Notes under the pieces: model-generated
Seen by the model: the letters and a program-made list of their open reading frames with translations, nothing else
What the model was told of the DNA's origin: nothing
The model's database searches: none
Source: Bryobacter sp. CoA8 C33
Lineage (GTDB): Bacteria; Acidobacteriota; Terriglobia; Bryobacterales; Bryobacteraceae
Assembly: GCA_019931185.1 (NCBI GenBank)
Contig: JAINDK010000049.1
Location: 1-61,205, forward strand
DNA: 61,205 nucleotides
Direction: 5' to 3'
Shown: in pieces, positions 1 to 61,205 of the stretch
How the letters are laid out: each line of letters starts with the position of its first letter
Numbering within the stretch: the first letter of the stretch is position 1
Made by a program: the position numbers and the translations under genes

Positions 1-1
1 C

Positions 2-244
2 CGCAAACTCCAGCGCGACCGCTCCGTCGCCGCCGAAGTCCAAAACGAAATGTTCACCATGGACGAACAGTGCTCCATCCCCGTCTCGCTCCCTCTCCAC
101 GAGATGCGCCGCACCCACTCCCGCTTCCTCCTCGCCGTCCAGTGGCTCAGCGCCCAACCCGACATCCAGCGCGAATTCGCCCAGCTCCGCGACCGCTGCG
201 CCCAAAGGCCACCGTCACCAACGCAACCCGCGGCCGCCAACTAA
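2..244 (+). CDS. C-terminal end of an unrecognised protein (partial)
   Basis: The reading frame is open from base 2 to the TAA at 242-244, so the gene begins before the window; the ATG at 50 is probably internal. The visible 80 residues are hydrophilic and helix-prone, rich in Arg, Gln and Glu, and end in a Pro/Ala-rich tail. There is no signal peptide, membrane segment or motif I recognise. It converges on the TonB receptor gene ending at 445. Confidence 0.5.
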   Translation, partial: RKLQRDRSVAAEVQNEMFTMDEQCSIPVSLPLHEMRRTHSRFLLAVQWLSAQPDIQREFAQLRDRCAQRPPSPTQPAAAN

Positions 245-345
245 CAACCACAAACCACCCCAAAAACACTTGGCCAAACAAACGAAGCCAACCGCTCCTT
301 GACATCCGCATAGCCCCAAACCGCTCGGACGCCCGCAGTGTCTCC

Positions 346-388
346 GCGCGAAGCCGCCACACACACCCCGCAGCCCACGGCTTCGCGC
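346..388. terminator. Inverted repeat between convergent genes, terminator-like
   Basis: Eleven bases at 346-356 (GCGCGAAGCCG) are the exact reverse complement of 378-388, separated by a 21-base loop. The structure sits between two genes that end toward each other (244 and 445), where a shared terminator is expected. There is no clear T-tract on either side, so intrinsic termination is only a possibility. Confidence 0.35.
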
Positions 389-444
389 CCCGGCCCGGCA
401 AAAAATACAAACGAACCCAGCCCTCCCCAAGCTCAGCCGGCCAG

Positions 445-2796
445 CTAAAACCGCCAGTCCAGCCCGATGTTCGGAAACAACCCCAACTGCTCATTCGCCA
501 GTTGCCCGTTCGTCCGCCGGTTCCACCCAAACCCCGCCACATTCTTCCGGTTCGTCACATTCTGCGCCCCAAAGAACAACAACAGTGGCTTACCCCACAC
601 TTTCAAGTTCCGGTCCACGCGCACGTCCAGCCGAAAATAATCCGGCAGCCTCAGCGCATTCACTTGATTCAGATCAAAAATCGGCCGCCGCTGCCGCCGG
701 CTCTCCACCTCGTTGTACGGCGTGTACGGCCGCCCCGTTAAATACGCCATCCGCACACTCAATTCCCACTTCGGATTCAGCCGGTATCCCCCCACTGCAT
801 TGAAAATCCACGGATACTCAAAACTCGCCGGCCGCCTCACTCCGTCGAGCCCCGCCTGCCGCGCCTGTTGCCGGGCAAGATTCGCCTGCCCAAACCACTT
901 CTCGCTAAACCGCTTCTCCACAAACATCTCAAACCCTCTCACCCGTCCCCGTCCCGCACTCGTCAGCGGAAACAAAATGCTCGAGACGTCAAACGTGTCC
1001 CCCACGTTCGCCAGACTCAACGTCGGAAACTGGCTCGAAACCGGGTAGTCCTTATACTCTTTCTGATACACCTCCACCGTCATACGCACCGTCGGGCTCA
1101 CAACATAGTTCACGCCCGTCACATAGTGATCGGCCCGCCACGGAATCAAACCGCGATTCTGCGGAAACACCGCCAAAAATTGAAAGAACGGCTGCTGAAA
1201 ATAGGTTCCATAGCTCGCCCGCCAGCTCATCTTGTCCGTCAACCGGTAGCTCAATCCCATCCGCGGGCTAAACCGGCTCTCCCCCAGATACTGGTAATGG
1301 TCCAGCCGCCCACCCCAGGTCAGATTCAACCGCGACCCGAAATTCCGCGTATTCTGCCAGTAAGCCCCCGATTGATAGGCCGGAAAACTCGTATTCACCG
1401 CAAACCGGTTCACCCCCGGCACGATCGAAAAAGGCGTATCCTCACCAAGCGGCGAAGCCGTGTTGTACCGCAGCCGAAAGATCTTGTAGCTCCCGCCCAT
1501 CTGCATCTTCTCGAACCCGGGCACATACGCCGTCAGATCATACTTGATCGTCGATTCCCCTTCGCGCGAGCTCTCGTTGAATACCAGCGGCGCATTGGCG
1601 ATTTGCTGCGCCACGCTCTGCCCCGCCGGCGGAAGGCCAAACCGCACCAGATCCTTCACCGAACTATTGATCCGCGATTCCGAGTGCGTCACCCCCAACA
1701 AACCCACCCCGCGCTCTCCAAACAGCCTCTGCCAGTTAAACCCCGTCGCCGCCCGCCACCCGTCGTAGCGTATGTCGAAGTTGTTGATCTCTTCCGTCTT
1801 GTCCTGATTCCCTTCCGCCAGTCCCAGCCGGATCCGGTCATTCCCGCTCACATTCGCCACCCAGATCCGGTCCCTCGGCCCAAGATCATAAACCGCCTTG
1901 GCGTTATAGGTGTAAGCCACCGGTACCCCGCCAAAGCCGATGTTGTCCGTGAATAAGTCCAGAAAACTCCGCCGCGCACTCACCACCCAACTCCCCTTCC
2001 CCTTCCGGATCGGGCCTTCCAAAATCGTTCCCGCCCCCGCGAATCCCAGCGTCGCCCGCCCTCGGAACCGCTCCCGGTCCCCTTCCCGCTGCGTAATCTG
2101 CAATACCCCGCTCGTACGGTTGATAAAAGGCGCCGGATACCCCCCGGTCAGAAACGTCACGTCCTGTATCAGCGCCGCGTCCAGCAGACTCACCGTGCCG
2201 CCCGCCGACGCGAAGTTCGCAAACGCGTTGATGTTCGGAATCTCAATGTTATCGACAATAAACAGATTCTCGAGCGGCGACCCGCCCCGCACAATGATGT
2301 CGTTGCGAAAGTCATCGCTCCCGATCGCGATGCCCGGCAGCGTCTGTATATACCGCGACACATCCTGCAATGCCCCCGCACTCTTGAAGATCTCCCGCTG
2401 ACTCACCAGATAGCCTGAGCTCTTCACTTCCTCCGGCGGCAGAAACACCGCGTCACTGACCGTGATCGACTGCTCCACACCTTCAATCTTCGGCAGCGTC
2501 ACCACCACGCTTGCCTCCACCCCAATCCGCGCCTCCACCTGTGTCGTTTTCAGCTCCGTGCTGCTCGTCAGCGTTACCACCAGCGTGAACAGCCCACTGC
2601 GCAAGTCCGTGATGCGAAACGTGCCGTCTTCCTTCGTCGTGTCACACCGTTGCGCTTCCGCCGCGCAAACCTTATATCCCCCAGCCGCCGACAAATCCGC
2701 TTTCAATACCCGTCCCTTGATCGTCCCCACTCCCGCCGTATCCTGCGCTACTGCCAGCGCCGCCCCGATCAGAGGCAGTACAAGAAACAATCTCAC
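445..2796 (-). CDS. TonB-dependent outer-membrane receptor with N-terminal regulatory domain
   Basis: A 783-residue outer-membrane receptor. A signal peptide (about residues 1-18, ending ...AVAQ) precedes a carboxypeptidase-regulatory-like Ig fold (about 25-105), a plug domain (about 115-235, with the typical IIVRGG and IVDNIEIPN stretches) and a long C-terminal barrel ending in an aromatic residue (DWRF). Such receptors import siderophores, glycans or other large ligands using TonB energy; the substrate cannot be read here. The start codon is GTG at 2796 with no good Shine-Dalgarno site, so it could be slightly off. It lies 76 bp downstream of a MarR-type regulator on the same strand, which probably controls it. 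Confidence 0.9.
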   Translation of the reverse strand: MRLFLVLPLIGAALAVAQDTAGVGTIKGRVLKADLSAAGGYKVCAAEAQRCDTTKEDGTFRITDLRSGLFTLVVTLTSSTELKTTQVEARIGVEASVVVTLPKIEGVEQSITVSDAVFLPPEEVKSSGYLVSQREIFKSAGALQDVSRYIQTLPGIAIGSDDFRNDIIVRGGSPLENLFIVDNIEIPNINAFANFASAGGTVSLLDAALIQDVTFLTGGYPAPFINRTSGVLQITQREGDRERFRGRATLGFAGAGTILEGPIRKGKGSWVVSARRSFLDLFTDNIGFGGVPVAYTYNAKAVYDLGPRDRIWVANVSGNDRIRLGLAEGNQDKTEEINNFDIRYDGWRAATGFNWQRLFGERGVGLLGVTHSESRINSSVKDLVRFGLPPAGQSVAQQIANAPLVFNESSREGESTIKYDLTAYVPGFEKMQMGGSYKIFRLRYNTASPLGEDTPFSIVPGVNRFAVNTSFPAYQSGAYWQNTRNFGSRLNLTWGGRLDHYQYLGESRFSPRMGLSYRLTDKMSWRASYGTYFQQPFFQFLAVFPQNRGLIPWRADHYVTGVNYVVSPTVRMTVEVYQKEYKDYPVSSQFPTLSLANVGDTFDVSSILFPLTSAGRGRVRGFEMFVEKRFSEKWFGQANLARQQARQAGLDGVRRPASFEYPWIFNAVGGYRLNPKWELSVRMAYLTGRPYTPYNEVESRRQRRPIFDLNQVNALRLPDYFRLDVRVDRNLKVWGKPLLLFFGAQNVTNRKNVAGFGWNRRTNGQLANEQLGLFPNIGLDWRF

Positions 2797-2836
2797 TCTT
2801 TGCTAGAGGCGCCAGCATCCTCCCGTGATTCACTTT

Positions 2837-2865
2837 TTCTGAACGCCTGTTCATCAAACCGTCAA
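2837..2865 (-). promoter_or_regulatory. Possible promoter and MarR operator before the TonB receptor
   Basis: Between the MarR gene and the receptor gene there is a perfect dyad, TGAAC-GCCT-GTTCA (2840-2853). On the minus strand a TTGACG box (2860-2865) lies just upstream of it. The -10 element is poor. A symmetric site of this size in this place is what a MarR dimer would use, but this is inference. Confidence 0.35.
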
Positions 2866-2872
2866 CCCTCTT

Positions 2873-3307
2873 TCAATCCATCTGCTCCTGCAAAATCCCC
2901 CGCAGCTTCTCCATCGTCTTGCGCACCACCGTCAAGTCCCGCTCCGGCGCCTGCTCCATCAGCGTCCGCACCGCCGCCTCCACCGTCCCCGTTTTCTTTT
3001 CCACCACCTTCCGCCCCGCCGCCTTCAGCTTCAGCTTGTAGCGCCGCCCGTCTTCCTTGTCCGCCACCCGCGCCAACATGCCGTTCGCCTCCAACCGCCT
3101 CACAATCCCGCTCACCGTGCTCGGATGCAGATGGATCTGCTTGGCCAGATCATTCGCCGCAATTCCTTCCTGCGCCGCCACCAGCTTCAACACCATCCGC
3201 TGTGGCCCGGTCACCCCAAGCTGGCTCTGCATCCGCCGCGACATCTGCTGCAGGCTCTCCTCCACCCCCCACAGCATCTGCATGAAACTCACCACCGGAT
3301 CACTCAT
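2873..3307 (-). CDS. MarR-family transcriptional regulator
   Basis: A 144-residue winged-helix regulator. The core shows the family pattern: an N-terminal dimerisation helix, a helix-turn-helix with NDLAKQIHLHPSTVSGIVRRLE, then a wing containing DKEDGRRYKLKLKAAGRKVV. MarR proteins are usually ligand- or redox-released repressors of nearby transport or resistance genes. The start at 3307 is chosen because a strong AAGGGGAGG site lies 7 bases before it; an in-frame start 24 bases upstream lacks this. The gene is followed by a TonB receptor on the same strand. Perfect dyads lie both upstream of it and before the receptor, but they differ in sequence. Confidence 0.88.
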   Translation of the reverse strand: MSDPVVSFMQMLWGVEESLQQMSRRMQSQLGVTGPQRMVLKLVAAQEGIAANDLAKQIHLHPSTVSGIVRRLEANGMLARVADKEDGRRYKLKLKAAGRKVVEKKTGTVEAAVRTLMEQAPERDLTVVRKTMEKLRGILQEQMD

Positions 3308-3339
3308 CTCATTTCCTCCCCTTGCAGTCATTCATCTTA

Positions 3340-3353
3340 ATTGCAGTCGCAAT
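3340..3353. promoter_or_regulatory. Dyad upstream of the MarR gene
   Basis: ATTGC-AGTC-GCAAT forms a perfect 5+4+5 inverted repeat about 33 bases upstream of the marR start, inside the AT-rich leader. This is a plausible autoregulatory operator. It does not share sequence with the dyad at 2840-2853, which weakens the idea of a single regulator for both. Confidence 0.3.
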
Positions 3354-3430
3354 CGTTCTACTTCTGTTTCAGGCGAAACGCTCCCGAACAAAAGTTACTT
3401 TTCGGTACTTTATTCTATACAGATCATTCC

Positions 3431-4057
3431 CTACAGTGCCGGCACAAACCCGCCCTTGCCATTCCGCTTCTCCGGCCGCACCGCCACCCCAACCGGAATC
3501 AGCCGGCATCTCGCTCCCCCACACACCGCCCCCCCACTGGCGCGTACCCGTTCCGTCATCTCGTCGAGCGCCTTCCCATCCCCGCTCACCAGCACGGCCA
3601 TGTTGTAGTCCGCCTCGCTCACCCGCGTCAAGAACAGCAGACGCATTCTCCCTGGCGCTTCCGGAAACAGCTTCAACACCGGCCCCCGCACCTGCGCTTT
3701 CCGCCCGCTCAGACTCCTCTCGCCGCGCCGCCACCGGATCCCGTCCGCCCCCACCGAGTAAATCGATTCCTCAAAACCAAATTCACCCCCACCCGTGGCT
3801 CGAACCTGCTGATTCATCCCATCCCCACCCGCTGGCTCGAGCTTCGGCACAGCGAACACCCACTCTCCCGCCGGCCCTTCCCGCCGCAGCGGCGTCACCG
3901 TCACAATCCGCCAACCCGGCTCGAGGTCGACAAAACTCCTCGTCAGCCCCACCGCTCCTCCACCCCCACGGACAGCCGGTCTGCCGCAGCTCACTGTTAC
4001 ACTCACCCCCACCCCGATTGCCGCCATCGCGATGGCTCGATAAACTCGCAACTGCAT
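3431..4057 (-). CDS. Hypothetical exported protein, possibly a lipoprotein
   Basis: A 208-residue protein that I do not recognise. It begins with an Arg-containing n-region and a hydrophobic stretch ending in TVSCG, a weak lipobox, so it is probably exported and may be lipid-anchored. The rest is rich in Gly, Arg and Val with no visible catalytic motif. The ATG at 4057 overlaps the start codon of the divergent gene at 4056 (CATGATG), so the two genes have no intergenic space. An ATG at 4027 would shorten the n-region and free 28 bases. Confidence 0.6.
   Translation of the reverse strand: MQLRVYRAIAMAAIGVGVSVTVSCGRPAVRGGGGAVGLTRSFVDLEPGWRIVTVTPLRREGPAGEWVFAVPKLEPAGGDGMNQQVRATGGGEFGFEESIYSVGADGIRWRRGERSLSGRKAQVRGPVLKLFPEAPGRMRLLFLTRVSEADYNMAVLVSGDGKALDEMTERVRASGGAVCGGARCRLIPVGVAVRPEKRNGKGGFVPAL
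4018..4046 (+). promoter_or_regulatory. Weak sigma70-like promoter, possibly leaderless
   Basis: TTGCCG (4018-4023), a 17-base spacer and TAAACT (4041-4046) end 9 bases before the ATG at 4056. The match to consensus is 4/6 in each box. The geometry equals that of the better promoter at 5901-5929. Transcription would start about at the start codon. Confidence 0.3.
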
Positions 4058-5882
4058 GATGACCCGTCGCTCCTTTTTTGCTTTGGCGGCAGCCCCCTCG
4101 ACCGGCCGCCTGCCCCGTGAACTCGAATGGACGCCGGGCCCCGTCAACCGGTTACGCTGGCGGCTGGCCGATTCCACCCTCGCCGTCTATTCCGGCCCGG
4201 CCGACATGCTCCTGCTGCCCGAGGCCCGCCGTCACGCCATCGGCGATACCAGCGCCCGCCAGGTGCTCGTCCCCGCCTCCGCCCTCGACCGCTTCCGCCG
4301 CCCAGACGCCCTCTGGAACGACTTCGCCTCCCAGGGCCGCCTCCACGATTACGACAACCAGACCACCCGCTGGCCCGTGAGCGAAATCCCCGCCGCCCAA
4401 CCCGTCGCCGCCGGCCAAACACTGCGCTTCGCAAACCAAGCCATTGACGTGCTCTCCACGCCCGGCTACACCCGCGATGGCCTCAGCTTCGGCCTCAACG
4501 CCGGCGGCCTGCGCGTTCTCGCCACCGGCAACCTCATCCACGCCGGCGGCAAAATCCTCGACCTCTACAGCCTCCAGGACTCGATCCCCGACTGGAAGGT
4601 CCGCGGCTACCATGGCTTCGCCGCCCGCATCGCCGCCCTCCGCCAAAGCCTCGCCGCCATTCGTCAGTGGAGGCCGGACATCATCGCTCCCGCCTCCGGC
4701 CCGCTGATCACCAATCCCGGCGCCGACCTCGACCGTCTCGAAGAGACCCTCATTCATTGCTATGCCAACTATCTCTCCACCGACGCCTACCGTTGGTATG
4801 TGTCGCCGGAAAACACCCAGGCCCGCGCCCGCCGTATCCTCGGCACACGCGCCTTCAATCCCATGCCCTTGGCCGAAACCCGCCCCCAATTGCCCTCCTG
4901 GCTCCACACCACCGCCAACTCGCGCCTCATCACCGCCCCCAACGGCCACGCCCTCCTCATCGATTGCGGCATCAAGTCCGTCCCGCCCCAACTGCGCCAA
5001 TGGCGCGCCACCGGCCTCTTTGAGAAACTCGACGCCATCTACATCACCCACTATCACGACGACCATACCGATTACGCCGCCTCCACCGCCTCCGAGTTCA
5101 GCGCCGCCGTCTGGTCCTGCCCCGGACAGGCCGGCATCCTTCGTGAGCCTGCCCGCTTTCGCCTGCCCTGCCTCACCCCCAACCCCATCCCCCATCTCGA
5201 CATCTGGCGCCACGCCGAATCCCGCGATTGGCATGGCTTCCGTCTCACTTCCTTCGATTTCCCCGGCCAAACCCTCCTCCACGGCGCCCTCCTCGTCGAG
5301 CCCCCCGGCGGCGACCCCGTCCTCTTCGTCGGCGACAGCTTCACCCCCTCCGGCATGGACGACTACTGCCTCCTCAATCGCAACCTCGTCGGCCCCGGCC
5401 TCGGCCTCCACCTCTGCCTCGCCTTGATCGAACGCCTCGGCCGCCCCTGGCTCGTCAACCAACACGTCGCCCCGCTCTTCCGCTTCTCCCCCGAACAAAT
5501 CCGCTTCCAGCAAAAGCAATTGGAAGAGCGCGCCGCCCTGCTCGCCTCCCTCACCCCTCTGCCCGGCGCCAACTTCGCCGTCGATGAGCAATGGCTCCGC
5601 CTCGATCCCTACCTCCACTCCGTCTCGCCCGGCGCCAAAACCACGCTGAACGCCATCCTCACCAACCACGCCCCATCTCCCCTCGAGTTCTCCCTGCAGC
5701 TCCACACCCCCGGCGGCTGGGCCTGTCCGAATCCCCGGCGCCGCATCCGTGTCGCCCCCGGCCAAACCGCCACCATACCCTTCCCGCTCACGGTCGCCTC
5801 CGCCGGCTTCCCCACCCTCAGCGTCTCGGCTCCCGGCTGGAGCCTCCCCGCCTGGTCGGAGGCCATCGTCCGACTCGCCTGA
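4056..5882 (+). CDS. Exported metallo-beta-lactamase-fold protein with two MBL-like halves
   Basis: A 608-residue protein starting MMTRRSFFALAAA, a twin-arginine signal. The second half carries the zinc motif HxHxDH (H332, H334, D336, H337) followed by a later GDSF segment and a NQHVAPLF segment, so it is a likely metallohydrolase. The first half (about residues 30-240) has the MBL-like TPGYTRDGLSFGL and ATGNLIHAGG segments, but the usual HxHxDH is missing and the usual GD is GN. It therefore looks like a degenerate tandem copy. A C-terminal beta-rich segment (about 515-608) resembles an Ig-like domain. The substrate is unknown. The gene is followed 56 bp later by an Oar-like receptor. Confidence 0.8.
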   Translation: MMTRRSFFALAAAPSTGRLPRELEWTPGPVNRLRWRLADSTLAVYSGPADMLLLPEARRHAIGDTSARQVLVPASALDRFRRPDALWNDFASQGRLHDYDNQTTRWPVSEIPAAQPVAAGQTLRFANQAIDVLSTPGYTRDGLSFGLNAGGLRVLATGNLIHAGGKILDLYSLQDSIPDWKVRGYHGFAARIAALRQSLAAIRQWRPDIIAPASGPLITNPGADLDRLEETLIHCYANYLSTDAYRWYVSPENTQARARRILGTRAFNPMPLAETRPQLPSWLHTTANSRLITAPNGHALLIDCGIKSVPPQLRQWRATGLFEKLDAIYITHYHDDHTDYAASTASEFSAAVWSCPGQAGILREPARFRLPCLTPNPIPHLDIWRHAESRDWHGFRLTSFDFPGQTLLHGALLVEPPGGDPVLFVGDSFTPSGMDDYCLLNRNLVGPGLGLHLCLALIERLGRPWLVNQHVAPLFRFSPEQIRFQQKQLEERAALLASLTPLPGANFAVDEQWLRLDPYLHSVSPGAKTTLNAILTNHAPSPLEFSLQLHTPGGWACPNPRRRIRVAPGQTATIPFPLTVASAGFPTLSVSAPGWSLPAWSEAIVRLA

Positions 5883-5901
5883 TTGTCCGACTCGCCTGAT
5901 T
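5868..5901 (+). repeat. 17-bp tandem duplication spanning a stop codon
   Basis: GTCCGACTCGCCTGATT occurs twice in direct succession (5868-5884 and 5885-5901). The first copy contains the last codons and the TGA stop of the MBL-fold gene. The second copy runs into the -35 box of the following gene. This looks like a recent slippage or duplication event. Confidence 0.9.
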
Positions 5902-5929
5902 TGACTTCAACTTCCGCATCGCATATAAC
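5901..5929 (+). promoter_or_regulatory. Sigma70-type promoter placed for a leaderless transcript
   Basis: TTGACT (5901-5906), a 17-base spacer and TATAAC (5924-5929) make a near-consensus promoter. The -10 box ends 9 bases before the ATG at 5939, and the gap (TGCCCCACG) has no Shine-Dalgarno site. The expected transcription start falls within about 3 bases of the start codon. Confidence 0.65.
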
Positions 5930-5938
5930 TGCCCCACG

Positions 5939-8900
5939 ATGACTTTTTCCGGTAAACTGGCGCTCCTCGCCCTTTTCCTTCCCATCCTCGCCTTTGCTCA
6001 GGACACGCGCGGCAAAGTGCAGGGCCTCGTATCCGATAGCTCCGGCGCCATCGTCGCCGGCGCCGCCGTCACGCTCACCAACGACGAAACTAACGTCCAG
6101 AACCAAACCAAGACTTCTCCCACCGGCCAATATCTCTTCGACTTCGTCACCCCCGGCAACTATACCGTCCGCGTCGAGCTCGCCGGCTTCAAGAGCTTCA
6201 TTCAGAAAAACATCCTCGTGCAGGCCCGCGGTGACGTCACCGTCAACGCCACTCTCTCCATCGGCAACACCAACGAACAGATCACGGTTGAATCCGCCCC
6301 CGTCAGCGTCGAATTCAACACCTCCAGCATGGGCCTGACCGTCAACACCAAGATGGCCAACAGCCTCCCTATCATCCACCGCAATCCCTTCCTCCTCGTC
6401 AGCCTCAATCCCGCCACCGTCATCCGCTCCACCACCGAGCAAAGCCCCTTCCACCACTGGGCCGCTTCTCAATTCGATGTCGGCGGCAACACCAGCACGA
6501 AGAACGACATCATCCTCGACGGTGCTCCCTCGATGACCGCCCAGAAATCCAGCTACACCCCGCCCATGGACGCCGTTCAGGAAGTCAACGTCCAGCAGAA
6601 CGCCGTCGATGCCGAATTCGGCCACTCCGCCGGCGGCGTCCTCAGCGTCCAAATGAAGTCCGGCACCAACTCCTATCACGGCACCACCTACTACCTCGGC
6701 CGCAATCCCGCCCTCAACGCCCTCGCCGACCGCACCACCGGCGCCCGTAACCTCACCCGCCAGCACACCTGGGGCGCCACCCTCGGCAACCCCATCCGTA
6801 AGAACAAGATCTTCAACTTCGCCAGCTACGAAGGCTGGCGCACCATCGAACCCCGCACCGCCTTCAACACCCTGCCCACCGACGCTGAACGCACCGGCGA
6901 CTTCTCGCGCAGCCTCAACACCGCCGGCGCCCTGCGCACCATCTTCGACCCCTACACCACTCAGGTCAACGGCAATACCGTCACCCGCCAGCCCTTCGCC
7001 GGCAACGTCATCCCCGCCAGCCGCATCGACCCCGTTGCCCGCATTATCATGGGCGATGTCTGGAAACCCAATAGCACCGGCACCGGCCCCACCGGCGTGA
7101 ACAACTTCATCAGCGGCTTCGCCAACCGCTTCCGCTACTGGAACTTCTCTGATCGCGTCGACTGGAATGCTAGCGACAAGCTCAAGGTCTTCGGCCGGTA
7201 TAACCGCTTCAAGACCTACACCGCCCAGGACGATTACACCGGCTCGATTGCCCAGCCCCCGGACGGCTCCGAGCGCCATTCCACGTCCTTCTCCGGCGAC
7301 GCCGTCTACACCCTCAGCCCCACGACCCTGATCAACGTCCGCGGCGCCTACAACGCCATCATCGACAGCTTCGGCGTCCCCTCGGCCATGCTCAAGGCCG
7401 ACGACCTCAAGCGCTTCTGGGGTAACAACTCCTGGTACCAGCCCTACCTGGCTGAATTGCCCGATATCTACTACCCCGGCGTCACCATACAGGGCCCTTC
7501 CACAACCTCGCTCGGCCGCGGGGGCTATTGGTTCCAGGAACCCTCCTCCTGGAACATCGAGGCCAAGATGAGCCGCAACGTCGGCAAGCACTACCTCAAG
7601 GTCGGGGGTGAGTTCCGCCGTGAACTCGTTGTCGCCTCCCGCCCCCGCCCCATGAATTTCACGTTCTCCCGCGCCACCACGGCCAATACCTTCAACGCCC
7701 CCAACCTCAACCTCAGCGGCGATGCCTGGGCCTCCATGCTCCTCGGCGTTCTGGAAGGCAACTCGAGCATCTCGTCGATCCCCATTCAGCGCCCCCGCGT
7801 CAACTACAACGGGTTCTTCATCCAGGACGATTACAAGATCACCTCCAAGCTCACGCTCAACCTCGGCCTGCGCTATGAGTACTTCACCGGTATGCGCGAC
7901 CCGGAATTGCGCCTCAGCCGCTTCCTCGACCTCACCAACCCCATCCCCGAATTCCAGGGCGCCAACGCCCCATCCATCCCCGCGGCCGCGGCCTCGCTCC
8001 GCCAGGCGGCTCCTGTCTACAATGGCGCCTGGGTCTTTACCGATTCCGGCAACCCGAACAGTTGGACTCCACCCCGCACCCTGCTGATGCCCCGGCTCGG
8101 GCTCGCCTACGCCTTGAACAACAAGACTGCCATTCGCGTCGGCTGGGCCCGCTACATCGTGCCCGCCCCGCTCACTGACGGCTTAAACATTCTGGGCAGC
8201 GTACCCTATACCGGCTTTGACGCCACCTCGACCACCATCGGCCTCATTCAGGGCATCCCGCAGCAACAGTTGCAGAATCCCTTCCCCGGCGGCCTCGTTC
8301 CTGTCCGCGGCAAGAGCTTCGGCCGCTACACCGCCCTCGGCGACTCGGCCACCTGGTACCAGCAGGACTTCACCCCCGGCGTGAACGACCGCATCAACGT
8401 CAGCGTCCAGCGCCAGTTGCCCGGCAAGATTCTCGCCGACATTACCTTCTTCATGAACCTCGGCCGCAGCGCTCCCTATTCCTACGACCTCAACCAGATC
8501 GACCCCCGCATCGGCTTTGCCGCCGGCAACGCCATCAACCAGAGCGTGCCCAACCCCTTCTTCAACCGGTTGCCGCTTGAGCGCATGCCCGGCCAGTTGC
8601 GCACCCAGGCCAACGTCGCCGTCTCCCAGTTGCTCCGCCCTTACCCGCAATACGGCTCACTGGTCGAGACGCTGCGCGGCGGCTTCGCCAACCGCTACCG
8701 CAGCCTCCAGATGCAGTTTCAGCGGCCCTTCGCCAACGGCTTCAACTTCACGATCGGCTACAACTACAACCGCGAACAAAACGAGGAGTTCTACGACGTG
8801 GTCGACAACTTCCTCAATAAACCCACCTGGCAGCCTGCCACCAATGCGCGCCAGCGCATCACCGGCGCCGCCATCTATGAACTGCCATTCGGCCGCAAAC

Positions 8901-9361
8901 GGCGCTTCGCCAACCAGATGCATCCCGTGCTCGACGGCATCCTCGGCGGCTGGTCAGTCAGCGGCCTGATGACCGCCAACACCGGCATCTTCATCCGCCT
9001 CGGCAGCGTAGTCGTCGACGGCGACCCGACGCTTTCCAACCCCACCCGCGACCGTTGGTTCGACACAAGCAAGGTGCGCATCCTCCCGGCCTTTACCCGC
9101 CGCACGAACCCCGTGCAGTTCCCCGGCCTGGTGGGCCCCGCCTTCTTCAATCTCGACACCACGCTTGCCAAGGAATTTAACATTATCAAGGAACGCATGA
9201 AGTTTGAGCTCCGGGCCGAAAGCTACAACACGAGCAACCACTTCACCGGCACCACCGCTCCGGTCACGGACGTCAATTCGCCCAACTTCGGCCGCGTCAT
9301 TCAACAGCGACCCGGCATCTTCGGGCGTCAGATCCAGTTCAGTGGGCGCATTGTCTTCTAG
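5939..9361 (+). CDS. Oar-like TonB-dependent receptor
   Basis: A 1140-residue outer-membrane protein of the large Oar-like class common in Acidobacteria. It has a signal peptide ending ...ILAFA before QDTRGK, a carboxypeptidase-regulatory fold (about 22-110, with SSGAIVAGAAVTLTN and SPTGQYLFDFVTPGNYTV), a plug domain (about 120-230, with KNDIILDGAP) and a long barrel ending SGRIVF. The ligand is not known. The gene probably has its own promoter and a leaderless mRNA. The start of the heptaheme cytochrome gene lies within its last 20 bases, so the two are probably translationally coupled. Confidence 0.92.
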   Translation: MTFSGKLALLALFLPILAFAQDTRGKVQGLVSDSSGAIVAGAAVTLTNDETNVQNQTKTSPTGQYLFDFVTPGNYTVRVELAGFKSFIQKNILVQARGDVTVNATLSIGNTNEQITVESAPVSVEFNTSSMGLTVNTKMANSLPIIHRNPFLLVSLNPATVIRSTTEQSPFHHWAASQFDVGGNTSTKNDIILDGAPSMTAQKSSYTPPMDAVQEVNVQQNAVDAEFGHSAGGVLSVQMKSGTNSYHGTTYYLGRNPALNALADRTTGARNLTRQHTWGATLGNPIRKNKIFNFASYEGWRTIEPRTAFNTLPTDAERTGDFSRSLNTAGALRTIFDPYTTQVNGNTVTRQPFAGNVIPASRIDPVARIIMGDVWKPNSTGTGPTGVNNFISGFANRFRYWNFSDRVDWNASDKLKVFGRYNRFKTYTAQDDYTGSIAQPPDGSERHSTSFSGDAVYTLSPTTLINVRGAYNAIIDSFGVPSAMLKADDLKRFWGNNSWYQPYLAELPDIYYPGVTIQGPSTTSLGRGGYWFQEPSSWNIEAKMSRNVGKHYLKVGGEFRRELVVASRPRPMNFTFSRATTANTFNAPNLNLSGDAWASMLLGVLEGNSSISSIPIQRPRVNYNGFFIQDDYKITSKLTLNLGLRYEYFTGMRDPELRLSRFLDLTNPIPEFQGANAPSIPAAAASLRQAAPVYNGAWVFTDSGNPNSWTPPRTLLMPRLGLAYALNNKTAIRVGWARYIVPAPLTDGLNILGSVPYTGFDATSTTIGLIQGIPQQQLQNPFPGGLVPVRGKSFGRYTALGDSATWYQQDFTPGVNDRINVSVQRQLPGKILADITFFMNLGRSAPYSYDLNQIDPRIGFAAGNAINQSVPNPFFNRLPLERMPGQLRTQANVAVSQLLRPYPQYGSLVETLRGGFANRYRSLQMQFQRPFANGFNFTIGYNYNREQNEEFYDVVDNFLNKPTWQPATNARQRITGAAIYELPFGRKRRFANQMHPVLDGILGGWSVSGLMTANTGIFIRLGSVVVDGDPTLSNPTRDRWFDTSKVRILPAFTRRTNPVQFPGLVGPAFFNLDTTLAKEFNIIKERMKFELRAESYNTSNHFTGTTAPVTDVNSPNFGRVIQQRPGIFGRQIQFSGRIVF

Positions 9362-10217
9362 CCTGCTGCCGGCTCTGCTCCTTGTCAGCATCGAGGCGCA
9401 GTACACGGGCTCCGGCCCTTGCGCCTCCTGCCATCCCGCCATCGCCGACCGCCAGGCAAAATCCGGACACGCCCGCGCGCTTGCCCCCGGGGCGCCCGAA
9501 GCCGACTGGGCTTTCGGCTCCGGCACCCACGCCACTACCTGGGTGCGCCAGCAAGACCCCCGGCACTACCTTGAATTGCCCCTGTCCTGGTACCGCCAAA
9601 CCAACCGCAAAGCCCACACACCGGGCCACACAAGCATCAGCGGCGTTCTCTACCGCACCTTCGACCCGGCGGGGCGCATCCTGCGCTGCTTCGCCTGCCA
9701 TTCGACCGGTGTGCCCAGCGTCGATGCCGCCGGCCGCATCTCGCCCCTTGAGCCCGGAGTCCGCTGCGAGAGTTGTCACGGCCCCGCCGCCGCCCATGTC
9801 CGTGCCGGTGGCGGCAAGTTCAATATCGAAAACCCCGGCCGCTACCGCGCCGCGGCTATCAACGATCAGTGCGGCGCCTGCCACCGCCAACCCGATGCCA
9901 GTTCCCCCCGTTGGGACGACCCCTGGAACGTCCGCCACCAGCCCGTTTATCTCGCCGAAAGCTCCTGCTTCCTCAACAGCGGCGGCAAACTGTCCTGCCT
10001 GAACTGCCACAACCCCCACGAAGCGTTATCCCGCGATACACGCGCCTATGCGGCGGTCTGCTCGCAGTGCCACGCACAGCCCCGCCACCGCACCCCCGTC
10101 TCCCCGGACTGCATCCGCTGCCACATGCCCCGCGTGCCGGCCAGTGCCGACTTGAGCTTCACGAACCATTGGATCGGGGTTTACTCACCGGGCCGCCCCT
10201 TGCGGCCGCGCCGCTGA
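9342..10217 (+). CDS. Exported heptaheme c-type cytochrome
   Basis: A 291-residue protein with a signal peptide (LLPALLLVSIEAQ) and seven CxxCH heme sites: CASCH, CFACH, CESCH, CGACH, CLNCH, CSQCH and CIRCH. Spacing and the CESCHGPAAAH context resemble the c554-like multiheme family, whose members act as periplasmic electron carriers or oxidoreductases. The reaction here is unknown. The chosen start is GTG at 9342, inside the end of the upstream receptor gene; TTG at 9351 is the alternative. The end overlaps the convergent TPR gene by 33 bp. Pairing a multiheme cytochrome with a TonB receptor suggests redox chemistry on the imported ligand. Confidence 0.85.
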   Translation: MGALSSSLLPALLLVSIEAQYTGSGPCASCHPAIADRQAKSGHARALAPGAPEADWAFGSGTHATTWVRQQDPRHYLELPLSWYRQTNRKAHTPGHTSISGVLYRTFDPAGRILRCFACHSTGVPSVDAAGRISPLEPGVRCESCHGPAAAHVRAGGGKFNIENPGRYRAAAINDQCGACHRQPDASSPRWDDPWNVRHQPVYLAESSCFLNSGGKLSCLNCHNPHEALSRDTRAYAAVCSQCHAQPRHRTPVSPDCIRCHMPRVPASADLSFTNHWIGVYSPGRPLRPRR

Positions 10218-11030
10218 CACGAGGGCCTCTTCGGTCTCACGAGTCCAGGGATGTTCTGGCCCGAGGCGCGCCTGAAACACTTCGAGCGCGCGCGTGTAGA
10301 GCCGTTTTGCTTCAGCCATCCTACCCCCGGCGCGCACAATGTCGGCGAGGTTCCGCAGGGCGAGTGCAGTGCGTGCGTGCCGGGCGCCGAGCGTCCGCTC
10401 GAGCAAGGCCAGCGCCTCCCGCTGCCGCCGTTCGGCCTCGCCCAACCGGCCCGCCTCGAGCAACACGCTCGCGAGGTTGTTGAGCGTCACTCCGGTTTCG
10501 GCATCTTTTCGGCCGGGATCGAGTTGGAGCGCCCGCTCAAACAAAGTGATCGCCTCGCCCGCCTTACCTTGCTCCTGGCGGCACAAGCCGAGATCATTCC
10601 AGCGGGCGATGCTCGCCTGCCTGGCGATCGCTTTTTCATACCAACCGCAGGCCTGCGGCCGGTTGTCCTCGAGATCGCCGCGGGCGCTCAGGGCCCGGGC
10701 AGCGCGCCCATGATCGGCCGATACGACGAGTTGCTCCCATTGCGCTGCCGCCTCCCGGCGGCGTCCCGCTCCCAGATAAGCCCCTGCGAGTGCTTCGCCG
10801 ATGCCCTCATCGGGCGCAAGCCGCTGCGTCTGCTCGAGGATGCGGATCGCGGCCTGAAAGTCCCGCTGCCCGAGCACGAACAGACCCCAGTCTCGCGCGG
10901 CCGCCACGGCCTCGCGCGAAGCTTCTCCGTGGACTGCCTTGCGCCGCTCCCACTCCTTTTCATAAACCGCGCTCAGGCCGTCCGCTTGCGGCTGCCAGCT
11001 CAGCACCAGCAGCATCCATTCAAAAGCCAT
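10185..11030 (-). CDS. TPR-repeat protein
   Basis: A 281-residue protein built of tetratricopeptide repeats. TPR-like units are visible across about residues 50-265, for example ARWNDLGLCRQEQGKAGEAI and TLNNLASVLLEAGRLGEAER. These repeats serve as protein-binding scaffolds. A short N-terminal hydrophobic stretch (FEWMLLVLSW) may be a signal or anchor. It is the last gene of a four-gene operon with the di-heme protein (11-bp overlap), a propeller and a TonB receptor. It probably acts as a periplasmic scaffold for those partners, which is inference. Confidence 0.8.
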   Translation of the reverse strand: MAFEWMLLVLSWQPQADGLSAVYEKEWERRKAVHGEASREAVAAARDWGLFVLGQRDFQAAIRILEQTQRLAPDEGIGEALAGAYLGAGRRREAAAQWEQLVVSADHGRAARALSARGDLEDNRPQACGWYEKAIARQASIARWNDLGLCRQEQGKAGEAITLFERALQLDPGRKDAETGVTLNNLASVLLEAGRLGEAERRQREALALLERTLGARHARTALALRNLADIVRAGGRMAEAKRLYTRALEVFQARLGPEHPWTRETEEALVSAARPQGAAR

Positions 11031-11883
11031 CGCGGATCCGCCCGTTCAAAGACTGGAGAAATCGCACGAGATTCCGTTTCTCCCCGAGGCTAAGCCCGAG
11101 CGGCTGCATCTCGGCATCGAGGCGCGGGTGCGACTTACCCCCATCGTTATAGAAGTCAACGACCGCCTCGAGCGTCGCCAGCGACCCGTCGTGCATATAG
11201 GGCGGCGTCCGCGCCGCATCGCGCAAGCTCGGCGTCTTAAAGCCCCTGCCCGCGCGGCCCGCATCGCGCGCGTCCTCCCCGGCCCCGGTATAGTGGAAGT
11301 CCTCATCGGTGAGGTTCGGACCGACATGGCAATTCGCGCAGCCCGCCTTGCCCCGGAAGAGATCGAGCCCCTGCTTCTGCCCGGCATCGAGCGCGGCGGC
11401 ATCGCCTGCCAGATAGCGATCATAGGCGGAATCGCCACTGCGGATCGTGCGCACATAGCTGGCCAGGGCCGCCCGCATCTCCTCGAGGCTGAGCCCCACG
11501 CGGCGGGCCGCCTCAGCCGGATCCAGATCCATCTCAAGAGGATTCGCTATCGGGCCCAACACCTGTTGCTCGAGTGTCGCCGCCCGCCCGTCCCAGAAAA
11601 AACTCCGTCCCCAGGCCCGGTTGGCGATGCGCGGAGTGCGTCGCGGACCTCTTTGGCCGCCCATACCCAGGGCCCGCGCGTGCCCGTCACTAAAGGCCCG
11701 CGCCGGGTCATGGCAGGACGCACAGGCCACCGTCCCGTCCCGCGACAGCCGCTTGTCGAAGAAAAGCTGCCGGCCCTTGGCGACCTTCTCCGCTGTCAGC
11801 GGATTGCCCACCGGCACGGGCAGGAAACGGTCGAGGCCAAGGGGAATTTCGATAGCCAGAGTCAGCAGCAGGAGCCAATTCAT
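11020..11883 (-). CDS. Di-heme cytochrome c peroxidase / MauG-family protein
   Basis: A 287-residue exported protein with a hydrophobic signal (NWLLLLTLAIEIPLG) and two heme-c sites, CASCH near residue 50 and CANCH near residue 180. The family signatures FDKRLSRDGTVACASCH, NRAWGRSFFWDGRA and TPPYMHDGSLATLEAVVDFY are all present. Members are either periplasmic hydrogen-peroxide reductases or MauG-type enzymes that oxidise protein or peptide side chains; this one cannot be placed by eye. It starts by an ATGA overlap with the propeller gene, so they are co-translated. Confidence 0.9.
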   Translation of the reverse strand: MNWLLLLTLAIEIPLGLDRFLPVPVGNPLTAEKVAKGRQLFFDKRLSRDGTVACASCHDPARAFSDGHARALGMGGQRGPRRTPRIANRAWGRSFFWDGRAATLEQQVLGPIANPLEMDLDPAEAARRVGLSLEEMRAALASYVRTIRSGDSAYDRYLAGDAAALDAGQKQGLDLFRGKAGCANCHVGPNLTDEDFHYTGAGEDARDAGRAGRGFKTPSLRDAARTPPYMHDGSLATLEAVVDFYNDGGKSHPRLDAEMQPLGLSLGEKRNLVRFLQSLNGRIRDGF

Positions 11884-13451
11884 GGCTTCACCTCGAGGGC
11901 CCAGATCTCCTCTTGCCCCATGCTGAGGGTGACGGCGAGCGTCACTCCGTCGGCCAAAAACTCGACCGGCCCTTCCCGCCAAGCTGGCCCTTCGATCGCG
12001 CCGCCAGGAAGCCGCACCAGGGTCTTCGGCCCGGCTCCGAGCAAGGTCTTGCCCCAGGCCATTTCCGTACAACCTTCGCAGTGCTGGCGCGCAACGAGCT
12101 CCAGCTTCGCGGTGTCTAGAATGGTGACCTCGCTGCCCGCGAGCAGGGCCAGTTGTCCGCCACGCACGGCGAGGGCGCTGCCGCGCAGCCCTGTTTCTTC
12201 GGCTTGGCCGGCGCTGTCGCGCCGCCAAAGCTTGCCCTCCTTGAGCCAGAACAAGGCACCCCGCTCATCGACGCCGGCACGGAAGCCGCGGTATGGCCCG
12301 CCCGGCTCGGCAAGCAGCGCACTGACTCGTCCGGATTGCGTATCGATCGCGAACACCCCGGCCCGCCCCCGCCCATCGCTTCCGCTCGCCAGCAGGCCGC
12401 CCGGGCCCCAACTGAGCCGGTCGATATAGGCGAGCCGCGGGGCGAGATCACGCTCAAGGCCGCCTGCGAGATCCCGCAGCAGCACGGTCCGCGACTCCTG
12501 TCCATAATTCTCCGCGCCGCGCCGGGACAGGTATGCCATCCATTTGCCATCGGGGGAAAACACCGCACCGCGGTTCATACCGGCAAAGGATTTCCCCAGC
12601 AGCTTGACGCGCCGCGGCTCGGCCGGATCGAGCGTGAACAGATCGGAGGCCGCCTTCCGCCGCCCGAAGACAAAGCGTCCGCCGCTGCTCCAGCCGAGCG
12701 GCAGCGCCCGGCCGAGGCTTTGGGCCACGCGCGCGGAGCCTCCCCCTTCGAGCGGCTTGCGCCACAGGTCGAGTGAATCGGCCTCTCCGCCGGCATAGAG
12801 GACACTGCGCCCGTCGGGGGAGAAAAACGGAAACAGCCAGGAGCCGGGCTCCGGAGTCAGCAGGCGCTCGCTTGAGCCGTCGGTGGCCAAAACATAAATG
12901 GCTCGTTCTGTTTTCGAGTCGGGCCGGAAAGAATCGTAAACAACAAACCGTCCGTCGGGGGAAAGATCCATGCGCTTCGGATAGACCCAGGCGAGGGACC
13001 GCAAGGTCTCCACCTGGCCGTCCTCCACGCCGACGAGCGCGATCTGGCTTGTATTGTCGCGCCGGAAAAGCAGCGTCAAGACCTTGCGCTCATCGGCTGT
13101 GAAGGCGCAGGGCTGCACAAAACCGGCCTCGGCATTGCGAAACAGCACGCGGTGCGGGCCGCCAGCCAGCGGCGCGAGGCGCAGTTCATAAAACCCTTGC
13201 TCGTTGAACCAGGCATAGGCCACCCACTGGCCCCGGCCCGAGGGCACACTGAAATAGGCAAACTCGCGCCCGGCGCGGCGGGTGAGGAGACGGTCGGTTC
13301 CGCTCGCCAAATCCCGCACGGCCAAATCGCCTTCGCGGACATGGGTGAGATAACGGCCGTCGCGGGTCGGGGCGCCCAAGCTCACCACTCCCGTGGCCAG
13401 CTTATGCGGCTCGAGCCCCAGCAACGCCATCCAGACGATCCACTCCGCCAT
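11880..13451 (-). CDS. TolB/WD40-like beta-propeller protein
   Basis: A 523-residue protein made of repeated beta-propeller blades of the PD40/TolB kind. Blade signatures include MDLSPDGRFVVYDSF, PFFSPDGRSVLYAGG and VFSPDGKWMAYLSRR. The N-terminus (EWIVWMALLGL) could be a short signal. Exported propellers of this type bind proteins or small ligands; no hydrolase domain follows, so this is not a prolyl peptidase. It lies 19 bp after the FecA-like receptor and overlaps the di-heme gene by 4 bp. A role as periplasmic partner of the receptor is inferred. Confidence 0.82.
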   Translation of the reverse strand: MAEWIVWMALLGLEPHKLATGVVSLGAPTRDGRYLTHVREGDLAVRDLASGTDRLLTRRAGREFAYFSVPSGRGQWVAYAWFNEQGFYELRLAPLAGGPHRVLFRNAEAGFVQPCAFTADERKVLTLLFRRDNTSQIALVGVEDGQVETLRSLAWVYPKRMDLSPDGRFVVYDSFRPDSKTERAIYVLATDGSSERLLTPEPGSWLFPFFSPDGRSVLYAGGEADSLDLWRKPLEGGGSARVAQSLGRALPLGWSSGGRFVFGRRKAASDLFTLDPAEPRRVKLLGKSFAGMNRGAVFSPDGKWMAYLSRRGAENYGQESRTVLLRDLAGGLERDLAPRLAYIDRLSWGPGGLLASGSDGRGRAGVFAIDTQSGRVSALLAEPGGPYRGFRAGVDERGALFWLKEGKLWRRDSAGQAEETGLRGSALAVRGGQLALLAGSEVTILDTAKLELVARQHCEGCTEMAWGKTLLGAGPKTLVRLPGGAIEGPAWREGPVEFLADGVTLAVTLSMGQEEIWALEVKP

Positions 13452-13470
13452 CGCCCGCTATTGTATGAGA

Positions 13471-15870
13471 CTAGAAACGGGCCAGGATGCCGGCAAAGAC
13501 GGTGCGTCCGTCGGCGGGGATGATCCCCGGCCCGGGATAGCCGGTCGCCCGCCGCGTAAAGTAAAACTCATTGGTCAAATTGTTCAGCCCTGCTCGCAAC
13601 TGATAGCGGCCCCAGCGGTAGGTGCCGGCGAGGTCCCAGACGCGGAAGGCCGGGTTCAAGCCCTGGGTCCCATCCGCGCTGGTCGGTGTGTTGGACGCGT
13701 TCGAGAAGCTGTCCGACATATGAGTGTGAGTGAGGGTCATGCTCCAGCCCCCCTTGACAAAGCTCGCGCCATAGCGCGCATTCCAGCGCGGCGCCAACTC
13801 GACGCGGTTGCCCACCAGCGGACCCGCCACATAGCGGGCATCCGTATAGCCGAGGGACTGAAACAGGTTCAGGCTCCCCCAGGCCCCGAGCCCACGCACC
13901 GTGCGCAGCACGTCCCATTCCGCATAGCTCTCCAGGCCCCGGTTGCGGCTGTCCGCCACGTTCGTCACGCGTTGCACACCGCCCTCGACGACGGTACCGA
14001 TCCGGTTGCCGTAATCCAGTTCGAACAGGCTCAGATCGTAGCGCACGGCCTGTCCCAGGCGGCCCCTCACGCCCAGATCGCGGTTCGCCCCCCGCGCATC
14101 GCGGAGATTCGGATCGACGACAATCGCCGGGTCGACGCGCCAGATATCGTTGAAGTGCGTGGCCCGGTAAGCCTGCGTGTAATTGGCATAGAGCTCGCTC
14201 GACTCCGTCAGCCGGAAAGCCAGCCCGACGCCGAGCAGCGGCACATGCCGCGTCAACTCCCGCCGGCCCACGACCGGCGCGCCCGTTGCCGTGGTCGTGA
14301 TGCGCTCGAGGCGCAATCCCGGCGTAATCGTTAAACGGTTGTTCAGCCGCAACGCCGTCTCAGCGTAGGCGGCGTGGTTGTGCGTGCCGAAGAGCAGATC
14401 GAGGGCCCGTGGGGCACCGGCCACAAAACGGAAATCGGCATCATCGAGCGGCGAGCCGAGGCCCCGGCCGCGATGGGTTCTTCCGCGGAAGTAACGGTAG
14501 CCCCCGGCCACGCTCGACAGTCGCCCGCGGAAGTTGAAGCTGTGCACGAAACGCCCTTCGGCCCCACCATTGTTGTAGGTATCGCGATCGGTTTGCCGGT
14601 TGCGCCCCGGGGTATCAGCCACATTCGGGGCGGCCAGATTGCCCACGCTATTGCGCTCTCCATATAAGCCAAAGCTCTGCAACTGTACCCGTGTGCGGCC
14701 GCTGGGCGCATAGCTCACCGTCAGGGCCGGCATGAACCAGCGCACGCCAAACCAGTTGCGCCCGCGGACGCTCTGCCGGGGGTCGGCGGCAAATTGCAGC
14801 GGCGTCAGCCCGCCGGCCTGTTGCATGAGATACTCCATGCCGGTCAGCTCGAGCCGGAGCTTCCAGCGCTGGGAGGGAGCAAACCCCAGGCTCCCATAAC
14901 CCGTATTCGTATTGAATCCGCTATTGTTCCTCCAGCCCTCTCCCTGACGACGTTGAAAGTAGGTCGCGTAATCCCAGCGGCCGGCCGTGCCCCCAATGCC
15001 GTTGTAGGTGTCGAAAAGCCCCAGATTTCCAAAGCTCTGCTGCGTCTCGAGGCTGAATTTTCGGTCCCGCGGGGCAGGCTTGGTCACAAAATTGACGACG
15101 CCGCCAAATTGCGTGCCGTACTGTAGGGCCCCGGCTCCGCGCACGATCTCGACCCGATCGAGCGCCTCAAGGGGCGGTGTGAAGTAGGCCTCGGGATAGC
15201 CCAGCACGTCGGAGGAAATGTCATAGCCATTTTGGCGCGTATTGAACTCCCAGCTGCGGTTCGGGTTGAGCCCGCGAGTGGCCAGATTGAGTTGAATGCC
15301 GCTCGAGTCGTTTTCCCAAAAACTGATGCCCGGTACCTTGGCGAATACTTGGCGCTGATTGTTCCCGGCCAGATTGGCGTCGAGATCCTCGACTAACACG
15401 ACATCGTTCTTTTTGCCGGTCTGGATCTGGACTCCGCTGATGTCCTCCATGCGCCCTCGGCCCTGGAAGGCATCGACCACGCCCGGGGCGGCCCAGCGGT
15501 CCGCGGTCACAGTGACGGAGATGTTGTTGCCCTGGGGATAGAGCGTGATTTGCGTCTTCGTGCGCTGATTGGCCTCGAGCACGAGGGCGGTTTCGATCGC
15601 GGTGAAGTCTTTCTGCTCGGCCCGCAATCGATACCGCCCGGGCGGGATTCGCTCAAGGACAAAATTTCCTGCCTGCCCCGAGTTTACCGTCGCCACCAAC
15701 CGCTTGCCGTCTTCGGCCAGGATCGATACCCTCACCCCGGCGACAACGGCCCCGGTGACATCCCGCACTTCCCCTTGCAGTTGGCTTTCGGGGGCTTCAG
15801 CCGCCCATAACTGCAAGACAACTGCTAAACCTGCCCACACCAAGGTGCTACTAGACAACACTCGTTTCAT
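13471..15870 (-). CDS. FecA-like TonB-dependent siderophore receptor
   Basis: A 799-residue receptor starting at an ATG (MKRVLSSSTLVWAGL...), with an upstream in-frame GTG as alternative. It has a signal peptide ending ...LWAAEA, a carboxypeptidase-regulatory fold (about 30-115), a plug with QVFAKVPGISFWE, LNLATRGLNP and RVEIVRGAGALQYGTQFGG (about 160-265), and a 22-strand type barrel ending FAGILARF. The plug resembles FecA-type ferric-citrate and siderophore receptors more than the Oar type, so iron uptake is likely but unproven. It heads the operon receptor, propeller, di-heme peroxidase, TPR. Confidence 0.9.
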   Translation of the reverse strand: MKRVLSSSTLVWAGLAVVLQLWAAEAPESQLQGEVRDVTGAVVAGVRVSILAEDGKRLVATVNSGQAGNFVLERIPPGRYRLRAEQKDFTAIETALVLEANQRTKTQITLYPQGNNISVTVTADRWAAPGVVDAFQGRGRMEDISGVQIQTGKKNDVVLVEDLDANLAGNNQRQVFAKVPGISFWENDSSGIQLNLATRGLNPNRSWEFNTRQNGYDISSDVLGYPEAYFTPPLEALDRVEIVRGAGALQYGTQFGGVVNFVTKPAPRDRKFSLETQQSFGNLGLFDTYNGIGGTAGRWDYATYFQRRQGEGWRNNSGFNTNTGYGSLGFAPSQRWKLRLELTGMEYLMQQAGGLTPLQFAADPRQSVRGRNWFGVRWFMPALTVSYAPSGRTRVQLQSFGLYGERNSVGNLAAPNVADTPGRNRQTDRDTYNNGGAEGRFVHSFNFRGRLSSVAGGYRYFRGRTHRGRGLGSPLDDADFRFVAGAPRALDLLFGTHNHAAYAETALRLNNRLTITPGLRLERITTTATGAPVVGRRELTRHVPLLGVGLAFRLTESSELYANYTQAYRATHFNDIWRVDPAIVVDPNLRDARGANRDLGVRGRLGQAVRYDLSLFELDYGNRIGTVVEGGVQRVTNVADSRNRGLESYAEWDVLRTVRGLGAWGSLNLFQSLGYTDARYVAGPLVGNRVELAPRWNARYGASFVKGGWSMTLTHTHMSDSFSNASNTPTSADGTQGLNPAFRVWDLAGTYRWGRYQLRAGLNNLTNEFYFTRRATGYPGPGIIPADGRTVFAGILARF

Positions 15871-15906
15871 CGGGAAAAACACAATTAAATCTTTTCATTA
15901 CAATAG

Positions 15907-15912
15907 ATTATA
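15907..15912 (-). promoter_or_regulatory. Possible -10 element of the FecA-like receptor operon
   Basis: The minus strand reads TATAAT here, 37 bases before the ATG at 15870, inside an AT-rich gap. No matching -35 box is visible at the right distance. No convincing Fur box was found. Confidence 0.3.
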
Positions 15913-16014
15913 GCTGACATGAACTGCCCGCCGGATCTCGGACCGAACAAGTCTAGAATAACTTTACTTGACAGCGAATTGCAACTCTAGAAGAGAAAAG
16001 ACGTCTATGCCCGT

Positions 16015-18408
16015 CTAGAAGGGCGGCTCTTCGCCGGAGGCCGGCGGCAGGGGCGCCAGCCCCTGTTCGAGCAATTCGAGAATCCGCAGCGCCGCTTGTT
16101 TGCCACGGTCGCCCACCTCGCCGACCGGCCCGACGCAGGAGGGACAGCCGCTTTCGCAGCCGCAGGCGCGAATGAGATCCTGCGCTGCGCTGAGCAGGCG
16201 CTTGGTTTGTTGAAAGAGCGGGAGAGATTGGCCGATGCCGCCGGGGTAGGTGTCGTAGAGGTAGAGGTTCGGCTCCCAGGCGACGAGGCCGCCGGCGATC
16301 TCCTCGGTGAGAGAGGTGCCGATGTCGCGCGGGTCGCACATGACGAGCATGGCGGCGACGGCCTTGAGCGCATTGCCCAGGCCGGCCAGGCCGTTGGCGC
16401 GTTCGGAAGGAGAATAGCCATGCATCTGGGCGAGAAATCCGGCCGGGAAGTGCATCCACCAGGAGGTTGTGTGCATTTCCTGTTCGGGAATCGAGAGATT
16501 GCCCGCACCGACGTTCTCGAGCGTGTAGAACTTCACTTTCTTGAAGCCCACGATCTGCCGGTTCACGCGCACCTCCCCGTGACAGGCGCAAGCCAGTTGC
16601 ACGGGTCTCCGGTCGAATTCCTCGAGGATCTTCACCTGCGTGTAGTCGATGGCATCGGTGAAGTAATCGCATTCGACCCGCCGGACAAAAGCCTTGCGCT
16701 GCGCATAGTCAAATTTTTCGACCTGATACTGCCGGGCTTCGTGCAAGTAGATTGCCTTCTCGTGCAGCGTCACGAGGGCAACCGGGAAAGAGACTTCGGC
16801 GATGACGGTGTTCTGATCGGTGACGTCGACGACGACGAAGTTGTCGCTGGTGACGGCGCGGAGGCTGATGGAATCGGCGGGGTAGCTGTCGCTGGTCCAG
16901 TGCCAGGCTTTGGCGGAAAGATTGACGAGACCAAGCTCTTTGAGGAACTGGCAGAGCTCGGTGGTATCGTGGGGGCCGAACTTCTCGCCTTCGCGGATGG
17001 GCAACTCAAAGGCGGCGCACTTGAGGTGGTTCAACAGGATTTCGGTGTTGTCCGGGTTGACGGTGGCGCGCTCCGGGGGTTGGCCGAAGAAGTAGTCCGG
17101 GTGCTCGACGATGAACTGGTCGAGCGGGGAGGAACTGGCTACCAGTACGGCGAGCGAAGTATTCTGGCGGCGGCCGGCGCGGCCCGAGCGCTGCCAGGTG
17201 CTGGCGATCGTGCCGGGGTAGCCGGCGAGCACGACGGCATCGAGCGAGCCGATGTCGACGCCGAGTTCGAGTGCGTTGGTGGCAACGACGCCGCGGATGT
17301 CGCCGGAGCGGAGTTTGGCTTCAATTTCGCGGCGCTCCTTGGGGAGGTAGCCGCCACGATAGCCGCGGATGAGGCCTTGCGCGGTGGGGCCTTTTTCAAC
17401 GGCGTCCTTGAGGTAGGTAACGAGGATCTCGGTGGCCAGACGGTTGTTGGCGAAGACGAGGGTTTGCTGGCCGCGCTCGATGGCGTCGAGGGCGATGCGG
17501 CGGCTCTCGTGCAGGTAGCTGCGGCGGATGCCAAGCTGGCGGTTGACGACCGGCGGGTTGTACATGACGAAGAACTTTTCGCCGGCCGGGGCGCCGTTCT
17601 GATCAATGAGGTCGAAGGGTTCGGCGGTAATGGCCTCGGCCAATTCCTTGGGGTTGGCAATGGTGGCCGAGCAGCAGATGAACTGCGGTTTTGAGCCGTA
17701 GAACTCGCAGAGCCGGCGCAGGCGGCGGAGGATGTTGGCGAGGTGGCTGCCGTAGACGCCGCGGTAGTAGTGCAACTCGTCGATGATGAAGTACTGGAGG
17801 TTCTCAAAGAGCTTGGCCCACTTGGTGTGGTGGGGGAGGATGCCGGAGTGGAGCATGTCCGGGTTGGTGAGAACGACGTTGGCGCGTTCGCGAATGGCGC
17901 GGCGGGCGTCCTGCGGGGTGTCGCCGTCGTAGGTGAAGCACTTCAGATCCCCGCCCATCTGCTCCACCATGCCGTGCATCTCGTTCAACTGGTCTTCGGC
18001 GAGGGCCTTGGTGGGGAAGAGGTAGAGTGAGCGGGCGCCGGGGTCGGAGAGAATGCGATTCAGCACCGGAAGGTTGTAGCAGAGCGTTTTGCCAGATGCC
18101 GTGGGGGTGACGATGACGGCGTTGCGACCCGCGTTGACGGCCTCAAACGAAGCTGCCTGATGGGAATAGAGGCGCTCGATGCCGCGGCCGCGCAGAGCCT
18201 GCCGGATGCGCTCGTCGAGTTTCGCGGGAAGTTCGGAATATTGGCCCTCGCGGGCGGGCAGATGGCGGATGGACCGAACCGGCGATTCCGGCTTGGTGGA
18301 GATTTCCTCGAAGCGCTCGATGGCCTGAACGACTGTTTCCCGGCGGGGAATCGGCAGGCGGTTGCGCATCGTATCGTCTTCCGGAAAATCAAAGAGCAGG
18401 TTGGACAC
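16015..18408 (-). CDS. mrfA: MrfA/YprA-type SF2 DNA helicase with four-cysteine C-terminal domain
   Basis: A 797-residue superfamily-2 helicase. Walker A is TPTASGKTLC (about residue 100), the DExH box is IIDELHYYRG (about 220) and motif VI is QRSGRAGR (about 410). The C-terminal DUF1998-like region ends in ACGCESGCPSC, the four-cysteine metal site of MrfA. In Bacillus subtilis MrfA works with the exonuclease MrfB to repair mitomycin-type lesions; no mrfB is seen here. The start used is GTG 18408; ATG 18372 is possible. The + strand in this gene is G-rich, opposite to most of the window. A weak hairpin (15999-16016) overlaps the stop. Confidence 0.88.
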   Translation of the reverse strand: MSNLLFDFPEDDTMRNRLPIPRRETVVQAIERFEEISTKPESPVRSIRHLPAREGQYSELPAKLDERIRQALRGRGIERLYSHQAASFEAVNAGRNAVIVTPTASGKTLCYNLPVLNRILSDPGARSLYLFPTKALAEDQLNEMHGMVEQMGGDLKCFTYDGDTPQDARRAIRERANVVLTNPDMLHSGILPHHTKWAKLFENLQYFIIDELHYYRGVYGSHLANILRRLRRLCEFYGSKPQFICCSATIANPKELAEAITAEPFDLIDQNGAPAGEKFFVMYNPPVVNRQLGIRRSYLHESRRIALDAIERGQQTLVFANNRLATEILVTYLKDAVEKGPTAQGLIRGYRGGYLPKERREIEAKLRSGDIRGVVATNALELGVDIGSLDAVVLAGYPGTIASTWQRSGRAGRRQNTSLAVLVASSSPLDQFIVEHPDYFFGQPPERATVNPDNTEILLNHLKCAAFELPIREGEKFGPHDTTELCQFLKELGLVNLSAKAWHWTSDSYPADSISLRAVTSDNFVVVDVTDQNTVIAEVSFPVALVTLHEKAIYLHEARQYQVEKFDYAQRKAFVRRVECDYFTDAIDYTQVKILEEFDRRPVQLACACHGEVRVNRQIVGFKKVKFYTLENVGAGNLSIPEQEMHTTSWWMHFPAGFLAQMHGYSPSERANGLAGLGNALKAVAAMLVMCDPRDIGTSLTEEIAGGLVAWEPNLYLYDTYPGGIGQSLPLFQQTKRLLSAAQDLIRACGCESGCPSCVGPVGEVGDRGKQAALRILELLEQGLAPLPPASGEEPPF

Positions 18409-18479
18409 TCTTTAGTGATAGCGCATGGGGAGAACAAAAGGCAAAGAACGGCGAAGCTTGAATTCGCTAATGTGCTCTT

Positions 18480-18857
18480 ATGCTGGCCAAGGCGAAACTG
18501 CAGGCGTTTCTTCTGACGACGGACCCGGCGCGATCCCGCGCTTTCTATGAAAGCGTATTGGGACTGAACTTCCTGAGTGAAGATGACTTCGCTATTACGA
18601 TGAAGAGCGGCGAGGTGGAAATTCGATTGACCAGGATTGAGGAGCACAAGCCCATGCCGCATACGGTGATCGGGTGGCGAGTTGAGGGCATTGAAGCAAA
18701 AGTGGACCAGTTGGCGGCGGAGGGTGTGGTCTGCCGGCAATTTGGCATGCCGGGCCAGGACGAGAAAGGCATCTGGACCAGGGCCGACGGCAAATGCAAG
18801 GTGTGCTGGTTTGCGGACCCGGACGGGAACGTGCTCAGTCTTGCGGAAGAATTCTAG
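18480..18857 (+). CDS. VOC-superfamily (glyoxalase/bleomycin-resistance fold) protein
   Basis: A 125-residue vicinal-oxygen-chelate protein. The pattern FLLTTDPARSRAFYESVLGL at the start and WFADPDGNVLSLAEEF at the end is typical of the fold. It may be a lyase, isomerase or binding protein; the substrate cannot be told. It is divergent from mrfA (71-bp gap) and shares a CTAG stop overlap with the convergent oxidoreductase gene. A DNA-damage or drug-binding role next to mrfA is possible but speculative. Confidence 0.85.
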   Translation: MLAKAKLQAFLLTTDPARSRAFYESVLGLNFLSEDDFAITMKSGEVEIRLTRIEEHKPMPHTVIGWRVEGIEAKVDQLAAEGVVCRQFGMPGQDEKGIWTRADGKCKVCWFADPDGNVLSLAEEF

Positions 18858-20029
18858 AGATAGCTTTTCAGGTGTACGAACGGCAGCGTGCCGTACTGAA
18901 TCAGAACTTCGCGGCCGTCGTTTTCGAGCGAGAGCCGCGCGGCTTCGGTGACCAACTCGTTGTAGCTCGAATTACCCGGTGTCGCGACAATGCCTTGGGC
19001 CTCGATCACGGATTGCTGGTCCGCGTCGCGCTCCACGCTGAGCGCGGAATCGACCAGCGCTTCGATCGAGCGGTAGCCATATCCCACGACGCGCTCGCCG
19101 GGGCCAAGGTGGTTCGGGACGAACTGCATATAGTCGGGACTCGGCTCGCTGTAGCCGCCGTCGACGTAGCAATACTCGAGGCCGCGGTGTGAATCAATGT
19201 GATTGAGAAAGCCGCCGGCGTCGCCGGCACTGGTCCACAGCGTCATGCCCTGCGTATTCGACCCTGGCCCCTGCTCGGGATAGCCGAGGGCATTCTGCAC
19301 GTTGAGCAAGCCGCCATTCGACCATTTGACGCGCGCATCGGTCCACATCCAGGCTTCGGTGCCATTCGGAAAGCGCTCGGGGACGCCCGCCACCGAGACG
19401 CTGACCGGCAGAAGGCCGGTGATGAAGTGCACGAGGTCGACATAGTGGCAGCCGATATAAGTGAAGGCATCGGAGTTCTCCAGCGAGAACCAGTTTTGGA
19501 AGTTCGAATGCCGGTAGTACCACTTCTCGAAGAGCCGCGCGGTTCCCAGGCGCAGCTCGCCAAAGCGCCCCGACCGGTAGCGGTCACGCGCCATCAGCGC
19601 GCGGTCGTCAAAACGCTTGTGATACTCGATGCCGACAAAGAGCTGCCGCTCGCGCGCCGCCTTTTCAATGACCGCCGCATGCTGGATCTTCTGCACCAGC
19701 GGCTTGACGCAGATTACATGCTGCTGCGCGTCGATCGCCGTCATGACGGCATTGAAATGGATTTGGTCCGGCAGGGCGATGATCGCCAGATTGCGCTCGG
19801 CGGCATTGCCGAGGACTTCGTGATAGCTGGCCGTGGTCGCCGTGAAGTCCTGTTCGGGAAATGCGCGCCGGATCCGCTCGTTGGCCTTCAGGGAGTCGAG
19901 CGTCTCCTTGCGCCGCGCGCAGACGGTAATGTGGCCAATCTTGCCCGCCCGCTTCAACTGGTAGAGCGACGGCAGAATCTGATCGTGGACGATCATCCCG
20001 CCGCCGATTACCGACACATGCATTTTCAT
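18854..20029 (-). CDS. Gfo/Idh/MocA-family NAD(P)-dependent oxidoreductase
   Basis: A 391-residue oxidoreductase. The Rossmann start MHVSVIGGGMIVHDQILPSL binds NAD(P), and the family lysine region CVKPLVQ is present near residue 95. Members oxidise or reduce sugars, inositols and aminosugars. The start at 20029 gives an ATGA overlap with the upstream aminotransferase, so the pair is co-translated. Together they suggest conversion between a keto-sugar or inosose and its amino form, or a related catabolic step. Its stop shares CTAG with the VOC gene. Confidence 0.85.
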   Translation of the reverse strand: MKMHVSVIGGGMIVHDQILPSLYQLKRAGKIGHITVCARRKETLDSLKANERIRRAFPEQDFTATTASYHEVLGNAAERNLAIIALPDQIHFNAVMTAIDAQQHVICVKPLVQKIQHAAVIEKAARERQLFVGIEYHKRFDDRALMARDRYRSGRFGELRLGTARLFEKWYYRHSNFQNWFSLENSDAFTYIGCHYVDLVHFITGLLPVSVSVAGVPERFPNGTEAWMWTDARVKWSNGGLLNVQNALGYPEQGPGSNTQGMTLWTSAGDAGGFLNHIDSHRGLEYCYVDGGYSEPSPDYMQFVPNHLGPGERVVGYGYRSIEALVDSALSVERDADQQSVIEAQGIVATPGNSSYNELVTEAARLSLENDGREVLIQYGTLPFVHLKSYL

Positions 20030-21399
20030 TGCGCCACCAGGGCTTCGGCGAAGCACTCCGCCAGCACGCCCGCTGATTCCTCAATGGCCTCTTCGGTAAT
20101 ACACAAAGGTGGACAGATCTTGATCGTGGCTCCGCCAAAGCCGACGGGTGAGAACATCAGCACGCCTTTTTCCATCATCGAGTTGACGATCTGGAAGGCG
20201 AGGCCGGCATCCGGTTCCGTGGTGCCCGGTTTCACGCACGCCACCCCGGCCACCAACCCCTTGCCGTCCACGCAGGCGATGACTTCCGGGTACTTTGCCT
20301 GTAGCGCCTTGAGTTTATCGAGCAATAGGGCGCCGAGACGGGCTGAATTCTCGACGAGCCCCTCACCGATCACGAGATCAATCGAGGCCAGCGCCGCCGC
20401 GCAACACACGGGGTTGCCCGTATGAGTGCTCGTCATGCTGCCCGCCGGAAAGAGATCCATCAGGTCTGGCCGCCCGGCGACGAAAGCAAGCGGCAGAGAA
20501 CTCGACACGCCCTTACCCCAGGTTGTCAGGTCGGGCACGATCCCGTAGTGTTCAAAGCCCCACAGCGAACCCGTGCGTCCAAAGCCCGCCTGCACCTCGT
20601 CGCAAGTCAGCACGATGTCGTGCTCGCGTGTCCACTGGTACATCCGTTGCATATATTCGACGGGGGCGAAACTGGCGCTGCCCCCCTGATAAGTCTCGAG
20701 AATCACGCCCGCGATGCGCTCCGGCCCCACGCCCTGATCGGCGAGACTCTTCAGGAAAAACTCAAAGCTGGTGTCCGGGGTGCGGAAGCCGTCGGGAAAG
20801 GGCACCTGGACAAAACCGGGGTCGAGGTTGACGATCCACTCCTTGAGGGCCGGGATCCCGCCGGCCTGCTGCGATCCCATCGTGCGCCCGTGAAACGCCT
20901 TCTCGTAGCTCACGATGACGTTCTTCTCGCGCCCGTGGTGCTTGAGCCCGTGGGCGCGGCTGAGCTTGATGGCGCACTCGACGGTCTCTGATCCAGTCGT
21001 CAGAAGAAACACTTTCTTCATCGGCGCGGGCAGTAAATCGACCAGGCGCTGGGTCAACTCGGCCCGGATCTCGCTGGGGAAGCAATAGTTGGTCAGAAGC
21101 TTGGATTGGGCCTGGCGCACAATCGCGTCGATGATCTGCTTGCGCCCGTGGCCCGCGTTCGTGATGAGCACGCCGCTCGACCAGTCAATCCAACAGTTGC
21201 CCCACTTGTCGTAGACCTGAAAGCCCTCGGCATGATCCCATACGACCGGGGGTTGTCCCTGCATCGCCACCGGCTCGTTGCGCCGCAACCGTTCAATCGT
21301 CTCAATCGATCCCGGGGCCGGGATTGGGGTCACGATCTTACGCAATTCAGTATGGACAGGAGCAACTTCCCGGGGTGTTGTCGAGTACGTACGCGTCAT
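20026..21399 (-). CDS. Class III PLP-dependent aminotransferase
   Basis: A 457-residue aminotransferase of the 4-aminobutyrate/ornithine type. The PLP motif LTCDEVQAGFGRTGSLWGFE and the Schiff-base lysine in TTWGKGVSSSLPLAF are visible, as is the GSETVECAIKLSRA cofactor loop. The chosen ATG at 21399 lies 13 bp after the coiled-coil gene; the next in-frame start would fall inside that gene. The donor and acceptor are unknown. Its ATGA overlap with the Gfo/Idh/MocA gene implies a shared pathway. Confidence 0.88.
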   Translation of the reverse strand: MTRTYSTTPREVAPVHTELRKIVTPIPAPGSIETIERLRRNEPVAMQGQPPVVWDHAEGFQVYDKWGNCWIDWSSGVLITNAGHGRKQIIDAIVRQAQSKLLTNYCFPSEIRAELTQRLVDLLPAPMKKVFLLTTGSETVECAIKLSRAHGLKHHGREKNVIVSYEKAFHGRTMGSQQAGGIPALKEWIVNLDPGFVQVPFPDGFRTPDTSFEFFLKSLADQGVGPERIAGVILETYQGGSASFAPVEYMQRMYQWTREHDIVLTCDEVQAGFGRTGSLWGFEHYGIVPDLTTWGKGVSSSLPLAFVAGRPDLMDLFPAGSMTSTHTGNPVCCAAALASIDLVIGEGLVENSARLGALLLDKLKALQAKYPEVIACVDGKGLVAGVACVKPGTTEPDAGLAFQIVNSMMEKGVLMFSPVGFGGATIKICPPLCITEEAIEESAGVLAECFAEALVAQ

Positions 21400-21412
21400 T
21401 CCTACGAGCGTA

Positions 21413-21991
21413 TCAATTGTTGATCCAAACCAGCGCAACCCCCGCTCCCACTGCCACGGCTCCCGCACCCAACCACATCATCCGCAATGTCCGGTTCGCT
21501 TCCATGCGCGCTTGCAATTGCATTCTCTCCATCTCGAGCAGTCTTTCCGACTCAGCGGCCTGCCGCTCGGCCAACCATTGCCGCAGTGTGTTTTCCAGAG
21601 TTTCATGATGCCGCTCTTCCTTGGCTTCGATCCGCGCATTCATCTCGGCAAAGGCCTTCGTCATCGACTTCGCCAGCGGCTTCAAGCCCCCACGCAAGTC
21701 CTGATCCTGCTCGAGTCTCTGCCGCAGCAGTTCAAGCAATTCGATCATCGTCCGATACATTTCCGTCATCCGCAGGTTGTGCGTGCGCACACGCTCGGCC
21801 ATCTCCTCCCTCTCGCGGGCGCTCTGCTCCAAGCCGATCGCCAGATTCTCCAGCACTTTCGCTAGTCCTTCCCTTCCGCCCTGCTGCTGTGTTTTCAATC
21901 CGGAGGGAGATGCGGTTAGCATCGCTGACGCGTTCGCTTTCCCGAAAGTAGACTCCGTCATTGCAGTCGGGCTTTCAATGGTCCGGCTCAT
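21413..21991 (-). CDS. Coiled-coil protein with C-terminal membrane anchor
   Basis: A 192-residue protein not assigned to a family. Residues about 40-160 form a long charged coiled coil rich in Glu, Arg and Leu. A single hydrophobic helix near the C-terminus (WLGAGAVAVGAGVALVWI) is followed by only two residues, so it looks tail-anchored with the coiled coil in the cytoplasm. A Shine-Dalgarno site (AGGGAAG) lies 3 bases before the ATG. It leads the operon with the aminotransferase and the oxidoreductase, though a functional link is not obvious. Confidence 0.7.
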   Translation of the reverse strand: MSRTIESPTAMTESTFGKANASAMLTASPSGLKTQQQGGREGLAKVLENLAIGLEQSAREREEMAERVRTHNLRMTEMYRTMIELLELLRQRLEQDQDLRGGLKPLAKSMTKAFAEMNARIEAKEERHHETLENTLRQWLAERQAAESERLLEMERMQLQARMEANRTLRMMWLGAGAVAVGAGVALVWINN

Positions 21992-22115
21992 TCGCTTCCC
22001 TGGTTCATATCGGTTCTTTTGCCGGAATTCCTACTTTTTTGGGGTGGTGCCTCGTTCATTTGGAAGTCTTTCATTACAAAGCAATAAAAAAGTTTGATGA
22101 AAACTAATGAATTCG

Positions 22116-22188
22116 TTGTAAGGGGGTAAATTTGGTGTTAGCATAAAAACTACCTGACGAGTGCATTTTTCTACACCCCAAACGTCAG
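22116..22188 (+). promoter_or_regulatory. Possible promoter and structured 5' leader of the RRM gene
   Basis: TTGTAA (22116-22121), a 17-base spacer and TAGCAT (22139-22144) suggest a promoter about 70 bases upstream of the start. The leader then contains a perfect CTGACG (22154-22159) / CGTCAG (22183-22188) stem with a 23-base loop. RRM proteins in bacteria are often cold-regulated through their leaders, but no specific element is recognised. Confidence 0.3.
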
Positions 22189-22216
22189 ATCCCCTGTTAG
22201 CGAGACGCCCCACCGA

Positions 22217-22795
22217 ATGAGTTTTACCGTTTTTCTTGGCAATTTGCCCACTTGGGTAACGGCTGATGACATCCAGTCATGGCTGAACGCCGAAGCCCTC
22301 GTTGCGGATTCCATCAAGGTAATCCGCAATCCCGAGACCCAGGAATCCAAAGGTTTCGCCTTCATCGAAGCTCCCAACCAGGAAGAGATGCAGGCCATCA
22401 TCCGCCGCTTTGACCGCGCCCCCCTGGAAGATAAGCTCTTGCGGGCCAACCCCGCCCAGCCCCCGAAGGGCAAAGGCGCACCGGGTGGCAGCCGCGAGGA
22501 GCGCCGTCCGGGGGCGGGTGGCCCACGCCGCGATGGCGTCTCGCGTGGCGAAGGCCGTCCGCAGGGAGACCGTGCCCAGGGCGACCGCATGCAGGGCGAC
22601 CGCATGCAGGGTGATCGTACGCAGGGTGATCGTACGCAGGGTGATCGCCCAGCGGGTGACCGTCAACAAGGGGACCGTCCCCAGGGTGAGCGCACCGCCA
22701 ATCGTAGCGCGGGCGCCAATCCGAATGCGGGCAAACGGCGCGGCAAGCCCTCCGGCACCAGCGCTTTTGCTGAAGAACTCGCAAAAGCCCTTTAG
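22217..22795 (+). CDS. RRM RNA-binding protein with repetitive GDR tail
   Basis: A 192-residue protein with one RNA-recognition motif (residues 1-80). RNP2 is VFLGNL (5-10) and RNP1 is KGFAFIEA (45-52), both with the key aromatics. The tail is low complexity, with nine five-residue units around QGDR, and ends in a basic and alanine-rich segment. Bacterial RRM proteins are small RNA chaperones often induced by cold. The repeat tail is probably disordered and may add RNA binding through its arginines. No Shine-Dalgarno site precedes the ATG. A strong terminator follows. Confidence 0.88.
   Translation: MSFTVFLGNLPTWVTADDIQSWLNAEALVADSIKVIRNPETQESKGFAFIEAPNQEEMQAIIRRFDRAPLEDKLLRANPAQPPKGKGAPGGSREERRPGAGGPRRDGVSRGEGRPQGDRAQGDRMQGDRMQGDRTQGDRTQGDRPAGDRQQGDRPQGERTANRSAGANPNAGKRRGKPSGTSAFAEELAKAL
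22562..22696 (+). repeat. Nine 15-bp tandem repeats coding for QGDR-like units
   Basis: Nine in-frame 15-base units of the form CAGGGNGANCGNNNN encode the tail of the RRM protein. Units 2 and 3 are identical, and units 4 and 5 are identical, which points to recent pairwise duplication by slippage. There are no spacers, so it is not a CRISPR array. Confidence 0.9.
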
Positions 22796-22831
22796 GCAGC
22801 TTCCTCGCGCAACTGCCGATTCATTTCGCCT

Positions 22832-22868
22832 AACCCGGTGCTGTGCTACAGCGCCGGGTTCTTGTTTT
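22832..22868 (+). terminator. Rho-independent terminator after the RRM gene
   Basis: AACCCGG (22832-22838) pairs with CCGGGTT (22854-22860), and inside it GCTGT pairs with ACAGC around a GCT loop, with one T-G wobble. CTTGTTTT follows. It ends 22 bases before the next gene's start. Confidence 0.85.
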
Positions 22869-22890
22869 ACACATAATAAGGTCAATCCTC

Positions 22891-23913
22891 ATGACTGATC
22901 GCCTGCTGGCTCGCGGCATTATCGTCCTGATTCTTGCCGCATGCGCTGTCTCCCTGCGCCCCTTCCATCTCGACCCGCTGCCCGCTATCCTGCTGAGCCT
23001 TGGGATCGCGGCGGGGGCACTGCTGGCTGAATCCCGGCTCCAACAATTGAGCTTGCCGCGCCTTGCGGGCGGCATCCTTGGTCTGCTGGCGGCTGCCCTG
23101 CTTGCCCTGGTGCTCAAGCAGTCCTGGCCGGAACCGGCCAACACGGTCGCCTTTGTTCAGGTTGCGTGCCTTTTGCTGCTGCCTGGCCTCGGCTCCGTGC
23201 TGGGCGCCGCCAAACTCGACCGCCTTCCCGTTCCCGCTGAGCGGACCGCCTCCGAGTCGGGGGCCAACATCCTCGACACCAGTGTCATCATCGACGGCCG
23301 TATCGCCGATATCCTCGAAACCGGCTTTCTTGACGGCCCGATCCTCATTCCACGTTTTGTTCTGCGCGAGTTACAGGCCATCGCCGATTCCCCCGACTCG
23401 CTGAAGCGTAACCGCGGACGCCGTGGCCTGGACATCCTCCAACGGCTGCAAAAACACGCTCATCTCAAGATTCGTATTCTCGATCAGGATTTCCCTCACC
23501 TGCGCGAGGTCGACAGCAAGCTGATTGAACTGGCCCGCGGCAACAAGGCCAGAATCGTCACCAACGATTTCAACCTCAACAAGGTTGCCCAACTGCAGGG
23601 CGTCGCCGTGCTGAACATTAACGAACTCGCCAATGCCATGCGCCCGGTCGTGCTTCCCGGGGAAATCATGCGCGTTTTTATTATCAAGGAAGGCAAGGAG
23701 CAAAACCAAGGCATCGCATACCTCGATGACGGCACCATGATCGTGGTCGAGCAGGCCCGCCGCATGATTTTGAAAACCATCGAAGTTGCCGTCACAAGCG
23801 TTCTGCAAACCACGGCCGGCAAGATGATCTTCGCCCGCTTTGATGATCGTCTGCACGCCGTTCACGAGCCCCGGGCGGCGACGCGCGACACGCCCAACCC
23901 CGCCCCACTCTAG
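22891..23913 (+). CDS. Membrane-anchored PIN-TRAM domain protein (YacL-like)
   Basis: A 340-residue protein. Four hydrophobic helices (about residues 8-105) anchor a cytoplasmic PIN nuclease domain, with acidic residues in NILDTSVIIDGR (D129, D135), VLRELQ and VTNDFNLNKVAQLQGV. A TRAM domain follows (about 275-320, GYLDDGTMIVVEQARR). This matches the YacL family, of unclear role but with a likely RNase site. The ATG at 22891 is chosen over an in-frame start 48 bases upstream that lies in the terminator; AAGG precedes it by about 10 bases. Confidence 0.88.
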   Translation: MTDRLLARGIIVLILAACAVSLRPFHLDPLPAILLSLGIAAGALLAESRLQQLSLPRLAGGILGLLAAALLALVLKQSWPEPANTVAFVQVACLLLLPGLGSVLGAAKLDRLPVPAERTASESGANILDTSVIIDGRIADILETGFLDGPILIPRFVLRELQAIADSPDSLKRNRGRRGLDILQRLQKHAHLKIRILDQDFPHLREVDSKLIELARGNKARIVTNDFNLNKVAQLQGVAVLNINELANAMRPVVLPGEIMRVFIIKEGKEQNQGIAYLDDGTMIVVEQARRMILKTIEVAVTSVLQTTAGKMIFARFDDRLHAVHEPRAATRDTPNPAPL

Positions 23914-24294
23914 AGCCGGTTTTCCCCACCGCGGCTCGCCGCCGGGACGGTTGCAAGGCGGGTTTTTTGATCTTTTTTCTCCGCCGGATCGTAACAAAGA
24001 GCCATTTGTTTATCAGTTTACGTAATATTCAGTCCGGTATCCTTCATCCGGCAGATTACGGAGACTGCTTGGCTCATCACGATAAAATATTGATTTCAAT
24101 TGCTTTATCGTTTACGTTGCTCGTTTTTCCGACTCTGTCCGGATCCTTGACTCTTCCTGGCGACCGCTCGAAAGCTTTGCATTTATTTGAATCTACAAAT
24201 GTTATCATCTGTCAACTTGTTTTGCTGATCCGTCAAATCAAACTTTTTGTCTAGATTGTTTAAAGAGCACATGCAAACATCCGAGGAGTTGCAT
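23914..24294. other. AT-rich intergenic region with terminator-like hairpin
   Basis: No gene is seen. Near the left end CCGCC (23939-23943) can pair with GGCGG (23957-23961), followed by six Ts, a possible terminator for the PIN-TRAM gene. The rest (about 23975-24290) is clearly more AT-rich than the surroundings and holds the promoter of the next gene. Confidence 0.55.
24177..24205 (+). promoter_or_regulatory. Possible promoter of the beta-barrel-like gene
   Basis: TTGCAT (24177-24182), a 17-base spacer and TGTTAT (24200-24205) match the consensus at 4/6 in each box. The leader to the ATG at 24295 would be about 80 bases. Confidence 0.3.
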
Positions 24295-25065
24295 ATGTCG
24301 ACCAACAATCGATTCTTCCAAGCCACAATTGGCGCTTTGATCTTTCTGACTACCTTGGCCTCCGCACAGTCCACGTCGACTCCCAAAGCCACCTACCGTT
24401 TTGCTCTCAATCAAGATAGCTTTTTCGGCTTTAACCCTACTGTGAATGGTGCCTACCGTCTCAACGACCGCCTCGATGCCACCGGCTATGCGGTGTTTTG
24501 GACGACCCCCTCTTTCGGAACAGGTGGCGGCTCTGGCCTCTGGACCGAAGTTGGTGGTGGAGTCAATATCCGCACATTTGATGGCAAATGGACCTTCTCC
24601 CCTCAACTTGGTATTCTGAACGGCAGATTGCTTTCCAATGGCAATTTCCCGATGGCCTTTGAAGGGATCGTCCCCAACATCGTCTCAAATGTAAACACCT
24701 CCCGCGCTGAAGGTGAATTCTATATGGGCCGCTACACCGCCGTGCGTACCGGTCGCGTCCCACAGGCAGGACGCCTCGTCGCTGCCCCGAATCAAAACAA
24801 CTTCCTTCACTGGTGGATCAATGGAGGCTACAAGTTGGGCTCCGGCGTCAGCGTCGGGCTCCACTACGAGCATCTCGGGTCCAACCCCAGCGGCACTCTC
24901 CCTTCCGCCAGTGTCTATAAGTGGCTTGGCCCTTATGTCCAGGCTAACTTCTCCTCGGGCTTCTCGCTGCGCTTTACCACCGGCGCGGATGTCCAGTCCC
25001 GCACCGCCCTCGATGGGCAGGGTTCTTTCTATAAGCTCACCGCTGCCTACACGTTCTCTCAGTAA
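24295..25065 (+). CDS. Exported beta-barrel-like protein of unknown function
   Basis: A 256-residue protein with a clear signal peptide (FQATIGALIFLTTLASA, cleaved before QSTS). The mature part alternates polar and hydrophobic residues, is rich in Gly, Tyr and Phe, and ends in a phenylalanine-containing strand (AAYTFSQ), as in outer-membrane barrels. I do not recognise a named family. The start at 24295 has a strong GAGGAG site 7 bases upstream, unusual for this window; the open frame upstream lacks one. Long AT-rich leader, strong ribosome site and strong terminator suggest high expression. Confidence 0.75.
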   Translation: MSTNNRFFQATIGALIFLTTLASAQSTSTPKATYRFALNQDSFFGFNPTVNGAYRLNDRLDATGYAVFWTTPSFGTGGGSGLWTEVGGGVNIRTFDGKWTFSPQLGILNGRLLSNGNFPMAFEGIVPNIVSNVNTSRAEGEFYMGRYTAVRTGRVPQAGRLVAAPNQNNFLHWWINGGYKLGSGVSVGLHYEHLGSNPSGTLPSASVYKWLGPYVQANFSSGFSLRFTTGADVQSRTALDGQGSFYKLTAAYTFSQ

Positions 25066-25085
25066 CTCGGACTCATTGAGGTCGG

Positions 25086-25123
25086 AAAGGGCGTGACCAC
25101 GGTCGCGCCCTTTTTCCTTTTTT
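25086..25123. terminator. Strong rho-independent terminator
   Basis: AAAGGGCG (25086-25093) pairs with CGCCCTTT (25106-25113), extended by TGAC/GTCG-type pairs around a CACG loop, and a long T-rich tract follows. It ends the barrel-like gene and lies just before the end of the convergent rlmN gene (25125). A-rich bases on the left could let it work in both directions. Confidence 0.88.
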
Positions 25124-25124
25124 C

Positions 25125-26213
25125 TCAGCCTCCAATCCGCACCAAGCCCTCCCCATCCGTCATCCGCTTCAATTGCCCGCAAGCCGCATAAATATCCAGC
25201 CCCCGAGGCCGCCTCACGAAACAAGGCATCCCCGCCCGGACGATCTCTTGAAAACTCCGCACACGCTCCGGCTCCGGCGTCTCAAAGGGAATCCCCGGGC
25301 CCGGATTCAGGGCAATGAGATTGACCTTCGCCCGTAAGTTGCCCAGCAGGCGCCGCACCCGGCGCGCGTCGGCGTCCGAATCATTCACCCCCCGCAACAG
25401 CACATACTCGAAGGTCAGACTTTCCCAGGGCCGCAACGGATAGCGCGCGCAGGCTTCGAGCAAATCCTTCAGGTGCCATTTTCTTGTAATCGGCATCAAC
25501 TCCACGCGCTGCTCCTCGCTCGAAGCGTTCAGACTGATCGCCAGCTTCGGCCGTACCGCTGCCCGGCCCAGTTCCTCAATTTTGGGAATCAACCCCGAGG
25601 TCGACACCGTAATGCGCCGCTCGCTCATCCCCACCCCGTCCGGGTCAACCAGAATCCGCGTGGCCTTCAGTACCGCTTCCAGATTCATCAACGGCTCGCC
25701 CTGGCCCATCAGGACCAGATTCATCTGCCGGTCCCGCGGCTCGAGCCCATGCGCGGCGGCAATGTACAGCACCTGACCGACGATTTCACCAGCCGTCAGA
25801 TTTCTCTCCAGACCCATCAGCGCCGTCAGGCAGAACTTGCAATCGACCGGACAGCCCACCTGAGAGGAAATACACAGCGTATCGCGTCCCTGCTCTGGCA
25901 TGAACACCGCCTCCACGCTTTTGCCGTCGCTCAGCCGCAGCAGATACCGCACGGTGCCGTCGACGCTCTCATAGCGCGACTCGACCTCCGGCGCCCCACT
26001 GACAAACTCCGTCCGCAGCGCCTCCGGGAGCGTCTTCACTGCCCTGAGATCGAGCTTGCGTTGCCCATAGAGCGCCTCATAGATCTGCCGCGCGCGAAAC
26101 TTCGGGTATCGCCCGGCAATCGCGCTTTCCATGTCGGCCATCTCCATTCCGAGGAGCGGCCGTCTCGCCTCTGTCACAATACTAGTATCCGTCTTCGTTG
26201 CGATTGTCCTCAA
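25125..26213 (-). CDS. rlmN: RlmN 23S rRNA adenine-2503 C2-methyltransferase (radical SAM)
   Basis: A radical-SAM methylase that modifies A2503 of 23S rRNA and some tRNAs. The iron-sulfur motif is C121-PVD-C125-KF-C128, [12 protein letters not shown] is the conserved SAM-site strand, and the resolving cysteine is in [11 protein letters not shown] near the C-terminus. Length (about 350-362) is normal. The start is uncertain: TTG at 26213 has a good AGAGAGG site 5 bases before it, GTG at 26177 also keeps the conserved LLG segment, and ATG 26147 would cut into it. The TTG shares a base with the start of the divergent M16 gene. Confidence 0.92.
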
Positions 26214-27490
26214 TGAATCCTCTCTCTGACCGCGATATCCAGTCCACCACCCTCGCCAACGGCCTCAAGGTCGTCACCGAGCGCATGCCCCACGTTCGCA
26301 GTGTTTCCATCGGCGCCTGGATCGCCTCCGGGTCGCGGCTGGAGCGCGGCGCCGAGCGCGGCATTGCTCACTTCCTCGAGCACATGCTCTTCAAAGGCAC
26401 CGAAGCCCGCTCGGCTGAAGACATCGCCCGCGCTGTCGATTCGATCGGCGGCAATCTCGACGCCTTCACCAGCAAGGAACTCGTCTCCTACAACACCAAG
26501 GTTCTTGACGAACACCTCCCCATCGCCTGGGATATCCTCTCCGACCTCGTCCTCCATCCCACCTTCGACCCCGAGGAACTCGAAAAGGAAAAGGGCGTCA
26601 TCCTCGAAGAGCTCAAAATGGAGGCCGACAATCCCGAATACCTCGTTCATGAGCTGTTCGTAAAGAACCTGTGGCGCGGCCATGGCCTGGCGCAGCCGAT
26701 TATCGGCGTCAAGCCCACGATCCAGGGCTTCACCCGTGAGATGCTTGTTGCCTACCACGAGCGCATCTACTCCCCAGCCAACATCACCATCACCGCCGCG
26801 GGCAACCTCGAACACCCCCGGATCGTCGACATGGTGGCCGCCTCCTTTGCCTCACGGCCCACCGGCCGCCCGATCCCCGCGCAAGGTGCGCCAGACCTGC
26901 AGGCGCCCTTCGTTCTCAAGCAGAAACGCACGCAGCAGGCACATCTGTACCTCGGCTCCCCGGCGCGCCCCATCGCCGACGACACCCGCTTTTCCTGGTA
27001 CATTCTCAACACGATTCTCGGCGGCGGGATGTCCTCCCGCCTGTTTCAGAACATCCGCGAACGCCAGGGCCTCGCCTATGCCGTCATGAGTGATCTGATG
27101 ACCTACCGCGACACGGGCTGCCTTGCCATCTATGCCGGCACCTCGCCGGAAACCTTGTCCCGCGTCATTGGCTCCATCATGCAGGAATTCCGCGACCTGA
27201 AGGCAAACCCCGTGCCGGCTGAAGAACTCCGCCGTGCCAAGGAACACCTCAAGGGGTCGCTGATGCTTTCCCTTGAGTCGACGAATTCGCGCATGACCAA
27301 TCTCGCCCGGCAGTCTATCTTCTTTGGCCGTTTCTTCTCGCTGGAGGAAATGCTTCAGAGTATCGAAGGCGTCACGGCCGAAAATGTCCTGGAGCTGGCC
27401 CGCGAGTCCTTTCTCGCCGACCGCCTTGCGCTCACCGTGCTCGGCAATGTCCAGCATCTCGGCCTCGACCGCTCCCTACTCGATTGCTGA
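26213..27490 (+). CDS. M16-family zinc peptidase
   Basis: A 425-residue pitrilysin-type metallopeptidase. The inverted zinc motif HxxEH is H53-FL-E56-H57, with the downstream glutamate in [16 protein letters not shown]. The C-terminal half carries the R/Y partner region ([25 protein letters not shown]). It resembles the YmxG/PqqL-like single-subunit group. The ATG has no Shine-Dalgarno site and overlaps the rlmN start. The last bases overlap the TTG start of the TPM gene by 7 bp. Confidence 0.9.
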
Positions 27491-28212
27491 AGCTCTGCCT
27501 GAGTCTCGTCCTTCTTCCGGCCCTCCCGGCCGCCGATTGGTCTCGACTGCGCCCCCAGGGCCATGTTTCCGACTTTGCCTCCGTCCTGCCCGCTGCCTCG
27601 CGCCAGAAAATCGAACAATATCTCGCCACGCTCGAGAATGCCAGCGGCGCCCAGGTCGCCATCGTCACGATTGCTTCTCTTGAAGGCGACCCGATCGAGG
27701 ATGTCGCCAATTCCTTGTATCGCTCCTTCGGCATCGGCAAAAAGGACACGAATGAGGGTGCGCTCTTCCTGCTCGCCATCCAGGAGCGGCGCTCCCGCCT
27801 TGAGGTGGGCTATGGCCTCGAAGCGATCCTCCCCGATGCCGCCGCCGGCGAAATCCTTCGGGCCATGCGCCCCGCGCTGCGGCAAGGCCAATACGGCCTC
27901 GCGCTCGAAACCGCTGCCCATTCGATCGGCGCCCGCATCGCTACCGCCCGCCAAGTGAGCCTGCCCGCCATTCCCGCCCCGCCCGCCGCGCCCGGCGAGG
28001 AAATCCCCCTCCCCATGCTGCTGCTTCTGCTCGGTGCTCTGGCTCTGTTTGCGCTCTACAATCGCCGCCGCTCGCCTTACCGTGCGTTTCGCAGCCCCTG
28101 GATTTTTCCCTCCGGCGGGGGCTTTGGCGGCGCCTCCTCCAGTGGGGGTGCATCCTGGGGTGGCTTCGGCGGTGGCGATTCGGGCGGTGGCGGGGCCTCA
28201 AGCGACTGGTAA
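27484..28212 (+). CDS. TPM-domain membrane protein (YgcG family)
   Basis: A 242-residue protein. A signal peptide ([17 protein letters not shown]) precedes a TPM domain (about residues 25-150, HVSDFASVLPAASRQKIEQYL ... RRSRLEVGYGLEAILPD). A transmembrane helix (LPMLLLLLGALALFALY) and a Gly/Ser-rich tail ending GGGGASSDW follow, typical of YgcG proteins. Family members often sit beside LemA; here one gene lies between them. The TTG start overlaps the M16 stop. Function is envelope-related but not defined. Confidence 0.88.
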   Translation: MLKLCLSLVLLPALPAADWSRLRPQGHVSDFASVLPAASRQKIEQYLATLENASGAQVAIVTIASLEGDPIEDVANSLYRSFGIGKKDTNEGALFLLAIQERRSRLEVGYGLEAILPDAAAGEILRAMRPALRQGQYGLALETAAHSIGARIATARQVSLPAIPAPPAAPGEEIPLPMLLLLLGALALFALYNRRRSPYRAFRSPWIFPSGGGFGGASSSGGASWGGFGGGDSGGGGASSDW

Positions 28213-28218
28213 TCTTCC

Positions 28219-28929
28219 ATGAATCAAGAAAAGCAAATCGAACAATTCCTCGAGAGAGCCCGCGCCGCCTTCGGCCTCCAGCTCGACGCGATTCTCTTGT
28301 ATGGCTCCGCCGCCCGCGGTGAGTTCGACGCTCACCACTCCGACCTCAACCTCCTCGTCCTCCTCCATGCCCTCAACCGTGCCTCCCTGGCGGCGGCCGC
28401 GCCGCTGCTCGAATTCTGGCTCGAGTCCGGCCACCCTCAGCCCCTGTTTTTCACGCGCGCCGAATTGCGCTCGGCCACCGACGCTTTTCCCATCGAGATC
28501 CTCGACATGATCTCCTCGCACCGCCTCCTTCATGGCGACTCTCCTCTCGACGGCCTCACCGTCAACCCCGTCTTCCACCGCGCTCAACTCGAGCACGAAC
28601 TCCGCTCGAAGCTCCTCCGGCTCCGGCAGAAAGCCATTCTGGTTCTTGCCCAACCGGAAGAACTGCTGCGCCTGCTAGCCGCATCCGTGCCTACGTTCCT
28701 GCTTCTCCTGCGCCACCGTCTGCTTCTTGCCGGTCACACGCCTCCGCCCCAGCGGCGCGCCCTGCTCGATTTCGCTCACCAGGCCGGCCTCATCGAGGCC
28801 CTCCCCTTTTCCCGATTGCTCGATCTGCGCGAAGCAAAGCTCAGCCCCCGCACCCTGGACTCAGTACAATTGTTCGAAGACTATCTCACACAGATCGAGC
28901 GGCTCGTCAGCGACGCCGACTCGCTGTAA
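28219..28929 (+). CDS. Nucleotidyltransferase-fold protein
   Basis: A 236-residue protein. The N-terminal nucleotidyltransferase core is clear: LLYGSAARGEFDAHHSDLNLLVLL gives the GSxARGE...DxD-like pattern, though the second acidic position is Asn (DLN), so activity is uncertain. The C-terminal half is all helical. It may transfer a nucleotide to a protein or small molecule, like MNT-type proteins. It lies 6 bp after the TPM gene and 11 bp before lemA, so it is part of that operon. Confidence 0.72.
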   Translation: MNQEKQIEQFLERARAAFGLQLDAILLYGSAARGEFDAHHSDLNLLVLLHALNRASLAAAAPLLEFWLESGHPQPLFFTRAELRSATDAFPIEILDMISSHRLLHGDSPLDGLTVNPVFHRAQLEHELRSKLLRLRQKAILVLAQPEELLRLLAASVPTFLLLLRHRLLLAGHTPPPQRRALLDFAHQAGLIEALPFSRLLDLREAKLSPRTLDSVQLFEDYLTQIERLVSDADSL

Positions 28930-28940
28930 AAGGCTTCCGT

Positions 28941-29513
28941 ATGCGCTCAGTTCTCCTCGTCATCGGTATCCTTCTCCTCGGCGCCCTCGCCGCCGGGAGC
29001 CTACTCGTTTTCAACCGCAACCAACTCGTCACCAAGCGGGAAGCCATCGAGGCCGCCTGGGCCCAAACGGACATTGCCCTGCAGCGCCGTGCCGACCTCA
29101 TCCCGAACCTCGTCAATACCGTCAAGGGCTTCGCCCAGCAGGAAAAAGAAATTTTTACCGGTATTGCCGCGGCCCGTGCCTCCCTGGCCGGCGCCCGTAC
29201 TCCGTCGGACCGCATTGCCGCGAACACCGAACTCGACCAAGCGCTCGCCCGGCTCCTGCTGATTGTTGAGAACTACCCCCAACTGAAGTCCAACGAAAAC
29301 TTCCTCCGCCTCCAGGACGAACTGGCCGGCACGGAAAATCGCATCGCCGTCGAACGCCGCAAATACAACGAAACGGTTCAGGACTACAACACCTCCATCG
29401 CCCTGTTCCCCACTAATCTCGCGGCGTCCCTATTCGGTTTCACCCGTAACGACACCTACTTCAAAACAGATCTGGGGGCCCGCACCGCCCCCAAAGTTGA
29501 CTTCTCCAAATAA
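28941..29513 (+). CDS. lemA: LemA family protein
   Basis: A 190-residue membrane protein. One N-terminal helix (LLVIGILLLGALAAGSLLVF) is followed by the LemA coiled-coil core with WAQTDIALQRRADLIPNLVNTVKG, LLLIVENYPQLKSNENFL and AVERRKYNETVQDYN. Family role is unclear, linked to envelope stress. Together with the TPM protein it forms the usual LemA-TPM pair, here separated by a nucleotidyltransferase gene. Confidence 0.92.
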   Translation: MRSVLLVIGILLLGALAAGSLLVFNRNQLVTKREAIEAAWAQTDIALQRRADLIPNLVNTVKGFAQQEKEIFTGIAAARASLAGARTPSDRIAANTELDQALARLLLIVENYPQLKSNENFLRLQDELAGTENRIAVERRKYNETVQDYNTSIALFPTNLAASLFGFTRNDTYFKTDLGARTAPKVDFSK

Positions 29514-29526
29514 AGGGATCCTTTGC

Positions 29527-30969
29527 ATGCAAACTTTCGGTAACTACATCAACGGCGAGTGGGTCACTACCGCCCGCACCTTTGAAAACCGCAACCCGGC
29601 CAACACCAATGAGCTGATCGGGCATTTCGCCTCCGGCTCGGCCGCCGATGTCGAAGCCGCGGCGGCCGCCGCGGCCGTGGCTTTCCCCAAGTGGGCTTCT
29701 CTGCCCGCTCCGGCCCGGGCCAACTATCTGTTCAAGGCCGCCGAGATCCTCGATAGCCGCTTTGAAAAAGTGGCCGAGGAGATGACGCGCGAAGAAGGCA
29801 AGACCTTCCCCGAGGCCAAGGGCGAAGTCCGCCGCACGATCAACATCCTCAAATACTTCGCCGGGGAAGGCGCGCGGCTGAGCGGCCATCTGGTGCCGAG
29901 CGAACGCGACCGCGTCCACATGTTCGCCATTCGCAAGCCCATCGGCGTCGTCGGCCTGATCACGCCCTGGAACTTCCCGAGCGCCATCCCGGCCTGGAAG
30001 CTTGCGCCCGCGCTCATCTGCGGCAACACCGTCGTGATGAAGCCCGCCAGCGCCGCTCCCCTGTCCGCCTGGCGCATCATCGAAGCGCTGCACGAGGCCG
30101 GGATCCCCAAGGGAGTCGTCAACTTCGTCATGGGTTCCGGCGGCACGCTCGGTAAGGCGCTGATCGACGCCGCCCCCCTCAAGGCCATCTCCTTCACCGG
30201 CTCGGAGCCCACGGGCAAATGGATCCACGCCGAGGCCTCGCGCCGCATGCTCCGCATCCAGCTCGAGATGGGCGGCAAGAACCCGACCATCGTGCTGAAG
30301 GATTGCGACTTCAACGCCGCGGTCGAAAACGTCGCGAACGCGGCCTTCTTCTCGACCGGCCAGAAGTGCACGGCCACCTCGCGCGCCATCGTTGAGGACG
30401 AGATCTACGACCGCTTCCTCGCCGCCCTGGTTGAGCGCACCAAGAAGCTCAAGGTCGGCAACGGCATGGAAGCCGGCATCGACATCGGCCCTGCCGTCGA
30501 CCAGGGCGCACTGCAAACCATCCTCGACTACATCGAAATCGGGCGGCAGGAAGCCGGCGCCCCCGTCGCCGGCGGCAACCGTCTCACGGGCCCCGGCTAC
30601 GACCAGGGCTTCTTCGTTGAACCCACGATCTTCGCCGGCGTCACCGAGGACATGCGCATCGCCAAGGAAGAAATCTTCGGCCCCGTCCTCGCCGTCCAGC
30701 GCGCCTCCAGCTTCGAGGACGCCATGCGGCTGGCCAACGCGAGCCAGTTTGGCCTCTCGGCCAGCGTACAGACCACGAACGTATCCCGCGTTTTCGATTT
30801 CGTCTACGGCATGGAGGCGGGCCTGCTTACCGTTAACCTGCCCTCGGCCGGGGTCGAATACCAGCTCCCCTTTGGCGGCACCAAGGATTCTTCCTTCGGC
30901 CCCAAGGAACAGGGCCCGGCGGCCTTCGACTTCTACAGCGACTACAAGACCGTCTACCTCAAGTACTAA
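29527..30969 (+). CDS. NAD(P)-dependent aldehyde dehydrogenase
   Basis: A 480-residue aldehyde dehydrogenase. The catalytic cysteine is C281 in STGQKCTATS and the general base is E247 in LEMGGKNP. TPWNFPSAIPAWKLAPALICGN is the conserved cofactor-site stretch. Overall it resembles 2,5-dioxovalerate (alpha-ketoglutaric semialdehyde) dehydrogenases of sugar-acid pathways, but other semialdehydes fit too. AAGGGAT lies about 9 bases before the ATG. It follows lemA by 13 bp and overlaps the convergent MFS gene by 11 bp. Confidence 0.88.
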   Translation: MQTFGNYINGEWVTTARTFENRNPANTNELIGHFASGSAADVEAAAAAAAVAFPKWASLPAPARANYLFKAAEILDSRFEKVAEEMTREEGKTFPEAKGEVRRTINILKYFAGEGARLSGHLVPSERDRVHMFAIRKPIGVVGLITPWNFPSAIPAWKLAPALICGNTVVMKPASAAPLSAWRIIEALHEAGIPKGVVNFVMGSGGTLGKALIDAAPLKAISFTGSEPTGKWIHAEASRRMLRIQLEMGGKNPTIVLKDCDFNAAVENVANAAFFSTGQKCTATSRAIVEDEIYDRFLAALVERTKKLKVGNGMEAGIDIGPAVDQGALQTILDYIEIGRQEAGAPVAGGNRLTGPGYDQGFFVEPTIFAGVTEDMRIAKEEIFGPVLAVQRASSFEDAMRLANASQFGLSASVQTTNVSRVFDFVYGMEAGLLTVNLPSAGVEYQLPFGGTKDSSFGPKEQGPAAFDFYSDYKTVYLKY

Positions 30970-32128
30970 GCGGCCGGCGCGAAGCGACGATCCACAATAG
31001 AACGGCCGCCGCCACGGCGGCCGTTCCCGTTATGCCCACCAGCGGCGCGAATCCTACGGTCTCCCGCCACAGCCCCGCCAGATAGATCATCACCGATGCT
31101 GACAGGCCGCCGCTCATGTTCAACAGGGCGCCGGCGAGGCCACGGGTGTCCTCTGGCGTCACGTCATAGGCGCCGGAAAACGCATTCGCTGCCAGCAGCC
31201 CCGCGAAAAACCCGAAGCCCGCCGAGGCCCAGCGCGCCTCCTCGAGGCTGGCTGCCTGAAACACCATCCAGCCGAGAGGCCCGCTCCCCATCACCCCCAG
31301 CGCGGCCACATAGAGACGGGCCATCGGCCGGCGGCGGCGCCAGAAGTCCGCCAGCGCCCCGCCCGCGAAAATTCCCACGACCAGGCTTACCTGCACGAAG
31401 ACAGTCGCGTTCCAGCCGCTGTCTGTCATCGAGAGATGGAAGCGGTCCTGCAGGAAGGTGGGATACCAAGCGAGCACGACCCACTGCACGGCATTGAACG
31501 CGCAAAAGGCCCCGGCCAGGGCCAGGTACTTGCCGCTCCGGGCGAGCGCACGCCAATCTCCTGCTGCCTTGTGCTGGCCCACCACCTCGGCCCGGTAAAC
31601 GGGCCGCCACAATACCGCGCTATAGGCCAGCCCCAACAGGCCCGCCAGGGCAAATCCGCTCCGCCAGCCGATTCCATCGGCGGCCCAACCGCCAAACCAT
31701 CCGCCCGCCATCACCCCGACGTACATCGCTGATTGATGAAAGCCGAGCGCCCGCGATCGTGTCTCGACCGGATAGCGGGCCGCCAGCAACTGCAGCGCCG
31801 CCGGAAAATACAGGGCCTCGGTCAGGCCGATCATCCCGCGCCAACCGAGGAAGACCCAGGCGCTGCCGGCCAGCGCGCAGCCGATCGTCGCCGCTGACCA
31901 AAGAACCAAGCTCAGCCAGACCAGCCTCCCGGCCCGCCACCGGTCCGCCATCCAACCCGCCACCGGCATGCCCAGCGTGTACACCCACATGAACACGCTC
32001 GCCAGCAAGCCCAGCCGCGCGCTGTCAAATCCGAGATCGGCCCGCAGCGCCGGAAAGATGCTGTACACCATCTGGCGGTCCACGTAATTAAGCGTGAAGG
32101 CGATCCACAGATACACGACCAGCGGCAT
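30959..32128 (-). CDS. MFS transporter, anion:cation symporter-like
   Basis: A 389-residue, 12-helix major-facilitator protein. The start YLWIAFTLNYVDRQMVYSIFP and loop GWMADRWRAGRLVWLSLV fit the ACS group (ExuT/GudP-like), which imports organic anions such as hexuronates. Its start codon overlaps the stop of the M81 gene (TGATG), so transporter and hydrolase are coupled. It probably imports the substrate of that hydrolase or its product. Confidence 0.85.
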   Translation of the reverse strand: MPLVVYLWIAFTLNYVDRQMVYSIFPALRADLGFDSARLGLLASVFMWVYTLGMPVAGWMADRWRAGRLVWLSLVLWSAATIGCALAGSAWVFLGWRGMIGLTEALYFPAALQLLAARYPVETRSRALGFHQSAMYVGVMAGGWFGGWAADGIGWRSGFALAGLLGLAYSAVLWRPVYRAEVVGQHKAAGDWRALARSGKYLALAGAFCAFNAVQWVVLAWYPTFLQDRFHLSMTDSGWNATVFVQVSLVVGIFAGGALADFWRRRRPMARLYVAALGVMGSGPLGWMVFQAASLEEARWASAGFGFFAGLLAANAFSGAYDVTPEDTRGLAGALLNMSGGLSASVMIYLAGLWRETVGFAPLVGITGTAAVAAAVLLWIVASRRPLST

Positions 32129-33615
32129 CAGGTCCGCCGGTACACGCGTGGCGCCGGCGTGTATTCAAATCCATCGTCGAGCGGAAACAGGGGCCGCCGC
32201 GCCGCCCGATGCCCCAGGGAGCGTACATTCGCGCTTGTCGCCCCCGGTGCGTCGATATTCAGCACATGCTGCGCTCCGTCGTTGAAGAACCGCGGCTGGC
32301 ACAGCGGGCTCTTCACCACGGTCATGTCGAAATCAAAGGGATGCCGCCCCGCGGCGAGGAAGAGCGTCCGGTCATAGAGGTGCACCGGCCGCGCGGTCAG
32401 CACGATCGTGTAGGGCTCGCTCTCGAACACCGCGCTCGGCCCGGCGTACCAGCCCTCTCCGTAGCTTTCGCTGCACAGCTTGCCGTCAAACAACAGGGCC
32501 ACGCGGCCCCGCATGGTTAGCGGCACGAATCTCGGGTCGAGGCTCCCGCCGAGGGTCAGTTCCACCTCGGCGCCCGCGCCGGCGCGATAACAGTGCTCGA
32601 CGGCTGGTGCATCCACCAGCGGGGCCAGCACGGTCCGCGTATTGCCCTGGCGCACCAGCTCAGCCACGATCGCATTCGAATCCCCGCTCGCCCCCGAACT
32701 CGTCGCATCGGCCGCATCCACTAACACCACCCGCCCCGTTGCCCGCCGCGCCAGCTCCGCGCTTTGCTCGAGCGTCAGCAGCGGCTGCTGCATCGTCGCC
32801 CGCTCCCGCCAGAATTCTCCGGCAATCCTCACCCCCAGCTCACAGGCCCGCCGCTCGTCGCCATCGGCCACCAGAAAGACATTCGATGCCAGATCCGCAA
32901 CATCGGTGAAGGGATTGCCGATGAAGAACCCGCCCGCCAGCCCCCCGGGCTCCCGCTCAAAGGCAATCGTCTCGTCCACCCAGCGCTTCCAGATCCCGCT
33001 TTCCGTCATCAGTTCCGGCCCGCGTACCAGCGCCGGGATCGGCACGCGCACACTCACCGGCTTGACTTCGCGCTTGAGAATCCGCAGAAGCAGCCGCGCC
33101 GCCCTTTCTCCGGTCTCGAAAAAATCCGTGTGCGGGTTGGTGTGAAACACGACGACACCATCGGCGAGTTCGACAATGCGGTCTGTCAGGATGCCGTGCA
33201 GGTCGAGTGAGACGACGATCGGCATCGCCTCGCCCACGATCGCCCGGGCCCGCGCGAGGAGTTCTCCCTCGCAGTCCTCAACCCCCTCGGCCGCCAGCGC
33301 CCCGTGCAGTGCGAAGTAGATCCCATCCCAATTTCGTTGCCACCGCAACGGTTCGAGAAACTCCGCCGCGATCCGCTCAAAGGCATCCCGCCGCACGAGC
33401 CCCGACGAAGTGATGCCCCGCGCCGCATAGCCGCCCTCGACCTCGTGGCCGGCCCCCTCGAGCACGCGCAGCGCGCCGCCCACCTCGGCATGCACACGCC
33501 GGTGATAGCCGAGCACGGCCTCGCCCCGGTCTATGGCGAAGTCTTCATAACCGGCCATTACCGGGTTAAAGCTCGAGATCTCCTGCTTGCACTCGTTGAT
33601 CAGTATCCGCGCCAT
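32128..33615 (-). CDS. M81-family (MlrC-like) metallopeptidase
   Basis: A 495-residue member of the M81 family, named from the microcystin-degrading enzyme MlrC. The N-terminal half has the conserved ECKQEISSFNP, VVSLDLHGILTDRI and FHTNPHTDFFETG regions, which supply metal ligands; the C-terminal half has VLVDAADATSSGASGDS and the later GGSLDPRF segments. Family members hydrolyse small peptides or amides. It is first in the operon with the MFS transporter and divergent (47-bp gap) from a DoeB-like deacylase. Confidence 0.88.
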   Translation of the reverse strand: MARILINECKQEISSFNPVMAGYEDFAIDRGEAVLGYHRRVHAEVGGALRVLEGAGHEVEGGYAARGITSSGLVRRDAFERIAAEFLEPLRWQRNWDGIYFALHGALAAEGVEDCEGELLARARAIVGEAMPIVVSLDLHGILTDRIVELADGVVVFHTNPHTDFFETGERAARLLLRILKREVKPVSVRVPIPALVRGPELMTESGIWKRWVDETIAFEREPGGLAGGFFIGNPFTDVADLASNVFLVADGDERRACELGVRIAGEFWRERATMQQPLLTLEQSAELARRATGRVVLVDAADATSSGASGDSNAIVAELVRQGNTRTVLAPLVDAPAVEHCYRAGAGAEVELTLGGSLDPRFVPLTMRGRVALLFDGKLCSESYGEGWYAGPSAVFESEPYTIVLTARPVHLYDRTLFLAAGRHPFDFDMTVVKSPLCQPRFFNDGAQHVLNIDAPGATSANVRSLGHRAARRPLFPLDDGFEYTPAPRVYRRT

Positions 33616-33662
33616 TCTGGTCCGTTATTCTTTCACGCTTTTTTGTGTTTTGATGATCCCAG

Positions 33663-34652
33663 ATGATCCGCTGCCCCATTGACCTCGACCTCGCCTTCGG
33701 CCGCCAGTCCGGCTATCTGGAGATTCCCTACTCCTACAATCTTGGCGGCTGGGCCAAGCTCATGGTCCCGATCGCGATCTTCCGCAATGGCCCCGGCCCC
33801 GTGGTCCTCGCCATGGGCGCCAACCATGGCGACGAATACCCCGGCCCCATTGCCCTGTCCCGCCTCTGGCGTGAGTTAAGCCCAGAGCAAATCTCCGGCA
33901 CGCTGATCCTTTTGCCTTGGCTCAATCCCCCCGCGGCCCATGCCGCCACGCGCCTTTCCCCACTCGATGGCAAAAACTTCAACCGTTGCTTCCCCGGCAA
34001 TCCCCACGGCTCGCCGAGTGAGATGCTGGCGCATTTTCTCTCGACCGAACTCTTCCCTCGCGCCAGCCATGTCATCGACCTTCACACCGGCGGCCGCAGC
34101 CTCGACTTCCTTCCCTGCGCCCACATGCACGATGTCCCCGACCCCCGCCAGAACCGCGAAATGCGCCTCGCCGCCGAAGCTTTTCTTACTCCCGATACTT
34201 TTCTTTATGCCGATGTCGCCGGTGCCGGTCTGCTGCCGTCGGAGGCCGAGCGCCAGGGCAAGATCGTCATCACCACCGAGCTAGGCGGCAGCGAATCGGT
34301 GCCCGCCCACATCCACCGCCTCTGCCAGCGCGGCCTCTCGAATGTCCTGCGCCATATCGGCGTCCTGTCCGGTGACCCGCTGCCGCGCACGGCCCCCGCC
34401 CGTTGGCTCGCCGCCCTCGACGAACGGGACTACCTCTTCGCCCCGGAATCCGGCATTTACGAAAACGCTGTCTCGCTCGGGGAAGCCGTGATCCCGGGCC
34501 AGACGCTCGGCTGGGTCCACTGCCCCGAGGTTCCCGATCGCGCTCCCGCGCCTGTCCGGGCGCTGACCCCCGGCGTCCTCATCGGCTGCCGCGCCCCCTC
34601 ACGCCTCGCCCAGGGCGATTGCGTCGCCTGCGTCGCTAGAGAACTGAACTAG
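33663..34652 (+). CDS. Zinc carboxypeptidase-like deacylase (DoeB/aspartoacylase family)
   Basis: A 329-residue member of the succinylglutamate desuccinylase/aspartoacylase family. Zinc ligands are in MGANHGDEYPGP (H55, E58) and DLHTGG (H141). The NHGDEY form and the length fit the DoeB subgroup, which removes acetyl from N-alpha-acetyl-diaminobutyrate in ectoine breakdown; DoeA and other ectoine genes are not seen, so the acylated substrate may differ. It is divergent from the M81-MFS pair, suggesting joint breakdown of an N-acyl or amide compound. Confidence 0.85.
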   Translation: MIRCPIDLDLAFGRQSGYLEIPYSYNLGGWAKLMVPIAIFRNGPGPVVLAMGANHGDEYPGPIALSRLWRELSPEQISGTLILLPWLNPPAAHAATRLSPLDGKNFNRCFPGNPHGSPSEMLAHFLSTELFPRASHVIDLHTGGRSLDFLPCAHMHDVPDPRQNREMRLAAEAFLTPDTFLYADVAGAGLLPSEAERQGKIVITTELGGSESVPAHIHRLCQRGLSNVLRHIGVLSGDPLPRTAPARWLAALDERDYLFAPESGIYENAVSLGEAVIPGQTLGWVHCPEVPDRAPAPVRALTPGVLIGCRAPSRLAQGDCVACVARELN

Positions 34653-35136
34653 ACGGCAGGGCCGCTCCATCCGAAGCACCTTCTGAATAGCCTTAAATTC
34701 CGGCAGCAACGATGGCGCCTGCCACACCAAGCCCAGTGATCGGTTCCGAAATTCGCGTCGAGTGGCGGACGGTCCGGGCCGCCCAGCCCATGCGGCAGCG
34801 TCGACTTACCGGCCCCGGATTCACACGAAACGCCGGATCGGTATCGGCCGGGCCCTCTGGCTGCGCTGATTCTCTCAAGCCGGTATTGGTTTCAGGCTCT
34901 CGCAAGGGAGCGGAGGTCCAAGTCCTCTTATCCGCACCAAAAAATTCGACAGCAGTTAAAGAAGTCGGTCACCGACGGTCGGCCTCACCTATTGGCGGCC
35001 ATTGTAACGGTTCTTGTAACGATCAGCGGGTACATCCGCACAGTCCGTGGACTCAGCAGGCGCCCCAAGACCGCTTTTCCCACCTGACAAACACACCCTT
35101 TGGCGACGGTGTTAGCCTTGCGTCAGGAACTATCCC
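34653..35136. other. Intergenic region holding a tRNA remnant
   Basis: No convincing gene is seen in these 484 bases. A tRNA-Leu-like 3' fragment lies at 34896-34939. Short open frames exist on both strands but lack starts, ribosome sites and recognisable motifs. The stretch between the tRNA fragment and the antitoxin gene is less GC-rich than the flanks. Confidence 0.6.
34896..34939 (+). pseudogene. 3' fragment of a tRNA, tRNA-Leu-like (possible attachment site)
   Basis: The sequence reads as the 3' half of a class II tRNA. The variable arm GCTCTC-GCAA-GGGAGC (34896-34911) is followed by a T-arm GGAGG-TCCAAGT-CCTCT (34912-34928), the 3' acceptor strand TATCCGC, discriminator A and CCA (34937-34939). 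The pattern fits tRNA-Leu. No 5' half follows upstream: the needed GCGGATA acceptor strand and a foldable anticodon arm are absent. Such fragments are typical of tRNA-site integration (attL or attR). Confidence 0.65.
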
Positions 35137-35403
35137 ATGACCATCACCGTCAAGATTCCCCAGAGTGTCGAGCAGGCGTACGTATCCGCTGCCCGAACCA
35201 AGGGTGTGTCGGTTGATGCACTGGTCGAGGATGTCCTCGTTTTGAACGCTCCGGTAGCTGAGTCCGCACAACGCCCCGAACTGGTTGAGGAACTTGGCAT
35301 CCCCGTGCTTCGCAGCGGTCAACCGCTTGACCCTTCGGTTGTTGCTGACACGATGGCTATGATCCGGCGCGAGCGGGACCTCTCGATGATTGAGCCGCGC
35401 TAA
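35137..35403 (+). CDS. Putative antitoxin of a VapBC-type pair
   Basis: An 88-residue protein. The start TITVKIPQSVEQAYVSAARTKGVSVDALVED resembles a ribbon-helix-helix-like DNA-binding module with a linker tail, as in small antitoxins. The tail (TMAMIRRERDLSMIEPR) would bind the toxin. CAGGA lies about 8 bases before the ATG. The gene ends 2 bases before the toxin start. Antitoxins of this kind neutralise the toxin and repress their own operon. Confidence 0.72.
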   Translation: MTITVKIPQSVEQAYVSAARTKGVSVDALVEDVLVLNAPVAESAQRPELVEELGIPVLRSGQPLDPSVVADTMAMIRRERDLSMIEPR

Positions 35404-35405
35404 AA

Positions 35406-35831
35406 GTGACCAGTTTCCTGGATATGTCTGTTCTGGTTCCGGTGTTTCTAGCCGACCATCCCCACCACGCCGCCATCATCGCTTTACTCTCCACTTGCGA
35501 ACCGGAGACCGCCAGTTGCGCCGGCCACAGTCTGGCCGAAGTCTTCTCTACGCTGACTCGGATTCCCGCCCCCCATCGGGCCTCGCCAGAACAAGCGATC
35601 CAGTGCGTCGAAGAGATTGCTGCACGTCTCCGGCTTATCAGCCTTGACGGCGCCGCCACGCTCGCCGCCATCCAAAATGCCGCGTCGCGAGACATTGCGG
35701 GCGGCGCAATCCATGACTCGCTCATCGCCACATGCGCTCTTCAGTCAAAGCCGGATCGCATCTACAGTTGGAACACGCGACACTTTGAACGGCTTGGGCA
35801 GGACGTGGCACTCAGACTGACAACGCCATGA
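35406..35831 (+). CDS. vapC: PIN-domain toxin (VapC-like)
   Basis: A 141-residue PIN-domain nuclease. Acidic active-site residues are visible as D6 in FLDMSVLV, E45 in GHSLAEVF and D104 in GGAIHDSLIA, followed by YSWNTRHFERL, the usual last motif. VapC toxins cut tRNA or rRNA when freed from the antitoxin. The start is GTG, 2 bases after the antitoxin stop. Its place beside a tRNA fragment supports a mobile origin. Confidence 0.85.
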   Translation: MTSFLDMSVLVPVFLADHPHHAAIIALLSTCEPETASCAGHSLAEVFSTLTRIPAPHRASPEQAIQCVEEIAARLRLISLDGAATLAAIQNAASRDIAGGAIHDSLIATCALQSKPDRIYSWNTRHFERLGQDVALRLTTP

Positions 35832-35953
35832 TCCGCCGCAACAGGTTAGAGGGTCAAGGATGGCGATTTCGGGTTGCCTACGGATTCACGCAGCCGCTAA
35901 TCCCATGCTTCCGCTGCTGACCCGCAAAGACCAAGCCAGTTCCGCAGCGCCCA

Positions 35954-36985
35954 TTACTTTGTCGATATTTCCATCAGCGATTGGCAATACTCCGGCCGCT
36001 GCCCCTCCGCACCCTCACATCCGCTACCGCCGAAGAACCAAGCCAGCACGCGCCTCTGAATTTGGCTCCAACCGTCACGCCGCGGCTCGCGCGCGTAAGC
36101 GAAGGCGTGATCGGCGCCCATTGCCAGCGCGCTGGTGACATCCTTGCCCTTCGACGCCAGTGTCGCCAGCACCACATCAAGATCACCGGCGGGGTCAAAG
36201 CCATCGGCACTCCCTTGGGCGAGGAATGCGCGCGCGTTGGCTTTGGGCAACTCTTCCAAGGCCGAAGACGCGGAAAAACTCGTCCAATAGCGGTAGGAGT
36301 GGCCGTGATGCAACCGCTCCGCATCGTCCGGGTACTTCATGATTTCCTTCCACTGGCGCCAATACTCGCGCAAGCGATGCTCTTGTTTCCGGCGCTCCCG
36401 CAACTCAAGAAATAAGGTTGAAGCGCTCGCACCCCCCAGGCAGGCTACGTGAGTGACGAAATCGTTGGCAGCCGCCACGCTGGCGGCCACTTGCGCCCCT
36501 TCGGAATGACCCACAACCAGAAGCCGTTCGCCATCCACTCCCGGCAAAGCACGCGCCGCTTTCAGCGCGGCCGAAATCGCCTCTACCCATCGAGGTAACG
36601 TGTGTTCGCGGCGGAACTCCGCCAGATCCCGGACCGGCAGGTGCTCGCCGAACCGCACACCCGGTTTCTCCACCAAAACGAGACGTGCCCGGCCGGCAAG
36701 GTTGCGCAGGAAGGCGGCATCGGCGGACAAGAGCTTGCCATCCCGCAGTTGGAACCTCGAGTAGGAACCCGAACCGAGTATGAACGCGGCAATCGGCAGC
36801 TTCACCCGCGAATCCGCTACGGTATCAACGAAGAACAGAATTCGGCGGCCGAAACGATCCTCTGTGTGATACGCACGGTAGTCGATGCCAACAGGAGAAG
36901 AGGAAAGCGGGACTGCTTCATACAGGCCTGCGCCCACAACACTGGTTGCCAGCGCCATGGCACTTAGTAACCTTCGAGTTAACAT
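35954..36985 (-). CDS. Exported alpha/beta-hydrolase
   Basis: A 343-residue protein. The N-terminus LTRRLLSAMALATSVVGAG is a signal peptide with a twin-arginine-like start. The nucleophile elbow is VVGHSEGAQVA (S161). The late DHAFAY supplies the histidine and QGSADGFDP probably the acid. It is a likely periplasmic esterase or related hydrolase with unknown substrate. It is flanked by the VapBC-type pair and by a MITE-like element, and has no clear ribosome site. Confidence 0.78.
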   Translation of the reverse strand: MLTRRLLSAMALATSVVGAGLYEAVPLSSSPVGIDYRAYHTEDRFGRRILFFVDTVADSRVKLPIAAFILGSGSYSRFQLRDGKLLSADAAFLRNLAGRARLVLVEKPGVRFGEHLPVRDLAEFRREHTLPRWVEAISAALKAARALPGVDGERLLVVGHSEGAQVAASVAAANDFVTHVACLGGASASTLFLELRERRKQEHRLREYWRQWKEIMKYPDDAERLHHGHSYRYWTSFSASSALEELPKANARAFLAQGSADGFDPAGDLDVVLATLASKGKDVTSALAMGADHAFAYAREPRRDGWSQIQRRVLAWFFGGSGCEGAEGQRPEYCQSLMEISTK

Positions 36986-37155
36986 ACTTAGGAGATGCTA
37001 TCACGGCTGTTTCAAGTCAGGTAATTGCACCGCTGGAGGTGCACAGCTTCGCGCGGGCTCTCCCGGGAACCGGCAACCAGCCCTTGCGGCAATCCCCGTC
37101 CATCCCGATTCTCCGTCCGCCCACCGAAAAATGGCAACTTCAACCAGCTACTTAG
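36986..37155. other. Intergenic stretch without visible gene
   Basis: These 170 bases, together with the element that follows, form a 329-base gap. No coding frame, terminator or clear promoter was found. It ends with the TTAG target site copy (37152-37155). Confidence 0.5.
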
Positions 37156-37314
37156 GAACTTGTTGAAAAACTGGCTATTTCGAAAAGCGGCCTCACGAGT
37201 TGAAAATTCTTGGCCCACAAACGGCCCAGAATCGATCGGCAGCGGGCTGGCAATGGTTTGCTGACCCCCGTGAAAGGGTTGAAATCGGCAAGAGGGGATT
37301 TTTTGAACAGGCTC
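37156..37314. mobile_element. 159-bp MITE-like element with IS5-type target duplication
   Basis: The left end GAACTTGTTGAAAAA and the reverse complement of the right end GAGCCTGTTCAAAAA match at 12 of 15 positions. Both ends are flanked by TTAG (37152-37155 and 37315-37318), a YTAR-type 4-bp target duplication as made by IS5-group elements. No transposase fits inside, so this is an internally deleted or non-autonomous copy. The right TTAG contains the stop codon of the next gene. Confidence 0.65.
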
Positions 37315-39417
37315 TTAGAGAACTAACCCAGCCAGCAGCGTCGCTCCATCCGTAGCCATCCGCATTCGAAAGCCCTGCTTCTCGAGCAACCCGCGCATGG
37401 CCCGGTTATCGGCCAGTAACTCCGCCGTCAGCCGTTTCAACCCCTCGGCCCGCCCCGCCGCGACGACGGCGGCCACCAGCGCTTTGCCGATCCCCTGACC
37501 CTGGGCCGAATCACGCACCAGGAACGCCACCTCGGCCTCCTCCATCCGCAGCGGATTCCGCTGCAGCCGCCCCACGCCCAGGATCCGGTCCTCGCGCTCC
37601 ACCACCAGCGCCAGCTCCCGCGCATAGTCGTTGAAGCACACCCGCGCCAGCCGGTCGTGGCCGATCCGCTCTTCCAGCTTCAAAAACTGCAGGTAGCGCA
37701 GATAGACGCTGCGTTCGCTCAGGTCATTGTGAAAATCCACGATCCGCCGCTCGTCCTCGGGCCGGATCGGCCGGATCAGCGCCTCCCCGCCATCGCGCAA
37801 GCGCAGCCGCTGTTCATACTGCCGCGGATAAGGCCGGATCAGGCACTTCGGCCAAAGCTCCCGCGCCAGACCCTGCGGCTGCAGCGCCCCCTCCGCCTCA
37901 CTCACCCACAAGCTCCCGTCCTGCTCCACATCCACCACCAACCGCAACTCGCGCAACACCGCCGCCTCGCTCACCAGACGCGAGACCCGCACCAGCATCT
38001 CCTCGAGCGCCGCCTGGCCCGCCGCGCTCACTACCCGCGCCAGCCGTACCCACTCCAAACCCCGCCGCGCCAGCGTTGAGGTCAAGGGGGGCAAGACCGA
38101 GACACGGTCTTCATAAACCTCGCCCACCACGCCCGCCGCCGCCACCTCCATCACCAATCCAAAATTCCCTTCCGGCCGGCTCGTCACCAAAAATTTCAGG
38201 CCCGTCCCGGACCGCGCCGCATCCCAATGCAGGCCATAGGCACTCAACAATCGCCGCAGTGGCGCGGCGCTCATCTTCCCCCGCTGCCCGTCGAGTTGGG
38301 CGATCACCGCCGTGCCATCTTCCCCCTCGCGGCCAAACACCGGCGTCTCATAAAGCCCGCTGAGGCTGCGCGAATACTGCCAGAGCCTCTCAAACACCTT
38401 CGCTGCCGTATCGGGGTACGGGAAGGTCGGAATCCGCGCCTCCGCAAGAATCGCCTCCGCTCCGCGAATCAGCTTGCCCCCCATCAACGATCCCAGCAGC
38501 GGCTTCGCATAGCCGCGGCTCGCCTCAACAATCGCCCGCGCCGTATCGGCCATCCGCGTCGCCGGCTGCGGCGTCACGATCACCAGGATCCCGTGACAAT
38601 CCTCCTCCCCGGCCAGATCCGCGATCGCGCGCCGGTAAGCCTCCGGCCCGGCCTCCCCCCCCACGTCCCGCAGGCCATGCAACTCCCCCCCGGCCAGCCG
38701 CAGCGCATCCGCCGCCAGCAGCCCCGGCCCGTTCGCGTTCGTTACAATGCCCAGCCTCGGCCCCTTGGGCCGCGGCTGCCGCTCAAGCACTTCCGCCATG
38801 TAGAACAGGTCCGCCATCCGGCTCACCCGCAACAAACCCGCCCGCCGGAAGATTGCGTCATACAACCCGTCCTTGCGCCCATCCCCGCGTCCCGGCTTCA
38901 ACACGATTACGGGCTTGGCCAGTGCGCACTCGCGCGCCGCCGAGAGAAACCGCGACACGTCCTCGACCTTCTCGAGGTACAACAACACCGATTGCGTATA
39001 GGGGTCCTCGGCCAGATAGTCCAGGCACTCCCCCAACCCGATATTCGGCGAGCGCCCCAGCGCAATGAACTTGCTGAAGCCCACCTCGTGCTCATGCGCC
39101 CAATCGAGAATCGCCGCCCCCAGCGCCCCCGATTGCGTCACAAACGCGATCCGCCCCGGCAGAATCGGCGACAGGCTCAAACAATGATGGATGCCCTCCC
39201 GCGGCGCCGCCACCCCGAAGGACTCCGGCCCTAACACCGCCAGCTCCTTCTCGGCGATCAACGCCAACTCCTCCGCGCTCAAATCCCGCGCCTCCGTCAG
39301 CAGCACCGCCGGCTTGCCCTTTTCCACCGCCTCGGCCACCGAAAACGCAATCGTCCCCGCCGCCCCGGGCCCCAGGAAATAATCCAGCACTCCGTGCTTT
39401 GGCTTTCTAGAGGACAT
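37315..39417 (-). CDS. Reduced acyl-CoA synthetase (NDP-forming)-GNAT fusion protein
   Basis: A 700-residue relative of bifunctional acetyl-CoA-synthetase/Pat-type proteins. It has a CoA-ligase core (RIAFVTQSGALGAAILDWAH; YTQSVLLYLEKV; PVIVLKPGRGDGRKDG), a weak ATP-grasp-like part (about 395-510) and a C-terminal GNAT domain (about 545-695, with QGQGIGKAL). The N-terminal CoA-binding Rossmann fold is missing or degenerate and the ATP-grasp part is short; full-length relatives are about 900 residues, so ligase activity is doubtful. It may acylate a protein or sugar. Start at ATG 39417, overlapping the permease gene by 11 bp. Its stop lies in a MITE target site. Confidence 0.75.
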   Translation of the reverse strand: MSSRKPKHGVLDYFLGPGAAGTIAFSVAEAVEKGKPAVLLTEARDLSAEELALIAEKELAVLGPESFGVAAPREGIHHCLSLSPILPGRIAFVTQSGALGAAILDWAHEHEVGFSKFIALGRSPNIGLGECLDYLAEDPYTQSVLLYLEKVEDVSRFLSAARECALAKPVIVLKPGRGDGRKDGLYDAIFRRAGLLRVSRMADLFYMAEVLERQPRPKGPRLGIVTNANGPGLLAADALRLAGGELHGLRDVGGEAGPEAYRRAIADLAGEEDCHGILVIVTPQPATRMADTARAIVEASRGYAKPLLGSLMGGKLIRGAEAILAEARIPTFPYPDTAAKVFERLWQYSRSLSGLYETPVFGREGEDGTAVIAQLDGQRGKMSAAPLRRLLSAYGLHWDAARSGTGLKFLVTSRPEGNFGLVMEVAAAGVVGEVYEDRVSVLPPLTSTLARRGLEWVRLARVVSAAGQAALEEMLVRVSRLVSEAAVLRELRLVVDVEQDGSLWVSEAEGALQPQGLARELWPKCLIRPYPRQYEQRLRLRDGGEALIRPIRPEDERRIVDFHNDLSERSVYLRYLQFLKLEERIGHDRLARVCFNDYARELALVVEREDRILGVGRLQRNPLRMEEAEVAFLVRDSAQGQGIGKALVAAVVAAGRAEGLKRLTAELLADNRAMRGLLEKQGFRMRMATDGATLLAGLVL

Positions 39418-40570
39418 CGGCAAAGCCCCGGCGGGCCCGCCGGAAGATCGCGAATCCCGTATAGAAAATGCCCAGCGACAAGACCCACAACTTACCCACC
39501 GCCCCCCAGTCCGGTTGCCGGTTCTCGAGCAAAATCGCCCGGTAGGCCCGCACCAGCACGTACAAAGGATTCTTGCCCAGCACCGGCAACAAGCCCGCCG
39601 GCAGGTTCTGGTCCGGATAGCAGATCGGCGTCAGGAAAAACCACATCGTCAACAACAATCCCATCACATACACGAGGTCCCGCACATATACCCCCCCCGC
39701 TGCCAGCACATAACAAAGCCCCGCCGTCAGCAGCAGTTGCGGGACCCACAACACCGGCAGCCACAGCGCCGTCACGGGAATCCCACCCCTCAGCCACAGC
39801 AGAAATCCGAAGAAAATCGCGCTCGCCGTCAACCCCGTCACCCACCCGGCCAAGGTTAGATTCAACGGCAATACCTCCACCGGGAAGATCATTTTCTTGA
39901 TCAGGTTCCGGTGCTCGAGCGCCGTATTCGGCCCCCGCGCCAGCGATTCGTTCATCGCCAGCCAGGGCAACATCCCGGCGAGAAAAAACAGCACATACCC
40001 GCCCGCTGTCGGATCTCCGGGAAAACGCGTCCGCAGAAATACGCCAAACACAAAGTAATAAGTCAGCATCAGCAGCAGCGGATTGAGCAACGCCCAAAAC
40101 GCATCGGCGAAACTGCCCCGGTAGCGCGAAACAATATCGCGCCGCACCATCGAAGCCATCAGATGCCGGTTGCGCCAGCACATCTCCCAAGGCCCCACCA
40201 GAATGTCCCGCGCCAGCCCCGGCCAGCGCTCCCGGCGCAATGCCCCCAGCGTCCGCACCACGCTGCGCTCCACCGCGACGCCCTGCTCGCCCACCTCGGC
40301 GTCCACCACCAGCATTGCCCCACCCTTCTCATAGCCCCAGCGCTCGCCCTCGCGCGCCGTGATGTAGAAGCGGTAGTGCCCCGGCGCCGCCGGCAATTCC
40401 ACTTCATGCTCGGCGCGCGGGCTCGCCTCCCGCCATTCCGACTCACGCAAGAACCGCCCCGACTCCGGGTCTACCCACTGGCAGGCCACCACCGCCCCAC
40501 CGCTCCACTCACTCGCCACCCGCAGCCGGTAGCCCTCCGCCGCAACCTCGTGCCGCACCAATTCAGGCAT
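39407..40570 (-). CDS. ABC-2 polysaccharide-export permease with extra N-terminal domain
   Basis: A 387-residue protein. Residues about 130-387 are a Wzm/TagG-type permease with six membrane helices and the family start MCWRNRHLMASMVRRDIVSRYRGS. Residues 1-115 form a soluble, strand-rich domain ending GHYRFYITAREGERWGYEKGG, reminiscent of the carbohydrate-binding C-terminal domain of Wzt. Normal Wzm is about 260 residues and lacks it. The permease would export a lipid-linked glycan with an ATPase partner, which is not in this window. The start at 40570 overlaps the upstream gene by 8 bp, so it is coupled to the glycosyltransferase-methyltransferase. Confidence 0.82.
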   Translation of the reverse strand: MPELVRHEVAAEGYRLRVASEWSGGAVVACQWVDPESGRFLRESEWREASPRAEHEVELPAAPGHYRFYITAREGERWGYEKGGAMLVVDAEVGEQGVAVERSVVRTLGALRRERWPGLARDILVGPWEMCWRNRHLMASMVRRDIVSRYRGSFADAFWALLNPLLLMLTYYFVFGVFLRTRFPGDPTAGGYVLFFLAGMLPWLAMNESLARGPNTALEHRNLIKKMIFPVEVLPLNLTLAGWVTGLTASAIFFGFLLWLRGGIPVTALWLPVLWVPQLLLTAGLCYVLAAGGVYVRDLVYVMGLLLTMWFFLTPICYPDQNLPAGLLPVLGKNPLYVLVRAYRAILLENRQPDWGAVGKLWVLSLGIFYTGFAIFRRARRGFADVL

Positions 40571-42536
40571 ACAGCCAACCCGGATACCGGTGCCGCACCG
40601 CTCCTGCCTTCCGCCCCACGCAGTAGATACCATCTCCCCGCAACTCTCCGCTCCAGTGATACTGCGAGAGCATGTGCGCGATCACATGATGCTCCGGATG
40701 GGGCAATTCGAGAAACTCTCCCGTCTCGAGCCGCGTCACCTCGAGGCCGGCCTCCCAGAACAGCAGATGCACCTCTCTCGGTGTGTACTCCCGGTTGTGC
40801 CTGGCCTCGGCCTCCTCGCCGTGCTGCCGCGGCAGTATGTAGGCCGGGAAAAATCCCGGATGATACCCGTTCACAATCGCGTACAGCGCCCGCAGGCTCG
40901 CCGCGTTCGGCGTCGTCAGCACCAGCGTCCCACCCGGCTTCAAGATCCGGTTGATCTCCCCCATCATGTGCATTGGATCGGCCGTCAAATGCTCGAGCAA
41001 CTCGCAGCACAACACCGTGTCAAAGCTCTCGTCCCCGTACGGAAAATGATCCTTTTCCGCGTCAAAGAGATCCACCTCGCAGACAAAACGCTCCCCCTGC
41101 CCGCTCTCGATCTCGTGCCGGTCCACTTGCCCCGCCACCCCGTAATAACAACCCCTTACATGCCCATAGCCCAGCTCATAGCGCAGCGCCGGGGTCATCT
41201 GCATGTAGGCCCCCATCTCGAGCACGCTTTGCTCCGCGCTGCCCGGCGGCACCAGCCCCAGCGTCTTGGCGATCCGCGTGATGTGCGTGTTCGTATACTC
41301 GCGCCCACCCTCGCCCTGCGCCCACTTGAGGATCTGTTCGGCTTCGATCTCCGGCCCCGGCTCGGCCGGGACGAGCCGCGGCGCCGCCGCTACATCCACG
41401 CCCCTCACCACACTTTCAAGAAACCTCACATACCGTTCCGCGGCCAGCTCCCAGGGGCACTCCCGCTCCACCCAGGCCCGCGCCCGCTCCCCGAGCGCCC
41501 GCGCCAACTCCGGCCGTTCCACAAACAGGTTCAGATACTCGAAGATCGCATCCTCCTCCCCCGTGTGCGGCGGCGCCGGCGCCTTCAGGCAGATCTCATC
41601 CGGATACTCGGCAAAGCTGCCGATCTCGGTCACCACCACGGCCTTGCCGAGCGAAAACGCCCGCAGCAGCGTCCCCGAGCTTTCCCCCACGGTCGGATAG
41701 CGCAGGTTCAACACCACGTCGCAAGCCTCGAGATAGCGGTGGAAATCCTCTTCGTCGAGATAACCGAGCACCCGCACCTGCTCCTCGATGCCCAAACCCC
41801 GCAACAAGCCCTCCACATCCAGTTCCGGATGCGCTTCCCCACACAGGATCATCCGCGCCTCGGGCCGCAACCGCACCAGCCGCCGGAAGGCCCGCAACGC
41901 CTCGGCGATCCGCTTATACGGCTTCAGAAAACCAAAAATCCCCACGAGCGGCGTGCTTGGCGCCAGCCCCAGCTTCGAGCGGTACACGTCCCGCATCGGC
42001 TGCCGCGCCGCATCCCGGTCTACCCACGCCCCATGCCAGATCCGCTCGATCGGCCCCGCAAAACCCGCCTCCCGTATCGCCCGCCCCACGCAATCGGAAT
42101 GCACGATCACCCCGCGCGCCCCCGCCAGCAAGCGCTTCAGCATCGGCACGCCCTCGTAGTCCGGCCCCACTTCGAGCCGCCTGACCCGCTCAGCGAAGTC
42201 CCGCGCCGCCGGCCCCCCTTCCCAAGCCACTTCCTCCACATACTCGTCCCAGTTCCCCCGCTTGATCGTGCGCTCCGCATGCAGATGATGCAGATTCGCC
42301 TCATGCATCACCAGCACGCCCGGATGCTCGAGCGCGCACTCATAGATCGAGGCGTGATACCCGTTGTTCCCCATCTGATAGAGCAGCACATCAAATCGGC
42401 TCAGATCTCCCGCCTCGCGCGGGTCGGCGTACACTTCGACATCCGCAAGCCCCCGCAGCGGCCCCAATAGCGCTGCCGCGTAATCCGCGATCCCGCTCCG
42501 CGCCGGCGGCAGCGGGCTGAAAAATCCCACCTTCAT
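40563..42536 (-). CDS. Glycosyltransferase (GT4)-methyltransferase fusion
   Basis: A 657-residue two-domain protein. Residues 1-385 are a GT-B glycosyltransferase: FFSPLPPARSGIADYAAALL at the start, VGIFGFLKPYKRI in the middle and the donor-site region YPTVGESSGTLLRAFSLGKAVV. Residues about 410-650 are a class I SAM methyltransferase with a changed motif I (VLEMGAYMQMT), FDTVLCCELLEHL and ILKPGGTLVLTTPN. It probably adds a sugar and a methyl group to a glycan. It starts 2 bases after the DUF3108 gene and overlaps the permease gene by 8 bp. Confidence 0.87.
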   Translation of the reverse strand: MKVGFFSPLPPARSGIADYAAALLGPLRGLADVEVYADPREAGDLSRFDVLLYQMGNNGYHASIYECALEHPGVLVMHEANLHHLHAERTIKRGNWDEYVEEVAWEGGPAARDFAERVRRLEVGPDYEGVPMLKRLLAGARGVIVHSDCVGRAIREAGFAGPIERIWHGAWVDRDAARQPMRDVYRSKLGLAPSTPLVGIFGFLKPYKRIAEALRAFRRLVRLRPEARMILCGEAHPELDVEGLLRGLGIEEQVRVLGYLDEEDFHRYLEACDVVLNLRYPTVGESSGTLLRAFSLGKAVVVTEIGSFAEYPDEICLKAPAPPHTGEEDAIFEYLNLFVERPELARALGERARAWVERECPWELAAERYVRFLESVVRGVDVAAAPRLVPAEPGPEIEAEQILKWAQGEGGREYTNTHITRIAKTLGLVPPGSAEQSVLEMGAYMQMTPALRYELGYGHVRGCYYGVAGQVDRHEIESGQGERFVCEVDLFDAEKDHFPYGDESFDTVLCCELLEHLTADPMHMMGEINRILKPGGTLVLTTPNAASLRALYAIVNGYHPGFFPAYILPRQHGEEAEARHNREYTPREVHLLFWEAGLEVTRLETGEFLELPHPEHHVIAHMLSQYHWSGELRGDGIYCVGRKAGAVRHRYPGWLYA

Positions 42537-42538
42537 TT

Positions 42539-43189
42539 CTATCTCTGCAACTCCATCGTAAACGCCCCCAAGGGCAGCGGCGCCCGCATCAACAGCGGCG
42601 TCCGCGCCGCATCCCGCCCGAAAAATAACTCGATCGTGTGCCGCGAGGCCGGCCCCTCGATCTTCACTTCAATCCGGTCCGCCGCCTCATAGGCCCCTCC
42701 GATCTGCACATTCTGCGCGCCCCCATAGAGAAAACTCAACTGATACGCCGCGCCGAAAAACGTCTGCTGCGCCCCCGGGATCCGCCCCTGCTTTAACTCC
42801 GACCGCAGATAGTGGATCATCGTCAGCGCATCCCGCCCGCAGCCGTTCAGCGGCAGCTTCGATTCCCCGCCGCGCAAGGTCTTCCGCGTCACCACCCCCG
42901 CCTCGGGCTGAAACTCCATGAGCTCTTCGCGCTTTTTCCCCCCATGGCTTAGCTTCTTCTCAAGCTTTACCGAGCAGAAGTCCCCCTTGGCCCACGCCCT
43001 CACCTCGTCTTTTACCGCGAAGCCCGGGATCGACGCCTCGAGCACCAGCTCAAACTTCGTATTCCCTTCCGCCGTCAGCACCGCCTCGCCTAGGCTCAAG
43101 CCACTCGGCCAGTTCACCGTGTAACGCAGTGTTTCCGTCGCCGCCGCCAGACTTCCCGCCGCCAGCATCATCAGCCAAATTGGTCTCAT
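42539..43189 (-). CDS. DUF3108-like exported protein
   Basis: A 216-residue protein with a signal peptide (PIWLMMLAAGSLAAATE). The body fits DUF3108: TLRYTVNWPSGLSLGEAVL at the start of the beta-rich fold and the later KLPLNGCGRDALTMIHYLRS segment. The function of this family is not known; it is an envelope protein. It is joined by an ATGA overlap to the preceding glycosyltransferase gene and lies 2 bp before the fusion gene, so it is an integral part of the glycan operon. Confidence 0.78.
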   Translation of the reverse strand: MRPIWLMMLAAGSLAAATETLRYTVNWPSGLSLGEAVLTAEGNTKFELVLEASIPGFAVKDEVRAWAKGDFCSVKLEKKLSHGGKKREELMEFQPEAGVVTRKTLRGGESKLPLNGCGRDALTMIHYLRSELKQGRIPGAQQTFFGAAYQLSFLYGGAQNVQIGGAYEAADRIEVKIEGPASRHTIELFFGRDAARTPLLMRAPLPLGAFTMELQR

Positions 43190-44346
43190 GTACTTGGGAC
43201 GGTCTGCGCGGCCTTTGCGTTTACCCGCGACCGCCTCCTCGGCTTGCCCGACACCTCGTAGTAAACCTCCAACGTCTGCCGCGCCGCCTTCTCCCAACTG
43301 AATCGCCCCGCATTCTTCAGCCCCAGCTTCTCCATCCTCTGCCGCAACCCCGTGTCGAGCAGCAGATCCCGCATCGCCACCACCAGCTCGCTCTTCTTGC
43401 CGGGATCAAACAGCACCGCCGCCGAATTCGCCACCTCCGGCATCGCCGACGTGTTCGAACACGCCACGGCCCGGCCACACGCCTGAGCCTCGAGAATCGG
43501 CAGCCCAAACCCCTCGTAGAAACTCGGGAACACAAACAGCTCCGCCGCATTGTACAAGTGCAGCAGATCCTCATCGTTCACAAAATCCGTGAAGTGGATC
43601 CGTTCCCCCAGCCCGCTGGCCCGCGCCGCCTCGTACACCCGGGGCGCAAACCACGTCGGCTTGCCCACCAGCACCAGATGGTGCGGCAGTTGCGGATGGT
43701 TCCGCACCAGTTCTTCAAACGCCGCGATCAGCCCGATCTGATTCTTGCGCGGCTGCAAGTCCCCCACGCTCAGCACATACGGCCACTGCACGCCAAACTT
43801 CTCCGACACCGTCGTAAAGGCCGTCTTCGCCGGTACCGGATGAAAATGCGGCGACACCGCGTTGTGGATCACCTCAATCCGCTCCGGCGCCACGTCATAG
43901 GCCGCCAGAATTCGCTGCCGCGAAAACTCACTTACCGTCAATACTTTCGCTGCCCGCCGGATCGTGTGCGTGACCGTCATCCGCAATTGCACCCGCCGCG
44001 CTCGCGTAAAGTACTCCGGCCGCTCGATGTAGCTCACATCGTGCACACTCACCACAAACGGCGATGGGCAAACCAAGGGCGCCGTGTATTGCACATGCAA
44101 CAAGTCCGGCCGGTCCAGCAACACCCGCTTCGTTAGATCCAGCCCCAGGCGCACAAAGGGATTCGCCGACACTTGCCGTTTCTCAAACCGGTTCGGCACC
44201 TCACTCGCCGCATACTCCGTGCACACGTAGGCGTAGAACTGAGAGTCACGATCCAGCCGGGCGTAATTCTGCAGCAGATTGCGGACGTAAACTTCATTCC
44301 CCGTAAGATGACGGCCGATAGTATGCGCGTCAATGGCAAAGCGCAT
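43186..44346 (-). CDS. Glycosyltransferase family 4 protein
   Basis: A 386-residue GT-B glycosyltransferase. The start MRFAIDAHTIGRHLTGNEVYVRNLL and the donor-site segment FVFPSFYEGFGLPILEAQACG (with the E-x7-E pattern) are typical of GT4. It acts in the cytoplasm on a lipid-linked or nascent glycan. A GAAGGAA ribosome site precedes the ATG at 44346, the only clear one in this operon. A 53-bp gap separates it from the gene before, so some internal control is possible. Confidence 0.9.
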   Translation of the reverse strand: MRFAIDAHTIGRHLTGNEVYVRNLLQNYARLDRDSQFYAYVCTEYAASEVPNRFEKRQVSANPFVRLGLDLTKRVLLDRPDLLHVQYTAPLVCPSPFVVSVHDVSYIERPEYFTRARRVQLRMTVTHTIRRAAKVLTVSEFSRQRILAAYDVAPERIEVIHNAVSPHFHPVPAKTAFTTVSEKFGVQWPYVLSVGDLQPRKNQIGLIAAFEELVRNHPQLPHHLVLVGKPTWFAPRVYEAARASGLGERIHFTDFVNDEDLLHLYNAAELFVFPSFYEGFGLPILEAQACGRAVACSNTSAMPEVANSAAVLFDPGKKSELVVAMRDLLLDTGLRQRMEKLGLKNAGRFSWEKAARQTLEVYYEVSGKPRRRSRVNAKAAQTVPST

Positions 44347-44399
44347 GAGAGTTCCTTCAGTATAGTCCAATCCCCGGGAAACTCTTCTCCCCCGATTTG

Positions 44400-45551
44400 T
44401 TACAACTCCAGCAAATCGAGTGCTTTCCAGGCACTGCGCCAGTTGTATTCCTGCTCATACAGCCGCCGCCCCGCCTCCCCCAGCGCCCGCTGCCGGTCCT
44501 CATCCCGCACCAGCCCCACAATCGCCTCGGCAAAAGCCCGCCCCTCATCGGCCACCACCACCTCCCCGCGCAGCCGCAAGCCCTCGGCGCCCAGCCCGGT
44601 CGAAACCACCGGCACCCCCGCGGCAAATGCCTCCAGAATCTTCAATCGCGTCCCCGACCCCGACCGAATCGGCGCCACGGCCACGCGCGCCCGCGCAATC
44701 TCCGCTACCGCATCCTCCACCGGCCCCACCCGGTCCACATTCCGCCCTCCCGCCGGCGCACACTCCACCTCCTTGCCCACCAGCCGCAGCCTTAACTCCG
44801 GCTCCTCCTCAATCACCTTCGGCCAAACCTCGGCAAGAAACCACTTCAACCCCAACTGATTCGGAGCATAGGCGAAGTTGCCGCTAAACACCACGGCCCA
44901 CTCCCGGGGTGCCACCTCGATGCGCTCCCGCCACGGCGCCGTGTTCGGCACCACGCTCACCCGCCGCCCCTTCACCTTCGCCGCATCCGCCTCCGAGGTC
45001 ACGACCAGCCGGTCAAAGCCCGCGAGCCAGCGCCGCTCCTCGCGCCGCGAACATCCGGCAAAGCGCCGCCACAACAACGATGCCGGCGCAGTCCGCTCGA
45101 GCGACTCATAATAAGCCGACTCGACGTTGTGCAGATCCAGCACCAGCCGCTCGCCTGCTCCCCGCAGCAGTTCCCCGTATTGCGCCCCCCAAAAATGCTC
45201 CACCCACACCAAGTCCCAGCGCCGGCCCCGCACCCACTCCCCGATCTCCCTGTCCCGCCCCCCAAATCGGTCCACCAGAGGCGTCACCCCCCGCATCGCC
45301 CGCTTCGCATTCCGCCACACCTTCGCCCTCATCCCCTTGTCATGCCGCGGCAACTCAAGCCGCAACACTTCCCCGAACATCCCCTCCGGATAAGCGCCCA
45401 CCGGGTCTGTCTCGCCTGCGAGCGAGAAGTGAATCGCGCTCAACTTATAGCGTTCCCGCAGCCATTCGAGAATCGATGCCGTGCGTAGCGGCCCACCCCC
45501 CATCACCGGGTAGGCCGCCTCCGGCAGCACCACCAGCGCCCTAGGCCGCAT
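44400..45551 (-). CDS. Glycosyltransferase family 4-like protein
   Basis: A 383-residue glycosyltransferase. The N-terminus RALVVLPEAAYPVMGGGPLRTASIL is the acceptor-side Rossmann fold and APIRSGSGTRLKILEAFAAGVPVVST is the donor-site motif. The segment GNFAYAPNQLGLKWFLAEVWP is seen in glycosyltransferases of exopolysaccharide clusters. The ATG at 45551 is chosen, overlapping the previous gene by 11 bp; an upstream in-frame start would extend the overlap. Confidence 0.88.
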   Translation of the reverse strand: MRPRALVVLPEAAYPVMGGGPLRTASILEWLRERYKLSAIHFSLAGETDPVGAYPEGMFGEVLRLELPRHDKGMRAKVWRNAKRAMRGVTPLVDRFGGRDREIGEWVRGRRWDLVWVEHFWGAQYGELLRGAGERLVLDLHNVESAYYESLERTAPASLLWRRFAGCSRREERRWLAGFDRLVVTSEADAAKVKGRRVSVVPNTAPWRERIEVAPREWAVVFSGNFAYAPNQLGLKWFLAEVWPKVIEEEPELRLRLVGKEVECAPAGGRNVDRVGPVEDAVAEIARARVAVAPIRSGSGTRLKILEAFAAGVPVVSTGLGAEGLRLRGEVVVADEGRAFAEAIVGLVRDEDRQRALGEAGRRLYEQEYNWRSAWKALDLLEL

Positions 45552-46530
45552 CACGGCACCTCTCATACAACTCACGCATCGCGCGTGCCGTCTTTCGCCA
45601 ATCAAACTCAGCGGCCCGCGCCCGCCCCTTTTCCCCCCAGCCCCCCTCCTGCCTCACCTGCTTCACCCGCGCCGCCCACTCCGCCGCCTCCCCGGCATAC
45701 AGCACCGCATCGGCCCCCACCTCCCGGTGCGCCGCGATCGGCGAAGCGATCACCGGCGCCCCGCACCGCATCGCCTCGAGCACCGGCAAGCCAAAACCCT
45801 CATACCGCGACGGACACAATACCGCCGCTGCTCCCCCCATCCATCCCGCCAGCTCTGCTTCCGCCACGACCCCCAGCTCCTTCACTCCCTCTCCCGCCGG
45901 CGCCCGGTAGCCCTCCCTGACCGCTCCAATCAGGTACAGCGGCATCACCACCCCCTCTGCCCGCAGCAGCCGCTGCATCTCCACCAGCACCTCCACATTC
46001 TTGCGCCCCTCGATCGTGCCGACATGCAGCAGGTACGGCTCGCCCTCCCGCTTTACCGGCTCGAAGCGCGGCCCTGCCCCCAGGCCGATGCTCACTACCC
46101 GCTCCTCCGGCCAGCCAAAGCGCTCGATCACCTCCCGCCGCACCGCCTCCGTTGGCGTATGCACAAAGGCCGGCACCCGCCAGCGCAACAACCACCCCGC
46201 CCGCTGCCTCACCCGCCGCGATCCCTCCCCCGGCATCCACCACGGCGACAAATCATGCACCGTCATCACACTCGGCCCTCCCCCCAGATAGGGCACCGCG
46301 AAGTCCGTCCCATGAAAGACCTCGATCCCCTCCCGCCGGATCGCCTGGCGCAGCCCGTACAACCACCACTTTCGCGCCCACCCCCGCGGTCGCGGCTCAA
46401 ATTGATCCGACATCAGCACATACTCGTCCTGGCGGAACTCCTCCCGCAGTGCCCCCAAAAGCTCTTCGGTAAACCGCCGGATCCCTCCCAACGGACCCGC
46501 CATCGGCGTTCCGTCAAGCCCCACCCGCAT
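45541..46530 (-). CDS. Glycosyltransferase family 4 protein
   Basis: A 329-residue GT-B glycosyltransferase. MRVGLDGTPMAGPLGGIRRF starts the acceptor fold, HVGTIEGRKNVEVLVE the donor fold, and LCPSRYEGFGLPVLEAMRCG holds the E-x7-E nucleotide-sugar site. Like its neighbours it should add a hexose to the cluster's glycan, with sugar identity unknown. It overlaps the MFS gene by 17 bp. Confidence 0.9.
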   Translation of the reverse strand: MRVGLDGTPMAGPLGGIRRFTEELLGALREEFRQDEYVLMSDQFEPRPRGWARKWWLYGLRQAIRREGIEVFHGTDFAVPYLGGGPSVMTVHDLSPWWMPGEGSRRVRQRAGWLLRWRVPAFVHTPTEAVRREVIERFGWPEERVVSIGLGAGPRFEPVKREGEPYLLHVGTIEGRKNVEVLVEMQRLLRAEGVVMPLYLIGAVREGYRAPAGEGVKELGVVAEAELAGWMGGAAAVLCPSRYEGFGLPVLEAMRCGAPVIASPIAAHREVGADAVLYAGEAAEWAARVKQVRQEGGWGEKGRARAAEFDWRKTARAMRELYERCRDAA

Positions 46531-47824
46531 CCGCGATCCCCTTCCGTAAATCCACCCGCGCCAGCACCAGCATCCCCGCCAAGAAGAAAAATATCAGCGA
46601 CAAAATCGCCAGCCGGTAGTTCCCCGTAATCTCGAGCGCCAGCCCGAAGACCAGCGGCGAGATCCAGCTCGTCCCCTTATCGGAAATCTCGTACAAGGAG
46701 AAATACTCCGCCTCGCGCCCCTTCGGAATCAATTGCGAATACAACGACCGGCTCAGCGCCTGGCTGCCCCCCATCACCAGCGCAATCACAAACGCCAGAA
46801 TAAAGAACTCCCCCTCGGTCTTCACGGCCAGCCACATATAGATCAGCGTCCCCGTCCAGACCACCAGCGCCAGGCCCACGCTCGCCTTCGCCCCAATCCA
46901 CTTGGCAATCAGGTTAAACCCCATCGCCCCGAAAAACGCCACAAACTGCACCATCAGAATCGCCTTCGTCAGCGACGCCATCGACATCCCCAGTTGGTCG
47001 GATCCGAACTGGCTCGACAGCGCGATCACCGTCTGGATCCCGTCGTTGTACAACAGAAAGGCGATCAGAAACAGCAGCGCCTGCGGGTAATGCCCCAGTT
47101 CCCGCAACAGTCCCTTCACCTGCCTCCATCCCACCGTCAGGTAACTCTCCCCCTCCGGCAACGCCCGCCCCCCGTTGTGATTCCGCAATCCCGCATAGCA
47201 CGGGATCGTGAACAACCCCCACCACAGCCCCGCCGAACACAGGCTGATCCGCACCGCCATCCCCTCGCTCAGCCCGAATTCCGTTGCGTTCGAGTACAGA
47301 TACAGATTCAGCGCCAGCAACACCCCCCCGCCCAGATATCCGATTCCCCATCCGGTCGAGCTCACCGTATCGCGCTCCTCCGGCGTCGAGATGTCGGGCA
47401 AGAACGCGTTGTAAATCACGATCGAGGCTCCGAACATCAGGTTCGCCACCAGAAACAAGCCCGCCCCCCACAGATAATGCTCCCCGTGCATGAAGAACAT
47501 ACAGGCCGTCGCCATCACCCCCACCAGCGCCAACCCTCCCAGCATCTCCCGCTTCTTCTTGCCGTAATCGGCGATCGCCCCCACCAACGGCAGGCACAAC
47601 ACCTGCAGGATCACCGACAGCGCGATCAGATAACTCCACAAGGCCCGCGGCTCAATCGACAGCCCCAGCGGATGGATCCGCCCGTCGGCCCCCGCGGCCG
47701 CCTTTGCCAGGCTCGTCAGGTACGGCCCCAGAAACAACGTCACCACCGTCGTCGAAAACGCTGAGTTCCCCCAGTCGTAGCTGTACCAGGCCCACTGTTG
47801 TCTTCTTCGCTCTTGCCGGTTCAA
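46514..47824 (-). CDS. MFS transporter of the UMF1/Atg22-like group
   Basis: A 436-residue, 12-helix transporter. The start WAWYSYDWGNSAFSTTVVTLFLGPYL is the signature of the UMF1 (Atg22-like) group, and the loop ADYGKKKREMLGG is the MFS motif A. Substrates of bacterial members are mostly unknown. The start is TTG, with GGAAG 6 bases upstream. It is the first gene of the glycan operon and divergent from a glutathione peroxidase (44-bp gap). Whether it belongs functionally to glycan production is unclear. Confidence 0.85.
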   Translation of the reverse strand: MNRQERRRQQWAWYSYDWGNSAFSTTVVTLFLGPYLTSLAKAAAGADGRIHPLGLSIEPRALWSYLIALSVILQVLCLPLVGAIADYGKKKREMLGGLALVGVMATACMFFMHGEHYLWGAGLFLVANLMFGASIVIYNAFLPDISTPEERDTVSSTGWGIGYLGGGVLLALNLYLYSNATEFGLSEGMAVRISLCSAGLWWGLFTIPCYAGLRNHNGGRALPEGESYLTVGWRQVKGLLRELGHYPQALLFLIAFLLYNDGIQTVIALSSQFGSDQLGMSMASLTKAILMVQFVAFFGAMGFNLIAKWIGAKASVGLALVVWTGTLIYMWLAVKTEGEFFILAFVIALVMGGSQALSRSLYSQLIPKGREAEYFSLYEISDKGTSWISPLVFGLALEITGNYRLAILSLIFFFLAGMLVLARVDLRKGIADAGGA

Positions 47825-47868
47825 ATTTTTCTTCCCAACTTTCTTCGCCCTCCAGCATCCGTAAGGAG

Positions 47869-48390
47869 ATGAAAATCCTAGTATCTCTATTCCTCGGAGC
47901 TTTGCTATCCATGTCCGCCGCTGATTCCGCCCACGACTTCACCATGACCTCCATCAAAGGCCAGCCCATTTCCCTCAAGGACTTCAAGGGCAAGCCCGTC
48001 CTCTTCGTCAACGTCGCCAGCCAGTGCGGCTACACCCCCCAATACAAAGGCCTCGAAGCGCTCTACCGCAAGTACAAGGATCAGGGCCTCGTCATCGTCG
48101 GCGTCCCCGCCAATAACTTCGGCGCCCAGGAGCCCGGCTCCAACGACGAAATCGCCACCTTCTGCAAGCGCAACTACGACGTCACATTCCCCATGATGTC
48201 CAAGGTCGATGTCAAAGGTGCTTCGATGACGCCCCTTTACGGTTACCTCACCAAAACCGGTGGCGACGTCAAATGGAACTTCACCAAGTTTCTGGTCGGC
48301 AAGGATGGCAAAACCATTCAACGCTTCGAGTCCGGCGTCGATCCGCTGTCGGCCGATCTCACCGCCGCCATCGAAAAAGCTTTGAAGTAA
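47869..48390 (+). CDS. Exported glutathione peroxidase-family protein
   Basis: A 173-residue thiol peroxidase. A signal peptide (LVSLFLGALLSMSAAD) is followed by the GPx fold: NVASQCGYTPQY with the peroxidatic Cys53, then VGVPANNFGAQEPGSNDEI with the partner Gln, and WNFTKFLVGKDGK with the Trp and Asn of the active site. It reduces hydroperoxides, probably using thioredoxin-like donors in the periplasm. AAGGAG lies directly against the ATG. It is convergent with the Ntn hydrolase gene (11-bp gap). Confidence 0.9.
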   Translation: MKILVSLFLGALLSMSAADSAHDFTMTSIKGQPISLKDFKGKPVLFVNVASQCGYTPQYKGLEALYRKYKDQGLVIVGVPANNFGAQEPGSNDEIATFCKRNYDVTFPMMSKVDVKGASMTPLYGYLTKTGGDVKWNFTKFLVGKDGKTIQRFESGVDPLSADLTAAIEKALK

Positions 48391-48401
48391 ATCGGCCTCT
48401 C

Positions 48402-50636
48402 TTACCGGCTGGGGCGGAGCACTAACACGTCCTCCGCCTCCACCCGGTCATAGGCCAAAGGCAGCGGCTGTCCGCTGTAGTACGCCTCCCACTGATCCCG
48501 ACTATGCCGCGAAAAAGCGTGTCCGCTCTGCCCGAGCATCAATGTGAAATAGCTCTTGTCCCAATCCGCCGTATCGGCGATAAAGCGGAACGCTGGTAAT
48601 ACCCTCCCTCCCACCTGCTTCACCGTCAATGCCGTCCCACTCATCGGCACCGGCCCCACCTGTACATACCCATCGATTAACGGCACCCTCAGCGTCCGCA
48701 ATTGTTCCGCGAACGGCATCCACGAAGGCGTCAAGAGTTTACCGATCGTGATCGCCTCGCTCAATACCAGATTCGTAACCACCGTCCGGCTCAATCTCCC
48801 ATAGTCCCAAAACTTGGGATTCTTCCCCTGCTGCCGCGCCCCCTGGTCGAGCGCCTTCAGCAGCGCCTCCACCAACATCTGGTCATAATCCGCGAACCAT
48901 GCCTTCGGCCGCTCCCGCAACAGCTTCGCCACGATCGTCGGCGCGAAGTGCGACTCAAATCCCACCGGCGCCGCCGTCGCGCTCCGCACCACCGCCCGCT
49001 TGATCTCCTCATAGGCCAGCGCCACAATCACCGGCGCCGCCCGCCCCACCTCCATCTGCCCGTCCCAGCCCTCCAAGAGCTCAATGGCCACCGCCATGTC
49101 TTCCCGCGCCTTCAGCCGCGTCTTCGCCGCCGCCGCCAATTGCCTGGCCAAGCCATGATGAAACTCCGAATACACGTCCTTCTGGATCACGCTCATCTCA
49201 CCGGCGGCCCATTTCTCCTTGCCCGCCAGCATCCGCGCGATCTGCTTCTGCCGGTAGGGCGGCGTAAAGATTCCCGCCACCGGGTACTTGTAGCCGGCCG
49301 GAAACGGATTCTGATTCGCGCTGATCAACACCCCGCTCTTCGGATTTAGCGCCGTCGGCAACTCCGCGAACGGAATAAAGCCCTGCCAATCGTTCTCCGG
49401 CTTCGAGCCGTCGAGTGGCAAACCCGATTCCGCCGTCTTCCGCAATGGCATCTGCCCCGCCGCCTGATACCCGATGTTGCCCGCCCGGTCCGCGTAAATG
49501 AAGTTGTGACAGGGCCCCGGGAAAGGGGCGAGCGCCTGCCGGAATTCCTCCCAAGTTCGCGCCAGGTTCAAACCCCGAAAGGCAAACGGAAACTTCCCTT
49601 CCCACGCCGACCAACGCAACGCCATCCGCATCCCGTTTCGCTCCACCAAAGGCCCATGCCGCGTCCAGGGCTGCGTCAGCTCGACCGTCCGCCCCCCTTT
49701 CACCCGGATCGTCTCTCTTTCGACTCCTAAAACCACCGGGTCGTTATAGTAAAGGTCCTGCACGTCAAAGTGCAGCGTCGTCATCGTCCAGGCAATCTCC
49801 CGGTTGTGTCCAATAATCACACCCGGCCCGCCCGGCAGCGACCCCCCGATCACATCCATCTCGCCCGCCTTCAGATGGTTCACATAAAACGTCGCCGGCC
49901 AACTCATCTGCAGATGCGGATCTCCCGCCAGCACCGGCTTGCCCGTCACCGTTCGCGCCCCGCTCACCGCCCACCCGTTCGATCCCATTTGGATCTCCGT
50001 GCCCGACCGCGTCGGGAACAGCATCTTCACCTTCTCGGCATTGCCCCCGCGGCTCAACATCAGCATCTGGTCGGCCTCCACCGTCCAGCTGTTGCTCAAG
50101 GTCCGGAACATATGCATCACCAGCAGCAGCGAATCCGCCATCCGCCACGGCGCCGGCGTATACCCCAGCGCCCGGATCTCAAGCGGCATCCGCTCCCGGT
50201 TGTCCCGCATCCAATCGTTCACCCCCCGCGCATACGCCGCCAGCCACTTCCGGTCTTCCCCCACCGCCCGGTCTGCCATCTGCTGCGCCACCCGCCGCAA
50301 GCGCATCTGCCGCGCCTGTACATCGCTCTCCACTGCCGCCTGGCCCACAATCTCCGCCATCTCCCCGGCCGCCAGCCGCCTCGTTGCCTCCATCTGCCAG
50401 AAGCGGTCCTGCGCATGCACGTAGCCCTGCGCATAGATCGCATCCTCCACCGTCGCCGCTTCAATATGCGGGATCCCCCGCTTGTCCCGCACCACCTTCG
50501 CCGGCCCGCTCAGAGCTAATTCCAGCCCCCCCCCCGTCTGCGGCATCGTCCGCCACACAAAGCCCACCCCCACCCCCAGCGCCCCCAGCAAGAGAACCGC
50601 CCCAATCGCATTGGTATATTTGAGTACGCGTCGCAC
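48402..50636 (-). CDS. Penicillin acylase-family Ntn hydrolase
   Basis: A 744-residue enzyme of the penicillin G acylase/AHL acylase/cephalosporin acylase family. A membrane anchor or signal (IGAVLLLGALGVGVGFVW) precedes the alpha chain. Self-cleavage should occur before S219 in EIQMGSNGWAVSG, which becomes the catalytic N-terminal Ser; GDPHLQMSWPATFYVNHL and IGHNREIAWTMT follow as in the family. It hydrolyses amides, such as acyl-homoserine lactones or beta-lactams. The start is GTG, with the divergent CorC-like gene starting 15 bases away. Confidence 0.9.
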   Translation of the reverse strand: MRRVLKYTNAIGAVLLLGALGVGVGFVWRTMPQTGGGLELALSGPAKVVRDKRGIPHIEAATVEDAIYAQGYVHAQDRFWQMEATRRLAAGEMAEIVGQAAVESDVQARQMRLRRVAQQMADRAVGEDRKWLAAYARGVNDWMRDNRERMPLEIRALGYTPAPWRMADSLLLVMHMFRTLSNSWTVEADQMLMLSRGGNAEKVKMLFPTRSGTEIQMGSNGWAVSGARTVTGKPVLAGDPHLQMSWPATFYVNHLKAGEMDVIGGSLPGGPGVIIGHNREIAWTMTTLHFDVQDLYYNDPVVLGVERETIRVKGGRTVELTQPWTRHGPLVERNGMRMALRWSAWEGKFPFAFRGLNLARTWEEFRQALAPFPGPCHNFIYADRAGNIGYQAAGQMPLRKTAESGLPLDGSKPENDWQGFIPFAELPTALNPKSGVLISANQNPFPAGYKYPVAGIFTPPYRQKQIARMLAGKEKWAAGEMSVIQKDVYSEFHHGLARQLAAAAKTRLKAREDMAVAIELLEGWDGQMEVGRAAPVIVALAYEEIKRAVVRSATAAPVGFESHFAPTIVAKLLRERPKAWFADYDQMLVEALLKALDQGARQQGKNPKFWDYGRLSRTVVTNLVLSEAITIGKLLTPSWMPFAEQLRTLRVPLIDGYVQVGPVPMSGTALTVKQVGGRVLPAFRFIADTADWDKSYFTLMLGQSGHAFSRHSRDQWEAYYSGQPLPLAYDRVEAEDVLVLRPSR

Positions 50637-50651
50637 CTTCTCTAAAGTCTA

Positions 50652-51992
50652 ATGGAAGCGAACTCCAATATCGGACTCAAGCTCCTGCTCCTGCTTGGTC
50701 TCACCGGCATCAACGCCTTCTTCGCCGCCTCGGAAATCGCCCTGCTCAGCGTCCGCCGCTCGAAGATCCTCCAGTTGGCCCAGGAGGGCAACCTCGGCGC
50801 CCAGGCGGCCCTCAAGCTCCTGGCCAGTACCGAACGCCTTCTCAGCGTCATTACCGTCGGCATCAGCATCACTTCCCTCGCCATGGGCGTCGCCGGCGAG
50901 CAAGCCATCAATCACTGGCTTCAATCCCAACTCGTCCCCCTCGCCCCGCCCACCTATGCCACCCTCGTTGAAATCCTCTGCCTCGTCCTCAGCTTCGTTT
51001 TCCTCACCCTCATCCTCGTCGTCATTGGCGAGGTCGTCCCCAAGAACATCGGCATCGTCGCCAGCGATCGCATCAGCATCATCTCGGCCCCGCCCCTGCT
51101 CATCCTCAGCCGTATCTTCGCTCCCCTGGTTTTCCTTGTCGAACGCCTGTCCAATGTCTTCTCCCGCACCCTCGGCCTGCCCCAGTCCGATGGCTTCGCC
51201 ATGCACTCGCTCGAGGAAATCCGCCACATCATCGAATCCTCACTCGAGCACTCCACCGTCACCCGCTTCGAGGCCCACGCCATCGACCGCCTCCTCGAAC
51301 TCCGCGAACTCGTCGCCCGCGAAGTCATGACCCCCCGCTCCAGCATGATCTCCCTCGGCGTCGACTCCACCCTCGACGACGTTCTCAAGATCATGAGCGA
51401 TCATCACTACTCCCGCGTCCCTGTCTTCAAAAACTCCCCCGACAACATCATCGGCATCGTCCACTTCCGTGACCTCCTCGTCGTTTGGCGCGACCGCCGC
51501 CTCGCCACCGAAAAACGCCGCCCCGTCCGTCCCTTCCGCCTCGAGCAGCATGCCCGCAAACTCCCCGTCATCCCCGAAACCAAGTCCCTCGGCGAGCTCA
51601 TCGATGAGTTCCGCGCCAACCGCGCCCACATGGCCCTCGTCGTCAACGAGTTCGGCGCCGTCAGCGGCGTCCTCACCCTCGAAGACGTCTTTGAACAGGT
51701 CTTCGGAGAAATCGAGGACGAACATGATCTCGTCGTCGCCGAACAGGCCCGCAACGCCACCACCCTCGAGCTTGAAGGCTCCACCCCCACCCGCGACCTC
51801 GAAACTCACTTCGGCATCGAGCTCCCCACCGACGCCGGCTATGAAACTCTCGCCGGATTCATCCTCTTCCGCCTCGGCTTCATCCCCAAGCCCGGCCAGT
51901 TCGTCGAGGAGTCCTCCCGCCGTTACACCGTCATCGAAATGGACCGCAACCGCATCAGCAAAGTCCGCATCGACCGCCTCAGTAAGGACTGA
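50652..51992 (+). CDS. CNNM/HlyC-CorC-type membrane protein
   Basis: A 446-residue protein. A DUF21 membrane domain (about 1-190, with NAFFAASEIALLSVRRSKI and GEVVPKNIGI) is followed by a CBS pair (about 220-345, AREVMTPRSSMISL and HMALVVNEFGAVSGVLTLEDV) and a C-terminal CorC_HlyC domain (about 365-446). Proteins of this type take part in magnesium or cobalt homeostasis. The end overlaps the convergent maturase gene by 14 bp. Confidence 0.92.
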   Translation: MEANSNIGLKLLLLLGLTGINAFFAASEIALLSVRRSKILQLAQEGNLGAQAALKLLASTERLLSVITVGISITSLAMGVAGEQAINHWLQSQLVPLAPPTYATLVEILCLVLSFVFLTLILVVIGEVVPKNIGIVASDRISIISAPPLLILSRIFAPLVFLVERLSNVFSRTLGLPQSDGFAMHSLEEIRHIIESSLEHSTVTRFEAHAIDRLLELRELVAREVMTPRSSMISLGVDSTLDDVLKIMSDHHYSRVPVFKNSPDNIIGIVHFRDLLVVWRDRRLATEKRRPVRPFRLEQHARKLPVIPETKSLGELIDEFRANRAHMALVVNEFGAVSGVLTLEDVFEQVFGEIEDEHDLVVAEQARNATTLELEGSTPTRDLETHFGIELPTDAGYETLAGFILFRLGFIPKPGQFVEESSRRYTVIEMDRNRISKVRIDRLSKD

Positions 51993-53208
51993 TCGCGTGC
52001 CGGCCCGGCATCACCACCCGCCGCCCCATCAACATCGATAAATCATCCTGCAGCGGCCCCACCGCCTTGGCAAAAATCATCTTATAGCTCTGGCAGAAGT
52101 AATCCAGATCCGAAAAATCCCCCTTCGGCCCGTGCCGGAACTTCGGACATCCCCCATGGCAAATCGACTGGTATTCGCATACCTGACACTCCGCGTGCGC
52201 CAGCGTCTTGTTCTCCGCGAAGCGATACCGCCGGTTCCGCCGCGCGATCTCCCCCCAAGAGTCCATATTCACGTTCCCCAGCTTCCAGCCCCCCTCGACA
52301 AAAAAATCGCAGGGAAAAACATCCCCGTTGTACTCGACCACAACATAGCTGTCGCACGTCTCATGCATCGTGCAACTCCCCGGCTTCTGCCCCGCCACTG
52401 CCTCCGCGATGTTGTCGAAAAACCGAATTCGCATCCGCCGCCGCTCCGGCCACCACTCCTCAAACGTCTCCACCAGAAACTTCCCATATTGCTCCGGCGT
52501 AATCGTGAACGGCAGCCGCTCTCCACCCTGCCCAAACTCCGCCAGCGGAATGTACTGTATGTTGTCCACACCCAGGCTCTTGTAATACCGGTACAACTCC
52601 CGCGGCTTGTCAATGTTGGCTGAACTCAGCACGCACAGCACATTGAAGTCAACGTTGTTCTTCTTCAGTGCCTCCATGCCCCGCATCACCCACTTATACG
52701 TCCCGTGCCCTTCCTTGTTGTAGCGGTACTTGTCGTTGATCTCCTCCGGCCCGTCGAGCGACAAGCCGATCAGAAATTTGTACTGCTGAAACAACTGGCA
52801 CCAGTTGTCATCAAGCAGCACCCCATTGGTCTGCAGCGCGTTCGATACACTTTGCCCATCGCGGCCCTTGTCCTGCTGCAACCGCACCAGCTTCTCGAAA
52901 AACGGCAGCCCCGCCAGCGTCGGCTCGCCCCCCTGAAACGCAAACGTCGCATTCGGATACGAATAGAACAGATAGCTGTCCACCAGCCGCTCCAGCGTCT
53001 CCTCGCTCATCCGCCGCTGCGGCAGCGCCGCATACGGGTCCAGATCCCGGTCCAGATAAAAACAATAGCTGCAATCCAGATTGCACAGCGCCGAGGCCGG
53101 CTTGATCAGAATCGACGTGATCCGCGGCGCCACCCCGCTCCGCTCGGAGTGCATCGGGATCCCCGGGCCCGACGCCTGGCCCAATATGTGAAACGGCTCG
53201 GAACTCAT
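51979..53208 (-). CDS. Anaerobic sulfatase-maturase-like radical SAM enzyme (SPASM)
   Basis: A 409-residue radical SAM protein. The cluster motif is C42-NLD-C46-SY-C49 within SALCNLDCSYCFYLDRD, and the C-terminal SPASM domain holds several cysteines (CTMHETCDSYVVVEYNGDVF; CQVCEYQSICHGGC). This is the anSME pattern, which turns a Cys or Ser in sulfatases into formylglycine. No sulfatase gene is in the window, so the target is elsewhere or is not a sulfatase. The start is joined by an ATGA overlap to the phytase gene. Confidence 0.9.
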   Translation of the reverse strand: MSSEPFHILGQASGPGIPMHSERSGVAPRITSILIKPASALCNLDCSYCFYLDRDLDPYAALPQRRMSEETLERLVDSYLFYSYPNATFAFQGGEPTLAGLPFFEKLVRLQQDKGRDGQSVSNALQTNGVLLDDNWCQLFQQYKFLIGLSLDGPEEINDKYRYNKEGHGTYKWVMRGMEALKKNNVDFNVLCVLSSANIDKPRELYRYYKSLGVDNIQYIPLAEFGQGGERLPFTITPEQYGKFLVETFEEWWPERRRMRIRFFDNIAEAVAGQKPGSCTMHETCDSYVVVEYNGDVFPCDFFVEGGWKLGNVNMDSWGEIARRNRRYRFAENKTLAHAECQVCEYQSICHGGCPKFRHGPKGDFSDLDYFCQSYKMIFAKAVGPLQDDLSMLMGRRVVMPGRHAISPY

Positions 53209-54239
53209 CGCTCTTCGGAGTCTATCAGCCTTCCCAGCCCCCGCTCGATCTCCCGCCAGTCCACCAATATGAAGTTGCGCCGGCTATCGTTCATCGCCAC
53301 GAACAACCCCTTCGGCAATCCCGCGCCCAGCCCGCGGCTGCTCGCTTCAATCCCGTCCGTCGCCGCCGCCCCCACGCGAAAACTCCCCAACTCCCGGCCA
53401 TGGTCATGCGCCCCGCCCGCTCCTCCCGCCCGCGCAAACACGTGGTACACGGAATTTCCCGCCCGCTGGTCCGTCGCAATCAAATACCCCTTTCCCCCGG
53501 GCTTCGCATAGATCGCCAGCCCTTCCCGGTCCCCGCCCCAGCCCTGCTGCCCAAACAAGGCCAGTTCCCGCTCCGCCCCCGGCGCCTCCGGGTCCGCGTG
53601 ATACTTGCGGATCCCCGCCCCTTCATCCGAGTAATACACATAGCCCAGTTCCTCATCCACCACCACCGCTTCGATCTCCTTGCCACCGCTGAACAATCCA
53701 AACTCTCTCACCTTCTCGGCCCACAACTCGCCCGTCTCCCCCCGCAGCCGGTACTGCCACAAATAACGTCCGCTCGGCCCCGCCTTCCGGCTCACAATCG
53801 CAAACATCGCCCCATCCCGCTTCCGCCGGTACAGCGCCACCCCCATCGGCTCGGCAAATACCGCCACCTCCCCCAGGCTCTTCAGCCCCACCCCCGCCAC
53901 CACCTCGAAGACCCGCAGCCGGTTCCGGTTCCGCTCCGTCACCACGGCAATATCCACGCTCCGCCTCCCCCACCGGAACCCATAGCCCACATCCACATTG
54001 TTCGGCCGGTCCACCCCCTCCACCCGCATCACCACGCTCCCGTCCAGCCGGTACACCGCCACCGCTCCCGCCGGCGCCGCCATCTTCACCGTCCCCACAA
54101 TCAGGCTCTCCTCCGGCTTGCGCCCGTTCACCCACACCGCCGGATCGTCCGTCTGCCACCGCTCGCTCACTGTCTCCCGCAGCGGCTTCACATCCACCTG
54201 GGCCAGCACCAGCCCGCCCCAAACCAGCAGTGGGATCAT
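53205..54239 (-). CDS. Beta-propeller phytase (3-phytase)
   Basis: A 344-residue exported enzyme. After a short signal (IPLLVWGGLVLAQ) the beta-propeller phytase motifs appear in order: TDDPAVWVN, NNVDVGYGFRWGRRSVDIAV, KEIEAVVVDEELGYVYYSDE, GGDREGLAIY and YLIATDQ. These acidic sites bind calcium and phytate. It releases phosphate from inositol hexakisphosphate. The ATG follows the ruvB stop with no gap (TAGATG), and its end overlaps the maturase start. Transcription from the ruvAB promoter is likely. Confidence 0.9.
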   Translation of the reverse strand: MIPLLVWGGLVLAQVDVKPLRETVSERWQTDDPAVWVNGRKPEESLIVGTVKMAAPAGAVAVYRLDGSVVMRVEGVDRPNNVDVGYGFRWGRRSVDIAVVTERNRNRLRVFEVVAGVGLKSLGEVAVFAEPMGVALYRRKRDGAMFAIVSRKAGPSGRYLWQYRLRGETGELWAEKVREFGLFSGGKEIEAVVVDEELGYVYYSDEGAGIRKYHADPEAPGAERELALFGQQGWGGDREGLAIYAKPGGKGYLIATDQRAGNSVYHVFARAGGAGGAHDHGRELGSFRVGAAATDGIEASSRGLGAGLPKGLFVAMNDSRRNFILVDWREIERGLGRLIDSEER

Positions 54240-55259
54240 CTAAAACAACACATTCTGCGCCCGCCGCGGCTCAATCTTGAAATACTCATAAGCCCGCGCC
54301 GTCGCCATCCGCCCCCGCGGCGTCCGGTCGATAAAGCCCTGCTGGATCAGATACGGCTCATACACATCCTCGATCGTCCCCGCCTCCTCGTCCGCCGCGC
54401 TCGACAGTGTGTTCAGCCCCACCGGGCCCCCGTCGAACTTCTCCAAAATGCACAGCATGATCCGCCGGTCCACCTCATCGAGCCCCAGCGGATCCACCTC
54501 GAGCAGATCCAGCGCATCCACCGCCACCTGCCTCGTCAGCATCCCGTTGGCCTTCACCTGCGCATAGTCGCGCACCCGCCGCAACAACCGGTTCGAGATC
54601 CGCGGCGTCCCCCGGCTCCGCCGCGCAATCTCCTCAGCCGCCGCCTCGTCGATCTTCAGCCCCAGGATCCGCGCCGACCTGCCCACAATCCCCGCCAGCT
54701 CCGCCGCACCATACACATCGAGCCGCAGCACCAATCCAAACCGCCCCCGCAGCGGCGCGCTGATGTTTCCCAGCCGCGTCGTCGCCCCCACTGCCGTAAA
54801 CCGCGGCACCGGCATCGAATGCGTCCGCGCCCCCGGCCCCGTCCCCACCAGAATGTCCACCCGGAAGTCCTCGAGCGCCGAATAGAGCATCTCCTCGACA
54901 TCCGGCGCCAGCCGGTGTATCTCATCAATAAAAAACACCTGCCGCGCCCGGATGTTGCTCAATAGCCCCGTCAGATCCAGTTTCTTCTGCAACACCGGCG
55001 CCGCCGTCTGCTCGAACGCCGTCCCCAGCTCATTGGCGATCAGTGTCGCCAGCGTCGTCTTGCCGAGCCCCGGCGGCCCATACAACAGCACATGGTCCAT
55101 CGCCTCCCCGCGCATCCGCGCCGCCTCGATCGCGATCGCCAGATTCTCCTTCAGCTTCGCCTGACCGGTAAAGTCGCTCAGGCTGCGCGGCCGCAGCGAA
55201 GCCTCAAACAGCTTCTCCTCATCCTGCGCCTGCGCCGCCACTATGCCCCGGTCCGTCAT
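54240..55259 (-). CDS. ruvB: Holliday junction branch-migration ATPase RuvB
   Basis: A 339-residue AAA+ motor. Walker A is GPPGLGKTTLATLIANELG (about residue 61), Walker B is FFIDEIHRL, sensor 1 lies in FTAVGATTRLGNIS, and the C-terminal winged helix is present (LSSAADEEAGTIEDVYEPYL). RuvB hexamers drive branch migration with RuvA during recombination repair. It lies 11 bp after ruvA and directly before the phytase gene. Confidence 0.97.
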   Translation of the reverse strand: MTDRGIVAAQAQDEEKLFEASLRPRSLSDFTGQAKLKENLAIAIEAARMRGEAMDHVLLYGPPGLGKTTLATLIANELGTAFEQTAAPVLQKKLDLTGLLSNIRARQVFFIDEIHRLAPDVEEMLYSALEDFRVDILVGTGPGARTHSMPVPRFTAVGATTRLGNISAPLRGRFGLVLRLDVYGAAELAGIVGRSARILGLKIDEAAAEEIARRSRGTPRISNRLLRRVRDYAQVKANGMLTRQVAVDALDLLEVDPLGLDEVDRRIMLCILEKFDGGPVGLNTLSSAADEEAGTIEDVYEPYLIQQGFIDRTPRGRMATARAYEYFKIEPRRAQNVLF

Positions 55260-55270
55260 GTGCTCCCAGA

Positions 55271-55882
55271 TTACCGTACCAGCTCAAGGCTCTTGCGGAA
55301 CAACAGCTCAAAGTCCGCCCCCTTCACCACCTCCTTGGCCTTCACCACCGCCTCCTCCGCCGCCGCCGCGGGTGAACCCAGGTTGATCAGCGCACTCAAA
55401 ACATCCCGCTCAAGCGGCGAAAAGTCCCGCCCCATGCCACCCACCGCCGCCACGCCCGCCTTGCCCCCGCCCGGCAGGTCCTCCACCTTGTCCCGCAATT
55501 CCATGATCAGCCGCTCCGCCGTCTTCTTGCCCAAACCTTTTACCTTCGTCAGCCCCGCCACATCCCCGGCCCGCACGCTGTCCACCAGATGCTCCACCGT
55601 CATCCCGCTCAACACCTTCACCGCCAGCGCCGGCCCCACCCCGTTTACCCCGATCAGCTTCTCAAACGCCTTTTTCTCCACCGCCGTCGCAAAACCGTAC
55701 AACGCAATCGAGTCCTCGCTCACCTTCGTGTAGATGCGCAACTCCACCGCCTCCCCCGGCTCCGGCAGCATCCCGTAAGTGCTCACCGGCACCGTCACGG
55801 CATAGCCCACATCCCCCGCCAGCAACACCAGCATCGTGCCGTCCATTTTTTCGAGCACGGTTCCCCTCAGGTAAGCAATCAT
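55271..55882 (-). CDS. ruvA: Holliday junction-binding protein RuvA
   Basis: A 203-residue protein of normal length. The OB-fold start MIAYLRGTVLEKMDGTMLVL, the helix-hairpin-helix pair (FEKLIGVNGVGPALAVKVLS; LTKVKGLGKKTAERLIMELR) and the C-terminal RuvB-contacting helix bundle are all seen. It binds four-way junctions and loads RuvB. It heads the operon ruvA-ruvB-phytase-maturase and is divergent from rsmE with only 16 bp between the starts. Confidence 0.96.
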   Translation of the reverse strand: MIAYLRGTVLEKMDGTMLVLLAGDVGYAVTVPVSTYGMLPEPGEAVELRIYTKVSEDSIALYGFATAVEKKAFEKLIGVNGVGPALAVKVLSGMTVEHLVDSVRAGDVAGLTKVKGLGKKTAERLIMELRDKVEDLPGGGKAGVAAVGGMGRDFSPLERDVLSALINLGSPAAAAEEAVVKAKEVVKGADFELLFRKSLELVR

Positions 55883-55898
55883 AAAGACACCATAGCTT

Positions 55899-56597
55899 AT
55901 GGCAAGGCGTCTGTTTTTTGTTTCTGGCGTTCACAGCGGTCACGCCAGCCTCCGCGGCGAGCAAGCCCGTCATCTCTCGAAGGTCCTCCGCGTCGAAGTC
56001 GGCCAGCAATACGAGATCTCCGACAACTCGCAAAAGTACCTCGCCCGCGTCAGCGAAGCCCACAAGGACGCCGTCTCCTTCGAGATCCTCGAAAAACTCC
56101 CCACCACCCCCGAGCTGCCGCCCATCCACCTCTACGCCGCCCTCTACAAGTTCGAGAACTTCGAGTGGGGCATCGAAAAAGCAACCGAGCTCGGCGTCGA
56201 TCACATCATCCCCGTCCAGACGGCTCGCTCGGAAAACGGCCTCGACAAAGCGGTCCCCAAGCGCCTCGAGCGCTGGCGCCGCATCGCGCTGGAAGCCAGC
56301 CAGCAGTCCCGCCGCACCTTCCTACCCGAAATTCACCCCCTCCTCAGCCTCCGCGACGCCCTCGCCTCCGCCCCCGGTCTGCGCCTCTTCCTCGACGAAC
56401 GCCGCGACGCCCCCCACCTCTCCACCCTTACCCTCCCCACCACCCCCGTCAGCCTCCTCATCGGCCCCGAAGGCGGCTTCACCGACGAAGAACGCTCCCT
56501 CGCCCTCGCCGCCAATTGGGCTCCCCTCAGCCTCGGCCCCCGCATCCTCCGCGCCGAAACCGCCGCCCTCGCCGCCCTCGCCCTCCTCCGCCGCTAG
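55899..56597 (+). CDS. rsmE: RsmE 16S rRNA uracil-1498 N3-methyltransferase
   Basis: A 232-residue SPOUT methyltransferase. The N-terminal RNA-binding part (ASLRGEQARHLSKVLRVEVG) and the knotted SAM site (FENFEWGIEKATELGVDHIIP; LLIGPEGGFTDEE; ILRAETAALAALALL) match RsmE. It methylates U1498 of 16S rRNA. The stop overlaps that of the convergent gene at a CTAG palindrome (56594-56597). Confidence 0.95.
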   Translation: MARRLFFVSGVHSGHASLRGEQARHLSKVLRVEVGQQYEISDNSQKYLARVSEAHKDAVSFEILEKLPTTPELPPIHLYAALYKFENFEWGIEKATELGVDHIIPVQTARSENGLDKAVPKRLERWRRIALEASQQSRRTFLPEIHPLLSLRDALASAPGLRLFLDERRDAPHLSTLTLPTTPVSLLIGPEGGFTDEERSLALAANWAPLSLGPRILRAETAALAALALLRR

Positions 56598-56974
56598 CGC
56601 TCACACGGCTCCCGGTTATTCAGCACCGGATAAAACACCCGCCGCTCGTCCCCCTCCTTCCGGCAACTCAGCTTCCTCCGGTTCACGAAGATCTGCTGCG
56701 CCTCCGGCCCCCACACCACCATATTGTCCGCCTCGTTCGGCTCCATCACGATCCGCAAAAACCCTTCCTCCTGATAGTCCGCTACCACCCGCGCCTGCCC
56801 GCTCAGCCGCGCCAGCCGCAGCCCCCCCTCCTCCACCAACGCCAGCCCCCGCGCTGCCCACCGCAGCACCCCTCGTTCCCCCCGCGCCACCACCACTCCC
56901 GCCGGCCCCTGCTCCGGCAGCACCTCCTCCACCGGCGCCAAAACGAAGTACAGCGCCGCCAGGATCCCCCTCAC
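56594..56974 (-). CDS. Small exported protein of unknown function
   Basis: A 126-residue protein not recognised. The first 15 residues (RGILAALYFVLAP) could be a signal peptide. The rest is strand-rich with no known motif and ends KLSCRKEGDERRVFYPVLN. The start is GTG, sharing one base with the stop of the upstream propeller gene (TAGTG), so it is probably translated with it and exported to the same place. Confidence 0.6.
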   Translation of the reverse strand: MRGILAALYFVLAPVEEVLPEQGPAGVVVARGERGVLRWAARGLALVEEGGLRLARLSGQARVVADYQEEGFLRIVMEPNEADNMVVWGPEAQQIFVNRRKLSCRKEGDERRVFYPVLNNREPCER

Positions 56975-58098
56975 TACGCAAAGCTCCGCACCACCGCCGC
57001 CACCGGCGCCGACCCCACCGGAATCATCGTAAACAACGGCGCCGTCTTCTGCCGCTTCGACACAATGTTCGCTAGCCGGATGATCGCGATATCCCCCGAC
57101 TTCCGGTTCAACACCAGCGCCATCGACTGGTCCGGCGTCACCACCACCGCCCGTGGTTCCGCATCAGCCCCCACCGCCACCACCGCCGCCAGCTTCTGCG
57201 TCCGCACATCCAATACCGACACCGTCCCGGTCGACGGGCTCGTCACAAACAGAAACTGCGGCGCCACCGAGACCGCCATCGGCCCCGGCGCCTTGCCGCT
57301 TAACAACGTCGTCGCCACCTGCGACTGATACGGATACACCACCACCACCCCGTCCACTCCCTCCCCCGTAATAAACAATTGCCCCCCGTCCGCGTTGAAA
57401 CACAGGTTCTCCGGCCGGATCGGCAGCGGCAAGGTCACCATCACCTTCCCGCTCGCCGTATCCACCAGCGTCAACTGCCGCGCCCCCTCCTGCACCGCGA
57501 TCACCATGCTCCCGTTTCTCAAATAGCGCAATGCCCCCGCCTCCGCCTCCAACTCCGTCCAGGCCAACTCCTTCTCCCCCGGCCCCCGCAAAATCCCCAC
57601 TCGAGCCTCCCCGTCGAGCGACACCGCCACATCCGCCGTCCCCGGCGAGACCGCAATACCCCTTCCCTTCCCCGGCAATGCCCACTTCCTGCTCACTCGC
57701 ATCGTCGCCCGCGACACCGCCACCAGCGCCTTGCCATCCCGCGTCAATCCCCAGATCGTCGCCGCGTCATGACTCAACCACACCGCCCCCGGATCGAGCG
57801 GCGTCTCGAGCGCCCGCCCCATCGTGGCCTCGCTCACCTTCACCTCTTCCACCGCCCCCGTCTCCGTCACGCTCAACAACACGTCTTCCCCCGGCACGTC
57901 GATCAGATGCACCGGCCTCCCCCGCGGCTTGATCCGCTTCGGCTCGAGCGAAAACGCCGCCAGGTTCACCACCGCAATGTCCCCGCTATCCCGCGTCGCC
58001 ACAAACGCATACCCCACAAACACACTCTTGCCGCGGGATCCACACCCCACCATTCCCAGCGGCAACCCGCTGCCCAATAAAGCTCGACGTGAAATCAC
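56974..58098 (-). CDS. Tat-exported beta-propeller lipoprotein (YVTN-like)
   Basis: A 374-residue protein starting at GTG 58098. The first residues ISRRALLGSGLPLGMVGCGSRG combine a twin-arginine signal with a lipobox (GMVGC), so it is probably a membrane-anchored lipoprotein. The body consists of repeated propeller blades of the YVTN kind, such as GDIAVVNLAAF, SGTADVAVSLDGE-type and TGTVSVLDVRTQKLAAVVAVG. Function is probably binding. The frame stays open far upstream, but that part has no homology-like pattern and crosses the divergent gene's start. Confidence 0.78.
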   Translation of the reverse strand: MISRRALLGSGLPLGMVGCGSRGKSVFVGYAFVATRDSGDIAVVNLAAFSLEPKRIKPRGRPVHLIDVPGEDVLLSVTETGAVEEVKVSEATMGRALETPLDPGAVWLSHDAATIWGLTRDGKALVAVSRATMRVSRKWALPGKGRGIAVSPGTADVAVSLDGEARVGILRGPGEKELAWTELEAEAGALRYLRNGSMVIAVQEGARQLTLVDTASGKVMVTLPLPIRPENLCFNADGGQLFITGEGVDGVVVVYPYQSQVATTLLSGKAPGPMAVSVAPQFLFVTSPSTGTVSVLDVRTQKLAAVVAVGADAEPRAVVVTPDQSMALVLNRKSGDIAIIRLANIVSKRQKTAPLFTMIPVGSAPVAAVVRSFA

Positions 58099-58122
58099 TC
58101 TCGCTATTATGAACCGTAGAGC

Positions 58123-58911
58123 ATGTTCCCCGCCCTGCTGCTCGCCTTCCAGCTCCCCTTTTCCCTGCCCGACCTCCTCGAGCAGTGGAAATCCGAGATC
58201 GAAGCCCGCACCTTCAACCGCATCGAAATCCTCCGCATCCCCGGCGACCCCGTCCCCGCCGAAGACCGCGACGTACTCTTCTCTTATTTCTCCCGCCCCG
58301 ACTTCGCCCAATCCTTCGCCCGCACCCAGGCCCTCACCTTCCGCTACGAGCGCGATGGCCACAACCGCAGCCTCATCCTCCTCAATCTCCCCCGCCTCCA
58401 GTCCACCCAAAACTCCCTCCCCTCCCTCATCGCCCACGAACTCGGCCACCTCTGGCTCGCCTCCCTCGGCCTCAATCCGCCCCCCTACGACGCCGGCCCC
58501 GGCGCCTGCATCGCCATCCACGCCGGCGATATCGTCCAGCACATCCTCCTCCGCGCCGAGTCCGACCGCCGCTCCATCCCCTGGCGCGATTCCTATATCC
58601 GCGATTACTCCGCCGCCGCTGACACCTTTCGCACCCAGGCCCCCGGCGGCGCCGGCGACAATTGCTTCCGCGCCCAACGCCTCAGCCTCATGATCGATGT
58701 CCGCACCGGCTTTGAACCCCATTCCTTCCCCGCCCGCGAAGATTACCTCGCCTCCCTCGCCCTCCAGGATCCTCCCGCCGAAGCCATTGCCATCGAGCTC
58801 ATCGAGGCCCTCTCCTCCCGCCTCAGCCTCGACCCCGCTGACTACCGCGCCTGCCTCACCCTCGCCTTCGAGGCCATTGCCCGCCTCCTGGCCACTCCCG
58901 CCTCCCCCTGA
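58123..58911 (+). CDS. Putative exported HExxH zinc metalloprotein
   Basis: A 262-residue protein. The N-terminus (FPALLLAFQLPFSLP) may be a short signal peptide. LIAHELGHLWLASLGL near residue 105 is a zincin-type HExxH motif, and CIAIHAGDIVQHILLRAESDRR downstream could supply a third metal ligand. This suggests a metallopeptidase, but I cannot place it in a family. It is divergent from the propeller lipoprotein with 24 bp between starts. Confidence 0.65.
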   Translation: MFPALLLAFQLPFSLPDLLEQWKSEIEARTFNRIEILRIPGDPVPAEDRDVLFSYFSRPDFAQSFARTQALTFRYERDGHNRSLILLNLPRLQSTQNSLPSLIAHELGHLWLASLGLNPPPYDAGPGACIAIHAGDIVQHILLRAESDRRSIPWRDSYIRDYSAAADTFRTQAPGGAGDNCFRAQRLSLMIDVRTGFEPHSFPAREDYLASLALQDPPAEAIAIELIEALSSRLSLDPADYRACLTLAFEAIARLLATPASP

Positions 58912-58943
58912 TCCGCGTGTCTCAAGTATGCTGGTATCTCTAC

Positions 58944-59288
58944 ATGCTGGAGATTCACACTGAAGACCTGCGCCCCGGCGTGGTCCTCATCCGCCTCGAT
59001 GGCAAACTCATGATGGGCCCCGAGAGCGCTTCCCTCGAGTCGCTCATCGCCCGCCTCATCGATTCCGGCGCCCGCCATCTCATCTTCGATCTCTCCACCC
59101 TCCACCAAATCGACTCCACCGGCATCGGCCGCTTCATCTCCACCTTCAACCGCCTCCTGCCCCTGTCCGGCTCCCTCGCCATGGCCGCCGCCACCCCCAT
59201 CGTCCGCAAAGGCTTCCGCGTCACCCGCCTCGATACCGTCTTCCGCTTCTACGACACCACCGCCGACGCGATCGCCGCCCTCCCCTAG
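58944..59288 (+). CDS. STAS-domain (anti-anti-sigma-like) protein
   Basis: A 114-residue single STAS domain. LIFDLSTLHQIDSTGIGRFIS carries the conserved Asp-Ser-Thr, whose serine is the phosphorylation site in anti-anti-sigma factors. Such proteins free sigma factors by binding anti-sigma kinases; no kinase or sigma gene is nearby. The ATG at 58944 is preferred over an in-frame GTG at 58917 because the domain begins there. Its stop overlaps the next gene's at CTAG (59285-59288). Confidence 0.83.
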   Translation: MLEIHTEDLRPGVVLIRLDGKLMMGPESASLESLIARLIDSGARHLIFDLSTLHQIDSTGIGRFISTFNRLLPLSGSLAMAAATPIVRKGFRVTRLDTVFRFYDTTADAIAALP

Positions 59289-59884
59289 CCCCGCAACAGC
59301 CCCCGCCTCTCCCCCTCGTCCAAGACCCCCCGCACCACCTCCCACAACCGCTCCGCCCCCTCCCCGATCGGACTCAACCGCGCATCCGCCCGCTCCCGGC
59401 TTACCTGAAAGTCCCGCCAGCTCCCCCCCAAATTCGCCAGATTCTGAAACGGCGGCAACAACCGGTCCACCGCGTTGGCAAACCGCGCCTCCGCTGTCTC
59501 GCGCGCCTCAAACTCCCGCCATAGCTCATAAAACTCCTCCCGCTGATCCTCCGGCAACAGCCCAAAGATCCGCGCCGCCGCTGCCTCCTCCCGCTCCTGC
59601 TTGTCCAATTGCTCGCCAAAGGCCGGCGTATCCCCCGCATCGATCTCCACCAGATCGTGCACTAGCAGCATCCGCACCACCCGCCAGCTGTCCACTGCCT
59701 CATTGCTGTGCTCGGCCAGCACCATCGCCATCAGCGCGATATGCCAGGAATGCTCGGCCGAATTCTCAAACCGCGACTCCTCCCCCTCCGGCTCGATCAG
59801 CCGCGTCCGCCGCATCACCGTCTTCAGCCGGTCCGCCTCGAGCAAAAACCGGATCTGCCTCTCCAGCCGCCCCACCTCGCTCAC
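59285..59884 (-). CDS. HD-domain phosphohydrolase (YfbR/HDDC2-like)
   Basis: A 199-residue HD-domain protein. The metal ligands are in ENSAEHSWHIALMAMVLAEH (H45) and VRMLLVHDLVEIDAGDTPAF (H76, D77). The ENSAEHSWH start is typical of the 5'-deoxynucleotidase group, which dephosphorylates deoxynucleoside monophosphates. The start is GTG, overlapping the stop of the upstream amidohydrolase gene (GTGA). Confidence 0.87.
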   Translation of the reverse strand: MSEVGRLERQIRFLLEADRLKTVMRRTRLIEPEGEESRFENSAEHSWHIALMAMVLAEHSNEAVDSWRVVRMLLVHDLVEIDAGDTPAFGEQLDKQEREEAAAARIFGLLPEDQREEFYELWREFEARETAEARFANAVDRLLPPFQNLANLGGSWRDFQVSRERADARLSPIGEGAERLWEVVRGVLDEGERRGLLRG

Positions 59885-60957
59885 GCCGGAAAACCCTTCC
59901 CCTCGAGCCCCGGCACGATCTTCAGCGCGTTCTTGTAATACAGCTTCTTCAACACCCCATCGCTCAGCCCCAACCCGTACATCTTCCAGAACGCATGCCG
60001 CCGCCGGTAATACTCAAAATACTCGTCCGTACTCTCGAGCACCCGGAAGTACGTGTAATACTCCGCCGGCGCCCACACATCCTTGCCAAACAATACCCGG
60101 TCCCCGTACTTGTCAAACCACTGCCGCGCGAACCGCGGCTGCCGGCCCAACTCCGCGATCACCGCCGCGATGTCCGTATACAGGTTCGGCATCCCGTCCA
60201 TCTGCCGCCCCAGGTTCTCCAGATCGTTGCCATACCAACGAAGATGCGCCGAAATGAAATTCGTCTTCGGATGCGCCCGGAACAAGCGCTCGCTCTCCGC
60301 CATCAGCTCTTCCCAACTCCCGTCCTTGGCCGCCGTCCGCCGCCGCGACGGAAACTCCTTCAACTCGAGCCACCTCTCGTTGTTCTTGTCCCACGGCTCC
60401 CAGAACGGCTTCGGGTCCGCCGTGTGGATCAACACCGGCGCCCGGTACTTCGCACAGACCTCGAACACATCAAACCACCGCGCATCGTCCGCCGCGATCC
60501 GCTTGCCGTTCTTGTCCCGCGTCGTCATCCCAAAATTCTTGAACAGCTTCAAGCCCTGCGCCCCGCCCCGAAACGCTTCCTCGAGCCCCCGCGCCACCCG
60601 GTCCCGGTAATCCGGCGCGTCCAGATTCTCAAAATCCAGGTTCGCGAACACGATAAACCGCTTCGGATGCCGCCCCTTCATGTTCTTGTAAATCGCCCGG
60701 AACTTCTCCCCATGGTTCCCGTTCAAATTCACCATCATCGACATGTTCAGCGCATCCATGTCCGCCACGAGCCGGTCCAGTTGCTCGGCGGGCATCATCC
60801 CGTTCTGGTGGTTGTGAATGTCGATGTGCGGAAACTTCGACCGCTTCACATCCCGCCCCGGCACGCGCAAGGTCGACTTCGGGTCATACTCCTCAAACAA
60901 CACCTGCCCCGCCAGCGGCGCCGCTAGCCCCATGCCCAACAATTTGCGTCTGTTCAT
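59881..60957 (-). CDS. Exported amidohydrolase-family protein
   Basis: A 358-residue metal-dependent hydrolase or decarboxylase. NRRKLLGMGLAAPLAGQV is a Tat-like signal. The active-site pattern is HIDIHNHQNG (H48, H50), VLIHTADPKPF, ISAHLRWYG and LFGKDVWAPAEYY, as in the amidohydrolase-2 group. The substrate is unknown. The ATG at 60957 is chosen for the signal; the frame continues upstream without a ribosome site. It is translationally coupled to the HD gene after it. Confidence 0.84.
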   Translation of the reverse strand: MNRRKLLGMGLAAPLAGQVLFEEYDPKSTLRVPGRDVKRSKFPHIDIHNHQNGMMPAEQLDRLVADMDALNMSMMVNLNGNHGEKFRAIYKNMKGRHPKRFIVFANLDFENLDAPDYRDRVARGLEEAFRGGAQGLKLFKNFGMTTRDKNGKRIAADDARWFDVFEVCAKYRAPVLIHTADPKPFWEPWDKNNERWLELKEFPSRRRTAAKDGSWEELMAESERLFRAHPKTNFISAHLRWYGNDLENLGRQMDGMPNLYTDIAAVIAELGRQPRFARQWFDKYGDRVLFGKDVWAPAEYYTYFRVLESTDEYFEYYRRRHAFWKMYGLGLSDGVLKKLYYKNALKIVPGLEGKGFPA

Positions 60958-61102
60958 CCTGATTATTCTTCCACTACCGGCCACGCGATGGAATGCATGC
61001 TCATGCAGCAACCCCTCTGGCGTCAACCCGTAGTGCACGATGACCCTGAAAACGGCAGTTGGCACTCCTCCATCCATGCGCAACTGATGGATACTGAACG
61101 GG

Positions 61103-61205
61103 ATGAGTGCCCACGAGGACGATTTCGGCCTTCACCCATTGGGTGGGGTTGAGGAAGACTTTGAGAACTACCCGCCGCCGCAGAAGTTAGACACGTTTGG
61201 CGGCA
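61103..61205 (+). CDS. Possible start of an unrecognised gene (partial)
   Basis: An ATG at 61103 opens a frame that runs to the window edge (34 codons). It encodes an acidic, Pro-containing N-terminus (MSAHEDDFGLHPLGG...). It is divergent from the amidohydrolase gene. There is only GGG directly before the ATG as ribosome site. Too little is visible to name a family. Confidence 0.35.
   Translation, partial: MSAHEDDFGLHPLGGVEEDFENYPPPQKLDTFGG

Follow-up and report, generated by a model that had tools for sequence, protein, structure and literature searches.

A permease with an N-terminal extension beside a glycosyltransferase-methyltransferase fusion

The window, by which we mean the whole 61,205-nucleotide stretch of DNA that was analyzed, carries on its minus strand a permease gene flanked by glycosyltransferase (GT) genes and an acyl-CoA-synthetase-like gene.

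37315..39423, minus strand: acyl-CoA-synthetase-like/GNAT fusion (Succ_CoA_lig 127.4 bits, GNAT 52.9 bits)
39407-40633, minus strand: permease open reading frame, 408 aa counted from the first ATG
39410..40249, minus strand: remainder of the permease, with linker, interface helices and a Wzm/TarG-like ABC-2 membrane part (PF01061, TarG/Wzm alignments, helices in the full-length model)
40250..40570, minus strand: predicted N-terminal Ig-like beta-sandwich of the permease, spanning residues 1-107 when counted from the ATG at 40570 (AF2, orthologues, hhalign)
40563..42536, minus strand: GT4-methyltransferase fusion, 657 aa (Glycos_transf_1 and Methyltransf_23)
42539..43297, minus strand: DUF3108 protein, between the GT genes and the fusion gene (PF11306, 59.5 bits)
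43186..44370, minus strand: GT_A, GT4 glycosyltransferase (PF00534, 108.4 bits), position conserved
44400..45605, minus strand: GT_B, GT4-type glycosyltransferase (PF13692, 78.3 bits), position conserved where present
45541..46530, minus strand: GT_C, GT4-type glycosyltransferase (PF13692, 69.5 bits), position conserved where present

By sequence comparison the permease is classed as a Wzm/TarG-type ABC-2 protein: ABC2_membrane (PF01061) scored 51.6 bits, above its cut-off of 26.9, on residues 161-368 of the 408-aa form, and the nearest solved relatives were TarG (6jbh_C, E 8.4e-18) and Aquifex aeolicus Wzm (6m96_B, E 9.7e-17). Its start is likely the ATG at 40570 (MPELV...), giving 387 aa, because the called frames of two orthologues (L016 and L017, 390 aa) open at the equivalent methionine; with this start the gene overlaps its upstream neighbor, which ends at 40563, by exactly 8 bp, as an earlier note on this DNA, made from the letters alone, had stated. 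In the 387-aa form the TarG alignment begins at residue 133 and the A. aeolicus Wzm alignment at residue 134, and the N-terminal extension is therefore ~132 residues long (~107 of domain plus a linker), close to the ~115 extra residues of the earlier note.

The same note had called this region strand-rich, and AlphaFold2 (AF2) predicted residues 1-107 to be a beta-sandwich of eight strands (mean pLDDT 90.9, pTM 0.82); helices appeared in the membrane part when the whole protein was modelled (mean pLDDT 76.1). A permease orthologue was found at E ≤ 2.0e-80 in 99 of 121 genomes of the family, and part or all of the extension aligned in 95 of the 121, more than chance would give. The basic observation of an extended permease beside the fusion is confirmed. 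In the other four orthologues (G019, G076, G115 and G117) the alignment begins past residue 144 of 408, and two of these have frames too short to hold the domain (G019, 270 aa; G117, 290 aa). Across 18 aligned domain sequences D34, P60, G64, Y66 and W78 were invariant, and the domain diverges fast, with a median pairwise identity of 33% versus 60.8% for the membrane part (the truncated frames of L050 and L058 were left out of the domain set and the identity counts). Orthologues from the window's genus, and a handful of others, have a shorter version, at 97-113 versus about 117-124 residues. Six of eight related loci (from Bacillota, Methylophilaceae, two Klebsiella-labelled sequences, Alcanivoracaceae and an actinobacterium) matched the membrane part only.

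The upstream gene does join a GT4 enzyme and a methyltransferase, as claimed earlier: Glycos_transf_1 lies at residues 183-355 (59.4 bits) and Methyltransf_23 at 493-602 (45.9 bits, cut-off 27), and the arrangement is conserved: in 19 of 20 neighborhoods the fusion aligned over all or nearly all of its length, and in the twentieth (L060) both parts share a single frame. The further suggestion that the fused enzyme caps the glycan fared less well. Its SAM motif is non-canonical (EMGAY, EMGSY or EMGTY in the window's sequence and the 19 others), the glycine-rich form (E/DXGXGXG) being absent from all 20 sequences aligned there, and no kinase family is among the 12 Pfam matches of the fusion up to E 1.

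Gene order was largely preserved among the 23 neighborhoods compared. The order GT_A, DUF3108, fusion, permease occurred in 19 of them, and a GT-methyltransferase gene lay directly upstream of the permease in 21 (in one of these 21 it is cut by a contig edge). The DUF3108 frame probably starts further downstream than listed, because its TTG start overlaps the next gene. Directly downstream of the permease, with a 17-bp overlap, lies the acyl-CoA-synthetase-like/GNAT gene. It follows the permease in four of five same-genus neighborhoods (L059, L067, L068 and L069, with L070 as the exception) and in no neighborhood outside the genus (0 of 18); observed within the genus only, this neighbor probably does not belong to the export module. 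In none of the 23 neighborhoods was a Wzt-like ATPase encoded less than 6 kb from the permease in the flanking sequence covered, one flank being shorter than 1 kb in L069, L070 and L086, and the three ABC ATPases found 6.3-7.7 kb away were generic (26-32% identity). Nor did tblastn with three Wzt proteins find anything Wzt-like in the window at E 1e-3, in agreement with the earlier note. Separation of the permease gene from a Wzt gene describes an arrangement and does not thereby exclude function.

Wzt-type ATPases encoded elsewhere

ABC exporters of capped O-antigen-type glycans check their cargo through a domain of the ATPase. The earlier note had proposed that this cap reader moved here from the ATPase to the permease, and had named as a check a search of this genome for a Wzt without its C-terminal domain. 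Only two ATPases scored as Wzt-type in this genome (a 97.7% complete draft) and in its relative G001, further matches falling to about 80 bits, and in both genomes the two proteins keep a Wzt_C domain. The relocation claim fails the note's own refuting test: the Wzt-type ATPases found here retain Wzt_C, and the one that best tracks the permease is full length.

One of the two, which we label WZT_C (a gene, as distinct from the domain Wzt_C), is a full-length Wzt encoded as an orphan gene on contig 125 with a Wzt_C domain of its own. This gene tracked the permease best: 92 of the 99 permease-bearing genomes have it, against 3 of the 22 that lack the permease (Fisher tests, which ignore relatedness except in a version with one genome per genus). 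We infer that the partner ATPase is encoded elsewhere and, from co-occurrence only, that it is most likely WZT_C. The other candidate, WZT_B, was set aside as partner because it was found in 13 of the 22 genomes that lack the permease. A methyltransferase more WbdD-like than the fusion adjoins WZT_B (L002:1973-3259) and has a long tail that by eye resembles a coiled coil.

A pseudo-Wzt, WZTdeg, also tracks the permease; it combines a decayed ATPase part with a constrained Wzt_C domain (median identity 33% versus 63%), and the ABC signature motif was present in none of its 12 distinct sequences. Wzt-type ATPases with no listed Wzt_C match did occur in some genomes of the family: a 313-aa frame in G062 (C22), and a 279-aa protein in G017 (L125:14450-15289) that adjoins a permease of its own.

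Kinship of the N-terminal domain

The earlier note had described the end of the extension as Wzt-C-like. The window's domain alone matched no Pfam family, Wzt_C (PF14524) was absent from the seven Pfam families listed for the 18 domain members, and searching Pfam, NCBIfam and the PDB sequences with the domain yielded no decisive match. The family touched by most members was FW (PF16158), weakly, in 6 of 18 (best E 0.0012). Against a bacterial FW-like set, itself gathered with a profile of the permease domain, hhalign returned 99.5% (E 2.6e-22, 114 columns), and on this sequence evidence we assign the domain to an FW/N_BRCA1_IG-like Ig family.

Domains of the Wzt_C family dimerize by exchange of C-terminal strands and carry a sugar pocket. 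Compared with the Wzt_C domains of the 121-genome family, the permease domains alone reached 16% when the Wzt_C domains were pooled (score 25.4) and 1.6-7.1% against each Wzt paralogue separately, and for this reason a direct Wzt_C assignment was rejected. The FW-like set, by comparison, reached 85.6% (E 5.5e-6, score 40.1, 116 columns) and the combined set 84.2% (score 39.0, 104 columns), values that fell to 48.5% and 63.3%, respectively, in global mode; when compared with one Wzt paralogue at a time, the combined set gave 58.5%, 17.6% and 13.6%. Two WZT_C orthologues first labelled WZT_B (L089 and L094) were removed from the WZT_B identity count and remained inside the WZT_B set used for these hhalign runs. 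When columns were shuffled, the FW-like set reached 28.9 and 22.9 (60 shuffles) versus the observed 40.1, and the combined set at most 17.1 (100 shuffles) versus 39.0. For the domain alone, one of 60 shuffles scored 133.9, which we take as an artefact, its cause not explained, because a repeat with 100 shuffles peaked at 18.0. A control beta-sandwich set of seven carboxypeptidase-regulatory-like domains scored 20.9 with the domain alone, 20.9 with the FW-like set, 22.7 with the combined set and 21.4 with Wzt_C; thus the combined and FW-like sets stand clear of background and the domain alone, at 25.4, barely does. The FW-like family is a probable distant relative of Wzt_C, so that 'Wzt-C-like' is valid at the superfamily level only.

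Structure prediction and comparison, the check proposed for the N-terminal region, supported a predicted beta-sandwich and gave weak likeness to Wzt. Foldseek found nothing at E ≤ 1e-3; its top match was the Wzt chain of A. aeolicus WzmWzt (8dl0 chain A, E 4.1e-3, TM 0.54). Further down its list came 8dku (rank 4), 8dne (rank 9) and, at rank 21, the carbohydrate-binding domain of Wzt on its own with 3-O-methylmannose (8dky). Generic Ig folds led in VIA, where the best matches were fibronectin type III domains (Z 9.7) and no Wzt or FW structure was among the best 50, a result that excludes nothing.

Among 28 relatives of the domain from the same phylum, FW was listed for eight, six of them above the cut-off (e.g. 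45.9 bits versus 28). Those with a recognized partner domain were mostly envelope- or glycan-type enzymes, with a methyltransferase in five of the 28, a Wzy_C (O-antigen) ligase in three, a sulfatase in four and a glycoside-hydrolase-like domain in four; an ABC-2 permease was listed in none of the 28 proteins, scanned as cut to their loci.

A proposed second module on the exporter, and known systems

The predicted beta-sandwich, the superfamily-level Wzt_C kinship and the conserved gene order uphold part of the original interpretation; its relocation step is not supported. We tentatively favor, with slightly less than even confidence, a reading in which a Wzm-type glycan-export permease acquired an FW/N_BRCA1_IG-like beta-sandwich at its N terminus as a second recognition or docking module. 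The domain would be cytoplasmic, by analogy with Wzm, and would sit beside the cytoplasmic channel entrance of a transporter formed with a remotely encoded ATPase, most likely the orphan WZT_C. There it may help bring a lipid-linked glycan, presumably made by the neighboring GT4 enzymes and the GT-methyltransferase fusion, to the gate through contact with the glycan end or backbone, adding to the cap reader of the ATPase and not substituting for it. Glycan binding or cap reading by the permease domain is putative and unproven; counted against this reading are the seven of 99 permease genomes without WZT_C and the three of 22 permease-lacking genomes with it, together with the blank Pfam result, the 16% for the domain alone, the lower values in global mode and against single paralogues, the lack of any Foldseek match at E ≤ 1e-3, the fibronectin III matches, the protein ligands described for FW domains and the fast divergence. 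An elaboration that we consider unlikely spreads one exporter over three unlinked loci and has it read its cargo with three Ig-like domains, one on the permease, one on WZT_C and one contributed in trans by WZTdeg; WZTdeg could then pair with WZT_C to give an asymmetric transporter.

A plausible though less probable alternative is that the domain docks proteins, as FW does in Nbr1, tethering the permease to the fusion or to the remotely encoded Wzt and so coupling synthesis to export without any reading of glycan. FW is, after all, the Pfam family that its members touch most often, rapid divergence fits co-evolution with a partner, and the candidate ATPases are encoded elsewhere, a situation in which help with docking would be of use; the glycan-type partner domains of the phylum relatives and the Wzt at the top of the Foldseek list, weak as that match is, speak against it. 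We find it quite improbable that the extension has no ligand and serves as an adapter, structural or at the membrane surface, or persists as a weakly constrained relic of the lineage: low conservation, the shorter version in the window's genus and the two frames that lack room for the domain would fit, but the alignment of the extension in 95 of 121 genomes and its five invariant residues would not. The transfer of a cap-reading Wzt_C to the permease, with a Wzt lacking that domain as partner, is already largely refuted in silico and we give it very little credence. It could draw on the distant Wzt_C kinship and on the two ATPases without a listed Wzt_C; against it, the sole two Wzt-type ATPases of this genome and of G001 carry the domain, the Wzt that best co-occurs is full length, and the shortened Wzt of G017 has its own neighboring permease.

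If the favored reading of a second, permease-borne module is true, cargo recognition can spread over the subunits of a transporter, namely the permease, a remote ATPase and possibly a pseudo-ATPase. A widely conserved permease with its own Ig-like domain would make permease-side recognition testable by simple domain deletion, and it places FW-like domains in bacterial envelope-glycan machinery. The Ig-like domain on this Acidobacteria exporter permease appears to be an addition to the ATPase checker, not a replacement for it.

FW-like domains are best known from autophagy receptors. Where a ligand of an FW domain has been described, it is a protein (PMC9233695, PMC9582228), such as Ams1 for the FW domain of Chaetomium thermophilum Nbr1 (PMC9233695), and the functions described in these papers are eukaryotic. 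The permease domain shares with FW/N_BRCA1_IG (PF16158) an Ig-like beta-sandwich, the weak matches of its members and the strong hhalign match to the FW-like set, but the window's own copy does not match the PF16158 model. As in the chain terminators WbdD of E. coli O9a and ORF6 of Klebsiella O7, the latter described in PMC11231755 as one protein with methyltransferase and GT modules, a methyltransferase module is tied here to glycan assembly; unlike WbdD, the fusion has no listed kinase domain and a non-canonical SAM motif. Titles and abstract openings in the PMC literature, outside which most subscription journals lie, yielded no report of a permease with an N-terminal Ig-like domain. The closest comparison is with A. 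aeolicus WzmWzt, in which the interface helix at the N terminus of Wzm, together with the loop leading to TM1, is positioned at the cytosolic entrance of the channel (PMC9445017). Both systems have a Wzm/TarG-like membrane part (6m96, as above) and a beta-sandwich joined to the transporter (here presumably facing the cytoplasm), and the window's permease is assumed to export a lipid-linked glycan. They differ in that A. aeolicus carries its sugar-binding domain on the C terminus of the ATPase, whereas here the Wzt-type ATPases keep their own Wzt_C, the genes are unlinked, and an extra, differently classified domain lies on the N terminus of the permease.

The extended permease and its neighbourhood

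As contig C123, the window belongs to a draft genome of 5.05 Mb (138 contigs, 97.66% complete), and carries the following genes:

45541-46530, minus strand, glycosyltransferase GT_C
44400-45605, minus strand, glycosyltransferase GT_B
43186-44370, minus strand, glycosyltransferase GT_A
42539-43297, minus strand, DUF3108 protein
40563-42536, minus strand, GT4-methyltransferase fusion
39407-40633, minus strand, Wzm/TarG-like permease, start likely at 40570
37315-39423, minus strand, acyl-CoA-synthetase/GNAT protein

Both the long N-terminal extension of the permease and its 8-bp overlap with the upstream fusion gene, as described in an earlier note on this DNA, were borne out. The extended permease is widely conserved within one bacterial family, with orthologues in 99 of 121 genomes (E <= 2.0e-80); four of the 99 alignments begin beyond residue 144 of 408, and in two of those genomes (G019 and G117) the frames are too short to hold the extension. 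The fusion gene directly precedes the permease in 20 of 23 neighbourhoods; one (L070) is cut by a contig edge within the fusion gene, and in L071 and L086 the permease has a different gene context. The order GT_A, DUF3108, fusion, permease recurs in 19 of the 23, and L060 has the glycosyltransferases and the fusion with no DUF3108 match. The relatives L059 and L060, both 'Acidobacteria bacterium' MAGs, show 70% and 47% identity, which makes the source organism an acidobacterium; its family is the Bryobacteraceae. The DUF3108 gene keeps its place, flanked by the glycosyltransferase genes and the fusion gene. The acyl-CoA-synthetase-like/GNAT gene overlaps the permease end by 17 bp; of the five neighbourhoods from the same genus four have it beside the permease, and of the other 18 none does.

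The note had also read the upstream gene as a glycosyltransferase fused to a methyltransferase, and in 19 of 20 neighbourhoods both parts indeed aligned completely or almost completely; in L060 the best alignment spans the glycosyltransferase part only, both parts nonetheless lying in one frame. The SAM glycine motif is EMGAY, EMGSY or EMGTY in all 20 aligned sequences (window plus 19), not E/DXGXGXG, and later methyltransferase stretches are well conserved. We infer that the fusion caps the glycan by methylation.

Fold and kinship of the N-terminal domain

AlphaFold2 (three sequences as input) predicted a beta-sandwich for residues 1-107, in the strand-rich region that the note had described, with mean pLDDT 90.9, pTM 0.82 and strands E4-12, E15-22, E27-33, E40-43, E52-58, E64-74, E86-93 and E98-106; a full-length permease model (mean pLDDT 76.1 overall) gave closely matching secondary structure for the domain. 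A Foldseek search of the PDB returned no match at E <= 1e-3. Heading its list was A. aeolicus WzmWzt (8dl0 chain A, E 4.1e-3, TMq 0.54). Related entries stood at ranks 4, 9 and 21, and the one at rank 21 is the carbohydrate-binding domain on its own, with 3-O-methylmannose. The top VIA-align matches were fibronectin type III domains (Z 9.7), a generic Ig-like fold. Among 33 sequences, median pairwise identity was 33.0% for the domain versus 60.8% for the membrane part, and such fast change fits a ligand that varies from species to species, and weak constraint too.

By sequence the window's domain matched no Pfam family. Six of 18 aligned members touched the FW domain, N_BRCA1_IG, at a best E of 0.0012; the Pfam families listed for the 18 do not include Wzt_C. 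A profile search of 396 genomes of the phylum found matches in 66, two of them from the window's family; outside the family it returned 28 proteins with loci (L135-L162), many cut by 1.5-kb flanks. Among these, methyltransferase domains occurred on 5, Wzy_C (O-antigen ligase) on 3, and sulfatase and glycoside-hydrolase-like domains on 4 each (one of each slightly below cut-off); N_BRCA1_IG was listed for 8 (6 above cut-off), and 5 of the 8 also fall in those groups. Nine had no domain match (thresholds 1e-3 or 1e-5, by batch), and an ABC-2 permease was listed for none of the 28, many of them truncated. In the O-antigen ligases the FW-like Ig domain sits within the chain, and the FW-like domains at these loci, from other Acidobacteria families, make up a domain family of envelope-glycan proteins that has been little described.

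In local hhalign comparison the permease domain scored 99.5% against FW-like domains.

hhalign comparison with the family's Wzt_C domains (set: local, columns; global; observed score; column-shuffle maximum; reversed columns; control beta-sandwich set)
FW-like: 85.6%, 116; 48.5%; 40.1; 28.9 (60 shuffles); 14.5; 20.9
Combined: 84.2%, 104; 63.3%; 39.0; 17.1 (100 shuffles); 13.6; 22.7
Permease domain alone: 16.2%, 37; 3.3%; 25.4; 18.0 (100 shuffles); 13.5; 20.9

Because of these scores relative to shuffles, reversed columns and the control set, we assign the permease domain, on sequence comparison, to the FW-like Ig domains, with FW-like and Wzt_C domains as probable distant relatives. The 'Wzt-C-like' stretch 'GHYRFY...W' of the note holds at that level of distant kinship.

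Wzt ATPases and their association with the permease

Within 6 kb of the permease, tblastn with three Wzt queries found no Wzt match in any of the 23 neighbourhoods (in L069, L070 and L086 one flank is shorter than 1 kb). Farther out, at 6.3-7.7 kb, L059, L083 and L060 have three generic ABC ATPases between them (26-32% identity, no more than 81 bits). Three proteins in the window genome bear Wzt_C: the full-length ATPases WZT_B (contig C121) and WZT_C (C125), and WZTdeg, a pseudo-Wzt whose ATPase part has decayed. An ATPase-domain search recovered WZT_B and WZT_C as the only close relatives here and in G001 (next matches 80 bits, ~31% identity), and the Wzt without a C-terminal domain that the note had suggested looking for elsewhere in the genome did not appear among them. 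WZT_B (L002, L025:9888-11291) is followed by a methyltransferase, which resembles a WbdD-type terminator more closely than the fusion in the window does, and then by glycosyltransferase-like genes, with no permease recognised near it in a 20-kb stretch; WZT_C has no recognisable permease alongside. A second Wzm-like permease (269 aa, no extension) lies near a contig end (C52:1914-2675, L028), and one without an adjoining Wzt occurs in G001 (L117:9943-10752) and also in L121 and L132. In this family the genes for exporter subunits seem to be dispersed over the genome. Judged from sequence by eye, the methyltransferase after WZT_B (L002:1973-3259) has a long coiled-coil-like tail. G017 has the extended permease and lacks WZT_C; on its contig C10 (L125:14450-15977) a Wzt-type ATPase for which no Wzt_C was listed directly adjoins its own permease.

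Co-occurrence in 121 genomes (with permease, without), then one genome per genus (with, without)
WZT_C: 92/99, 3/22; 58/62, 3/14
WZT_B: 87/99, 13/22; 58/62, 7/14
WZTdeg: 76/99, 5/22; 48/62, 3/14

Presence lists were compiled by hand, with cut-offs at the orthologue/paralogue gap (~1e-150 for WZT_B, ~1e-47 for WZTdeg). The WZT_C count includes contig-edge fragments in G024, G042, G065 and G101 (strictly 88/99 versus 3/22), and that for WZTdeg one shorter fragment (G013). All three Wzts show an association with the permease, and that of WZT_C is the strongest. G095 lacks permease and WZT_C alike, unlike the two other genomes of its genus. The note had proposed that the cap reader moved from ATPase to permease. 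Because co-occurrence is strongest for WZT_C, which keeps its own Wzt_C domain, this reading fails: the permease's partner is likely a full-length Wzt that has a cap-binding domain itself, and a single Wzt possibly serves both permeases.

WZTdeg (G000:C13, L001:1087-1926, plus strand; relatives in L092, L095, L097 and others) is present in 81 of 121 genomes at our own cut-off. None of its 16 rows has the ABC signature; they stand for 12 distinct genes, as overlapping loci contribute four second copies. Walker B is degenerate, and the Walker A lysine is retained in 3 of 12 (L102, L104, L105) and was not seen in the others. Median identity is 32.9% for its ATPase part and 62.9% for its Wzt_C domain (12 distinct sequences), whereas in WZT_C the ATPase part is the more conserved (65.9% and 43.6%, 9 sequences); for WZT_B the values are 70.7% and 64.7% (13 sequences). 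Because transport is reported to be restored in trans by a free Wzt_C domain (PMC9445017), WZTdeg can reasonably be read as a trans-acting cap reader.

A possible role for the domain

In WzmWzt, the Wzt_C domain binds a methylated cap and can work in trans; Wzm has an N-terminal interface helix that joins TM1 at the cytosolic channel entrance (PMC9445017). By analogy, the permease domain would lie in the cytoplasm beside the channel entrance, where it may offer the lipid-linked glycan, or the enzymes that make it, a second site for recognition or docking. The ATPase presumably comes from an unlinked gene. The domain may serve either glycan reading or protein docking.

The titles and abstract openings searched, a partial coverage of the literature, held no description of a permease combined with an Ig-like domain. 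Fusions of this kind have a precedent, because ORF6 of Klebsiella O7 already joins methyltransferase and glycosyltransferase modules in a single protein (PMC11231755), as the window's fusion does. Wzm permeases and Ig-like accessory domains are likewise each already known; what is new is their combination.
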